DNA of 64,000 bases from Paracyclopina nana. Lineage: Eukaryota; Arthropoda; Copepoda; Cyclopoida; Cyclopettidae. The stretch lies in the NCBI GenBank assembly GCA_019096065.1, contig JAGUCH010000009.1, positions 5,342,001 to 5,406,000 of the forward strand, given 5' to 3'. The notes beneath the pieces are model-generated. The model was not told the DNA's origin and did no database searches. It saw only the letters and a list, made by a program, of their open reading frames with translations. Shown here in pieces: positions 1 to 64,000 of the stretch. How positions within the stretch are numbered: position 1 is the stretch's first letter; each line of letters begins with the position of its first letter. The position numbers and the translations under genes were made by a program.

Positions 1-93
1 TTTTTTGGCCTTTTTGACGTTCGAATGGCGAAAATAGCTTAGACTCGTGCATAACTCCCACAAAAACAAATCACTGCGCCATCTAGTGGACTA
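1..93 (-). repeat. AGATGGCGC repeat, partial copy cut by window edge
   Basis: On the minus strand this reads CCACTAGATGGCGCAG, then a TTTGTTTT stretch, then CGCCATTCG and a TCAAAAAGGCC segment. The same order of landmarks occurs at 49987-50074, 54626-54775 and 22959-23083. The distal half lies outside the window. Confidence 0.6.
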
Positions 94-1056
94 GTACTGC
101 ACTTATGTATTTGTATGCAAAGTTGAAATTAATGATTCACCTTATCTGGCTTTGAAAAGTAAGACATTTTTTAGCACGCCATGAAAAACTGGGCTGGAAG
201 TCACCCTTTCAATGTCACTTTACACCTACAGCCCAAGAAATGGAGGCTTGGAAAAACCATTTGGGGATTGGCATCTGCTGTGGAAGCAAGTATTTTCATA
301 GCTACCAGGCAACATCTGACGAGGCATCACGAGCGTGGCCACCCAAAAAGCACTAAATTGCACTTTTCGTTTCTTCAAGAGAATCTCCCGTTACACTTTT
401 CTTTTCTGCTTCAATGATGATCACGCGTTGTAATTGGACCAAGGAAGTCCAATTTCAGAGACCAAAATTTCATTTTAGACGCCATTTTAAACTATTTGTC
501 AGCATTGAAATATGAAAAAATGTAAAATGTAAAAATGAAAACCGTGCATGTGCCATGCTAAAAAAATAACCTGAGTTGAACGCTGAACCTGTGATTCATG
601 AAATTGAAACGTCAGCTTGAAAAGTTGACTTGCATCTCTAGCCAAATACAGCATTTTTAGCGCACAACCGTTTTCATTGCTTTTAAAAGATGAAAAAACT
701 TCATATTATTTCCGCTAGATGGCGCAAATTTCATTTACTACTTGGTAGATTAATATGAGGGACGTTTAGCTCAATGAACTTGATAAAATGCTTCATTAGC
801 CATTACGTTCCTACCAAAAAAGTTTTTATGCCGAATTACGTAATCCAGGTTTCCTCATTTGATATCTTTTGTTGCGGTAGATGGCGTTGCATTCGTTTTT
901 GTTGTAAATTGAAATCAGGGTGTAATTACAAGAATAGCTATTAAGTCTAGCCCTAAAGCTAGGAATTCCTGCTCCCATTGATCTGATAATGCCACTTTTG
1001 ACTTGAAAAGCATTTGTTTATTGATGATGATGGGTCAGCATGCGCCTGCACTTTCT

Positions 1057-1072
1057 CACGTGCGCGCACGTG
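1057..1072. promoter_or_regulatory. Double E-box palindrome
   Basis: CACGTGCGCGCACGTG is a perfect 16-bp palindrome containing two CACGTG boxes, the canonical bHLH (Max/USF/ARNT type) site. No gene start is recognised nearby, so a role is only inferred. Confidence 0.3.
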
Positions 1073-3098
1073 GTCCAAACTGGCAAGAAAATCGAGTTTG
1101 TTTGCAGGATGCAAATTATTTGCCCAACTTTCACTCTTCTTTTGAATGGGATGATTCTTTTGAGCAGCCCCAGGACAGACATAACTAAGGAGAGGAAATA
1201 TTTTCACATTCTTCTTTTCTGACCTCAGCAAATGAAGAGAGATGCCAAGTTTCACCTTTTTTCCTCCTTAACTCGTCGTGACCCGAGTTTTGAACTCATT
1301 TGGCAGCTTTTAAACTAAATGGAGGGAAAGGATGAGGAAATCTGGATGTTGTCAACCACCAACCAATTTCTCTGGCTGGATTTCCAATTTTGCCAAGCCC
1401 ACCCAAAAGTGCCACCATTTCTCAGGCTGGTGGGGAAATCAAGATGGGTGGGGGTGACTTTCGCATGGAATTGCACGTGAATAAAATAATGCCTTCAAGA
1501 AGCATATCATATTGGAATATGCGCATCAAGAGATCTCTGCAGTAGAGTCTTTTGTTACGCAAATAGCCAAGTCACGAATGAGCTAGGAATTCTGTTACAT
1601 GATGCTTGTTAGTTCGTTATGTGCAGCAGATAGCAAGCTCATTTCATGAAGCGTTCAAAGTCATTGCTGAGACGGCAGACAATGTAAACAAAACCACGTG
1701 GGCAATCAGCTGACGGATGACAGTTCATCAAGCCATTCCAATTTGTGCTTATTTCCCATATTACAGATTGGATGCAGCCTTTTAAGTTTTGGTTCCGGTC
1801 TTTTTTGGCAGTAGCAAGTGTGAGAGATGGAAGATTTGTGGATCACGCCATTGTTTTGATTATTTCTAGCGAAGTGGCAAAACGAAGTGATATTTCGCGT
1901 TCATTTTCAATATCGGACTCATGAATCTCATTAAGTTGCGATGATGAGGAATGAAGACAAATGGCAGACCCAATGGAATAACCTCTCAGCACACACTTTT
2001 GGGCGCGTTTTTTCTCATACTTGCTAAAGTTGTTTCGCAATGTTCAGCCAAGTTTCTCACTTTCCATTGCGCGGTGATATCAGATGAGCTGTATTAAAAC
2101 TCAGGTTGACACTTGAGTCGCTCAAGTGCATCAAAGTTGAGCAATAATTCCTCTTTCATTTGGAGGAAGCCAAAGCAAATATGCGAATTATTATGTGCAC
2201 ACCGCGCGGCTTTTCCAAAGTCTAATTGAAAAATTCAAGTGCGAAGGAATGCAAAATAATGGCCATATTTATGTGTGTTCAAAAACATGCCCATGAAATT
2301 AGCATAAAAATGATATTTCAACGCCTCGGCCATGATCATCAGATTTATGTATGACCAATGAGAATGATGACGAGGCGGAACAAAAGTCATAGAGTCCTAT
2401 GGAAATAAATGCATTTTGCTCAGTGGGCTTTTCTCATTATCTCCGAACCTTAATTTATGATTTCCACACGAGGCAAAATCGCATAAAAAACATTTTGTGA
2501 AAAAAGCCAGACCAAACAAAACAGACGCATACAGAGATTATTATCGAGATTTTTTTTCGTGATTTCGCAATTTTTTTAGCATAGTAACGGCATTCATTTT
2601 ATCAGAGTATTTTACAGCATAGAGTTCATTGGACACGTGCAGTTGTTGACTCTGGTGGGATGTCAGTGAAGTAGTAAATCTCAATTGGTGCCAACAAGAG
2701 GATCTTTGATTCACGCAAAAATGGGTGATTGATCCGCCCCGCAAAGAAGAAGGGGAAGTGAAATCTAATCATGCTCAAGGAGCAGATAATCTGGCACACG
2801 ACGACGATGATGATGGAGCTCACTTCATGGGAATCAAAGTTGCAGCACTTTCACAATTTTACACACTTTCAGCAGTGTCATGGCACAACCATAAATTGGT
2901 GTCATCCGGGGTTTTATTTAAGCAATTGCTAAATTGAAAAACTCTGCGCGTGGACAGAGCTGAAATGCAATTTCTGCATTACATAGCATATCTTGGTCGT
3001 GTATTTATATTTGTATATACTTCAGGAATGTAAACATTGCCATTACAAACTGCATGTGTACTACATGCATCAATTCAAGCTTCAGTTTCAGAGGCTAA

Positions 3099-3509
3099 TG
3101 TCCTGTTCATGTACGCCCCAAACTCCTTAGGAAAATGCACGAAAAACACCTCAAGGAAAGGAGAAAAATTGTTTTATAACAAAGGCCAGCTGATACTAAA
3201 AAAAATCAGATCGACTTTAAACCAACTTAAAAATAAACAAATCTAATTTTGGCTATTAAGTGTTCCACATTTTAGTCCTTTTGAGCAAAAACAAAAATTA
3301 AATTTAGTCCTTTATCAAAGAAACGTGATGAAAGATAGTTTGTTTTGGAATATGCTGAAAACCATGAGGCAAAATAGCACAAATTGCCATTAAAAACGCT
3401 GCTCGGCCCCAAGCTGAACTCGTAGAGTGGCAGTCAGCAATAGATTCACTTTACCTTATGACAATTTTTCCATACCTTTAAAAGGCATTCTTATTACATG
3501 AACAGGGCA
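3099..3509 (+). mobile_element. Harbinger-like MITE, copy B1
   Basis: The ends are inverted (TGTCCTGTTCATGTAC at left, its complement at right) and the element is flanked on both sides by TAA, a three-base duplication typical of PIF/Harbinger transposons. About 411 bp long with no transposase frame. It is closely similar, in the same orientation, to the copy at 43505-43911. Confidence 0.75.
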
Positions 3510-5156
3510 TAAGTAATTGTTCAAAGGGGCTGACACACTTTTTAAAAAAACACCTCATTGTTAGCAGGAAAATGGATCAATCATCCTGTATCAATCACGA
3601 TTTAATTTATGACTTGAAGTGACTGGTAAAAAAGGGAAACTAGGCGTTGAAAAAGTATAGACTATTCTATGTAGCAATGTATCAGGTAATCTATGAAACT
3701 GCTGCACATTTCTCGCCCATTCCGATTTTATATGTACACCATATGGAAACCTTGAACCATGCAGGTTTGCGAAACCAGATTGACCCTTCATCCAGCAGTG
3801 CCAAAACAGATTTCAAATCAGGGTGGAAGATCATCATCATCATCTTGGTTGCAATAACATATGAGGAATTCCTCTTCCACTTGCTAATGCAAAAATTTCA
3901 ATTTTAATCTGCGCACAAAAACTACTTTAAATATTTTTTACGCCTTAAAATATCATGAAATTATTTGTGCTCCCAACGCATCTAGGAGCTAATGAATTGT
4001 GAAATTCATTTCCAGTCATAACCATTTCCATTTGGTTCATGAGGCTCCAATAAAAATGAAGGTCGAACCGTGACTGATGACCTCTTGAGGAATTTCTTCC
4101 ATACAGAAATTAAACTCATGTCAACCCACCAAAAGGCAAACGCACACACACGCAGCATTTGCATAATCCTGTTTTGTGTGAGGTCTGTCAACTTCTTGGA
4201 GAAGACGAAACCGAAATATTTAGAGGCCAAATTCAGTATTGGCAGCCAAGGTAACAACTCGTGATCATCGAGTGTGAAGTTAATTGGTGATTAGCCTATA
4301 TTTTCAAGAGAAAACTCTCTGTGCATATCTAATTGAATCTCGGGAAAACGTTCTGAAATCCAGCCAGTTTTCTCTGCCAAAGCCCAATATATATATAATT
4401 CTTGCGGAATTCTCAGCTATTTTGAATTTCCAGCCTCAAAAAACAATGCTCGGTTCAATGGTCCAGACAAGAAAATGAGCAAGTAAAATGTTAGCACCAT
4501 TAAAGTGTCACAGCTGGTGGTGACTTTTTTCTCTCTCAGATGAATCCTATTATGATTCAAATTAAAACATAAAATGTTAATTGTCAATGTCATCAGACTC
4601 CAAGTCATGCAAATGAGAAACTTTTTCCACGAAGATCGCAGAGAGCAGGAAGAACATCGTCTTCGTGCATTTTTCACTTGACACACAACACACGTACAAA
4701 GCTAGCAAATGATGTAGAAGGAAAAATGCTTCATGAAATTAGAATTTTTTTTCGGAATAAGGTTTCGCAAAGCTTTGGCATGCTACAGGATATGTGGGAA
4801 TTAATGAGCTAGTGCATCTTCCTACCACTTATTAGATTGATGATGATCAGACAATTTTTCCCTAGCTTCAAATCCTTGAAAGAATCCAATCAATGACTTT
4901 TTCTGCACTGCACAGTGGGTTTATTTGCCGATTTCACGCGCGCGGAAAAAAGTCGCGAAATCAACGTAGCGGTAAGCTAAAAATATGCCATTCTGGCACC
5001 CGGGAGAGCAAGTAAGAGCAGCCAATTCTGGTGGATTATCAATTTATGCTATTAGCTGGACATCCCTGACTTGGTCACTCAATTGGAGTCGTTTGGAATC
5101 AAAAGTTATAGGAGATTCAATTTTTGCTCAAATTGTGCAAAGTTGCTGTTCTACTA
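3510..5156. other. Intergenic DNA, no gene recognised
   Basis: Several 60-90 residue open frames occur on both strands around 3.6-4.7 kb, but none has recognisable family motifs or consistent splice signals. The DNA is AT-rich with short microsatellites. I see no structured RNA. Confidence 0.6.
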
Positions 5157-5548
5157 GGGCGATCCCATATTCGAATTTTAAGTCAAGTTACGTTGCTAAA
5201 ACAGCAACCTTACTTGATCAGTTAAGTTCAGCTAGTTCTAGCCAAGTTCGGTTCGTTTTAGCAATGTTCAGTTGACCGCTGAGCTGACACGCCAACGCGT
5301 TGTACATCAGCAGCTGATGAGCAAAGTTAGCTTTCCTCAATTGAGCGAGCTTCAGTTACTACGCATATGAGAACACTTTTGAAGCTAAGTTCAGTTTGGC
5401 AACTGAACTTAGCTGGGCAAGTAAGCTAGTACTACATAAAATCAAGCTAAGTTAAGTTCTACCTACATAAATATCTGGGAACGGAACTGAACTGAACTTA
5501 ACTTTTTACCTAACTTAACTTGACTAACAGGTCAATATGGGAACGCCC
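5157..5548 (+). mobile_element. TA-target MITE, family A copy 1
   Basis: A 392-bp element with terminal inverted repeats GGGCGATCCCATATT at left and the complement of GGGCGTTCCCATATT at right, flanked by TA on both sides. This fits a Tc1/mariner-type insertion. Much of the interior is itself inverted, made of AAGTTAAGTT-like words. A near full-length copy lies inverted at 28319-28711. Confidence 0.8.
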
Positions 5549-8409
5549 TACTGAATTGAATTGGCCAAAATCAACTTTTGCCCAAAAATTATGTTTTCTT
5601 CACCAAATTTGAACCTTTATCTGTCAATAAACATTAATTTGTGCTCTTTAGCTAGCCTTGAAGTCCTAACAATTAGAAGCTGAAAATGGGTGCTAAAATC
5701 GGAAATCTGCGATTTGACGTAATTTCTCTGCGCGTAAAATCGGCTTTTTGATCCATTGTGCACTGGCAAAATCGGGATAATTTTGAGCTTACCTTTTGTC
5801 GACATTGTGAGTCTTTTATGCCAAGTTCTTGACGAATCTTTTTGACCACTTTTGAAAAAGATATGACTAAGCCAAGGCTAGCTTGGCTTTAAACTAAAAT
5901 CGTCAGCCATAAGTTTGACCAAATCTTATGCCAGTGGGATTCAGCTTCCGGAACGTGGGAAAAAGATCAACTACGTATATCTTTTTATATTCTGAGAAAA
6001 AATGGCAGATGGAGAGCATTTCAAATATATATCAACAACTGCAGCACCCGCAGCGATTTGAAATGCTTTATGTCTCATCAGCAGCTGTCTTTCGAAGTAT
6101 TTAGTTGGCGGCTAAAAATTGATGCAAATTAATAGCCCCCCTAAAAAACCATGACCAAGTAGCTATAAGCGAGCGGCTCTGTGTGGTTATTTTTTATTAT
6201 CGAGAACTGCAGCGCGAGCACACCGAATTTGTACTGATCACGAAGTAGCGTAAATGCTTTTTAAGAAAATGTCTTCACATTCGACATTTCGTTTCAACAG
6301 GGAAAAATGCCCGATTTGCTTTCGACTCTCACTTATTGCTAATTGGGATATTTCAGCCCGCTTTTAATTACGAGCGGAAATTAATGGATTCCTTCAGTGC
6401 TTCAGTTAGGGCCACGACCTCGTGAAGCTTTGGAGCTTCTTTTTTTAATAGTGATGAGGGCTGGGTTGCAATTTTCCCATTGGTGAATAATGTCTTCGTA
6501 CACTCACATGTATATCCTAATAATAGTTATGTGTAGTGCGGAAAGTTTCTCCCGCCCAAAAACGAGCAATTTGTTCTCACGTTGCTCTTGCGCAAAATAA
6601 TGCTGCTCCTCGGAATTTTCTCCGTGTGTGCCATAATTCCAAGCTTTGGAAGTGAGCAGTAACGAAAGGTCAGAGTTTATCAATTTTCAGGAGCGCAATT
6701 GCCAAATCCGATAAAGTGCGCAATGGCGCAGTTTCCGCATTAATTACCGCAATAATAAAAGAAGGATCAAAGATCAGAACGAAAAAATGGTATTAAAAAG
6801 TGGAACGCAATTTTCATACACAGCAGCTTCTCTATATCTAGATTGGGATGATGACAGAGCATTAAAGCAGCGTTCAGTAAGCTCTGTGTGTATGTAGTAC
6901 AAGTACAGTTACTACAACTAGCTTAGGCTGCTCCAGGTTTATGTGTCTCTTTTTTACTCATTTAGTATAGTTCGTAGTTGTTGTTGTTGTTGTGTGGTTT
7001 TCTTCACCTGAATGCATGGGGTTGGTAGTGTGGGAAAATCAAGAGAATCAGGAAAGAGTAAAACCAGCTAATTATTCGAGTACCATACGTAGATACCGAA
7101 TTTCAGGATGTTGTTCGTAAAGGTTGCGTGATTTTGGCGCTGAAAGTTCCGCTGCATAGAATCTCTTGTAACCTCTCAAATCTTCTTTTGTGCGCATTTT
7201 AAAGGTCGAAAGTTGATGAAAAAAGTATGATTTCCAACATTTTAGGCTTCCACAGCTTTGAAGAATACTTCATATTTCGCTGAAACGAACGGCGCTTAAC
7301 TAAAAAGCTGAGTAATCCAATGTGACTTTTTATTTCCATCAGCAAATGCCTAATAATTAGTGTTTGCTACCCTAAAATTGCTCTTGGGCAACATTTTTGC
7401 ATCAAGAATGATATCAAGGTCAAATTCGTATGGCTTTCTAATCCTGAGCCCATCATAAACGCTTCCAGCGTAGTACAATTTCTAAATGAAGAATCAAATG
7501 CTGTAGTATAACTCTTTTCCAAGCAGATTTCAGCCCAAGGGATGATAGTAGAAAAATGGGACAAGTTTTTTAAAATACATACAACTCCAAAACCAAAAAG
7601 TTGGCAGCTTTCTCGCTTTGTCTGCTGGAAATTCTTTAGAGCATGCTTTTTTGCTCTTCTAAGATAAGATCTGGATCAAAAAAGAGGAATTGTGTTAGAT
7701 GATTGAGCTTAACACAATAGAAGTCTGAATATCTTTAAATTAAAACCACTTACTGAGAAGAGAATATCAAAGAGTGTACTTGTCCTCCTCATGCAATAAA
7801 CCATATCCCCTGCAATGAACTGTGAAAAAAAGGCAAAATTAGGTTCTGGCTTGAATAATTCATTTCAAAATTATTTACCTGGCTCACCAATTTTTTAGCA
7901 CTTTTCAATGTAACTCTTTTGCTGTTGAAAGCTTGGATGGCAACATTGGAACTTCTTACTAACTTGGCCATTATACAAAAGCTTTTTTTCAACTCAAACT
8001 AATGTAAAATTCTTAGCCTAGATTATTGCACCATAATTTTTTCATTTTTCAGTGTAGAAACAACTTCATGCACGAGTGGAAAGCTCGGAAACCAAACTTG
8101 GCTCGCAGCATAAAAAGCTGAAAACTTTCATTAAATAAAACATTTAAAACTATAGGAACTCCGTTGCCTGAAATCGACTCAATGAGTCGCATTTTAGGAG
8201 CGGACAACTCGAATTCGCTCAGTTCATTTTGAGACAGCTTGATACATTTGTGGCCCCACTTTTTTTGGCTCGTTCCACGAGTATTGGAAAGGCTAGCTAA
8301 AAGAGCGCGCTGAGCGACGCGTGAGGATTGACCCTATTCGACCGCGCACGCGCGTGATCTAAGTGACCCGTGTGAACACACAACACGACAAACTTGCTGC
8401 CATTTGCTT
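5549..8409. other. Intergenic DNA, no gene recognised
   Basis: AT-rich sequence with a (GTT)n run near 6976 and a 12-bp inverted repeat (AGCATTTCAAAT and its complement) near 6018-6071. No coding region, RNA gene or transposon terminus is supported. Confidence 0.55.
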
Positions 8410-8475
8410 TCAAATAGCTCTGATGGATTAGTGGTTAGAACGTTGGACTTTTGATCAATTTTGGTCAAATTGTGT
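8410..8475 (+). repeat. Degenerate tRNA-like sequence (SINE head or pseudogene)
   Basis: Contains a D-arm-like segment (GGATTAGTGGTTAGAAC) followed by an anticodon-arm-like stretch and a weak B box. The acceptor and T stems do not pair, so it is not a functional tRNA. It resembles the tRNA-like sequences at 47.0-47.6 kb. Confidence 0.35.
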
Positions 8476-9261
8476 GTGCATGAAAGAGTTCAAGATGCCT
8501 CTTTTTGTCTATTAGAAAACTGACCAAGGGCAAACAGAATGAGAAAAGTTCTTTCACATTTTTTAATCTTGTGAAGATCCCAAATTGATGCACTAGGTAA
8601 AGGCGTCCATAAATGGACAGCGGAGGGCGGGCCTATGGACATTTGTGATACTAGTCCCTGATTTTAATGAGAAATGTTAAACACACTGGTAACTAGAAGT
8701 TGCAAGAGTGAAGCTATTTTATATTGCATTGATACAAATTCTTGATCTGAGCAATAACAATATAATATGCTGCTGATAAAATGCAAATTGTCATGAAAGT
8801 TGTACCAGGAGCAATGAATTTTGTGGAACCGAGAACGCTGCACTTAATAACTTACACTAGGTGATTCCCAAATTAGTATGATATATTGGTGCCTTTATTT
8901 TACAGGACTTACAGGTAATTGTCCAAAGCAATTACACAGTATATATTGAAAAAAAATTAGAGGTAGATTTTGCTACCCTTTTTTCAGGCATTATTAATTA
9001 CTCTACTTGTAGTACACAAGGTATGGTCTATCATTACAGTAGTACCAAGTATTATCTTACTTGAAGGACCTGGTAAGGTCAGTCGCAGGGGTAGGACTAG
9101 GTACAGTGTACTTTGTTTGGAAAATGTGCGGTTCCCTGTCTTAAGAAGAGCAAAAGTGAAAAAAATGTAATTGTTTTATTGGCTAAGTTGTGTTTGTGTC
9201 TATGTAGAAACATAGGTATAATTAGCAAAGTTGACTGGCTAGAGTGTGAAGTAAGTTAAGT

Positions 9262-9335
9262 CGGATTTTTAAATGGGAAAACTTGAGTACAGCTTTACTA
9301 GCCCAAGCCTGCAAGAGCTGTAATTGTATGAGTGT
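9262..9335 (+). repeat. Foldback repeat family E, partial copy
   Basis: Matches the core of the palindromic element at 46648-46822 (TTTACTAGCCCAAGCCTG and flanks) but lacks the outer arms and one inner arm. Confidence 0.5.
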
Positions 9336-9407
9336 CCTGTAATAGCATTCAATTTTTATTAAGTTTCCATAGCATGCTCATCCAACTGTGCCCACTCACA
9401 AAAATGT

Positions 9408-9600
9408 GTTCTATGAAAAAACAATCATTGCTGCATTCACCTCAGAGGCCTTTGGCTATTGGGCTGAATGTAGATTTGATCCCATTGAGAAATCTCACCA
9501 ACTCAGCCTTTGCACATAATTTTATAGATGTAAAGGCAATTCCAAACTGTTGCTCAACTTGTTCTTTGAATAAAAATGCTCAAAGTTGAATTTGATGTGA
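9408..9600 (+). repeat. Dispersed repeat, copy 1
   Basis: Shares with 12050-12215 a hairpin-forming block (CATTCACCTCAGAGGCC with a downstream GGGCTGAATG) and a downstream TTGCTCAACTTGTTCTTTGA stretch, in the same order and orientation. Confidence 0.55.
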
Positions 9601-9639
9601 AATGCTTAGATGGTGTGAACATTTTTATGTTGAATTAAG

Positions 9640-10485
9640 TTGTTTTAAGTCAGACACACCAAGTTACTTTAGGTTATACAACGTCTATGCTTTGGTGTAG
9701 TTGTTGTTGTAATGTTGGATTTTGTTGTAAAGTCAAGATATTTTAATTTAGACACCCTTGCATAGTACTTTTAGGTTAGGCACATCCTAATGGCTGGTTT
9801 ACTTAAGGTTAGACTCCTTTTGGCATAGCTTTTTTTAAGAAGACACCATTTTTGTGACAGGAGCATTTTAAGTTAGACACCTTTTGGTGCACTACTTTAA
9901 GCTTAGACACACTAAGACGTTTTAGGTTAGACACCTTTTGGTACATTACTTTTAGCTAGGACGCACCAAGATGTTTTAGGTTAGAAAGGCCCGTCCACCA
10001 AGGAATGCCTTGACGCAACTTTTTTAAGCCTCATACAACCAATATTATGTCATTAGTTGGAGGGCACCACAGTAGTCCAAGTACACAGAAAAGGTGCTAA
10101 ATTCAAAATGAGATTCTGATTCCCCTTGGCGTGCATGAATTTGAGCGCACACTAGTGAATGATGTAAGTGACATATTAATCCGAGCTACCAGATTTGGAT
10201 TTTTTCCAACAAATTTGTCCTCATTTGACTCTTTCTATTAGTGACAGATTTTTTTCTAATCAAATAAAGTAACTTTGCCTGATTTTTTCCACAGAATTCT
10301 TTCTTTTCTGTTAGAAGCATAGTTTGACTGCCTGTTTAGCTAATTTCAGCTGGTAGTTCACCTTACATTCTAGATCATCTTGGGTTAGCACCTTTTAGTA
10401 CAGGATTTTTACCTTAGACACACCAAGACGTTTTAGGTTAGACACCTTTTGGCATAGCACTATTAAATTAGACATGTCACGACAC
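9640..10485 (+). repeat. Degenerate ~45-bp tandem repeats (forward)
   Basis: Repeated units built on TTTTAGGTTAGACACC, ACACCAAGACG and CCTTTTGGCATAGCAC. The array is interrupted between about 9986 and 10377 by unrelated sequence. The same unit reappears inverted at 11015-11400. No coding frame is maintained through the units. Confidence 0.65.
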
Positions 10486-11014
10486 CCCACTGGAAAAGTC
10501 CCTGATAATTCTTAATGATTCTTATATGGAAACCTTATTAAAGCATAAAGTATGATAATTTGAATTACTTTAAAAGAGCAATACTTATTTCATGCAAAAT
10601 GCCAACAATTTGCCGACTTTCTTGAATAAACTCTTGACACTCTGACGAATTACTGATCATGTTTGCAAAAAATTAGCTATGACAAATGGAGACAAGAGCT
10701 ACCTTTTTTTTCAAGCCATGGTGTCTCATGCTTCCCTCTTGCAAAGTTTTTGCGCTCCCTCTTTCGTGATCATCATCAGTTCAAGCCATTTAAAATTCAT
10801 AATAATAAATTATTATCCAGTTCAAATTGAGGGCATTCCATTGCAAAAAATAGGACTAGCACTGTGTTCACAATTTAAGCTCCCATTGACCTTGCGTAAT
10901 AACTTGAAACTGCTCTTTAGTTTCAACTTGGCTTGAAAGCTTGAAACTAAAACCCAGCTTGAACCATTTGAAAAACTTCAAAAGGTTGAAACCCGAAAAC
11001 TGCAAAGCTTGAAA
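10486..11014. other. Spacer between inverted repeat arrays
   Basis: AT-rich sequence without a supportable gene. An 85-residue open frame at 10679-10936 has no recognisable motif. Confidence 0.5.
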
Positions 11015-11400
11015 ATCCAGTATCTAACCTAAAACGTCTTGGGGTGTCTAAGCTAATAGAACTAGGCCAAAAGGTGTCTAACTTAAAGGGTCTTGATGTG
11101 TCTAAACTAAAGGTACTGTACCAAAACATTCTAGTCCTTAATTTGTGCTCAAAGAGTACTGTGCCAAAAGGTGTCTATCAAAAAGTATACCAGTCAATGC
11201 AATTTGTCTATACTAAAAGTGCTGTGACAAAAGGTGTCTAAATTAAAATATCTTGACTTTATACCAAAATCAAACTATGCCAAAAATTGTCTATGCTAAA
11301 ACATGACAGTCATTAAAAATGTGTCTGACCTAAAATGACTATGGTAAAAGGTGCCTAACTTTTCTGACTGCACAAAATGTGTTTAGCTTAAAGATGGCAC
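11015..11400 (-). repeat. Degenerate ~45-bp tandem repeats (inverted)
   Basis: Reads as the reverse complement of the array at 9640-10485: GGTGTCTAA and CCAAAAGGTGTCT words recur. Together the two arrays form a large imperfect inverted repeat about 1.7 kb across. Confidence 0.6.
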
Positions 11401-12049
11401 CGGCTTTGTGACAGAGTGCAAAAACAGAGTTCAAATTTTATACGAGGCAAGCATTTTTCTGTCTTTATATAGATTATGAACAGGGGAGGACATTTGTCAC
11501 AGTAAAATGTGGAGGGCAGTCCTTTGGTCCACCCTCAAAGTTTTTCAAAGTACCAAAAGTGCCAAATGTAAAATTAAAAATAAACCAATGCTATGAAAGG
11601 GCTTCTTACATAGTAAATCGAATTCTGTGGAAGTAATTTTTTGAATTGAGAAACACAAAATTGAGAGGGGGCATGCCTTTAGCCAACTCTCAATAATATG
11701 CTTCAGTCACTTTTTTGAAAGCACTGCATTTTGAGTTTTTTGGGACAAATTTTCAAATAAATAAAATACTTAAAGAAGTAGTCACAAAAAAATTGCAATT
11801 TAATTGTCTGACATGCATGTCGCGCATTTTAGTCTAGTATTTCCCATAATTTACTTCCTGGTCGATTTTCTTGTGCAGTTTACTGTCTCAAAAAGTGGAA
11901 TGACATAGGTCACAGCAAACTATGAATAGTGGGCTGGCCCGCGCATCAAAAATTGAGTGGGGGCGGGCCTTTTGCCCACTCCCAATAATATGCATCATTC
12001 ACATTGCATATAGCATTGCAGTTTATGTTCAATCAGATGAAGATTTACG

Positions 12050-12215
12050 TCCCATCTTTGAAAAAAAGTAACTGCCACATTCAGCTCAGAGGCCTGCGGC
12101 CACTGGGCTGAATGCGGCCGACATACAAAATTTGCTAGAGGTGGAGGCAATCCTTAACATTTGCTCAACTTATTCTTTGAATAATACTGATCAGAGTTGA
12201 AAATTTTGCATGATG
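12050..12215 (+). repeat. Dispersed repeat, copy 2
   Basis: Second copy of the block at 9408-9600, with a better conserved hairpin (CATTCAGCTCAGAGGCC pairing with GGCCACTGGGCTGAATG). It runs into a weak tRNA-like stretch (GGTGGCTCAGTGACAGAG), which suggests a SINE-type element. Confidence 0.5.
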
Positions 12216-12571
12216 CATTGGTGGCTCAGTGACAGAGTGTCAGATTGCAATGCAGTCAATGCAACCCCGTAACAGAAAGTTATTTTTCTGTCTTTTTCTG
12301 GATCAGAATTTAACTTCCTGGTCGATATCCTGGTGCAGTTTCCTGTTTCTAAACTGGGGAGCAACGTACCCAGCGAACCCTTTTCGGAATTTGGTATAGA
12401 GGCAGAAGTGCTTTTTTTAAACTTTTTTTTGACTTTGCGTCAGCTGAATTTCAAAGCTGTTTAGATGTTAAAAAAAAGTCCTTTTTTTGGGTTCTGAAAA
12501 AGCACTTTTTTCATAGTTACTTAGAAGTAGCTCGAAATTACTTTCTCAAAGCCATAGGTCACAGCGAAATG

Positions 12572-12598
12572 TGGAGGGCGGGCCTTAGGCCCGCCCTC
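12572..12598. repeat. GC-rich palindrome
   Basis: GGAGGGCGGGCCT and its exact complement abut around a one-base centre, forming a 27-bp near-perfect palindrome in AT-rich surroundings. Related GGGCGGGCC words occur near 8630, 11510 and 11965, so it is part of a dispersed repeat rather than a gene terminator. Confidence 0.5.
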
Positions 12599-13246
12599 CA
12601 ATTAGGCACGCCCTCCAATTACCAAAAGATATTATGTAAATAAATGATATATTGATGAATGACCTTGGGCTATAACTTGCATTCATATTAGTATTAGACC
12701 TGTACCGAGGTATTGCACTGGTTTTTAATTACTTGCTGCAGCATTAATTTTTCTACCTTATTGATTACTTGCCATTGCCATATAAAATATTTTGTTATTT
12801 TTGCAATGAGGAAGGTACAAGGTTAAATATTTTTTATCGTGAAGGCTTAAACTGGTGAAGCCACCTTTCCCGTTTGCCAACTCAGATAAACAGTTGTTTT
12901 TCCATCACTCTTTGTATTTGTATTTAGTATTTGCTCAAACACAATGTTGACTGCCGACCCCAACGGAAATACATACTTAATTACGCTCAGGTAGAATACT
13001 GTCAATAATTTCACTTGCACACAGAGATCATAGATACTTGCAGCAATTAGCCAACCTTTATTTTGCATTATTGTGCTGCATTGATTTGGTATCATGTAAA
13101 ATTGTTAAAAAAGGCAAATGTGAGTTATTTCAACTTTAATGGGTGATAATAGATAAAAATCTATTATATATGTAAGTGAATGGAAAAGGTGGCTTTCTTA
13201 GGCAAGCAATTCTGTGAGATTGGCTGTTGCGTTGGCCAGTGTAAAC

Positions 13247-15379
13247 ATGAAGATGTTTCGTGCTTTATGTGTCTCACCTTTGTGTAGGGCCCTTTCAATA
13301 GGACTTTTGCTCACCTTTTTGCTATGGATAAGCCGAGAGTATGTGCAAAGTGGAATTGAAATATTTATCTACAAGAAAGCTCTTAACCGTCGTGGTTGCT
13401 TGAGCTTCACTCAACAGGCCAAATTAAGGGCTTTGGATGAATATTTGTCGAGGACTTCGACTGTGCAGCAATTCTGCGACAAACACATGGCCGCAGATGC
13501 AGAATTGGCTGAGGTCAACACGGATTCCAAATGGAAGACAGATTTGTGGTTTGACAACCAAAACCACCTGTTGTTCTGCCAAATCTCGAAAGTGAGCAGC
13601 ACAACTTGGGTCACCCATCTTCTGAAGTAATTCTATTGAAATAACGTGCATTTTTCAAGCTAATTAAGGCTAATTTCATTCAGGCTTCGTGGAATCAACC
13701 TCACCAAATATGTGGCTTTGTTGGCTAGCCAAGGATTTCCCGGAACCGAATTTAGGATTGAAATGAGACGTCGAATGTTTCAGCTTTTGGATCCGTCTGT
13801 TCCTCAGGCCAATGATCGACTTTTTTCCTTTGTATTTGTGCGTGAGCCTTTCAGCCGGATTGTCTCGTCTTATTACAACAAAATGGCCAGGGATTGGAGC
13901 AAACCAATAGAGCACATGAGATGGATGCGAAACGAAATCATTCACACGTAATTTTTGCTTTTCATTTTGATATAGTATGTAGGTCTGGAACGTAAAATCT
14001 GCTGAGGAAGGGTTTTTTTAAAATGGAAAAATCCAATTGAAGCTTTTCTAGCCCGAGCGTTCGAGGTCTGTAATTTCACGATTATAAAATCCGAAAAAAT
14101 CGTGCAGCAGTATATAAATGTGTTGCTATTTTCTCAACTATATATATAGGGAACAAGAGACAAGCATAATGCAATAGATGGTGCTGAATTTTTGGCTGTC
14201 TGGCGTGCATGTGTTCACGCGTCGTAATTGCCGAAAAAATAGCGCATTTTCCAAGGCATTTTCAAAAACATAAACAAAGCTGTTATTGCTAATTTAGTTA
14301 AACAAGTGGCTAAGAAAGTGCTCAGATGGTGCTTGTAACACTTAGAATTAAACAAGGAACAAAATGGTACTTATTTGAGCAATTTTCATGAAAGTTAAGG
14401 AATTTTGGATCATGACACATATCATATCCAGGCTTGATGAAATACAAGGGTTGCAAATTAGTCAAATCTTAATAAGTTATATTCGAAATTGGCATATGAT
14501 TTTGGTTATTACATTTTAGGTTTGATTACAAGCAAACTTCAAGAGAAAAACCGTGTTGAGAACTTAAGTCAACCAAGGCAAGGCAGATTTTTGACAGCCA
14601 AAATTTCAAAGCCGGCCCGCCAGTTGGATTATGGCTTTTCTAATTGTTCCCCATATTTATATATTAGCTTGTTCTCCTAAAACTCAGTTAGGCAGGCGGT
14701 AAGTGAAGTACTTTGGAAGCTCTTAGCTCAGCAAGTATGGAGCCGATTGGAACCAAATTTTCATCCGGATCGGAGGTATCTAAGAAGGTTGCTGAATTTT
14801 CGCTAGACTGATTTGCCTCGCTTAATTTCAGTAAGGCGGCCTCAGCGTCCTCGAATCCGGAATGAAATGTTGATGGGAACAAGCTAATTTTGGGTCCAAA
14901 ATAAAATGCTTTAGGTATCGAGGAGTTATTGATCCGGAATCTATTGGGGACATGCCAACTCCGGCAGAATTCGTTCAATACATTGTTGACCAAGCTGAAA
15001 AGCTGGGACCATACAGGCTCGACAATCACATCAAGCCCATGTGGACTGCTTGCCCATTTTGCCTGGTTCAATTTGATGTCATTGGCAAAATTGAGGATTT
15101 CGACAGGGATTCGCTGTTCATTCTGGATGCAATGAACCTGACTGTATATTTACCAAATTTTCTTGGCTAATTTTTCTCTTTAAAAAGGCTATTTCTTAGA
15201 GCCGAGTGGATTCGGATTTGCATCGCAATCACAACCGTAGATCTGATGATGAGGTTGCTCGTATGGATCTGTTTTTCAAGGATATGCCACAGCCTTTAAT
15301 TCGCAGATTGTTTGAGTATTGCCAGAAAGACTACGAAATGCTTGGCTACCCTTTGCCAGCAAGATATCTGAGGACATAA
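13247..15379 (+). CDS. Golgi carbohydrate sulfotransferase (Sulfotransfer_2 family)
   Basis: Exons 13247-13626, 13684-13947, 14915-15143 and 15200-15379 encode 350 residues. The first in-frame ATG is followed by a short cytoplasmic tail and a membrane anchor (about residues 13-30), as in type II Golgi enzymes. The 5'-phosphosulfate loop is CQISKVSSTTW (111-121), and the 3'-phosphate motif VREPFSRIVSS lies at about 179-189. A CPFC...DVIGKIE block and a C-terminal DYEMLGY segment follow, all typical of the HNK-1/chondroitin/dermatan sulfotransferase group (CHST8-14). The enzyme would transfer sulfate from PAPS to a glycan. An NLT glycosylation site is at 132. Length and all four exon junctions agree with the family. 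Which sugar is modified cannot be told. An AATAAA overlaps the stop codon. The gene converges with CrebA-A. Confidence 0.88.
14006..14095 (+). repeat. Foldback repeat family E, divergent copy
   Basis: Lies in intron 2 of the sulfotransferase gene. It has the same palindromic architecture as 46691-46783: a TTTTAAAATGGAAAA arm, a CTAGCCCGAGC core and an AAAATCCGA arm, with substitutions. Confidence 0.5.
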
Positions 15380-16308
15380 TAAATCGTTGTTGTCCACACA
15401 AAGCACACAATTATTTATTTTCATACTATACATGTACAGTCGTTCACAACACAATCAAGAATGATATGTTTCTTGGTCGTCAATATTAAGCAATGTTGCT
15501 ATAGACATATTTAATGATATAACATAGTAGTACTAGTTTTTGTTAAGTTGCGCGAATTTTTTGAATGGCAATTATCAATTCTTTTTTTGTTCTTGAATTG
15601 CTCGGATTGTTTTGGTCAGGAATTCTACATTGATGCTGGTCACAGCCCATTTCTCATAACTTGTTGATTTGCAGTGGTAGAACATTGTCAATTATTCATA
15701 TTGTTCCTAATTATTTTTTGCGCAAGGATAAACTCAAATATTGCCAAATGGAAGTGAGTCAATTACTAACAAAGATTGTATCCCACCAAATGTTTGGCAT
15801 TCAAATAGCGTTATTTACAATAAAATCAATCGCCTCGTCGCAATTTTCTTCTTTACAATTGCGGTGATGCTTTATCGATTTTTCACAGCAAATTCAGTTA
15901 CCTGACACGGATAGTCAACCTTGATGTGCAACAAAAAGGCTCAACAGGATGTAATATATGAATACAGCAGAATGATAACAAATTTTGCCATGAATTATCA
16001 TAACATGTAATAGTAGTAATAGTAATGGGCGGAGCTTTTGCTCCGGAAAATCAATGGGAATTTTGTATCTGTTCATCGTTCTAAGGTGCTAAAAATGAAT
16101 CATATTGATCATAGGTGCAATGAAAAGGCCCAAAAAAAACCTAAAAAAACTCAAAAAGGTGCAGCAGGTGAAATGATGATCAAAAGTTTTCCTATGCATG
16201 GTTATATATCACATCTGTTATGACGAGGTCTGCGTAAGTTGATAATAGTTGAATGTCCAGAAAGAAAAAATTTTCTATGTATATATACTATGTAAATGGC
16301 CGTAGCTG
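15380..16308. other. Convergent intergenic region
   Basis: Lies between the 3' ends of the sulfotransferase and CrebA-A genes. It presumably holds both 3' UTRs; an AATAAA is visible near 15820. No further gene is supported. Confidence 0.55.
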
Positions 16309-16375
16309 CTAATATTTGAAACTCTTGCATTGGTTCGCAGCTGCTGAATGTGATGCGACCTAAAAAGCCAACACA

Positions 16376-19300
16376 TTATTGCCCTTCGATGATCAGAGTC
16401 ATGACGCTACTCACTGAATTGATACAATTGCAGTTGGCTAGTTGAGCTTGGACTTGTTCAAGTTGGCTTCTCAAGCTGCTGTTTTGGCTTTCCAATGATG
16501 AATACCTCTGTTTGTAAGCTTCCAAGTCGTCACTTAATGCCTGCATTCGCCTCTCGAGGCAATCCATGTATTCTTTCTTTTTTCGCCGACTCTCCTGAGC
16601 AGAGATCTGAAATCAAGCAAATATAAATAAGAGCTGGGTTTGAAATGCAGCCTGCCAGATGGCGCCACCGTAATGTATCACAGCTGATTATTACAATTAT
16701 TAATCCTTAAAAGGTTGTATATGCTCAAAATTGCTAAAAACTGCCGATTTTCATTAAAAAATAGATTCATCTATGATGAAATTCTGCAATAACAAATCGC
16801 AGCTCCATCTCGCGGAGAAGAATGGCACTTGTTTAGATTTCAAAAAACCTCGTTTAGATGGAGCAGCGATTTGTTTATGCGGTAAATGCATCACAGCAAG
16901 AAACTATTTCCGCCATTTAACCATAAAACGTGCCGAAAAGCAGAACTCAAGTAAAGATCCACTTCTGGTAACTGCGTTCAAAATTACAGTGGCGCCATCT
17001 ACCGTAAGAAGAAAACTAAATGTCACCTTGTTTTTTATCTTCCTTCGTATCTTTTTCAGTGACTTTTCTTCAGATTTGGTGAGGGGCAGCCTCTGTGGGA
17101 CTGGGTAGCCCTCTGAGATCAAGGTGCGCTTTTCTTCTTCGGTCAAGTAGAGCACACCTGTTGCACCTTTCTGCAGGGGCAAAAGCAAGCCTTGGGTTAG
17201 CTGAGTGCAAACAATACTTATTTATTTCGAGCTGGGGCACGTAAAGTAGGGTCATTAAATAGCTGAGCAAGGATTTTAAAATGGGAAAACTCGAGTACAG
17301 CTTTACTAGCCCGAGCCTGCGAGGGCTGTAATTGTACGAGTGTTTTTCCATTTTAAAATCCGAAAGCATTAAATTACTTAAAATCCCTCAAATTTGATTC
17401 CAGGGCCGTTAAGTATTTAATATCCCCCAAATTGCTTAGAAAGAGCTATGATTTAAAAGAGCTGAGTCGGATCGGTAAACTGAATTATAACACGAGGAAA
17501 TCGTATTAGAGTATATAAATAAGTTTAATGCTTACTGGTTGGCTGGAAATGAGCGAGGTTTGAATGGGATGCCTAGTGGAGGGAGTAGGATGGCCGAAGA
17601 TGACTTTGGTGGTTGTTGTGCTGACCGGTGCGCCGGTCACGGACTGCTGCAGCTGCTGCGGATTGGCTACTTCAGCTCGGAAATGGGCATGAGATGCTGT
17701 TGAAGTCGTGCGAATGACTGCTTTGATTGGAGATCGCTGCTGCTCTTGATGAGCTACTACACCAGAATGATTGCTGCTATGTTTACCTGCAAAAAAACCA
17801 AATAATATAAATTCATTCTTTAATGCCAATAATTCTTAATTACGCGTATCTAGGCTGACTTTCGGAAACACCACTCGGTTATTGGGCGCTTGGCCGAACA
17901 CGGGTATGGAGGTGACCTTTGATGATGATTTGGGCATCACCAACGATTTGGTGGCTGGAGCCTCATCCTTGGGCTCCTCTTTGACTATGAGCCCACTGAG
18001 ATTGGCAGCCGGAGCAAAGAGCTCTGAAAAGAGGTTGGCCGGATCATCGGCTACGACGGCCGCAGGCGTGGCGGTGATGCTATTGGCAGGGCTCAGAGGC
18101 TCTTCTTTCACCAGGCTGCTCAACATCGAGTGGTGAGTGGCGTAACCGGATGATTGGTGGTGCTCCGAGGACAATGAACCTGTGGGCATGCATGGGTAGC
18201 ACTCATCCTCCATATCTGAAATTAATTAGATGGAAAATCATGATTTTTGCCCATTAGCAGCAACTTCTGCTTGGCCAAATTCCAGGAATTTATTATACTA
18301 TACTACTATATATTAGGGCGGTCTCATATTCGTCAATTGGGCAAGGTAGGTGGACTCACCTTCCCACCTACCTAGGGTAGGTAGGTGAGGGTAGGCAGGT
18401 GAGGGTAGGCAGGTGGGTAGGTGGGTAACCTGGTAGCTTAGTGAACCAGTTAGTGCAGGCAAGTTAAGTCAATTTTTTAAGCATAACAAAAAGCTGCTTC
18501 TACACAAAATGTCCTCTCGTGATTTCTGGGTCAAATTGACTTAACTTGCCTGCATACTAACTGGTTCACTAAGCTACTAGGTTACCCACCTACCCACCTG
18601 CCTACCCTCACCTGCCTACCCTCACCTACCTACCCTAGGTAGGTGGGAAGGTGAGTCCACCTACCTTGCCCAATTGACGAATATGAGACCGCCCTATTGT
18701 ATTGTTTGCGAATAGTTGGGCTAACAACTTTTTCATCATTGATTTTCGAAGCGAAAATGCATACAATACATGTGGAATTGATTTGGCCAAATCAAGATAA
18801 CTTTAAAAGCCTCATGCAGATCTGTTTAAAGCCTTATCTCGAGTTATGGAGCATTATAAGTCCTTAAAGATAATTGTGTCAAGGCACAAATATAAGCCAC
18901 TCCAACAACGAGCTGATTATCGTGTATATACTATAATATAAGAAATGGGAAGAATTCGCTTTATAAAAGCAATTTTCAATGCGCAGCCCAAAATGGTCGT
19001 TTTACAACTTCTTTGCGCTGTGGGAAAACTCCAACGAATTATTGCGGCTTGACACCACGACTTTAATATTGAAATAGACTAACGCCAAGACAGTAAAATT
19101 TTCTAGCTGTTGCTTCACTTCCTCTCAAAACTCGGCTCGATTCCAACATGCGGTGATTTCCTAACACGTGAAAATTCCCTCTTTTCACGTACTCCTATAG
19201 ATTTGGCGCATCAAATTAATTCAGCCCAGAAAACCTGTTGGCGTCGAGCTCGAGGTGCAGATTATTTGCACGTAGCTGTTGGAGTCGAGCTCGAAGCAAA

Positions 19301-22300
19301 ACGGACGTCAATCGTCATGAGAGGTAACAACAGCAAATTGTGTGCGGAAAAAGGAAACTGCAGCCATGATCGAGCAAATAACAAATCTATTAATTATGTA
19401 TTCACCCACCATCATTGTTGCTCAAGGGTGAATCCGGAATGGAATCGCCGTCGCTACCCGTCATCGAGTAGGAGTGCTCCGTTTTCACCGCGGGCGGATT
19501 GGAGGCCATAGAAACGTCCTCGGAGGTCGTGGTGCCGAGGCTGTCCGTGAGAAGTCGGTCAGTTCGAATGAGGGCGTCAAAAAGGCCATGGTGGCTGCTG
19601 CCATCCAGTGAATCGGAGACGGGCTGAAAAAGGCCGAATTTTAGTATAAGTCAGTGGAGTGACAAACTTTTTCGTTAGGTGGCGCTTTTTGAGCAAGTAT
19701 TTTTGGATAAACTGAAGTGCGCGACACCTGTCACGTGATTACAAGCGGCCATTTGATTGGCTGATCTTTAGTGCCAGGCTAGAAAAATTTGGTTTCAACT
19801 ATGTAAATCTCGGAAATTTGCGTGAGTTGATTATACTTTTTAGGCTTGAAAGGGTGCCATCTTGTCTGTAGTTTATGTCATATTAATCAAGTTTTTTCGA
19901 CAAGTTCTCCCAAATCAATTTTTGATTGCCTATGCAGTGCAGCCATGTCAAATGTATTTAGTCAAGTTGCCAGTATAGATGGCGCTGCGAATCTAGCGAC
20001 TTTACGCCTTTGACTTATAATGGCTTGTACGACGACGATGAAATCGTAAAAGTGGATATTAAAAGTAGAGCTGACATCGGATTAAGATCTCATCAGAGCT
20101 TTTTTCATGTGAACTGCAACAATGGATGATTTTCCAGGCTTTCTTCCATTTTCAATGGAAATGAGGCGGACAAAAATGCTGATAATTGGGGATTTTGATG
20201 CATATAGCTGCGATCAGTAGGGTACACGCCATTTTGAAGCCTGTTTTGCATGATTTGAGAAATTAAGGGAAAAAGATTACGATCGTGCTTCTCTCGGCAA
20301 AAACAGGTTTCAGCCCAAGCAACAGCATCAGGGAATCCTCTCTCTTGATTATTAGTATGCTATTTTACAGGGAAAAATCTATCAATTTCTGCTCGTGAAT
20401 TTGCCCTCGGTTATCTAAAAAGAAATGCATTTTTTAGTTGACCGAGAGTTTGCAGATAAGCTAATATTTCCCAATAAAGCCTTGAACTCGCAAAAAAGAC
20501 ATTTTTTTATACAAATCAACCACCAAAGTTGTTGACAATTACTTGTGGTCACGAGAGCAAACAATTCGAAGAAATTCGCTGTGTAACTGGAGAAGCAGGC
20601 AACTTTTTTCTACCTGTTGCTGCTTCTTCTTCTCTTGAGTTCACGTTAAAGCAAATCAGTCTATGCATGAATAAGTTTCCTTTCCACCATCGCATGGACA
20701 GAATTGTCATTTTTTTCCTACTTGAGACTTTTGCTTATTGAGGTGACAGGCCACTTAATGCTCCATCTTTGTTTGATAATCCGAATCGCATCATAAACAT
20801 GCATAACTTTTTCCTATATGCTAAAATTCATATTCACGTGATGATGATTTCTCCTCGGAGAAGTGTAGAATTATGCTGTTTTCAGCACTAATTTGGCCAC
20901 AATTCTTTATGACATTGTATGCTACAATTTAAGGAAATTCGAGCTCGAAACACAGTCGTAATTAGATTGCAGAATTCTGGTTGGCTTTGGATATTATTTC
21001 ATCATATGTAATAGCAAACTGCATGGCTGAGGTTGGAATCAGTTTAGTGTTTTTTTTCATACGCGCGCGTCTAGACTAATCAATGCGTAACAATAAGGAT
21101 GCAATCAAGGGTGTGGTCACACTGGCTCGAAATCTCCTTGAAAAAAGGTCACAAAACCTACCATGAAAACAGTTTTCCCTTTTATTCACTCTCACTTCTG
21201 GCATTTACCGAAAACAAAGCCACTCCGCGCAAAGCTGTCCATATTTGCAATATTTAAATATTTTAACTACTAAAAAATTGCTAGCAAACTGATGTAGTAA
21301 GCCCAAGTGAAAAACAGCGAGTAGAAAAATATTGGACAAAGTACAAGCGAGACACTCAATTGTTGGCAATTACTGGACGTGACAAGGCAACGCAATTAAA
21401 AGCAATTCATTCCCAAAGACAATAACCGATAAAATCTTTTTCCTAGCTCTATGTAGCGCGGCGCAAAAGCCTCACTTTTGCCCACTCGGTTTTCCGGAAA
21501 TGAAAACAAAAGTTTCTTTTGATTGCTCGCTGTTTTTGCGTCAACTAAGTCGAGCTTGCTGCCAAAAATAGCAGTTTAACTACCTTTTTTCGTTTTTTTT
21601 CGTAGCTTTCAAAAATAGAGAATCCTCTCAACAGCTGTTGAGAGTGCAGCAGTATTTATGTCACGCTGAGATCCAAATGTGACCAGGTCCAAAAAGGCCC
21701 TCGAGGCAAATTTTCGTGGCCACTATAAATCAATAACTTTCCTGAACTGTAACGATTAGTTCCCATGTAACACAGTCCTTCAATTGATTAAGATTGGGAA
21801 AAAAATGGTGAATCCCATTCATTCGCGCGTACGTTCTCAAAACGTCATCGTGAGAGAAAAGCTGCAGCCATATGTAGAGCATAGCTCCACTGGAAATGAA
21901 TGAGGAAAGCCACTGGCTGCTCTTTATTAAACCAAGAAAAACGCGCAAGCTGCTAGCTTCATGAATGCACGCGCAGTCTAATGCCCCGTTCATGTACGCC
22001 CCAAACTCCACGTGATAATGCACAACAACAAAAACGAAACCATTTTTGCAGATTAAATTTTCATATGATATTGACTTTAAATAAAGAAACGCAAACAAAG
22101 CTGTTAAGGATACAAAATGCTGTTAAAGGTTATATGAATTTGCCCATGAAAACGCTGCTCGATCCTCGAGCTGATCTACTTAAGAGGTAATCAATAGCTG
22201 ATTTTACTCTGCATTACCTGGGTTAAATACCTTATGTAGTAAAAAGGTCAAGTTTTTTACAACATAGGGTATTTAAATACCAGTCACCTGGTAATGATGA

Positions 22301-24731
22301 GAAAACTTATTTAGGATCGCGCCAAATTTTCATATGATATTAACTTTAAATAAAGAAACGCAAACAAAGAAGCTTTTTTAGGATACTAAATACTGTTAAA
22401 GGTTATATGAATTTGCCCATGAAAACGCTGCTCGATCCCTAGGCTGATCTACTTTACAGGTACTCAACAGCTGATTTTACTCAGCTACAATTTTGTCCAT
22501 AACCTAAGGATTTTTTATTGTAGATGAGCAGGGCATTAAGTGTGTGGTGCTCCTCGCAGAAAACATATGGAAGTCCACGATGCGTCGCGCGCTTAATTTT
22601 TACTACTACAATTACAACTATTTACTGTATGGAGTTGAGATAAACAAGATGGGAAAATGTATCATCATGTGTGCGACACCCCCATCTTGTCATGCTACAG
22701 CTGCTTTTTCCCAACTGTTGCCTTCAAACTGCACCAACAACATGTGCTAGTCTAGCATATAGTACTCGAGTCTGTTTCACCATTCTGAAAATTCTCGATC
22801 GAAAATGGAAAATCCCATCATTTTTTCTAATGGAAGATGTCTTAAATTGGTTCAACATTCACTCCACCCACCTTTGGCAAAAACAACATTATAAACATGC
22901 TTTTCGGATTTAAAGCCTGGATATAGAGTAGTTCCAGTGTTTGTCACCACCCCTTGGGGTGGCGCCACTGTAGAGGGGGGCCAAAAAACCAGAAGTGGAT
23001 TCTTTTACTTAATAGGCTTTTTGGCATTTTTGAGTGAGGAATGGCTGAAATATTATATGACTGTTTGCTGCGCCATCTTGCGGATAATTACCGCATCACT
23101 CGCCTTTTGTGGCAGATCCAGATTAAAACGTTTCCTATCATGTCGGTTTAAAAGCCAGCTGATAGCGAAAGAGTGATCCAGTCCAGTGAGAGCTTCAAGT
23201 CTATGTAGAGGCTGCTGCTGGCGGGTGATGGGTGATCATAATGGGAAAAACGCCCCCAATTTGTTTGTTTGCCAGTTTTTCCTGCTGTTGCTGCTATATA
23301 GCTACTGCATATGCTATAGTAACAACCCCGAAAAATGAGCTGACATGAAGCTCACTGTGGGACTGCTGGCGTAACACTTCAAATCTTGGCACATGTGCTC
23401 CCAATTAGAATGGCTATTATGGCCAATTGAGCAAGCCAGCTTTGATGGCTGTACCACATTTGTCATTAAAGCAATGATCAAAGAGTGCTTAATTAATGGA
23501 TGAAAAAAGAAACTTTCTCTCAGCCTGGAAATCAAATTGTTTTCATCACCAAAAAATTAGATTTTGCCAGTCATTACTATTTTTCCATTGAAGAAGAAGC
23601 CTTGAGTCTATTTGAAGAAGATAAGAAAATATGCGCGTCTGGAGGGGGAAAAACCTCTAGTAGACCCGTCTGCCATTTTGAAATCTTTTTAAAGCCACTA
23701 CACAGGCCCAAGCTGCCAAGCACAGTTGTACACAGCCACCTTGACCTTTAAAAAATCTTTTGTGTGATTACTACTCAGTCACTTTCACTGAAGAAACCCA
23801 ACCAGGCTGTATTTCTGGTGTGTGCCAAGCCGGCGAAGAAAACAGTCAATAAGCAAAAGGCTGGATTGTAATTGGGCATTTTTTACGCATTTTAAGGCAT
23901 CAAAACGTTTAGCAAAAGTCGCACATCACCCAAGTGAAAGTTTACTGTATGAGCTTTTTTATTGAGCATTGCAAGCACTCGATAATAAATGCCTTGTTTG
24001 TCATGAACTACTTCTATGAAAAATAATAATGGGTCACTTATTTGTAAGGTAAATTAATGCTGAATGAGCCACAAAAGGGCCATTTTCTAATTTTTTTCTT
24101 TCGGCTAGAAATCGAGAAAAAGGGCCTTAAAAGATGGAAAAATAGCACTGAAAGGGAAACTGAACACTTGTGTCGCCTAACAGCTGAAGCATTAGCAAAA
24201 ATACCCCTATACGAAAATAGTAAAAAAATATCCATATTTGCAGCAGCAAAATAGCAACAACCGCTTTCAGGGGAGAATATTGACGATTTGCTCGAGAGTT
24301 GAAAAAATTATGTGAACCGCGGTCGTTCGATATATACAAAACGATCTCTGTAAATAATCGCCGTCAATTCTTGCCTTGTTGTTTTGAAAGCAGTTTTATG
24401 TAGCGCAGTAATCCGAGACCTCATCAATAAATCTAACCAGCAGCAGCAGCAGCAACAAGCTACATGTATTAGAGACTGAAAAAAAAATATTAATCCGCTC
24501 CAAATCGCATCCCACATCAAAATAGCTTCCTTCCCGAAAGCCACCTCTATCCGGGAAACTCGTTGGGAGTCAGCTGTCGCGCGGACGCGGAACTCGCACG
24601 CGCGACAGCTGACTCCGCTTGAAAAGGCCTCTTACCAGATCGGTGTCCCACACGTCGAGCATGAGGTCGTCATGACAAGCGAAAGCCTTGTCCATGGCAA
24701 AACCGTGGGCGGCCGCGAGGGTGTCCATCAT
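16376..24731 (-). CDS. CrebA: CrebA/CREB3-like bZIP transcription factor, paralog A
   Basis: Exons (minus) 24731-24636, 19623-19410, 18215-17844, 17786-17536, 17170-17027 and 16606-16376 encode 435 residues. The bZIP-adjacent block unique to the CREB3 family ([18 protein letters not shown]) starts near residue 317. The basic region ([21 protein letters not shown]) and a leucine zipper follow. The middle carries the [14 protein letters not shown] and [10 protein letters not shown] motifs known from fly CrebA. No membrane segment follows the zipper, unlike vertebrate CREB3L1/2. Expected role: activator of secretory-pathway genes through CRE-like sites. Intron 1 is about 5 kb; intron 4 is mostly a transposon. 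A strong internal donor at 16414 and an acceptor at 16360 would give an alternative last exon ending at 16309. The start could lie upstream in frame (24833), but the ATG at 24731 best matches the family. Confidence 0.9.
16854..17002 (+). repeat. AGATGGCGC repeat, copy in CrebA-A intron
   Basis: Runs from TAGATGGAGCAGCGATTTG through TTTCCGCCATTTAAC and CCACTTCTGG to GTGGCGCCATCTACC, the landmark order of the ~150-bp family. It lies in intron 5 of CrebA-A. A fragment in opposite orientation lies just upstream (about 16790-16820). Confidence 0.6.
17227..17521 (+). mobile_element. Internally deleted copy of the 46.6-48.2 kb composite element
   Basis: Begins GAGCTGGGGCACGTAAAG and contains the palindromic family E core. 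It then continues with segments that match 47268-47325 and 48108-48213 in order. It fills most of the 365-bp intron 4 of CrebA-A. CrebA-B has an intron at the same place without this element, so the intron itself predates the insertion. Confidence 0.65.
18316..18694. mobile_element. Long foldback MITE, family A copy 2
   Basis: Two nearly perfect ~160-bp inverted arms start GGGCGGTCTCATATTCGTC, enclose a ~55-bp loop, and are flanked by TA on both sides. The arms contain tandem GGTAGGTGGG/GGTAGGCAGG words. It lies in intron 2 of CrebA-A, so the pre-mRNA would carry a very long hairpin. Confidence 0.85.
19645..20019 (+). repeat. Interspersed ~375-bp repeat, family C copy 1
   Basis: Lies in intron 1 of CrebA-A. 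It shares its whole length with 30384-30765 and, inverted, with 52911-53290. Landmarks are GGGACAAACTTTTTCG-like left sequence, CACGTGAT, GATTGGCTGATC and AGATGGCGCTGCGAATCTAG near the right end. The outer ends are short inverted repeats (TATAAGTCA here). Confidence 0.7.
21982..22535 (+). mobile_element. Harbinger-like MITE, copy B3 with internal duplication
   Basis: Left end TGCCCCGTTCATGTACGCCC, right end GATGAGCAGGGCA, flanked by TAA and TTA(A). It is longer than its relatives because a ~150-bp interior block (at about 22054 and again at about 22324) is present twice. It lies in CrebA-A intron 1. Confidence 0.7.
22959..23083 (-). repeat. AGATGGCGC repeat, copy in CrebA-A intron 1
   Basis: On the minus strand it reads CCGCAAGATGGCGCAGC, then GCCATTCCTCACTCAAAAAT, GCCAAAAA and CCACTTCTGG, and ends at AGTGGCGCCAC. 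This is the family order. Confidence 0.65.
24566..24616. repeat. Perfect 18-bp inverted repeat beside CrebA-A exon 1
   Basis: GGAGTCAGCTGTCGCGCG at 24566-24583 and its exact complement at 24599-24616 enclose 15 bases. On the transcribed (minus) strand the hairpin starts 20 bases after the first coding exon's 5' splice site. Both arms are GC-rich and include CAGCTG E-boxes. Confidence 0.7.
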
Positions 24732-26138
24732 CGTAAAAGCCGAATGAAATAATTGCGGGGGATTCTTCAGCGTTGGCTCATGATCTTGGCGTTCAAGCTG
24801 GCGGTGTTCCGGGTTGATCGGCGTGATTCTCACATGTGCTGAACAACGAACTGAAGAGTCTCAGGCAGCAACACTTGCATTAAGCGACGACGGCGACTGC
24901 GAACGCGACGAAATTGCGAGCGGAGCGGCCGCAGCGAGCTGGAGTAGCTAAGCGTGCTTGCATGCTACGCTAACCTAGGCCACCACCACCGGGAGGGAAG
25001 AAACCCTACAGACGGACACTGCAAGAAGCCTTATTTAGTGCTACAGTCCGACTTCCTCCCCGCCTCAAGTGGGAAAAGCAACTAGCTGCTTATGCACATC
25101 GATCAGTACACAAAAAGTAGCAGCGGTTGCCTGGTTGCCTTGGTGAAATGAAACGGCCCAAACGAATACAGAAAGCCCTCTGATATGCTGATTACTTATT
25201 CAAAGCTCAACATCCCCCCCCCCAAAGCAAAGCCTTGACATGGAAACGTTTTCGAAACGAGGGTGGACTGCGACGCGTTGTTTAAAGAGAGGGATGATGT
25301 TGCGGCCCAATCGTATTTTGGCTGATAAGGAAATTTTGATAAAAGATGTGCAAACATTTTCCGTAGATCGGCATTTTTAAAAACAGCACCTGCATACATG
25401 TCATGAATGCAGAAGAGAGCCCAAATACTTTTGCAAGCTTTGTCATAATCATTATTGGCTTGTTTAAAGTTTAAACCTCCTGCATTTGCAGCTGGCAAAA
25501 ATGTACTGTTTCCTTGCCTAAATACTCATGTGAGGAGCAGCAAGCCATTAAGTGCACAAAAAACTGGCCGAAAAAGCGTTTTCTCCATGGAAACCAATGG
25601 GGAACTTGCGGAACGGCGCGACAACAAACTCACGCAACCTTCGCTCATAAATGTCAACAAAAGCACGAGGCGGCTTGAAGCATGCACAGCATAATAGCAG
25701 CAAACATCGCGAACAGCTGTTAGCTCTGCGCTGTTGCTTCTCTGCAGTGCAGAGGCCATGATAGCCTCAGCCATGCATGGGCAGCCTCCAACCGCTAATG
25801 CCCGGTGAAAGCCCTCGCAAGTCGGAGAGAGCATCTTCTTTTTTGGCACCAATTGTTGGTGGGTGTTGTCTCGGCTCTGGCGTTGGTTTCTCGCGGTCCA
25901 GGTATGACTTCTTGCCGCCGTCCGTCCCATATGGTGGGCTGTCATGTGACGTCACTGGGACTGGGCGCGCCTTCAGTGTCGGTCCGGCTTTAAAATGCGT
26001 CCATATGGTGGCGCTCGCATTTTCTGCCATGTAACATTAGCGCGGACTCGCACCGGCGGCCGCGGCCTCCTGCTCCATCTCGAGCCGGCCTCAGCAGCAG
26101 TCGACTCGGACCACGTGAGTGGACAACAGGTGCGCACC
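24732..26138. promoter_or_regulatory. Shared promoter region of the divergent CrebA pair
   Basis: About 1.4 kb separates the two start codons. It must hold both 5' UTRs and, presumably, both promoters. The part nearest CrebA-B is GC-rich and contains a perfect TGACGTCA. Overlapping frames of 60-140 residues between 25.2 and 26.0 kb look like chance frames in GC-rich DNA. Confidence 0.6.
25947..25954. promoter_or_regulatory. Consensus cAMP-response element
   Basis: TGACGTCA, the full palindromic CRE bound by CREB/ATF/CREB3 bZIP dimers, lies 185 bp before the CrebA-B start codon and within the shared promoter. This allows auto- or cross-regulation by the two gene products. That is inference from position. 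Confidence 0.5.
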
Positions 26139-29100
26139 ATGATCACATTGGACCACCCCAAGACCATGACGGACATCGAGGACCTCAACAGAACCCTCTA
26201 TGACATCGGAGCCCAGGATTTGCTGGACGTATGGGAAGCCATGGACTCGCAGGTAGGCCAAATTCGAAACTCTCAGTTAATACTGACCGGTTACGCTGGC
26301 TGGTATTGGTGCGGTATAAAGTGGCCAAAAATGGCGTGTTTCGGCCATAAAAATGCCCGCTTCGTTCCCTTGAAGTGCACCGAGGCGAATTATAATGTAT
26401 ACCGGCTTTTCAAGCCGATTCCCCGAAAATTCAATAGTAAAGGTGTTTTTTTTTCTCCTTTCCTCGAGCCGCTGCGGTTAACGCCGGTCATTGTCTTGTA
26501 TAACTCCAAACGGCATTGATTTAAAGCGGTGACTTCACTAATTTCACCGCTCTTCTGAATGAAAGTCAATTTCCATTTGAGGCATTCAACTGGATCATAA
26601 GCTGACTTGATGAGCTGCTGCAGCTCAATTTCGCAACTTTCGTCCATTTCGGAATGGGAAAAACATCGGGGCATTGCTTGAATTCAGGCTTTGATCTTCA
26701 GTCATGCAGATCACCTTTTATGGTGTCAATTCTAGCCTAAAAGAAACCAAAGTTCTATTACTAGCATAACAGTATAGCCACTTTGTTGGAGGCTGCTAAA
26801 AATAAGTGCAGCATTTATCTCATGGCCACCAGCCTCTCTCAAAGTCATTCATTTCCAATATCAACTTTGCACCAGCAGCTTTCCATCCAGCCTCGCTTGT
26901 TATGAGCTCCATTGTACTTATGCGGTGCAATCGGGTAATTTGACCTGGACGCAGGCGAAAAGTCTAAAATTTCACTGCGAAAAACCGTAAAAAGGGCATC
27001 ACGTTCTTGGAGACAAGCAGAAGAGCTGGTTTGCAATGAACACGAGGGGTTTCTTTTTTCTCAGTATACAGCTATGCCGAATTTTCTACGGGCTGCCAAG
27101 ACCATAAAAAGATAGTGAGCTTCTTAACAGCGTGGTTGCTGCTGCTGCTACTGTCCGACAAAATTGCCAAGCTGTCATTATCATTGCGGTGGTTAAATGC
27201 TGTTATGTGCAGTACAGTGAAAAATGAAATTTCAAAGGTGAAAAAAATCCATATTTTAAATTGATTTTAGGCCAATTTGAAAAATTGAAAATTTGTAGTA
27301 CTTTTCGACCAATTACTCCGGAGTAGAATGGAGGCATTTTCATGTCAAACTGCCAAATAGTTGTAGCATAATTTGGCCACGTGAAAACTACTCAAGCATG
27401 CGCCAAATAGATTGTATATTGTTTTCCTCTGTCCATCAAGCAACCACCATATTAAACTCGCGCGCGTTGAAGAAGGCAGCAAAAAATCCGCTATTTTTTC
27501 CACGCTGCCGTTGCATTTCCCAATTGATGCATTTTCTCTTTGACACGTTGCTGCTGCCATTATAGCAGCTCTGATGCTTTTTTTTTTCGGGCCCAAAATT
27601 GCTGTTGCAAAACCCTTCATTTTGGGCTGAGTCAGCTTTTCGATGCAGAACACAGGGTCAAAGTGTCAGTCTTTCAAAAGTTGATGATGAGCCTGAAATG
27701 CCAGTGCAAAATGAATGATGCATTTTTGAGTGAAAAAAAAGTCTCACAGTCTCTCAATTGCACCACTTCATAAAAGAAAAGTAAAAGGAGCAAACAGCTT
27801 TCCTGATTATAGCTGTCACTCACAAAAATGGGAAAATCCACCACTTGTGCACGCCTTATTGTTCATTATTAAAGTGAACACTTGTAGAGCGTATTAGATA
27901 TTGTCTATTTTCCCATCATCAGGCAACTGCAGCAGCATCCATTTTCACTCTAAAGTCAATAGTAGCTTGGTGCAGGTTGAAAAACACGTCTTATGGCAGC
28001 AATCCTCTTGACCGGTCCCAGACCAAGATCCGCTCCAGGTAGTGAAAAAAGCTGGCTCGTCGTCATTGCAGAAATGCCATCCTCATCTCTCAAGATGGCT
28101 GCTGCTAAGCTGCAAGTTTCGCTGCTGCTGCTTTACTCACATGTACCTAAAGACGCTAGATGAAGTAAGAGCGGCATGACATTTTCTTGGTGCAAAACTA
28201 CAAGCCACCAAATAACCGAGCTTTTCAATAGGTTCATCAATAAACCCATTGTTTTGTAGGCTTAACATATTGCTTCACAATATTCTTCGCGGAAAATATC
28301 TCACTTGATGAAGCAGTAGGGCGTTCCCGTATTGGCCTGTTTGTAAAGTTAAGTTAGGTAGAAAGTTAAGTTTACTTCAGTTCCGTTCCCAGATATTTAT
28401 GCAGGTAGAACTTAACTTAGCTTGATTCTATGTAGTACTAGCATGCTTGCCTAGCTAAGTTCAGTTGTCAAACTTAACTTAGCTACAAAAAGTGTTCTCA
28501 TATGCGTAGACAGTGACGCTCGCTTAATAGATAAAAGCTAACTTTGCTCATCAGCTGCTGATGTACAACGCGTTGACGTGTCAGCTCAGCGGTCAACCGA
28601 ACATTGCTAAAACGAACTGAACTTGGCTAGAACAAGCTAAACTTAACTGATCAAGTAAGGTTGCTGTTTTAGCAAGGTAACTTGACTAAAAATTGGAATA
28701 TGGGATCGCCCTAGTGATTTTGTTTTGCCAAATACGTTAAACTTTATGCTGAGCACGAGCCTAAAAAAGTGTCTCGTTTCGCAAGAGCAAAAAACGTCAA
28801 CAAAATTCTAACTTCTGATTGGCCATTGCTGATTTGCACCTGATTTTGATTGGTCCAATTATGTCATGCCGCTCTTTCATCAGCCAGCGTCTTTACATGT
28901 TCCATACACACACATACGGTGGGCCAAAAAATGTCTTGGGGGAAAAAATCACCTGGAAATGCCACCATGCACTCTTGAGCTGGCCTGGCTGGCTCTTCTC
29001 TGGGTATGAAGACGACAACAATAACATTTTAATGCCAACAAATTGACGAGAAAATTTCTCCATCGCCCAGCGAAAATGCCTTGAGCCTCCTACCGATTTC

Positions 29101-32100
29101 GATCATCATTTTTAAGAGGCGAAGAACTGACCTTCTTCTTCCAGCCAGAATTACTTTCATCTCTGACGCCAGAGCTGGCACCAGTCCGTGCTTCATTATT
29201 TAAAGTTCCACCTGCTCGTGCATACAGACATGATATCATGATGTAGACAGATGAAATGTTTGCTCAATTGCAGAGACTGGACTAATTAGTTATTTTTGTG
29301 CACTATTTTTTCAGGATGATTGCATCAATGGGCAGCCGTGGTCGATGTCTTCCGCAGCAGCTTCCAGCCTCTCTGACAGCCTCAACGGCCTCATCCACAC
29401 GCCCGTTCTCAAGGATAGGCTATTGACAGATTCCATGCTATTGACTTCAGCCTCCAATGCGATGGGATCTGCTCACGCCGCGGAGGAATTCCCAGTGAGC
29501 GCCGAACACTCGTATTCTTCACTAGGTGGCGCCACCTACAACAACAGTAGTACAAACAGCAGCAGCTTTGGTGGCAGCGATGCTGATTCGATGCCAGAAT
29601 CTCCTCTCAGCCTTGATGATGGTGAGCTCTCATGATTTGAATTTAATATATATTGGGAAAATTAGATTCGATTATGTTGTTGGCTACCCTAGCTCTCGAC
29701 AAGTTCAGCTGCAGGCCGAGCAGCGTTTTTATGGGCACGCTTTGCCATAGTTTTGCTCATTCTAAAGCTCATTTTTTAACCAAAACTAGCCAAATTAACA
29801 TGTCTATAGGGTAACAGTTCTTTTTAGTATGATCTGTCTTAGAGTTGAATGATTTGAGCACATCAATTTGAAAAATTAAGATTTGTTTACCACTCAGTTG
29901 ACTTGAAATCGATCCGACTTTTTTGAATCACCAGAAGAGTCATTTGTCCATTTTTCTCGTAAGCTCATAACTAGGATTCTTAAGCCAAACATGAACATTG
30001 CCCTCAATGAGTCAAATGAGCCCATAGTCTCTTCGCTTATCGCAATCAAGCAAAAGAAGTAATTTGAATTTCTGTGGCTTGGTACTGGTGTTAGGCTAAC
30101 AAGTTTAGGAAATCAGGTTACTCGCACCCACTTACCCTATATAATTCGAGTTGCTATGTCATTGCCCTTTAAAAAAGAACAGCTACAATTCTGCTATAAA
30201 TTAGCATCATCACTTTAGTGAATCAAAATGGCAAAAGCTTTTCAGAGCATCATGAAATGAGCTCCATGACAAAATGCTGATCTTGACAACAAGGACAAGT
30301 TATTACATTTTTTCGTCTTGCCAGGATTGCGACATCACAGTCATCACAGTTTAAGATTAAATCTTCGCAGACAAGTATAATGGCAATAAGCCAGTGGAGG
30401 GACAAACTTTTTCGTTAGATGGCGCTTTTTGAGCAAGTATTTTTGGAGAAGCTGCAGTGCGCGAAACCTGTCACGTGATTACGAGCGGCAATTTGATTGG
30501 CTGATCAGCGGAGCCAGGCTAGAAAAATTTGGTTTCAACAATGAAAAGCTAGGAAATTTGCATGAGTTGTACATGATTTTACGGCTTGAAATAATGCCAT
30601 CTTGTATGTAGTTTATATCGTATTTTTGAAGTTTTTGCGACAAGGGCTCGAGAATCCATGGGGTTGCCAATTTTTGATCGACTATGCAGAGCAGCCATGT
30701 CAAATGTATTTACTCAAGTTGCCGGGCTAGATGGCGCTGCGAATCTAGCAACTTTACGCCTTATAGTAAAAGTTTCAAGTTACTATTGTTGTGTTGCTAA
30801 AAAGCCTATTTTATGTTTCTCAGATATGGAGACCGAATGCTATCCTTGCATTCCTATGCATTCAGCCTCCAATCAGAAAAGGATGAACCACTCGACGGTG
30901 ACCATGGTGAAGCAGGAGCCTTTGTCAGAAGACATCAATGTTGTGGTTGATGACGAGGACACCAATGTCAACAACAACAACAACAACAGGTCCATCCTCA
31001 ACAGTGTGATGAGGCAAAAGGCCATTGCATCGACTAAACGACGAACTGGAGGCCAATTTAGAATGCAGCAACACACCGTACGGTTAACCCGGGTAAGTTC
31101 ACGTGCACGTGCTGTCAAAAACGCATGCAGCAGAGAGAAGCCTTAAGCCAAAAAAGTTTCATAACCAAAGAAGCCCTTTTCGTACATTTTATATGTATTT
31201 TCGGCCCTTGTTGAGATTTTCTTCGTGGTAATACGTGACATTTCTTTTGTGAAAGTTGAGGTGCATTTTTTTTGGTCATATCTCGAGATGTTTATACACT
31301 ACTGCTATATAGCTAGGTAGGCATGTATATAGGGAAGCTTGTGTAGACTCGAGATTTGGGCGTAGTTGACTTTGCGTTTCGTGATACGAATTGCAAATAA
31401 AGCTAATGAAGAGAGAGATAATAAAAGTTGTGAGAAAATTGCTGACGTCTTTGCCATAATTGGATCAACAACAACATTGATTCCCGAAAGATTTCTCCTC
31501 TCGCACTCCAAAAAAATATACTGATAGCGTGACGTTAGCTCATAATTTCACATCATCACTTTGGGCTGATTATTTTCACTTTGCAAGAAAGTCGATGCTT
31601 TGTAAATAGTAATTAGAAAAACGATGAATTGACTTCTTGCCCAAATTATCAAGTGTGATCAAGAATTTGGTATCTTTTTGGCTTGTGATATTTTTGCAGA
31701 TATTGCGCAAAATCAAAAAATGAAAGGCTAGCGTCAGTCAACTTTTCACTTTTTTTGGCCAAAATTGGCTTGATGGTGTAAAACCGGATAATTATATTGA
31801 ACTTGCAAGCAATTTTGACTGATTTTTCACATCTATATTAATCGTAAAAAAATATTTCAAAACACTGCCTTTGACCACCTCATTAAAATCTCCATGTTTC
31901 GCCTTCGGGTCTTTCTGCCATTTTCTGCCCTTATCAACCCTATCAAGAACCTTAAAGGGCCCAAAGCAAGCAACCTTCACTTTTAAATAGCAAAATGCGT
32001 TTGAAAATGTGCAAAAAGTGGATATTGCATTAGCACCCTTTTTCAACTGTTTAAAAATGTCAAACACACCATTTAAAGCTACATGCAGCAAATGTCGATT

Positions 32101-35100
32101 TTTTAAATAAATTATAAACGCGACTAACCAGTCAATATTGCTTGGAAGTACGAATTAGATTTTCTTTTTTTCGCTTTCAAGCCAACGTTGGCCAAAAATG
32201 TGAATAATTCAATATGCGGATTTTGCACGATATTTTCCCCAAATATTGCCTATTGTCAGTCAGGTGAACAGGGCCAGAAAAGTGGCAAATCCAGTAGATT
32301 CTGATATCCAGATATCATTTGCGAGATATATGTACATTTTTTGCAAAGTGTCCCGAGAAGAAGAAATAGAAGTCAAGGCCTATATTATTATGATTAAAGT
32401 AGCTCGTGATGGCCTCGCGTATATACCGTGCATTTCCACCATCATCACAAAGGTTACTTGAGTAAGACTCGTTCTACGACCTGAGCTGAGCTGCTCGTAG
32501 GCATTTTCTTAAATGTGAAGGATACAGGCTGATCTAAAAAAGGTGCACCACGCGGTACTGCTGCTGCGGGTGTGTCATCCTGCACCCGGATTTTCTGGCC
32601 AATGACGTCGCGAATTTCCAGGGTGCGGACGATATCCTACATAGACACTACTGCCCGTTTAAAAATCCGGGATAAGCTCTTTAAAGTTTAAATGCCCAAT
32701 AAGAGTAGTGTCCACCTTCTTATTGTGTTTAGTATTTGTGTAAAATAACTTGAAATTGCAACTTTCCCGTTTTTCTGCAGCACTAAATCCTGCCAATTTT
32801 GGGTAAACACTTGATGAAAAAGTCCATAAAAAAGGGCTTTGACTTGATGGTTTTGCATGATATTTGGATGAATTCGCAACAAAACTGGATTGCATGGTAC
32901 ATAGACTGGTTTCACGGATTCGGTTTAAATAGCATCCATTGCAGCTATGAAGTGCTAGCAGATTCTAGGAAAAATCTCGTTATCTTCTAGCTGGAAACGT
33001 GTGCTTAATTTTCACCGTAAGCTCAAGTAATCAGAGCCACATATGCGTGCGTAGCCAGAACAAACGTAATCGCATTTTGGATTTAAAAGGCCATTTTAAT
33101 GATTGATTCATAGCAGTGCAGCTAGCACTGCGCTCAAATTGCCCCCTCCTGCTAGGATTTGAACGGGAAATTATGAATTTGCCTTCCTATAGTAGAGATT
33201 TTTGTACATCATCTCAATTGATGCCAAAAAGGATCCCGTTTCTTTTCTCGAGACTGATTTAGCCTTGAGACAGGCGCAGCAGCCCAAAAAGCTCCAAATG
33301 ACTTTGTACTCCACGTACTCGCTGCCTTAATTTTTAACAGAAATGTGTATCCCTGGTGATTGTGGGAAAAAAGGCGTGTCACACAAGGTACTGCAAAAGC
33401 AAAGCTGTGAAAATGCCGGAAATCGTAATTTTTCCGCGCAAAACTTTGGCACTTGTTGGGCTTCTTGAATGAATGGCTGCTCCCCATGCTACCACAAAAC
33501 AATTCAAATGCCCCGTTCATCTACAACGACTATTTCAGTCGTAATAAAAGTCTGACAAAAAATGTCGCTATTCAGCGTACGAGTCGTGTAAGCGAGTTAG
33601 TCAAGTTAAGCGCTTGCTAGCTAGGGTTGACTAAATCAATTTGACTTGCCTTCGTTCGAGGGCTAACATTTCAGACTTACGTTGGTTCCGTCTGTCCTAA
33701 CGTTAGGATGAATCTTACAGCAAGTCAAGCCTGCAATGTCCAACAAAAACATTCTGCAAAGGCTATCATTTCACGGGATTCTTTCCAAAGTTGCATTAGT
33801 TTAGTCAACCCTAGAGGCATTGCAAACATAACACCCATCCGTAAAAGCTTCTTCAGCTAATAGAAATTCGTGGGCTGCGGCAACTTTTTCCGTTAAGTAA
33901 GGCAAGAAAGTAGCAAAAAAGTGGAGTAGATGAACAGGCCATTAATGCCCCTTTTTAATGTGTAAAGGTCATGCACTTTCTGGAGCGCGCGCGCGCGCGC
34001 GTCAAGTCCACTGTGGTCTACTTCTTGAATAGACAATCATTGGTTTCGCTCCGAATTGAAGCACATGCAGGAGTGAAACTTTTTATTGAGTAGCGCTATT
34101 TTCAGCGGGAAAAGGTCACGCTTTTGTTATTTATGATTTTACTGCAGCACAACGGTGGAGCGAAAATTCCTCCAGTTGATTAGGGACACTGAAAAGTCGT
34201 GATCATTCCGGGTCCATTAATCGATTCAGATTCGAGATGGATTTCAGCGGTTTTCTCCTACCTTGTAAAATATGCACCATCAATGCAATTAGAGAAATCA
34301 TGACCTTTGGCCGCAGCGCAGAGGAGAAAAATAGATTCGGAGGTCGTGTCATGAGTTCGGTACCGTGATTCTGCTCGAAAAATGCTTTTTTTCAAAACTA
34401 TTCTTCTTTCCTCGCGAGCTTCGTGCATCTCAACTTTCAAAGCCATTAAAAGCGTGAGGTAGGTCCAAAACAGGCCAAATATTCCATGTCATATGTATAA
34501 GAGTGTTTTTTCGCTATCACAAGCAAAAATACCAGAAGTGACTTTTCACACAACTTGTGTTTTTGGCATTTTTGCCGGTAGAATGGCGAAAAAAAAGGTT
34601 CTTCCTGCATATTTCTTCAGCCAAGCTAAAAACGTACGGCGAGGACGTCTCGAAATTCGTGCAAATGCGAAATGTCATACGCGTGAAACTTATATGCATC
34701 GAATAAATGCCAGCCACATACATTCGTGCATTTTCCTGGTTTTCCACGTTTCCATTAGACACATTTATTTCCTCTCCATTGATTCGTGAGAAAAAATTGA
34801 AAATGTTCTTGGTCAATTTCAGCCGAAACATCCACAAAGCTTGCTGAAGCAAAAGCCTGTCACACACACAATCCTAGTCACGACTTCGACGCCGTCTTCG
34901 GGAGTTCTCACGTCAGGATCTTGCTCGCTGTCATCGCCGCCGACCTCATCCAGGCTCTCCTCCACGTCCTCCGATCTCTCATCGAAGATTTCAAGCAACA
35001 TCGATCTTCATGCTTCTCTCATCTCCAATCAACCCGTAAGTAAATTATGAACTTTACACCTACTATTACACACATTCGCGCTGGGTCTCCCTGACAACAA

Positions 35101-35997
35101 CAATAACATTTATAGCGCCCTCTGGCAAACGCAGTTAAGTAAATATTTACTTTGGTGATGTGCAAATTGTAGAGGGCGCTGTGTTGCTGTTTTCAAAAGT
35201 GCTAGGTGGCCCAGCACGCCTGTGGCTCTTTATACACAAATTACACCTCATTTAGGATGTAGATTTTTTCAGGAAAAATTCAACTCAACTAACCGCTACT
35301 ACAATTTTCTCATTAACGGTTTTTATAGCCGCGCTGGTTTGTGATAATAATAGGAGCTAACTTCTTCTGTTGATAGTAAATCTGCAGCTCACCAATGTAG
35401 GGCATATAGTATATCTGTGAATTGCTCGCCAAGCCATCTGTTATTGGTTCTCTTAAGTGGACTCTACTGTTGTTGTTTTACAGACTGACGGATGTGGCAC
35501 CTTGATTCTGACAGAGGAGGAGAAGAAAACGTTGATTTCCGAGGGATACCCCATCCCATCGAAATTGCCTCTGACAAAAGCGGAAGAAAAATCCCTGAAA
35601 AAGATCAGGCGGAAGATCAAAAACAAGGTATGTATGACATTTTCTGGCCAATCCAGCCAAGTCTATAGACACATCTTCGATCACAGATTTCGGCTCAGGA
35701 GAGTCGTCGTAAAAAGAAAGAGTTTGTGGACACTCTTGAGCGGAAAGTCGAGTTAGCTGTCCAAGAATTGGAGGAATATAAGAAGAAATGCGAATTGCTG
35801 CAGAAGCAAAACTCCTCGCTGAAAACGCAGCTGAAAAGCCTGAAAAACATGGTGGCCAACAACAATTCTTTGCAGATGATCAAGCCTGATCCGGATGCAC
35901 CTCCTGGTAAGCAATACAGCTCTTACAGTTGGACACGATGATTGAGACATGGATGATTTCAGCATTTGCTTCTGGAAACGACCTAGACCTTGATTGA
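26139..35997 (+). CDS. CrebA: CrebA/CREB3-like bZIP transcription factor, paralog B
   Basis: Exons 26139-26252, 29315-29621, 30824-31092, 34823-35035, 35484-35627, 35687-35906 and 35963-35997 encode 433 residues. Order of features: an acidic N-terminus with [26 protein letters not shown] and [10 protein letters not shown] motifs; an Asn run (AAC)6 near 30974; LISNQP; then [18 protein letters not shown] and the basic region [21 protein letters not shown] (from about residue 309), and a zipper. It ends NDLDLD without a membrane segment. The exon with the CREB3-specific block is 144 bp in both paralogs, and most junctions coincide, so the pair arose by inverted duplication. Expected to drive secretory-pathway genes. 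Of the two, B has a more Ser/Asn-rich middle. The 3' end converges with IMMP1L. Confidence 0.9.
28319..28711 (-). mobile_element. TA-target MITE, family A copy 3
   Basis: A near full-length inverted copy of 5157-5548, with TA on both sides and ends GGGCGTTCCCGTATT and the complement of GGGCGATCCCATATT. It lies in intron 1 of CrebA-B. Confidence 0.8.
30384..30765 (+). repeat. Interspersed ~375-bp repeat, family C copy 2
   Basis: Lies in CrebA-B intron 2, ending about 58 bp before exon 3. It contains an open stretch translating to [16 protein letters not shown], also present in the copy at 52911-53290 and partly at 19645-20019. AGATGGCGC cores lie near both ends in direct orientation. Confidence 0.7.
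33509..33941 (+). mobile_element. Harbinger-like MITE, copy B4
   Basis: TGCCCCGTTCATCTAC at left and GTAGATGAACAGGCCA at right form terminal inverted repeats. The interior is unrelated to B1, so this is a separate subfamily sharing only the ends. It lies in CrebA-B intron 3. Confidence 0.65.
33985..34001. repeat. (GC)n dinucleotide run
   Basis: Seventeen bases of uninterrupted alternating GC in AT-rich intronic DNA, next to a MITE. Alternating GC favours Z-DNA. Confidence 0.6.
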
Positions 35998-36638
35998 ACG
36001 CGTGCTTCCCCTGCAAGATGATCATATTATAGACGACAATTTGGCATAAATCGGGCAATTGAGTGAAAAAAACCTGGTGCGTGCCTTTTTGCCTTTCAAT
36101 GCCTACAATTTATCTACAAACGTTATTTTTACCCCGTATCATTGTTATTAAGTCTTATATGTAATTGATTGAAATAAGGTTGAAGAAGATCTATAGAGTT
36201 CCAATTGCCATCAAATGTGTCACCTGTTTTATGATTGCCCACTACTACTATTTAATTCTATCAGGTTCTAAAAGGCCGATTTTATGGCCTCGTAAAATCC
36301 TCCCTCAACAGCTTCAGCTTATTTCTCCAATCAATGCTATTTGACAGGGTTTTCTCATGGAAACTTGCTGCAAGATGATTCCTTTGGTTACATATACACA
36401 CAATGAAAATGTTCTTAATTTTTTCCTTACTAAAAACTGGCTGTGAACAATGCTGTACATATAGATATTAATGTTCCATCGCATATCGTCGAACCAAGAA
36501 CAACGAAAAGAAACCACATTCCGAACAGAAATGTACAGTATGATTTCTGCAATTCCATTTTTTGCTCCCCACCCTTTGATACCCTTGAATTGGCGTCTGT
36601 ACATAGTACCTCGAAAAAAAAATTGTAAATACACATAT
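35998..36638. other. Convergent 3' region between CrebA-B and IMMP1L
   Basis: Presumed 3' UTRs of both genes. No further coding potential is supported. Confidence 0.5.
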
Positions 36639-37353
36639 TTATTCTTCGTTGACCCGCAGCACGTCTGGTTTTCTCATCCATTTTAGTGGGAACAGCTTGA
36701 GAAGCACAACGCCTTCCAGCAAACCGATAGGAACTGGACCATAATCTCTTGAATCCCAGGATTCAGTTTTGTTGTCACCTTCCAGCCACATTTGACCATC
36801 TGGAACCTGGATAAAGTTTTTCTTGTAGGCCACCTCATCACCTGGCAGAGCTATAGAGCAAATTGTGGATTTAATGCGGTTTCAGCGTAATAAAAATCGA
36901 AATTTCACCAAATCAAGCAATGTAAAAAACCTCTTTTAGGAGGACCTTCAAAAAAAGTGAATTTAGCTCACTTATGTATAAAAGAGTTTTAGTTTAGGTG
37001 TTTCTCACCATCACTTTGGATGGCGCCACTGAAGAGGGTGACAAAATAGACAAAATGCAAAAATGTATGTGCTTGCAATTTCCGTACTTAATTAGGATTA
37101 AGTTAAGCCATTACATACCTATGACACGTTTGCACACTCTTTCAGCCGGGTTTTGTGGGTGCTTGACAATGACAATGTCACCTCGGGTCAGACTGTTGGT
37201 GCGTGGAGTTGCTAAAACAATCTCACCGTCCTTGAGACTTGGTTCCATTGAGTTCTCTTCAAGTAGCCAAGGACTGACAAAGTACTGCTGAAAAGTGAAC
37301 CCAACGCACCCTAAAAATGTCGCTTTGACACCCAGCTTCCATAACAAAGACAT
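36639..37353 (-). CDS. IMMP1L: Mitochondrial inner membrane protease subunit 1
   Basis: Two exons (minus 37353-37119 and 36850-36639) encode 148 residues. This is an S26-family signal peptidase that removes sorting signals from proteins delivered to the intermembrane space, working as a dimer with IMMP2L. An N-terminal hydrophobic helix (about 8-26) precedes the nucleophile box ENSMEPS (Ser35). The general-base box CKRVIALPGDEV spans the exon junction (Lys75), and the conserved MWLEGDN...DSRDYGPVP block follows. CKRVI and the WLEGDN/DSR..YGP signature favour subunit 1 over subunit 2. It lies 322 bp downstream of PEX16 on the same strand. The single intron contains a GGATGGCGCCACTG word related to the AGATGGCGC repeat. 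Confidence 0.9.
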
Positions 37354-37674
37354 CCTATCTATAACCAGTTGTCAAATTTCTCGCTCTGAAACAAAAGAGC
37401 CATTAAAATCGAGAGAAATGTGGTTGTTCTTCTGTTAAACAGTATTACTTACAACTGGTATTGCGCTGGCTTGGAAGAAAAGTGGCGTGAGGTTTCCTTC
37501 AAGGGGTGTAAAACCCCTAGAAATATCTCATGTCTCCAGCTTTATGGGTTTGTTTACAAGTGAGAAACATAAACATTTAGGATCGGTTTGGGGCCGAGCC
37601 GGATAAAAAGCTTGCTGCGCGCATGACTACAACTCCAAAAAATAATCTTAAAATGTCAGGTAGCATGGTGATTG
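37354..37674. other. PEX16-IMMP1L intergenic interval
   Basis: Holds the PEX16 3' UTR and presumably the IMMP1L promoter. No other gene is seen. Confidence 0.5.
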
Positions 37675-38906
37675 TTATTTGGACCATAAGCAGGCATAAA
37701 TTCGCCTATAATGGGGCACGTATGACATGAGGAAATCCGAAATGCTCCTTGCAAAAGGAATCTTTGGCTTGGCCAGCAAGAAAATGCCAACAAACAATCT
37801 CTTTGTGTGCAAATCGTACAGAGGGGATCTGAGCAAATATATGACCATTTCGCGTCTGCGTTTCCATATCTCGAGTTTCTCATCTGGGGTCAACCTGGAC
37901 GTATCCCAGTGTAGTCCATTACTATATGTACGGCAGCAAAAAAGGGTGCTTATATAGTAGTAGGTTCATGCTAATTAAGGCAAAGTTTAATGATCACCTC
38001 AGGATATCACAGCTCGCAGAGAAAATCCAAGGTAGCCACGACTGCGAGCCAAAAATGCCAAGAGTGGATAAATGAACCAAGGGTTGCAACACGAAGGCCA
38101 ACTCTGCCATGATTTGCTGCTGGTCCAGCTTAGTTTTCACCATCGGATTTGAAGTTCTCCAAGTGCGAGAATAAGCTCCGGATTTCATAACTAAGTTTGA
38201 TCGCATCATAGTGCGACCGGATCGAGTCAAAGGGATCACTTCGGCATTGCACTTTAATAGCTCATCACGGTTGATCGGCCTGACCAGAGGCCTTGTCACC
38301 AGGTTTTTTTTCTTCAGCACATAAATAGCCCGCCAAGTGCACCTAAGAATGCTTGAAACTATTCATATGCTATGACGGCCATTGTTTTATGTATACAATG
38401 GAAAATGGCTTCCTACTTTTCCGAGTTATGTCATATGGCTTATGCTAAGCCTCTGATGCTACCATAAGTAATCAAATAAGCTGATCATTTACTTGAGCGT
38501 TTGTATAACAGAAATGGCTATCCACTTTGCGGTTGGACCTCCTGCCATTGAAGCTCCTATTTCAAGCAAGACCTCAGCGGAGTCTAGAAAAGCCAAGAAA
38601 TGCTCAATGCGTTCATAGCTGACGCAGCTAGCAGCCTTAAAGGCCTGCTCATGGGCTCTGTCATTGACAAACTTGAGCAAGTCAGATGCTGAATATACCA
38701 TTTCGGACCATAACAAGGAGTTTTCCGAGTTTCTCAAGTAGCCTATAGGAATGAATATTTTAGCAGCAAGTGCTGTTATATATCTAATGTTTACCTGTGG
38801 CCAAGTAAGAGATCCATTTAATGCTAGTTTCTATATTTGTGGCTAACTCGGGGTGTTCAGACACCCACAGCAAGTATGAAGACCACAAAGTTTTCACATT
38901 GTCCAT
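37675..38906 (-). CDS. PEX16: Peroxisomal membrane biogenesis protein PEX16
   Basis: Exons (minus) 38906-38795, 38742-38493, 38342-37998 and 37921-37675 encode 317 residues, close to the usual ~330. PEX16 sits in the ER/peroxisome membrane and recruits PEX3 for insertion of peroxisomal membrane proteins. Family landmarks in order: an N-terminal YLLWVSEHPE region, the SELVYSAS-like SEMVYSASDLLKFVND, WRAIYVLKKKNLVTRPLV, an LQPLVHLSTLGIFGSQSWLPW membrane region, and a C-terminal RREMVIYLLRSPLYD ... YVPHYRRIYACLW block. The phases of all three introns close correctly. It is divergent from the scramblase gene with 417 bp between start codons. Confidence 0.92.
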
Positions 38907-39323
38907 CTTGAATGTTTTTCTGAAGAGCAGTTGAAGCAGCGGGCATGCAATCCAGTCCAGAAACCTGTATAGTTTGATTACTCAGGAGATAAGAAGGAAT
39001 AAGTATGGACTTTGACCCCTAGGTTGATATCAATGCTAGATGACAAGAGACCCTTTTCCCAGCTCAAAAGGATCATAATTACAAAATATGACAGTTGTCA
39101 GTTGGGAAGTGTACTTTCATGCCAAGAGTCACATGTTGAAGTTACGCAGTTGCGTTAAAAGTATTGATTTATTCGAGGTTGCGCGAGCGCGTAAAAATGT
39201 TGCGAAATCGTCGTGTGCAAACGTCACACACACCCAAAACAAACTTGACGAGAGATTCTTCGAGTCAACGAGAGCTCGCGTATCTCATGACAACATAGTT
39301 TTAGTGCAAACTCGACCTCAAAA
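38907..39323. promoter_or_regulatory. Bidirectional PEX16/scramblase promoter interval
   Basis: Only 417 bp separate divergent start codons, so both promoters and 5' UTRs must lie here. No TATA box stands out. Confidence 0.5.
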
Positions 39324-40823
39324 ATGGCGGCTCCGTACGACGCTGGACCCGGAGGCTACCCACCTTATGGAGCACCTGTTATGAATCAGCCTCAGCCTGG
39401 AGGAATGTATCCTCCTCCTCCGCAATATGGAGGAGGTTATGGACCTCCTCCTCCAGGACCCGGAGGCTATGGACCACCTCCACCTGGCCCCGGAGGCTAC
39501 GGACCGCCTCCACCTGGACCTGGAGGATACGGACCACCTCCTCCTGGACCTGGAGGGTATGGACCTCCACCAGGATCCATGATGCAACCCGCCAATGTTC
39601 CCCCTGGATTGGAGTATTTACTTCAGGTAAAGGCAAAAAAAGGAATCCGAAAGATGGAGTAGTTATTTGTTTTCCCAGAAATTGCGTTTTGTTGCCAATG
39701 TTTTACCCCAATTGACCGTCAAAAATGCCAAAAAAGTACATAGTTGAAAAATCCACTTCTGGTGTTTTACTCCTTCTCAATCCTTTTGGTAATGAGAAAA
39801 ACGATTTAACTTAGCATCTTGATCAAGTTATGTCATGCTTTTAAGAGGAAGTTGAATGAGTCATGCATTGTTTTCAGATTGACAACTTGATCGTTAAGCA
39901 AAAAGTGGAATGGCTGGAAGCACTCTTGGGTTGTGAAACCAAGAACAAATACAAAGTCCTGAACACAATGGGCCAAGAAATATTTGATGCCGTCGAAGAG
40001 ACTGACTGTTGCACGCGGAATTTTTGCGGCCCCAACCGACCGTTTGACTTGTCCATTTCCGATCCACGTGGAAACGAGCTGATCCATTTGTACAGGCCAT
40101 TGAGGTGTTCATCTTGCTGGTTTCCATGCTTCCTACAGGTGTTGGAAGTCTACTCGCCTCCGGGAAATCTGATTGGAACTGTCGAACAAGAATGGTATTT
40201 TTTTTAAATTAATCAAGCAATATCTTGAGCAAAAACTTGCATTAAGTTATTCAGTCAAAAAATGCATTTTTCTTCAATGCCACGCTCTGAATGTTGAAGG
40301 TCACTTAAAATATTGCACAAATTAGGCCGATGAAAGTTTTTAAAAAGTTTATACGAAAATTGTGGCGTGAAAGCAACAAAAGGAGATGCTAACAAAGTTG
40401 TTCACTCAAAGTTTTGGTATAGAGGCTTCTTTTCATCTACGTAATTATACCAAAAAAAAATGCAATTTTGTAACTTGTGTTCATTACAGGTCACTGCTAG
40501 CACCAAAGTACAGCATCAAGGATGCTCAAGGCCAAGTGGCCTTGACGATTGAAGGCCCCATTTGCACCTACAGCATCTGCGGCGATGTCGAGTTTCAAGT
40601 TTTGTCTCCTGATGGTTCCACTGAGGTGGGGAAAATCAGCAAGCAGTGGAGTGGCCTTCTTCGTGAGGCCTTCACTGACTCTGACATTTTCGGGATCAGC
40701 TTCCCCATCGATCTGGATGTTCGCATGAAAGCTGTCTTGCTCGGCGCTTGTTTCCTCATTGATTTCAATTACTTTGAGAAAACGAGTAACAGCGAGCATG
40801 ACAGGCCTGGAATGCTCGACTAA
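39324..40823 (+). CDS. PLSCR: Phospholipid scramblase
   Basis: Exons 39324-39626, 39878-40194 and 40490-40823 encode 317 residues. The protein moves phospholipids between membrane leaflets in a calcium-dependent manner, or acts in the nucleus or endolysosome in some members. Residues 1-100 form a Pro/Gly-rich domain with about five tandem copies of a GGYGPPPPGP unit. The core then shows CCTRNFCGPNRPF, the RCSSCWFPCFLQ palmitoylation-type cluster and KQWSGLLREAFTDSD. The calcium-binding loop (Asp270 to Leu282, D.D.F...FP.DL) precedes the C-terminal hydrophobic helix MKAVLLGACFLIDFNYF (286-302). Intron 1 carries a partial copy of the AGATGGCGC repeat. It is followed in tandem, 417 bp later, by the ZnT-like gene. 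Confidence 0.93.
39660..39775 (+). repeat. AGATGGCGC repeat, copy lacking the ends
   Basis: Retains the family interior (GACCGTCAAAAATGCC and AAATCCACTTCTGGT) but not the terminal cores. It lies in scramblase intron 1. Confidence 0.5.
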
Positions 40824-41240
40824 ACCCCCAATTGCTACTGCACATAAAAATTCAAGTTTCCGGACTTCTCGGGGTCTTTTCGAGATTTTTCATTTTCCAG
40901 TGATATAAACTTGATCCCCAGAAGTACGTTTTTTTATTACGTCCTTTCTCATTGTACATCTGTCACTTCAAATCTGAATGTAAGCGAGGAGCTTTTTTCA
41001 AAATTCGTAGCATTAATTTTTAAGATTGTCTTCGTCTTCAAGTTGAACGTGTATTCAAAAGTCTAAAGCGAAAACTGTGTCTAGTCCTTGTAAAAGCTAT
41101 TATAACTGTACTAAGCTGAACAGAAGATACTATTTGAAAGACAAATAAATGCCACATAAAGATAAGAGCCGCTCGACGTTGTTGTTGCTCACCGACTTTG
41201 TATAATTTATTCTAGAGTTGGGCAGAGCTAAAAAAAAATA
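40824..41240. other. Scramblase to ZnT-like intergenic interval
   Basis: Holds the scramblase 3' UTR (AATAAA near 41144) and the promoter of the ZnT-like gene. Confidence 0.5.
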
Positions 41241-44200
41241 ATGGCTGCTCATCTGCCACTTTTCGCTCGTCTCATAATTTGTGCATCCGTCACGTTGGGC
41301 CTGACAATTAGCGAATTTGTGATGAGCCATTATACTCATAGCATAACTTTGCTGGTGGTAGCAAATCAGTCCTTTTACAATTTGATAACTTTGGTCATAG
41401 GAGCAACGTCCATTGCGGTAAGCCAACATGGAAGTCGAGACCTCCTCACTAATTAAAACCAAAGCTCAACTTTCTCCATTAAAACTGAAATCAGACCTAG
41501 AGGCCAGATTAATGCTGCGCAGTTAGTCAAAATTACCCAATTGTATTCTGGTCAGATTCCAATTGTAGTATGAGCTTTCACTTTTTTCTTAATGTGTCAA
41601 TTAGGCCTTGCGTACTCTGGTCAAATTTTGTGCCTGAGTAATTGCCACATCTTCGTAATTTCTGTATTTCAGCTAATGAAAAATAACGCAGAGTACATTA
41701 TGAAAAAGTCCACGTACGGATGGCACAGAGTGGAAGTTGTGGGCGGATTGTCCAGTCTGGTATTTCTAGGATCCTTGAGCTTTGCAACTTTGACAGAGGC
41801 TCTCCAGGTATATTGATTATGTACTCAAAAAAGAGCTACTTTTTTCACTCCCATCTTTGCCAAGACCATGTTCCACAGGGAGCATCTGGATGTCATGCAC
41901 CAACCGATCAACATCTTCATCCTTGCTTTCGTGCATGTGCTCACGTGGTTTTCGGTTTTGACACTCATTGGAGGTAATTAGCAGCAATAATCACTTGTAC
42001 TAATTTATGCGCATATTAACTTGTAGGCTACACTCACCAGCAAAGGCAAATGTCTTCAGATCCGATCAGAAAGCCGCCTCAACTCATTTACGAATCGCCC
42101 AAAATGGCTGATCTCAAAATGGCTGACATCATCAGAGATTTGGCAAGTGCGTATGTATACACGACTCATGCCTCAAATTACACCTAAAGCACGTTTTCAA
42201 CCTCCAATCTGCCGGAAAACACGCATACAACAGATTTCCCCTTTCTACCATTATTCACCTTAAAGCCTCAGAACCAAATAGCGCATTCTAGATGAAATGG
42301 CGCGCATATCCCCAGCAAGTGCGCAAAAAAGCCACAATTAACATGATCCTTGTCACTTTTCCCAGGTTGTGCCCTTTTGATGCTGACAGCCGCGCTAGTT
42401 CACTTCATAGACGAGACTGAGCATGAGGAGGCCATCAAGTTCATCGATCCTTGTTTTGCTCTTGTTTCAATTGGGATCATCGTGTTGTCAAGCCTGCCAC
42501 ATGGCAAGAGACTGGCCTTGATTCTCCTTCTGGGAACGCCAGAGCACATTGACGTGGAAAAACTAAGCCGAGACATATTGTTCCGATTTCCTGGTGACGT
42601 TTTGGCACTTCACGAATTTCACATATGGAGTCTGATGCATTCGCAAGTTGTTGCCACGCTCCATGTCACTTACAAAGATTTTGACGTAAGAATCCATTTT
42701 ATTCAGTAGAGCTCCTCCATCTCGCGAGCGAGTGCTAAGTAGTTTTTGCTGAGGTGAGCCCAAAAGTGCACCACTTATGAGCTGCTCTCATGAGGGAAAA
42801 GCAATGTAAAAATGCATTCTTACAAATTGCCTCTAATTGTTTGTCAGCAAGAGGTTTTCTCATTAATGCCTATGTCCATGTAAGCCTCAACTTTTTTGGA
42901 AAATGCAGTAAAATCACTTTTTGCCAAACCAGGAGAAAAAACGACAATAGCATTATAATTTGCGAAAAAATAATTTCTCATTTCATGGACTAGGCTTTTG
43001 AAAAGGGCAGCAAAACCTACACATAACGCAAGCGTGCGCTAGAATTTAGCGCTTCCTTTGAACAACCACAAGTAACTTACAGCTTAACGATTTCTGGGGA
43101 AGTCTAGATGAAGAAACGTTCTATTAAATGTGAAAATGGAGGAGCTTCATTTGATAGTTTTTCACTTTGCAGCAGATTCTTTAGTTATCAAAATACACCT
43201 TTGCTAGTGGCCTGCTTCACCATAGTGCATAGTTTCAATAAAAAATTTGGCTTGGGGCCCAAATCATTAATTGTATCCCTCTCAGCAATGAAAAAGCATT
43301 GCAGCATTGCACGGATTTCGGCATTGCAATTTTGACTTTCGCCGCAATCTTTTCTGGGATTGATGGGCAAAAAGGCTAGCAGCTCTCAACAAACATCAAT
43401 CTTTCTTGCTGCTGCTGCTGCTCTACCACTACCATAAATGAGATTCCTCCCAAAATGACAAAAAGTGGAGTTGCACTAGCGCAAGAAATCCCCTAATGAA
43501 CTAATGTCCTGTTCATGTACGCCCCAAACTCCTTAGGAAAAGGCATGAAAAACACCTCAAGGAAAGGAGAAAAATTGTCTTATGACAAGCGCCAGCTGCC
43601 ACTAGAAAAATCAGATCGACCTTAAGCCAACTTGAAAGTAAACAAATCTAATTTTGGCTTCTAAGTACTCTGCATTTGAACATTTTGAGCAAAATCAAAA
43701 GTTAAATTTCATCTTTCATTAAAGAAGCTTAATGAAAGATAGTTTGTTTTCAAGTATGCTGAAAACCATGCGACAAAATAGCAAAAATTGCCATGAAAAA
43801 CGCCGCTCGGCCCCAAGCTGAACTCGTGGAGTGGCAGTCAGCAGCAGATTCACTTTTCCTTATGACAATTTTTTCCATACCTTAAGGCATTCTTAATACA
43901 TGAACAGGGCATAAGCCTTGGCCTTTCCTTGAGGCCAAGCCAGAAACGTACCAATAACATTCTTCAAGCTCTGCTCAAATGTACTCTTGATTCGTGTGAC
44001 ATATTTCTAAAGTGACATGGACAAAAAAGCTTGACATTAATATTCCAATTTCTCAACACTTCTTTTCAGGCAATGGTGAAATGCCAAGCCTCCATATTGG
44101 ACTTGCTTAAGTCGCATGGCATCACCCAAATTACAATTCAGCCGGAATGGAATGAAATTGGGGAAGACGTCGAAAATGTCAAGCCGTCCTCATTAGAAGA

Positions 44201-44285
44201 GAGCAGCGAATTACTGCCCCAAAAATGCCTTTTAAAGTGCAAAGAAGCCGGCTGCTCATCGATGAGGTGTTGCAAAAGTGGTTAA
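41241..44285 (+). CDS. Divergent cation-diffusion-facilitator (ZnT1-like) protein
   Basis: Exons 41241-41417, 41673-41807, 41865-41973, 42027-42146, 42366-42685 and 44070-44285 encode 358 residues with about six membrane helices. Family landmarks: GWHRVEVVGGL at the start of TM3, LIGGYTHQQ, LALILLLGTPEHIDVEKL, LHEFHIWSLMHSQVVATLHV and HGITQITIQPEW, all matching the SLC30A1/10 cytoplasmic domain. ZnT1 has His43/Asp47 in TM2; here the same positions are Gln43 and Asn47. In TM5 the His is Asp174 in my ungapped alignment, and Asp178 is kept. The His-rich loop is very short. The C-terminus is Cys-rich (CLLKCKEAGCSSMRCC). It may be a carrier with altered specificity or a pseudo-transporter. The donor of exon 4 (GTGCGT) was chosen to hold frame. 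A MITE lies in intron 5. Confidence 0.8.
43505..43911 (+). mobile_element. Harbinger-like MITE, copy B2
   Basis: TGTCCTGTTCATGTACGCCC at left, CATGAACAGGGCA at right, TAA on both sides. A close relative of 3099-3509, inserted in intron 5 of the ZnT-like gene. Confidence 0.75.
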
Positions 44286-44610
44286 TGATGCCATATAAAT
44301 GACGTTAATTAACGATCTGCTGCATATTGTACTCATATCATAAAAAGCAATTAAGGAGTAAAAACGAACGGCCTCAATCAGTCAAAAGCCATTTTAATCT
44401 CAAGTTTGAAGCTGGCAATTAAAATGAGCCATAAAAGTCGACATTTGGATTAGCATCAATATTGTTGGGTACATTCTATTCGGTAGCTCGAGAAAATGAC
44501 GTGAAAGAAATGTTGTGTGTGTGTGTGTGTTTTGCTAGTAACTCTAGTCAAACACATCCAGAAGGAAGGATAAATAAAACGTGGAAAACAGATCGGACTT
44601 CTCTCCACAA

Positions 44611-44925
44611 TGCCCTGTTCATGTAAGTTATACTCAAATGCATTGTTAAAATTGTGCGCAAGCCAAGCAACAAGTTCAGCTGGGGCATCGAGCAGCGTTT
44701 TCATGGGCAGATTGGGTTATTTCTGTATCAACATTTTTCACAACAAAATTAGCTTTCTCCATATTTCGAAGCTTTAAGTTACTTTTAAGTTTGAAATAAG
44801 CGAAATGAATATTTGTAATTAAGTTAACTAACAGGCAAAAATTATGATCGTTCTCTTACAAGTTGTCTTAAAGTCGATCCGATTTTTTTAAAAGGTTCAG
44901 GATTTTCGGTGTAGATGAACAGGGC
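44611..44925 (-). mobile_element. Harbinger-like MITE, copy B5
   Basis: TGCCCTGTTCATGTAA at left and GTAGATGAACAGGGC at right, ~315 bp. The interior carries the family's GAGCAGCGTTTTCATGGGC word, placing it in inverted orientation to B1. Confidence 0.6.
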
Positions 44926-45655
44926 GACATCCCCGCGCTTGCTCGTACACACATTCCTCGGATAGAATCGATTCCTTGACAAATATCATCAAATAATGGG
45001 TGTCATTCAACGCCTCAGTTCGCTCGAGCAAATTCAGGCCTGCAAATAAATCAAGTATGCTCCCACGGGCTTTTCAGCCATTATTTGGGCAGTAATTTAT
45101 CAAGGTGGAAATGATTCTCGGTTTTGCCTTTCATTTCCTCTTCCAAGCAGAGATATATTGAGACTGAAAGGAAAAACCAGATTAATTGGGTTTCATACAA
45201 GAAATGGGAGAAAATCTTGGTGTTTCTGCATGCATGTTGCCACCAGCCGCCGTGAAATTAGCTTTGATGTTTAATTAAGAGAGAGCTACTTAATAAATAC
45301 ATTTTTCATGCTATGATAAGAGCTTGAATTAATAGTCTTAGCACAGCAAAGGAACTGCTATCTCACCCATATAGCCTACATGAGAATATCATGGTTGATA
45401 TAAGACAATTTTTCACATAAAATGCCAAAAGAAAGAAAGCGCGTAAAAAGCCATAAAACATCACAGAGTGACAGCTGAAATATCGTATACACTCCAGCAC
45501 TGCAAGATTTATTTGGTTTGGTGTGCACCAATCCACAACTCCACAAAGAAAGCTATTTTTGCTCAAAATATGCCGAGATGGTGAAAGCAGCTAAAATTAG
45601 CCATTTCTTACGACTTGCACTTATCATGTTCATTTAAGAATCAATCGAGTAATTA

Positions 45656-45864
45656 GGCCGTTCTCATATTGCCGGAAAAAGCTAAGCTAAGGTGAAAATA
45701 GCTAAGCTAAGGTAAAAATAGCTAAGCAAACGCTCAACATTTCAAGCAAAGTAGCTGCTTTTTGTGAATGTTGAGCGAAATAACCGGTTTTCGTTGCATA
45801 ATTTTTACCTTAGCTTAGCTAATTTTACCTTAGCTTAGCTTTTTCCGGCAATATGAGAACGGCC
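45656..45864. mobile_element. Foldback MITE, family A copy 4
   Basis: A 209-bp element with inverted ends GGCCGTTCTCATATTGCCGG flanked by TA. The arms contain tandem AGCTAAGCTAAGGT words and pair almost completely. The terminal CTCATATT is shared with the other family A elements, although the interior differs. Confidence 0.85.
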
Positions 45865-46647
45865 TATAGCCTTAGCAGGGAACGGTGAATAAAATTAGCT
45901 TAATTTTAGACTGGGAGCAAAAGAGGGAAAATGCTCCCAAATTACTGAAGCACTCTTTCATATGTATTGCAGTTCTTCTCTGGTATCGAAGTAATTGAGT
46001 TAGGACTGATTTGACTTTTATCACCTTGCTCGGCCTACTACTCTAGCTGCTGATATATAGGCCCAGCTTTCTAATACAATACCCAAAGGCTGAATCCCCT
46101 GGAGAGTTATACCAGAATTAATAAGTAGATCTACTTTGCTACCAATTTGCTATTCCTCAAGTTTTCATTATATCAATTAAGTTAGACAATTCAGTTCAGT
46201 GACTGAATTGCGATCAGATCGTCGTCGCCTTTCTTATTTCTGGCTACAAAAAAAACCGCACTTCTCTCCTCGTTTTTGAGCGAAAAAGCTCGGCTGTGCG
46301 ATGAAAGCTGCTTCGTGAAGGCGGCGACCTCTGAGGCCGAGGCCTCAGCATTGTGCACCAGTTGTTGGGTGACCATCAGCCTAGTGACACGCATTTATGC
46401 TCTGTGTACTATTTAGTGGCATCACCATCGAAGGTATAAAGCAAAGTACAATTTTATTACAATAATTTCGACAATTCTCAATATCCAAGGCCGAAAAGTT
46501 TGAATAAACTTAAAGGAACGAAAGTGACACATCAAGTTAAATGCTCGCTATTTTAATGTAATTATATTAGTATTAGTAGCTTTTTCGAATCATAACCAGA
46601 TTCATTTTTTGCTTCCAGCTTACAGCAATTTTTTAGTTATTTATTTC

Positions 46648-46822
46648 GAGCTGGGGCACGTAAAGAAGGGTCATTAAATAGCTGTGCGAGGATTTTAAAA
46701 TGGGAAAAATCGAGTACAGCTTTACTAGCCCGAGCCTGCGAGGGCTGTAATTGTACAAGTGTTTTTCCATTTTAAAATCCGAGGTCAGCTATTTAATGAC
46801 CCAATTTTACGTGCCCTAGCTC
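46648..46822. mobile_element. Foldback element, family E full copy
   Basis: Outer arms GAGCTGGGGCACGTAAA and TTTTACGTGCCCTAGCTC, and inner arms around TTTTAAAATGGGAAAA, pair over nearly the whole 175 bp. The AGCCCGAGCCTGCGAGGGCT core sits in the middle. Shortened copies occur at 9262, 14006 and 17274. Confidence 0.7.
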
Positions 46823-47001
46823 AAAATATACAATTTTATATTCTGTAATACGATTTTTGAGTGTTTTAATGAAGTTACCGGGCTGGCCCATGCCTTTGAA
46901 AATGCTGCTCGGTTTTTAGTTGCTTCACTGGCTCTCATGTGCTAGCATCCTGTGGTTTGGGAGGAATAAAATAGACTTTTAAGATTAATTTTTGTTGTTG
47001 T

Positions 47002-47075
47002 GCTCCTATGGCTTAATGGTTAGAGCGCTGGGCTCTTAATTCAGCAGTCTAGGGTTCAAACCCCAGTCATTCCTC
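47002..47075 (+). repeat. tRNA-like sequence 1 (Lys-CTT-like, degenerate)
   Basis: D arm, anticodon arm with loop CTCTTAA and TTCAAAC T loop are recognisable, but the acceptor stem does not pair and the T stem has a mismatch. An oligo-T run follows, as for a polymerase III terminator. Judged a tRNA pseudogene or SINE head. Confidence 0.55.
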
Positions 47076-47146
47076 AACTTTTTTTTTCTTTATCTGGCTT
47101 AAGTTATCCTTAACTCCTGTACATAGCATGCAATTTTTATGATGTT

Positions 47147-47215
47147 TCCATAGCTCAGTGGTTAGAGCATTGGAATCCTATTCCTACTTTCTGAGGTTCG
47201 AATTTAGGATGATCC
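47147..47215 (+). repeat. tRNA-like sequence 2 (degenerate)
   Basis: TAGCTCAGTGGTTAGAGC forms a good D arm/A box and GGTTCGAAT a B box, but the acceptor stem does not pair and the anticodon stem has a mismatch. An oligo-T run follows within 10 bases. Confidence 0.5.
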
Positions 47216-47532
47216 TCTCTTTTTTCCAACTTCTTTGGAATTTGGATTACTTCCATGGAATATGAGGGGCATTAAATTACTTAAAATCCCTCAAATTCGA
47301 TTCCAGGGCCATTAAGTATTTTATATGATGGAAAGCAATTTTCGCATGTATAATTCAGTTTACCAATTCGTCTCAGTTCATATTACTATACATATATAAA
47401 AGCTCTGACGTTTAACTTTATCAAGTGACACGCATTATAAAGTATTTTATAAGGTGTGTTGCTCCTCTGTTTGACCAGAGACCATGATATTGCCCAAGAA
47501 GTAAATCCCATGTTAGAAAAAAGGAGAAAAAA

Positions 47533-47605
47533 TGCCGAGTTTGGGGATCGAACCCTGATCATCTAGATTAGGAGTCCAACGCTCTACTGACTGAGCTACC
47601 AATAC
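47533..47605 (-). repeat. tRNA-like sequence 3 (Arg-CCT-like, near-intact internal promoter)
   Basis: On the minus strand: TAGCTCAGTCAGTAGAGC D arm, loop CTCCTAA (anticodon CCT), GGGTTCGATCCCC T arm, then T6. The acceptor stem is poorly paired, so function as a tRNA is doubtful. Confidence 0.55.
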
Positions 47606-48107
47606 AGACAGAATAATTAATGTCAGAATTCCTTCTTATTCTTATTCTCAGCTGAGCTAAGCTTAGTAGAACAGTAGAGCCTTTTCAGAGGTACCAGACA
47701 AAACTTAATCTAACACATCTTTTAGCCCCCAAAAATGCCAAATTCTAAATGCACAATTTTTTAATTGATGGATTAACGCTTTCTGTTACTCTCGCACTAC
47801 TGAGGGCCTCTCAACCCTAGCCTTCAAGTAATGGATCAGGTGCTAAGTCAAGATCGCCTGGTCTGGTAACTTCATTAACATTTGAAAATTACTTTCCATC
47901 ATATAAAATCGTATATATATGTAAACAAATTATAAAACAGGCTTACAAAACATCTGAGCTCATTTTGCAAAGTAAAAATCTCGTGGCATTACTTGGCTCT
48001 CGCAAGCTCGAGCCCGCAAAAATGCCACTCGATTTCTACTTTACAAAATTTGCTCAGCTATTTTATTAGCTTGTTTTATAAATTGTTTACATATATAAAT
48101 AGATATA

Positions 48108-48213
48108 ATTTCCCCCAAATTGCTTAGAAAGAACTGTGATATAAAAGAGCTGAGTCGGATCGGTAAACTGAATTATAACACGAGGAAATCGTATTACAGT
48201 ATATAAAATATTT
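48108..48213 (+). repeat. Right-hand segment of the composite element
   Basis: Matches the right part of 17227-17521 (CCCCCAAATTGCTTAG through GAGTCGGATCGGTAAACTG to ACGAGGAAATCG). Its AACTGAATTAT portion is inverted relative to 47350-47375. Together with 46648-47325 it defines an element of about 1.57 kb. Confidence 0.55.
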
Positions 48214-48673
48214 TCCCTTTTTTACTTGTTTTTGATATGGAAAGTAACAGTTTCTAAGCTACATTCTTATCTTTACTTGAATTAAGTTGCATATGGATTG
48301 TGTAGCTGACATGTGAGCACGCTGATTCCATGTCAACAAGTTCAGCTGGAGGCCGAGCAGCGTTTTTATGGGCAAATTAAGATAGATCAGCTAATCTAAA
48401 TTCACATTATTTACTTCTCTACTTTATTTTTGATGTAATTAAAATGTGAATTATCACGATTTTTTCATGTATTCTCATACTCTACTAAATCGCAATAATT
48501 TCGATTTCTTTTTGCTAGTTGAGTTTAAAGTCGATCTGATTTTTCGCATCAGCTGAAGACTCACTGGCGTGATTGCTATTAGATATATTAGACAATTTCT
48601 TTGAGGAGATTTTCGCGCCATTTCAAAATTACTCTGAGCATTATGCTCATAAAAAAGCTTCAAAGGATGTTAT

Positions 48674-49108
48674 ATCCTGTTCATGTGCCCTCAAATTCAT
48701 TACGATAATGCACGTCGAACGCCTTATGAAAAGGAGAAAAATTGTCTTATGACAAACACAAAAGTAAACTTCTGCTGATGCTCATACTTTGGAAAAAAGG
48801 GGTCAATTTTGAGACTATTGAAAAGTAAACACTCATGGTTTATTGCAATTTCAGTGCCAAACTAGTTATTTCTGTATCAATATGTTTCACACAAATTCAC
48901 ATAAACCAACTCAAAAATTGCAGAGTTATCACATTATAAGATACAGCTAAAATAATCAATGTTTATCGGAATTTTGCCCAAAATTTGTTGACTCGATTCC
49001 TGGTTCAACTAGTTGAGAAGACCTTCTTAAGTGGTTTGATAGCAAAACTCCATTGCCTTATGACAATTTTTTACTTTCCGATAAGCAACTTTGCACATGA
49101 ACGGGATA
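48674..49108 (+). mobile_element. Harbinger-like MITE, copy B6 (degenerate ends)
   Basis: TCCTGTTCATGTGCCC at left and CACATGAACGGGATA at right, with family words inside (AAAATTGTCTTATGACAA). Confidence 0.5.
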
Positions 49109-49511
49109 TTAAGGTAGTATATCCTCTCTTTTATGGCTGGGCATGTAAGGAGAAATGTCAGCTTTATTTGTGTGTGAGAATATTAAGCATAAATTAGGTA
49201 ATATTATTAAGTAAATTGGCTGCGTGCTTAATTAAGGCTGGATACACAATTGTTGTCAGGCTCAAATTAACAGGCCTCTGCTGTCTTTGCTAATAAATGA
49301 GGGTCTGTAGTACAATTATATGTGAGAGACAGATTTACAGCCAGTGATCAAACGATATTGTAATGCAACTTTCGTGCCTAAAAAAGCTGGTGTTTTTAGG
49401 TTAAGCAAACAAGTTGGCTACTTTACAGATGTTCAAAAACATTTGCTTTCACATTACAGCAGAATCACATGCAGGCTCGTCAACTGAATTCACGCCACTG
49501 ATCCTCAAGAA

Positions 49512-52500
49512 ATGGGTATGAAAAAGCGGCAGAAAGGATCGGAGAACCAGCATAATAATGGTAAGATTAATATCATGGCAAGAATTTGGCGCGATTGCTT
49601 GGCAGCCCATTTATCTTGCACATTTAAGCTCGCTAGCTTGCCAACTTGCCTCTCGTGGGATTGCAATTCATGTTTTTTGCCCTAGCTCTCTCTCTCTGCC
49701 ATTTTCGTGCAATTTCGGCGCAGCAATTGTTGCCATAAATCAGAATTTCCCACTCAGCCACTACACATACTTGTGCCATCCAATCAAGGCCATAAATCTA
49801 GCCTGTCTATTAGCAGCTTCCTCTTCTGGAGTAGCTGAAAAAACGAGTCTCCCAAGGGAGCCTTGTTTTCTTTCTCCTGTTATTTTTTTTGCAATAAAGG
49901 CCCACCTTGTCAACAACTGCCAAGTGAATTTGACATATGGGTTGTGCAAAATAAGGATTACCTTTATTGCACATGCAAAGTAAATACTTTTGGCTTTTTT
50001 GGTGACCGAATGGCGATATTAGCATGAACTACCACGCAAGCTCCAATGAAAACAAATCGCTGCGCCATCTCGCGGACTTGCTCCAATCTTGCCTCTAAAT
50101 CAAGCTCACGTTTAACACAGAGTCTTGCCTCAATTGAATTATGGAGTGAATTTGAAAAAAGCCGAAGAAGTTGTAAAATGAAGAATCAAGCAATATAGTA
50201 ATGTGTCAGGTTATTTCCCAAGGGCTTAGAAAGTCTCTCGAGAGATGTGGGGGGAATATGATGCGTTTGACAGCTGCTCTTCAAAAAGACTGCATAAAAT
50301 CATGTTTCAGATACTTCAATGGAGAAGGAAGCTTCAGCCGATCCGGAATTCTTTCGTAATCTTTGGCCTCCGGAAGCGAACCATCATCGCGTCACGCACA
50401 AATTTCGCTGTTTTCAGCGGACCAAAATAAGGTAAATTTCCAAGCTTCCAAGCTTAATTGGTACTCTCTTGGAACGCTGCTTTCTATCTGTGAATTGCGT
50501 GTTCAGTGATGCCGAAACGTGTAATTTATAGCCTCAACCCTCGAAATGGCTCGAACATTTGTGAAAACGGAGCGAGCGACAAATCGAAGAAAATATCCGA
50601 GGATCTCCTGGATTTCGATGGGAAGCTCAAGGCACATCGTCCTGGTCATGACAATGTTATGATGAAGAAGCCATTCTTTATCAGCACCCTTCGAGTCAGT
50701 TGGAATCTTATCGAGGCAGAAATCTTGCACAATCCTGGTAAGCAGCCAAACGAAAGTTCCATTTTGCGAAAGCACAAGTACTTTCTTATTTTTACCATTT
50801 TTTGTCCCTGTTTTTTAAGACATATTTAACAGTATCAGAGCATTAATAATGCCTTGTTCATGTATTAAGAAAGGGAAAAAATTGTCTTTAGGAAAAGTGA
50901 ATCTGCTGCTGACTGCCGCTCTACGAGTTTAGCTTGGGACCGAGCAGCGTTTTTAATGGCTATTTTCGCAATTTTGTGTCATCGTTTTCTGCATTTTTTC
51001 AAGACAAACTAGCTATCTTCACAATTCTCATGAAAAAAGATGAAATTCAACTATTGATTCAGCTCAAAAGGACTAATTTGCAAAGCACTTGATAACCAAA
51101 ATTAGATTTGTTTACTTTCAAGTTGGCTTAGAGTCGATCTGATTTTTTTGTATCAGCTGGCGCTTGTCATAAGACAATTTTTTTCCTTTCATTTAGGCGC
51201 TTTTCGTGCATTTTCTTAAGGAGTTTTGGGACTAGATGAACAGGACATGAGGAAAATTGTTGGAAAAATAGCTATTGCCAAAAAATGCCCCAATGAGTAT
51301 GCTCGTACAGATTAATTTTTGAGCTGTTTTGATGAGAAGTCAGATCTGGAGATTCGCTCAGTCAGCAAATAAAAAACACTTGGCAAATTGTAGCGCCCCT
51401 TTTCTATGACGCAGCAACTCTCACACCAAATGAAAAAAATATCGCAAGAAAATCCCCGTAGGAGCTAAGCTTCATTTTTTGCTCTAGCTGACCTTGATTC
51501 ACATAAAAACTAGATGGGAGATAATCTCAAAGTGTTGGCATTTGCAAAGAAAAGCTTCATATTGTGCTCAATTCCTTTGTGTCCGTTATTGTTGCTAAGA
51601 AAATCACTCAAAAGGTTGTAGCTCTATTACCTAACTAAATTGAGAGAATTTCGTCTACATTCACAATTGAGGCGAGTGTAACAATAACAATCCACGTAAG
51701 CAGGTATTTTCCAGCTTTCCATCTTCACGTTAAAATTGACATCCTCCAGAATGATTGCCAAGACTTTCACATTCTTCTAAACTGGCTAGTTCTGCCTACA
51801 TGAAGATCTCGAGGGCAATCAATTTTGGCCAGATTTCCGGATAGTAGATATCCTCGAGATCTACAGGATAAAGTACCAACTGCAACTTTTTTGCATCTGC
51901 GTTCGTCCACTCACAACTTTTGCTGGAAATTGATTTGCATTCTGCGTAGTTTTTCATAGGGACTCCTTTTATTTGGCAGGAGTTCATCAAAGGGACCAAT
52001 GCAATGCTTGGTGATGAAAGCCCCTAAAATCGAATTCTTTCTTTACAGATAGCTTCGACATGGGCTTCGATATCCAACACTACTACTCTTTGCACCAAAG
52101 TTTGACCCTTGAGGATTTGGCCAAAGCCAGCTCGAAGCACACTCTAAAAGGCCTAGTGAAAGTCATTAACAAAGTGAGTAGCTCAAATTGGAAACCTGAT
52201 GGACTCACTGCTATAACTACAGTGAAAAAACAGCTATAGCTGCCATCCAATCGAGCTTCATCAGTTGGCTACTACGTAAAATGTGTGCTTCAAATATTGA
52301 CTTTTGAAAGAGGCTTTACTTTTACATAAAAAGCTCCAAATTGTCAGCAGCAGAATATAGAGTACATAAGATTTGCGCCAATAATCCGCAAGATGGAGTT
52401 TCGTTTTTCGCCAATTGGCAGTCAAAAAAGCCAAAAGTAATGCATAGCCGATAATCCACGTCTGGCATTTCCAACCCCTGCGACTGTGGCGCCATCCTCC

Positions 52501-55500
52501 AAAGTGGCGGTGAAAAACTAAATCTCAACAAATATGCATTTTCTAGAGGTCGCAACACTATACACGCTTCCTTTTGATGCAGGTTTTGAAGCACTTGGAA
52601 GACCTCTCTGAGGTGGACGACTACCTCCGGTTCGTGGGGAGGCTTCATGATGTGGCTGGAGTCGATCCGAGGTTCCTCGACGTGACTGGCCTCGCCTTTT
52701 GCCATGCACTCGACCAACTTGACCAACTTGACCAGAGGGGCTTGTGGAACTCACAAGTCAAAGACACCTGGCAAACTTTCTTTCGGGTTGTAGTTCGAAC
52801 CATGAAAAGGGGCTATGCCACTTGTGGGCCAGCGTCCAAAAACCTCGTCCTCTTCAGCGAGCAAAAAAGTCTCATCACCGAGGTATGCCTTTTTGCCATG
52901 CAATGCGCCAAAGGCGTAAAGTTGCTAGATTCGCAGCGCCATCTAGCCAGGAAACTTGGGCAAGTACATTTGACAGGGCTGCACTACATAGGCGATCACA
53001 AATGGGCTATTTTTCGGCTTTTGGTGCCCAATTCTTAAAACTTTACTAATATGACATAATCTACGGATAAAATGGGCCACCCTTTCAAGCCATAAAACCA
53101 TATGCAACTCACGCAAATTTCCAAGCTTTTCATTGTTGAAACCAAATTTTTCCAGCCTCGCTCCGCTGATCAGCCAATCAAATTTCAGCTCGTGATCACG
53201 TGACAGGTTTCGCGCGCGACAGTTTTTCCAAATATACCTGCCCAAAAAGCGCCATCTAGCGAAAAAGTTTGTCCCTCCAATGGCTTATTGCGTATGCGAC
53301 GTCAATGTGCGGTCAAATCCAGGATATGTCACAGGAAATACAAGCCATGCTACTACACTTGTCACATTACATTTTATGCATATATGAATCAATGAATGGA
53401 GATGTATATATAGTTCTGTTTTATGCAATGAGGAGAGTCACTTTGCATAGTATGACGAGCTTTTTTACTCAATATGCCTTTTTTCGGGCTTTTGAGAGCA
53501 TACTATTATTGGAGGTGTTCCAAAACAAATATATGCATGCTGCTACTTTATCAGCATATATCCCTTATTTACACTATTTTTCGCCAGATAGTCGCAGCTT
53601 ACCTAATACATAACGAGCAGTAAAAATTGCTTACAAAGCTATCTGTCCAATAATGTAATGCACTTTTTGCTTCACCCTGCTTTTACTCATCGAATATGCT
53701 CAGCAGGAAACCAAAAGCATATTCTATTCATTCTCTGTTGAAACATGTAATGTAAAATTGTACTTTAGAAGCCTGAAGGTTTCACATTCAGAGCCTGTGA
53801 GTAGTCTTATTTTAGAGTGAATCTATAATTTGCGTATCTACCTTGGCTTTCTTTTTTTCCTTGCGCAATCAACCAATTAGAAAATCCAGCTTAGCCACCA
53901 AGATTTGAGCTCGAGGAAATCATGTAATGATCGCATTATATTGGCATAAGTAATATTCGTTTTTTACATTATAGGTTTGGGCCACGGTGCAAGACCACAT
54001 TTTGCACTACTTGAACAACAGCCTACTCCTACCTCTTGTGATGCGAAGCAATCGTTCCATTCTCAAGTATTTCGTCACTTACGAGTCCACTGTGTCCTGC
54101 CTCAAATTCGACGGCAGCTCGGGAATTTCCACGCTGGAAAAGACCAAACATGGCTGCTGGTTTCTCACCGAAGTTCTCGCCAAAATCATCCCAAACTTGG
54201 ACTGCATTGAACAATGCCAAGACTATCTCAAGGAGCTGGGAGCGAAGCACCAAGAATATGGCGTCCGTAGGGAGCATTTGGACCTTTTGGCACTCGTCTA
54301 TTGCGCTGCCGTGAGGGGAGTGGTGGCCACTCAAGGTAATTTCAAATACACTTTAGATACCACAGGAAATACCCTTGCCAATTCAAGCAATGACGGTAGG
54401 CTTAAAAATACCACCATATGTATTTCCGGTATTATGCATAGGATGTGAGCTATGCTAAGTGAGGTTATTTCTGGCTCATTGTCGTGGGAGTTACGATAAG
54501 TATGCAACGTGAGCTGTCTTAAAATATTTTACGTAAAATAACTGGGGGATATTCTAGCATTTTTGCAATATTAATCCATTGTGGCGCGGTGTAGTCCAAG
54601 GTAAAACACGCGCGGTTAAAGTAATCCGCTAGATGGCGCAGCAATTTGTTTTGGTGGAAATTGTGTGCGAGACGAGACTATTTTCGCCATTCAGCCGTCA
54701 AAAATGCCAAAAAACAATATTTGCAAAGAAAACCACTTCTGGTGGCACTGTACGCCTCTATGGTGGCGCCATCTAAAGAGAAGTGTAAAAACACCTAAAA
54801 GCTATAGTTATTTTACTTATTACATGTGCAGCACCTGACTGCCAATTTTTATTTATCTATTTATTTCGTTATCAATTAGATGGTAGATGATTTCGAATTG
54901 GAAATCCCTGAATGCAAAGTTTCTTTCTCATGGGACTTGGCTTGAGTACACGTGACTTGGGAATTAACAACATCAGTATGATGAGGGCCACAAAATATGA
55001 AACTTGCGTTACCACTTTAAATTACTGAGGAACAGCTTTTGAAAAGCTTTTAGGAAGGTTTTTCCTAATTGCTGTGGCCTGCCTTTTAATTTTAGACCTC
55101 GCCCAATTTCAATTACTTTTTGCTGCCCTCTTTTTAAAGGCCTCATCCCGAATGATACGGTGAAAGTGCAATGGATAATAAAACCGAAAGGTCTACTGCC
55201 TTTGGATTCTGGGCACGATCGAGAGTAATTGTGAAAACTTAAAAATACAACCTTCGCAGATTCACCAGCCTTCCTTTCTTTTGGTCCACTAAAATTATCC
55301 AATTAAAATGTTTTAAGGGTAAAGGCCAATTCCAGAGAAGGTCGATAATTCAAATATGATAAGTATGATTTTAATTTGGCATTTATGTTTGAATGAGATA
55401 AGTACTATATAGGGTTACCTAGAATATGAAAGAAATTAGAGCATGACTCGCGGCATATGGAACTCGTCAACTTGCTGATCACGCCAAATCCTGGCCTTGT

Positions 55501-56089
55501 AGAGATGACAAAAAGGCTGCTGCATCACTGATGATATAATTAACCTACCTGCTCAAGGTCAGCCTTAACCTTGAGCTAAAAACCTTTGTAGAACCCAGTA
55601 ATACTATTATTCTCCCACGTTTTTTGCAGAGCTGCTCACTTACACAAAATGAGGCTATTGTTTCAGTCAAGCTGTAATTAAAATGGCTTTTTTTCAGGTG
55701 TGAAAGGAGGGCCTTTGTCAGATACAACTCGAGCTTGGTTCAGCCTGCTCAAGTTCATTGTGACCAACATGAAAAGTGGCTACAGCGATGAGGGATTTCC
55801 AGAGCTGGCGACCGAACTTTGTGACGATGACTTTGACGCGGTTGACGAGCAAGGTGGATGCCCAATGCATCACACCCTCGATGTGAGCAGCCCAGAAAGG
55901 GGCGGATGCAGCAGCAGAAACTCGAGCCTCAGCTCCGGAAACGAGGAGCATTTCCACGTTATGAAACGACGCAATGCTTACATCCAGATGGACGCAGGAT
56001 CTTCAGTGGATCCTCAGGAAATCTCAGGGATGCTGAAATCAGCTCCTCCGGGATTCAGCCGGTCAGCCAGACAATTTTCCCTACAATAG
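49512..56089 (+). CDS. Two-domain globin
   Basis: Proposed exons 49512-49560, 50311-50431, 50532-50737, 52049-52173, 52583-52882, 53975-54335 and 55698-56089 encode 517 residues. After ~100 hydrophilic residues without a signal peptide, globin domain 1 runs from STLRVSW (about 107) with E7 His156 and F8 His189 (VGRLHDVAGV). Domain 2 starts at LFSEQKSLITEVW (about 257), with E7 His326 (TKHG) and F8 His359 (LGAKHQEYGV). Both domains keep 33 residues between the two haem histidines, and both have a helix-H-like TMKRGY or NMKSGY end. An acidic, Ser-rich tail of ~80 residues follows. The protein should bind two haems and is probably intracellular. The first three exons are tentative; translation might instead begin near 50507. 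A repeat lies in introns 4, 5 and 6. Confidence 0.8.
49987..50074 (-). repeat. AGATGGCGC repeat, partial copy
   Basis: Minus strand reads CCGCGAGATGGCGCAGCG, then ATTTGTTTT, then CGCCATTCGGTC. This is the 5' half of the family. It lies in globin intron 1. Confidence 0.6.
50850..51247 (-). mobile_element. Harbinger-like MITE, copy B7
   Basis: TAA then TGCCTTGTTCATG at left, GATGAACAGGACA at right, with the family interior inverted relative to B1. It lies in globin intron 3. Confidence 0.65.
52386..52498 (+). repeat. AGATGGCGC repeat, diverged copy
   Basis: CCGCAAGATGGAG at left, CGCCAATTGGCAGTC and AATCCACGTCTGG inside, GTGGCGCCATCC at right. It lies in globin intron 4. Confidence 0.55.
52911..53290 (-). 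repeat. Interspersed ~375-bp repeat, family C copy 3
   Basis: Reverse-complement copy of 30384-30765, starting 28 bp after globin exon 5. The minus-strand open frame (52943-53245, 100 codons) includes [16 protein letters not shown]. Confidence 0.7.
54626..54775 (+). repeat. AGATGGCGC repeat, best full copy
   Basis: Starts CCGCTAGATGGCGCAGC and ends GGTGGCGCCATCTA, so the two ends carry the same core inverted. Interior landmarks are TTTCGCCATTCAGCCGTC, AAAATGCCAAAAA and AACCACTTCTGG. It lies in globin intron 6. Confidence 0.7.
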
Positions 56090-56867
56090 CAAAATAGTAC
56101 TACTCTCAGGATCCTTGCATTCGCTTCTTGTACCTGATGATATGAACCATCATTTTTTGTGAGTGGGAAAAATATGTTTTCCGTTCTGCTATTGAGTGCA
56201 AAAAAGAAGTCATCAACGTGACAAAAAGAACATTTTCGGGTGCTGAGAAGAGCATTTTCAACTTTACTATTTTATTACACACCAATGAAGTTATCCTTCA
56301 GTTTTGAGTCATGGTTGGACTTTGATGACTTTAGTGTTCTTCATGCGCTTCATCAAACCATCTTTTGATAAATTATTCATGTTAAAACATACACAACACA
56401 CTAAATATATATATACTATATAATAAAAGTGCAGCATTCGCATTTTACTTCAGAATACGTGACTTTCTTCTTGGTTGATAGATTTTTCGAGATTCTTCGG
56501 AGACAAATACTGGCCGCAACATCATCTTTTTCACTTTGTAAATATTTAGAGCACAACCTTCATTTTATTGTGTTATCTCGGACAAAGTGGAAGGACTCGG
56601 TTTCGCACTTCATTTAAGCAAACTAAAGAGAACTCACTGTTATAAAGATCTTTGGGGAAAGAGATTTTTGTCAAACTGCCTTCGGAAGAGACGAACAACA
56701 ACTCTTCTGAAATTGAGTCGAAAGCTACGTAGCTAGCTTTCATTGCATCTTTTAACTTACATGCTCAAAAGGGAAATGGTTATCATGTGTAATCAAGGCT
56801 ATAATATGAACGAGCTCAGGTCGACCGAATAGCGTCACATCACAAGGGGGCAAGCAGTGTTGAACTT
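56090..56867. other. Convergent globin/Ras64B intergenic region
   Basis: Presumed 3' UTRs of both genes, with AATAAAA-type signals in a TATATATA-rich stretch near 56405-56430. No gene is seen. Confidence 0.5.
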
Positions 56868-57656
56868 CTAGAGGATGGCACAGTTGTTCTTTTTTCGTCT
56901 AGCTCCCTTGCCAGAGTCCACGTGATTGGAGGCCACCGAGTCCGGCCTCTCCATGACTTGGAACCTTCGGACCAACCGAACCAGCTCGTGAAAGGCCTGG
57001 TCGACATTCATCCGCATTTTGGCACTGCATTCTATGTAAGGCACCTTTAGCTGGCGCGCCAAAGCATGAGCCTCGTCACAGGTGACCTAAAATGGCAGAT
57101 TATCAGCCTTCAAGAGTGACTATGATTTGGAAAGCCCTGAGGTTTGGTGACATCGTTTTCTCCTTTGGTTATGCAACCTACCACAATGACGATGCTTACC
57201 ATTCTTTGACTTTGAAGGTCGGCCTTGTTGCCCACCAGAATGACGGGGAACTCATCTCTGTCCTTGACCCTCAGGATTTCCCTGTGAAATCGAGCCACGT
57301 CCTCAAAGGACCTTCGCTCAGCGAGTGAGAAGACGAGCAGGAACCCTTCACCGGACCTCATGTACTGCTCGCGCATGGCAGAGAACTCCTCCTGGCCAGC
57401 AGTGTCCAGGATGTCCAGCTTGGCCACCTTGTCATCGATGACGCACTGCTTTTGATACGAATCTTCAATGGTGGGATCATAGTCGGTGACAAAGTAGCTC
57501 TGCAACAGGAGAATTCATAGCGTAAAGGACAGCTTGACAGGGGAAACTCCATACCTGGATGAACTGGATGGTGAGGGCGGATTTGCCCACCCCGCCGCCT
57601 CCGACGACCACCAACTTGTAGGTGGATGCCACCTGACGGCTGCTTTGAGAGTCCAT
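56868..57656 (-). CDS. Ras64B: R-Ras/TC21-type small GTPase (Ras64B)
   Basis: Exons (minus) 57656-57555, 57499-57200 and 57086-56868 encode 206 residues. It is a membrane-anchored GTP switch of the R-Ras/TC21 group. The P loop is GGGGVGKS (19-26), where the second-position Gly instead of Ala separates R-Ras types from classical Ras. Effector loop [20 protein letters not shown] and ECSAK boxes are all present. The C-terminus is basic (GARRKKNN) and ends CAIL, whose final Leu predicts geranylgeranylation. Introns are 55 and 113 bp. There is no deviation at the positions for catalysis. Divergent from LARP1 with 1.45 kb between start codons. Confidence 0.94.
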
Positions 57657-59104
57657 TTTTGGGTGTGGGTCAGCAAGGCAGTCGTGGCCTTGAAGTCATC
57701 GTCAGATAAGCTCTTCTGCGAGTAAGCAGTGATTAGATTCTGTTCAACTGTTGCTGCTCACAAACGTGCATAGGCGCAGCTTGCGCTTGAGCAGGAGAGA
57801 GTAAGTCAGTCAGGCCATTTAGCAGGTCTACGATCATGCCCAAGACTTCAAAGCATGGCCGGCACGGACGTTGTACTCGTGAAGGTGACATGATGTCAAT
57901 TACACCTCAACGAATGCCAACACTAATTAGCCCTGTTAGTAAATGCATCATGCAATGACAATGCTTTACAAGACTTAAGAGGGGGAACATCAACTAAAAA
58001 ATAATGTGACATTACCAAATATTACGACTTTTAAAATGGCACAATGAAATAGCCTTACCTTTGATATTCTAGCGCATCAATGGACTTTGATATACAGTCG
58101 GCAATTGAGAACGATCACTCACGACGATGAAGAAATGATAAATGACTTGGGGGATAATCAGTCACAAATCAAAGTGGGAGACTGGCAGAGTTGGCGAGTG
58201 GCTCAAAGTTTTCAATCTGAACGCGGGAGTACGAGAGTCAACGAGACTTTGCCGTCTTTGCGTCCAAGGTCGACGACAATGATATGACTCATGTCGCCAC
58301 CTATCCGCCATATTCGGCACTTGAGCGGAGCAAAGTTCGGAAATGCAAAATCAGTCGCAAATCACCGCATAAAATGATGTTCACAGCCATACGCTCTTGA
58401 AATAATTGACGCTCTTCCATTTGACGAGAGAAAAATTGATTGCCACTGCTGATTTAAAAAGTTCGCGAACTCAGCAGTAGAAAAGGAAATCCTAAACATT
58501 GAGCTCCCTCAGCGACCAGCGTTACCATACTCAAATTTCAAATCCAATTTCGAAGCCATCTTTCAGTTCTTTCAGTCAACTTAACAGACAACGCCAGAAT
58601 GAATAGAAAATTCTAGAAATTCATTTCGCTATAAAGGCTAGATTAACTGCCAACACGGGAGAAAATCTCAGTAGTTCAAGTTCTGCATTGTGGCGTTTTT
58701 TCGCAGTTTAGGCTATTTTCAATGTAAACACACCAGGAGCGCTCGAGCTCATCAGCTAGTTGACCACGCCGTGCACGATTTTTGTGTTCCTCGTGTGTGT
58801 GAGTGAGTTGTGTGTTTTATACAAAGGCCACGACGACATTAATTACGACCTTAGCACCCGTTGACCTTGACGGCCGTGACCTCCGACGTCCTGGCCGAGC
58901 TCACACCGTGGTCGGGCACTCGTTTCAGCCGCTGACATCCTCCAGATCCGCGTTGCCCTTCAACCCCGAGTCGGCACGTGGTTCTTTTTGCGCATCACAG
59001 GTTCGTCGTTGTGTTTGATTCATCAGGTTTGTGCCCCGTGGCCAGAAAACCGATCACTATTTTGAGCTAGGTTCGTTTGCAGGTTTTTATGTCGACTCTC
59101 GGCC
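57657..59104. promoter_or_regulatory. Ras64B/LARP1 divergent promoter region
   Basis: Holds both 5' regions. The 300 bp before the LARP1 start are GC-rich, with a chance frame at 58803-59018, and probably form its 5' UTR. No specific site is proposed. Confidence 0.45.
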
Positions 59105-62100
59105 ATGGCGGCCAATGTTGCAACGATTTCGTACGCTAACGTGGCAAAAAAGGCCGCCGACACCACTCCTGGTGGCAAGGCCACAGAAGACACCCAATTT
59201 ATGGTGGAAGACGACCAGCTAGCTCCCAAGTCTCCGGCCAAGGAGAAGAAAAAGAAGAGCAACAAAAAGAGCAAGATTGCCAAGAAGGCTGCCAAGGCGG
59301 CTGCAGCTCTGGCGGCCTCGGAGGCCAACAACGAGAAGAAGGGTTCCGAGTCATCGGAGACTGAGGAGCCTCCCAAGGTCTTCGTGGACGCTCCCCCGCC
59401 CAAAGTGAATCCTTGGCTTCAGAAAATGGCAGCTGCTGCAGTTACGGCACCATCCGAACCAGATGCATCATCATCATCATCATCTTTGGTGAAAGAGGTG
59501 AAAGATGAGACACCCGCAACGACACCGTCGTCGACAGCCATGAAAGAGTCCACAGCCATCAATCGACCGGCTGTTGTCAAGGCGCCAGTTGCACACGCTA
59601 AGATTGTCGCAAAGAACTCCAGCTTAGGCGGATCACCATGGAAGCCAGTTCCCAATCCTCAAAATGCAAATATTCAAGTAAGTTGTTCTCTAGACTCGTT
59701 TTTGTGCTACAGTAGTAAATGGGACAAGTTTGATCTGTTGTTGATCTAAGCGCAAAAAAAAAAATCGATCTGCTATTGGATTAAAGTTTTCCAATCGTTC
59801 TTTGCCCAGGTTGTGCCCACCACAGATTGGCCTTCGTTGAACGAGGCTCCTGTGGCCACCACCACCACGACGGCAGCTTCTTCAGCTGCGACGACAGTTG
59901 TCCCAGCCGCTAAGAGAGCCGAGGCAAAGGTCAAAAAGTCACCAGAGAAGGTCGAGGCCCTGTTGAATGGCGACAGCAGCAACGACAGCGAGCAGACACC
60001 TGAAGGCAGCAAGGAGAACAAGAACATCATCACCAACAGCAGCGACTCTGCCACAAAGAGAAAGAAGAAAGGTACCATGATTTATGCTTAATGTTTGGTC
60101 ATCATGTTATCAGTGTAGCATGTACGCGTGGTAGATTTGAGTAGAGAACATATCACAATAGTTGACACGAGGTCTTCTCTCGGTATGGGTTTTGCTTGTC
60201 ATTGATGAACCCGAGGAGCAGGTGGTCCGACGTTTGGTTCTCCACGACGTACTTCTTGATGTCACCTAAGGCCTTGGACACTCGGATTCTGTGAATGGAC
60301 GCCTCTCGTCGCAGTTGCTCCACGTGCTGGCGTTGCAGCTCAATCAGCCTGGCCTGCTTCTCTGACGAGTGCATCATGATGATGATTGTGTGTAGAACTA
60401 ACAACTACTTCTCGAGGCCGAGTTTCACTACTAACTACTCCTGTTTTATTGTGTGCTTTCACATGCTTGCTGCTTTCTCCTAGCAGGCTGTCACGTCGAC
60501 TCGCGTCAATCTACGTAAGCACTCTGTGTTAAATTTTCACCGAAGTGCCAGCGCGGTGACAGCCTCTCGTTAGCTACTCTTTAGATAGCCTTGCCCACAC
60601 AAAGCATGGTCAAATTGGTTTTTGAACATCTGCATTTCAGGGATTCCTTCTGTTCTGACGCATGCCTAGCAGAATGCTCGCAAATGGGCTGATAAAAGCT
60701 CGCTGTTCGGTGACCTTCCAGATAAGGCGAAAGGTCCCTCTAACAATAACGCGAGGATCGAGCTGTCTAAATTCTTATGCGTTTATTATAAGCTTATCCC
60801 CTTCCATTATTATTTAATTTCTCTCTGCTGCGTTCTGCAGAGAAAGGCCACGCGGCCCACCCACTCAAATCTGGGGGAAAATATGTTATTATAAATGAAT
60901 TCTCGTTCCCCAGAAGCGATTATATTTGATTTGTGCATTTTCAGACAAAAAGGAAAAATGGGTCCCTGTCACCGATATTAACATAACAACCAAACGAAAC
61001 AGCACTGCAAAGGCATCATCGAGACACGCTGCTGGAAAGGCGCTATCATCATCGGATAGCAAGAATTGGCGCGAGGACGCGAAAGGTAAAGTGTACTTGA
61101 TTGCCACGTGTCTTCGTACACCACCTGTTGACGTTCCCTGATGACAACTTTCTCTGCCTTTCTTCCAGAGCCCAACATTATTCCTCGAGGCCGAAATCGA
61201 AAGGAGGCTACGAGGCCATTGACTGCCAACGGCAAGATGAGCGGCAAGAATCCCAAGCCTGAAGTCAGCGACAGCAACAGCAGAAGCTCCTCCACTTATG
61301 GAGGCCGCAGATTTCACAATCACCAGATGGGGCTGTTGGGCGGTGGCGGCCCCAACTCCCTGATGCGAGGTCGCAACTTTTCAGGCGACAGCAGTGACCT
61401 CTACGTGTTCCATCTTGACGGTCCTCCTGCCTATGGCGAGGTTGTGCCCGAGCCCACATTCGTCACACCTGTCTTGGGTGGCATGACTTACTTTTACGAT
61501 GGCCAGCCTTTTGGTGGAGCAGCTCCCAACGTTGCCACGGAGGAAGTCCTGAAAGGCAACATCAAGGCCCAAATGTACTCTTCAGCCTTTTTTATGTTCA
61601 TTACCGTTATTAATTATGATTTTTGCAGAGAGTACTACTTCAGCAGGGAGAACCTGATGAAAGACTTTTTCCTGCGAAGGAAAATGGAGGAGGATGGATC
61701 GTTGCCAGTCACTTTGGTGGCCTCGTTCAACCGTGTCCGCTCCTTGACCAACGATGTGGCTTTTATAATCCAGGCTGTTCAAGATTCGGACATCGTCGAA
61801 GTCAAAGATGGAAAGGTGCTGCAACAATACAACGCATATCTTTTTGTACTTTTCTTATGATAATAATTCCAGTTCCGGCCAAAGGACGACCCGCTGAGCT
61901 GGCCCATAGCCGCTGACCAACCTGATCCGGTGGTGTCTCCCAAGCCTGAATTGCAAGCTGAGACCGGCGCTGACTCGGGCAAGTCTCCAGCAGAGGACTC
62001 CGTCTTGAAAACCAACCTCAACCCCAACGTTCCGGAATTCGTGCCATCATTTTCATCATCAGGTGCAGTAGCCTCGAAGCCAACGGACAACCTGAGAGAG

Positions 62101-63991
62101 GAAGACGAGGCTGGCACTGATGGCGATGACGAGGCTGAGGCTGTTGACGACGACGACGACAAAAAAGCTGCCAACAAGGCCAAGAAAGGGGATGAGAATT
62201 GGGTGGAGGTGCGGAGCAAGAAGCAAGATCGCAAGTCACAATCAAAGGAACTTGGTGATCCGAGGAAGGATGACGACGAAAGAGAAGAACTTGAGTTCCA
62301 ATTTGACGAGGACCTCGACATGCCCGTCGGTCGACAAAACAAGTTTTCGTCAGTGTAAGAAATCTTGCTGTTTTTTCCCCCACTTTTTTTAAGCTTCATT
62401 CTTCATAGGAATGACAGTGACAGTGATTACGACGAGCTTAGTGACGGCGAGATTAGCAAGCTTCTCATCGTCACTCAGACGCCCGTGAGGCCGAAAAAGC
62501 ACGAGGGCTTTGACCGCACTGGCGACTTCGTGTCGAGGGTCAAGCTGAGCCAGGACTTGGCCCAAGTCATCAACGACGGCTTGGTCTACTACGAGGAGCA
62601 CCAGTACGAGTCTCCGGACGAGCACGAGTCCTGGATCGAGAGCAAGAACAAGAACGTCTCGCTCATCAGCCAGGCGGAGTTTGACAAGCTCAAGCCGTCC
62701 TCCTCCTCTGAGGCCAAAAAGGCTGTCCATTCCTCCCAGCCTCCGCCCCCGCCCCCCTTGAACACACCTGCCCAAGGACATATCCACAAAAGCAACGGTG
62801 CTGCTGATCCTCTCAACGAATCTACCACGAGCCGGACTCTGAGGCTGAATCAGCCCCACTTTTACCCTGTGACCAAGGAACCCACGACGCCATCTCAGGT
62901 ATATGCATAAGCTGATGGACAAGTGCAGGCCTTTAAATGTATATGCTTTCATTAGGATGCTCCACGGAAGCGCAAAACTCGCCATAGTCAAAATCCTCCC
63001 GTGGAGATGCACGTGGGCTGGATTTTGGATACACGAGCTCATCCGGAATCCGGAGCTCGTGGTCGCGCAGACTCCTTTTCAGATACGCAAAGCTTGAGCA
63101 GCAGCTATGGAACGCCGCAATCATTGCCCACGTTCCAGCACCCTTCGCATGCCTTGCTCAAGGAGAATGGATTCACGCAGTTGCAGTACTCCAAATACCA
63201 TTCCAGATGCTTGAAGGGTACGCGATTCTTCATTGCTGTTGGGCGCTTAGCTGTATTTTTTTTGTCTTCCAGAGAGAAAAAGGCTGGGCCCAGGACATTC
63301 GCAGGAGATGAACACGCTCTTCAGATTTTGGTCCTTTTTCCTGCGCGAGAACTTCAACAAAAAGATGTACGAAGAGTTCAAGAGCCTCGCTTGGGAAGAC
63401 GCCAACCAAGGCAACCGGTACGGCCTGGAGTGCCTGTTCCGCTTCTTCAGTTATGGCTTGGAAACCAAATTCAGGCCGGAGCTCTACAAGGATTTCCAAA
63501 CTGAAACGATGAAAGATTGCGACAAGGGCCAGCTCTACGGCCTCGAGAAGTTCTGGGCATTCGTCAAGTACTACAAGCACGCCGACGAGCTCCACGTCCA
63601 GCCTCAGCTCAAGGCCAAGCTGGAGCCGTTCAAGACCATCGAAGACTTCAAGATTCTCTACACGGAGGAGGAGGCTGGCAAACGATCTCGCAACTCGTCC
63701 ATATCCAACTCGCTGAATCCCTCCCAGCGTTCATCCGGAGGACACGGAGGCCGGAGGTCGAGGACGGCCTCGGAGGGCGACAACGCCGGCCAGCCCCCCC
63801 ATCCTGGATACATGGGCAGGCACTCGACATCGAGCACCGGAAGTCGTCAGGGCGGCGGGTCGTCATCGGCCCGAGGCCCTCGGGCCAATTCCGGATCGAC
63901 GCGGCCCGTGAAAGTGAACAAAAGAACTAAGAGCAACAGCGAGTGTTCCGACCCGAATTCTTCGTCGCTCTCCAGGCATCAAGCTAATTAA
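59105..63991 (+). CDS. larp: La-related protein 1
   Basis: Exons 59105-59677, 59810-60071, 60945-61085, 61169-61574, 61629-61815, 61873-62354, 62409-62898, 62956-63217 and 63273-63991 encode 1173 residues. LARP1 binds 5'-TOP mRNAs and their caps downstream of TORC1 and binds poly(A)/PABP. Seen in order: a Lys/Ala-rich N-terminus, KEKWVPV (the conserved WVP segment), the La motif from about 457 ([30 protein letters not shown]), acidic linkers, [12 protein letters not shown], and the DM15 cap-binding repeats (about 905-1037; [43 protein letters not shown]). A Ser-rich tail ends at TAA just before the window edge. All junction phases close. The 54-bp intron 61575-61628 is open in frame. Intron 2 contains the G-gamma gene on the other strand. 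Confidence 0.94.
60153..60377 (-). CDS. Ggamma1: Heterotrimeric G-protein gamma subunit, nested gene
   Basis: A single exon encodes 74 residues on the strand opposite LARP1, wholly inside LARP1 intron 2 (60072-60944). It would pair with G-beta at the membrane in GPCR signalling. [18 protein letters not shown] forms the coiled-coil N-terminus. DHLLLGF and NPYREKTSC correspond to the conserved core and the NPF/YREK box of gamma-1 type subunits. CQLL is a geranylgeranylation CAAX box. Length fits the 68-75 residues of the family. Two adjacent ATGs (60377 and 60374) are possible starts; a further in-frame ATG lies at 60404. The lack of introns allows either an old single-exon gene or a retrocopy; the intact frame argues for function. 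Confidence 0.88.
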   Translation of the reverse strand: MMHSSEKQARLIELQRQHVEQLRREASIHRIRVSKALGDIKKYVVENQTSDHLLLGFINDKQNPYREKTSCQLL

Positions 63992-64000
63992 TCCATTCAG

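What the first reader, a model, noticed from the sequence alone, without database searches (positions are those of the whole stretch)
49512..56089. Single gene encoding two haem-competent globin domains
Two globin domains lie in tandem in one spliced frame; each keeps E7 and F8 His with identical 33-residue spacing (156/189 and 326/359). There is no signal peptide, unlike the secreted multidomain globins of branchiopods. The hydrophilic N-terminal extension and Ser-rich tail are unusual. One exon encodes the end of domain 1 together with the first helix of domain 2. I do not recognise this architecture among standard insect globins.
Basis: partly seen in the sequence, partly recalled or inferred. 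Interest (0 to 1): 0.72.

Follow-up and report, generated by a model that had tools for sequence, protein, structure and literature searches.

The report
Two-domain intracellular globin gene
One animal gene appears to encode two linked globin domains (the haemoglobin fold) with no export signal seen; the same genome also carries a related three-domain gene, so this looks like a divergent branch of known multidomain globins rather than a new kind of protein.

Summary
The gene is real at sequence level: seven exons with GT..AG introns give one open frame of 517 residues, with His156/189/326/359 as stated. Both halves are globins: a profile built without this protein scores them 60.8 and 54.4 bits; the best of 5,000 shuffles reaches 7.6. 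Domain 2 alone misses Pfam's cut-off (19 against 22 bits).

Corrections. (1) The F8 histidines stand, but the 'E7' histidines are one residue off: spacing 33, against 32 in 8 of 8 comparison domains. Either His lies at E6 or the E helix bulges. (2) Domain 1 has Tyr at CD1 and a short B-C region. (3) Exon 2 lacks coding support, so the N-terminal extension is uncertain.

It is not alone: another contig of the same genome carries a three-domain globin, and all five domains share a G-helix Cys absent from the seven other globins compared. I read it as a non-secreted multidomain globin leaning to the neuroglobin/globin-X side, most likely a redox/NO/O2 scavenger or sensor (inferred). The organism remains unidentified.

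The parts
49512..49560 (+). exon 1 (start codon; 16 codons)
   Evidence: open frame, GT donor; model frame has the best codon score of three, but only 16 codons
50311..50431 (+). exon 2 (N-terminal extension; doubtful)
   Evidence: AG/GT borders; no frame preferred by codon usage, model frame lowest of three by a small margin
50532..50737 (+). exon 3 (rest of extension, helix A of domain 1)
   Evidence: model frame best of three
52049..52173 (+). exon 4 (domain 1, B-C region to mid E helix)
   Evidence: model frame best; its 3' border VINK|VLKH, phase 0, is at the same alignment column and phase as an intron of the C3 globin
52583..52882 (+). exon 5 (domain 1 E-H, short linker, first part of helix A of domain 2)
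   Evidence: highest codon score of the seven exons
53975..54335 (+). exon 6 (domain 2, rest of helix A to G)
   Evidence: joining the exon 5 part raises the domain 2 profile score from 51.6 to 58.5 bits
55698..56089 (+). exon 7 (domain 2 helix H, Ser-rich tail, stop)
50671..52822 (+). globin domain 1, residues about 104-247 (interrupted by introns)
   Evidence: 60.8 bits over residues 128-247 with a profile built without it; Pfam 29 bits alone
52844..55795 (+). globin domain 2, residues about 255-420 (interrupted by introns)
   Evidence: 54.4 bits over residues 256-420; Pfam 19 bits alone, below cut-off
52138..52140 (+). His156 codon (distal side; E6 in ungapped register)
52646..52648 (+). 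His189 codon (F8, proximal)
54149..54151 (+). His326 codon (distal side; E6 in ungapped register)
54248..54250 (+). His359 codon (F8, proximal)
52700..52702 (+). Cys207 codon (G helix, shared with the three-domain gene)
54302..54304 (+). Cys377 codon (G helix, shared with the three-domain gene)
56422..56427 (+). AATAAA, possible polyadenylation signal
   Evidence: read directly; not tested

Best explanation
One spliced gene encodes a protein of two covalently joined globin domains, with a linker of only about 9 residues, an uncertain hydrophilic N-terminal extension, no predicted signal peptide and a Ser-rich, mildly acidic tail. Shown by sequence: the open frame and splice borders, homology of both domains to globins, the two F8 histidines, and a related three-domain gene in the same genome. 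Inferred: the two genes come from one ancestral tandem-domain (or Cys-bearing) globin leaning to the neuroglobin/globin-X side of the family. Each domain holds haem through F8. Because the distal His is displaced by one residue, the haem is not bis-His capped in the usual E7 way, so the pocket is open or closed by a non-standard ligand. The protein works inside the cell as a two-haem O2/NO/redox scavenger or sensor, possibly regulated through its tail, and not as a blood oxygen carrier.
For: Single open frame across GT..AG junctions, no stop between domains. Two globin domains far above 5,000 shuffles. Helix A of domain 2 is completed only by the exon 5-6 junction, which adds about 7 bits. An E-helix intron of domain 1 shared in column and phase with the C3 globin. 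A three-domain relative on another contig, Pfam Globin 114.1 bits with three stretches each passing E 0.001. A G-helix Cys in 5 of 5 domains of the two multidomain proteins and 0 of 7 other globins compared (invariant also in the separate alignment). Neuroglobin is the best solved-structure match for the protein (E 6.7e-4) and for the five-domain profile (E 1.1e-13). No hydrophobic N-terminus in the model.
Against: No transcript, protein or haem data. No relative in another animal was reached: one genome-contig scan gave two short bacterial matches (38 and 43 residues) and one viral-contig scan gave none. In one search a non-symbiotic haemoglobin (1.3e-13) and haemoglobin V (3e-13) score almost as well as neuroglobin. 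The tree of 12 domains is mostly unresolved. Domain 1 has Tyr at CD1, His at CD4 and a short B-C region, so it may not hold haem. Exon 2 is unsupported, so a signal peptide on a different first exon is not excluded. The single-sequence model of exon 6 was uninformative (mean pLDDT 39.8).
Confidence: 0.55

Rival explanations
1. Non-haem regulatory protein: one or both domains kept the globin fold but lost normal haem chemistry, and the protein acts as a scaffold or as a sensor of something else.
For: Distal His out of register in both domains, CD1 Tyr and CD4 His in domain 1, shortened B-C region in domain 1, CD-loop insertion in domain 2.
Against: F8 His kept in both. Non-Phe CD1 residues, Tyr among them, occur in C. 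elegans putative globins (passages of PMC2228317), though those passages do not show that the Tyr one binds haem.
Confidence: 0.2
2. A secreted or haemolymph two-domain haemoglobin of the Daphnia/Moina type whose first exon was mispredicted.
For: Crustacean multidomain haemoglobins are described as extracellular (passages of PMC4503718), and the 5' end is not supported here.
Against: No hydrophobic segment in the predicted N-terminus. Both solved-structure searches rank neuroglobin first. In the weak tree myoglobin, cytoglobin and Drosophila glob1 group together (support 91) without the two window domains, though domain 2 of the three-domain gene joins them with support 27. No Daphnia sequence was compared.
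Confidence: 0.1
3. Two adjacent single-domain genes wrongly joined.
For: No transcript data; domain 2 alone is below Pfam's cut-off.
Against: Helix A of domain 2 is split over exons 5 and 6 and only the splice restores it. In the three-domain gene one exon likewise runs from the H helix of domain 2 into the A helix of domain 3.
Confidence: 0.06
4. A decaying pseudogene.
For: Strong divergence between the domains (24% identical in the alignment) and an off-register distal His.
Against: No stop or frameshift in 517 codons. The model frame is preferred in 6 of 7 exons.
Confidence: 0.06

Closest known systems
Three-domain globin gene of the same genome (G000 C7, locus L009, minus strand)
   Same: Tandem globin domains, F8 His in all three, the G-helix Cys in all three, a run-on from the H helix of one domain to the A helix of the next within one exon
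   Different: Three domains; 32-residue E7-F8 spacing in all three; long acidic/Ser insert between domains 1 and 2; 5' end not found
Sea urchin two-domain 416-residue globin (XP_003725467.1) and 14-domain globin (XP_001199205.2), passages of PMC4527676
   Same: Tandem domains, unknown N-terminal part on the two-domain one, both cluster with neuroglobins in that paper
   Different: The second domain of the 416-residue protein lacks helices G and H; far larger sister protein; sequences not compared here
Daphnia/Moina two-domain and Artemia nine-domain haemoglobins, passages of PMC4503718 and PMC7771090
   Same: Tandem globin domains in one chain
   Different: Described as extracellular; Daphnia domains fall in the clade with vertebrate Hb/Mb/Cygb, whereas here neuroglobin is the best match and no signal peptide is predicted; sequences not compared here
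Barbatia intracellular di-domain haemoglobin, passage of PMC4503718
   Same: Two domains, intracellular
   Different: A bivalve haemoglobin forming high-molecular-weight complexes; sequence not compared here
Arthropod and vertebrate globin X / globin X-like (PMC7457136: abstract, passages and sections 12, 15, 16; PMC3176823: abstract)
   Same: N-terminal extensions; not secreted (attached to the cell membrane)
   Different: Single domain with CD1/E7/F8 highly conserved; this protein has two domains, lacks the E7 register and has Tyr at CD1 in domain 1

Membership tests
Globin superfamily (Pfam PF00042) | Profile match above the curated cut-off | tested here: met
   Whole protein 42.7 bits and domain 1 29 bits against 22; domain 2 alone 19 bits, below cut-off; own profile 60.8/54.4 bits
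Globin superfamily (Pfam PF00042) | Proximal His F8 | tested here: met
   Both domains
Canonical haem globin | Distal His at E7 | tested here: inconclusive
   His lies 33 before F8 where 8 of 8 comparison domains have 32; E6, or E7 with a one-residue bulge
Canonical haem globin | Phe at CD1 | tested here: not met
   Tyr in domain 1; Phe, so met, in domain 2
Secreted crustacean multidomain haemoglobin | N-terminal signal peptide | tested here: not met
   No hydrophobic segment in the predicted N-terminus; no signal-peptide predictor was run and the true first exon is uncertain
Globin X / globin X-like | N-terminal acylation motif | tested here: inconclusive
   Starts Met-Gly but position 6 is Arg, by my recalled rule a poor myristoylation site; no predictor was run
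Globin X / globin X-like | Introns B12.2 and G7.0 (plus E10.2 in GbX), per PMC7457136 section 15 | tested here: not met
   Introns lie at the A-B corner and between E17 and E18 of domain 1, in helix A and in the GH region of domain 2 (helix numbering from recalled myoglobin numbering)
Globin X / globin X-like | Clade membership | tested here: inconclusive
   12-domain tree mostly unresolved; no GbX or GbXL reference sequence was included
Androglobin | Calpain domain and permuted globin domain | tested here: not met
   Pfam finds Globin only in the whole protein at E up to 10; helices in normal order

The most novel reading that the evidence does not exclude
An animal lineage has evolved a family of intracellular multidomain globins on the neuroglobin/globin-X side (at least a two- and a three-domain gene), marked by a G-helix cysteine. 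In the two-domain member both distal histidines have shifted by one residue relative to F8, which would give a haem pocket geometry unlike that of canonical E7 globins.
Probability: 0.35. Interest if true: 0.6.

Novelty: new variant of a known kind. Interest (0 to 1): 0.4.

Why it matters
Many of the multidomain animal globins described in the papers seen here are oxygen carriers of body fluids or blood cells. A non-secreted two- and three-domain family leaning to the neuroglobin/globin-X side would be a natural experiment on what linking globin domains is good for when oxygen transport is not the task. If the displaced distal His is real in both domains, it offers a test of how fixed the E7 position is.

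Tried and rejected
Two separate genes: rejected because helix A of domain 2 spans the exon 5-6 splice. Androglobin: rejected, no calpain domain found and no permutation. An alternative start at the ATG near 50509 without exons 1-2: its 8 extra codons score negative, so neither model of the 5' end is supported. A longer exon 3 or 4 to fill the short B-C region of domain 1: reading the borders by eye gave no frame-consistent alternative; a microexon in intron 3 is not excluded. Other Pfam families: sub-threshold listings only (ATG5_HBR E 0.082 for domain 1, ADH_Fe_C E 0.036 for domain 2, both under their cut-offs).

Led nowhere: the structure model of exon 6 alone (mean pLDDT 39.8), not used for a fold search. 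One scan each of genome contigs and viral contigs for relatives. The bacterial promoter/terminator scan near the 3' end. The domain tree: W1+T3 69, W2+T1 62, the myoglobin-cytoglobin-glob1 group 91, the six other nodes 50 or less. Identifying the organism: the genome-search machine stayed busy, so searches for cuticle chitin-binding proteins, haemocyanin and 18S rRNA, a whole-genome search with this protein, and DNA upstream of the three-domain gene did not complete.

The exon-wise Pfam search of the genome gave 7 matches at five places and did not list the window gene itself; other divergent globins may be missed, so no claim is made that these are all the globins of the genome.

Full report
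What is there. The seven exons named in the parts list join into one frame of 518 codons including the stop (517 aa). All six introns begin GT and end AG, and His falls at 156, 189, 326 and 359. Exon borders at the first attempt were off by one and gave stops; the corrected set is used throughout. Exon 5 runs through the end of domain 1 and a short linker (about residues 246-254) into the first part of helix A of domain 2.

Are both halves globins? Pfam Globin scores the whole protein 42.7 bits with two stretches, in a call run at E up to 10. Cut apart, domain 1 scores 29 bits and domain 2 19 bits, against a cut-off of 22. It scores the two domains 60.8 bits (residues 128-247) and 54.4 bits (residues 256-420); the best of 5,000 shuffles of the same protein reached 7.6. 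The domain 1 match starts after helices A-B, which rest on a Trp in the alignment. Domain 2 rises from 51.6 to 58.5 bits when the exon 5 part of helix A is joined to it, which supports the exon 5-6 splice.

Coding evidence by exon. I scored codons with usage trained on 1,521 codons of other genes of the genome against introns of this gene. The model frame is the best of three in 6 of 7 exons. Exon 2 shows no preferred frame (-0.04, 0.00, and -0.06 bits per codon for the model frame; intron windows average -0.31 with a 95% point of 0.02), and exon 1 is only 16 codons. The N-terminal extension is thus the least certain part. An ATG near 50509 could be an alternative start, but its 8 extra codons score negative.

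The distal histidine. In eight comparison domains (three of the sister gene, three single-domain globins of this genome, human neuroglobin, human cytoglobin) the spacing is 32 in 8 of 8. Myoglobin and Drosophila glob1, which have indels between E and F, were not given to that call. In the ungapped register E8, E11, E15, E18 and E19 are L, L, I, V, L in domain 1 and C, L, L, I, I in domain 2, and Thr157/Gly327 fall on E7. Against this, E4 is Ser/Thr, and E12 is Thr in domain 2 (as in domain 1 of the sister gene). With the whole E helix shifted so that His is E7, E18 becomes Lys in both domains and E11 Gly in domain 1. A local one-residue insertion in the E helix is not excluded. With the E7 column masked, an insertion after E10 in domain 1 scores 37.2 against 34.6 for none; in domain 2 no insertion within E7-E10 is among the five best listed, so it scores 26.4 or less against 27.2 for none; in both domains an insertion further upstream scores best (38.4, 29.8). 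With the E7 column included, an insertion wins in both (45.2 against 32.6; 33.2 against 25.2), driven by the His itself. So in both domains the distal His is displaced or the helix is bulged. F8 is sound in both. CD1 is Tyr in domain 1, as in domain 3 of the sister gene, and Phe in domain 2.

Relatives. The exon-wise Pfam search of the window's genome (91.95 Mb, 10 contigs) gave 7 matches at five places and missed the window gene itself. One place, on contig C7, is a three-domain globin gene: six exons join in one frame of 572 residues with GT/AG borders; the 5' end was not found. Pfam gives Globin 114.1 bits with three stretches, each passing E 0.001. All five domains of the two multidomain proteins carry Cys at one G-helix column; none of the seven others does (C9, C3, C5, neuroglobin, cytoglobin, myoglobin, glob1); the separate alignment also has it invariant in the five. 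The domain 1 E-helix intron (VINK|VLKH, phase 0) lies at the same column and phase as one in the C3 globin. The GH intron of domain 2 shares a column with one in C3 but differs in phase. The A-B intron of domain 1 (phase 1) falls in a gapped region and is not at the column of the phase-0 introns of C9 and of the three-domain gene. The helix A intron of domain 2 is four columns from one in C3. The tree of 12 domains is weak: W1+T3 69, W2+T1 62, myoglobin-cytoglobin-glob1 91, the six other nodes 50 or less. I therefore do not claim that the two window domains arose by internal duplication.

Placement. The best solved-structure matches are neuroglobins: E 6.7e-4 for the protein and 1.1e-13 for the five-domain profile, with a non-symbiotic haemoglobin at 1.3e-13 and haemoglobin V at 3e-13 close behind (I recall these as plant and lamprey). 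That is a lean to the neuroglobin/globin-X side, not proof; no globin X sequence was compared. The introns do not match the B12.2/G7.0 pattern that PMC7457136 (section 15) gives for most arthropod globins.

What is in print. From the passages I read: sea urchin has a 416-residue two-domain globin with an unknown N-terminal part and a 14-domain one, both clustering with neuroglobins (PMC4527676). Crustacean multidomain haemoglobins are described as extracellular and Barbatia's di-domain one as intracellular (PMC4503718). Arthropod globin classes are HbL, GbX and GbXL (PMC7457136: abstract, passages, sections 12, 15, 16). Five searches with two-, three- or multi-domain globin terms showed, in the rows listed (20 of 79, 12 of 12, 12 of 146, 12 of 12 and 9 of 9 papers), no title or abstract opening that reports a GbX- or neuroglobin-side multidomain globin in an arthropod. 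The library holds only open-licence PMC papers and the species here is unknown, so this is weak evidence of absence.

How it probably works (inferred). With no export signal in the predicted N-terminus, F8 in both domains and an altered distal side, the most likely role is an intracellular haem protein that reacts with O2, NO or reactive oxygen, in line with the membrane-lipid protection or redox-sensing roles suggested for globin X (abstract of PMC3176823). The Ser-rich tail is a candidate for regulation. None of this is tested.

Noticed in passing
L009 (G000 C7:1243500-1251500), minus strand, about 4682-2537 in locus coordinates: Three-domain globin gene with an acidic/Ser insert between domains 1 and 2; domain 2 lacks the helix A Trp. 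Its 5' end was not found.
   Followed up: partly
L010 (G000 C1:3196500-3205500), about 4007-5516: Flavohaemoglobin-like open frames (globin 39.8 bits, NAD-binding domain 42.7 bits; best PDB match a flavohaemoglobin; best listed plasmid flavohaemoprotein 53.5% identical, all 335 plasmid records under 60%), split over several frames as if by introns, on a 17.8 Mb contig of this genome. Possibly acquired from microbes; not spliced or tested.
   Followed up: partly
L008 about 3838-4973 (+); L011 minus strand about 5040-3788: Two single-domain globins beginning MGN with Ala or Ser at position 6, which I recall as fitting N-myristoylation sites. The first lies about 164 kb from this gene on the same contig (about 115 kb before the window).
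   Followed up: no
window 50049-50076 and 54625-54652: 28-nt inverted repeat, 93% complementary, in introns 1 and 6, with other repeat pairs nearby; may be dispersed mobile-element remnants.
   Followed up: no
window 47008-47067: tRNA-family match just above Rfam's gathering score (33.4 against 29 bits) that ARAGORN does not call; possibly a tRNA-derived repeat.
   Followed up: no
window 40371-40820 (+) and 57113-57514 (-): Neighbouring genes: scramblase and Ras family open frames by Pfam.
   Followed up: no
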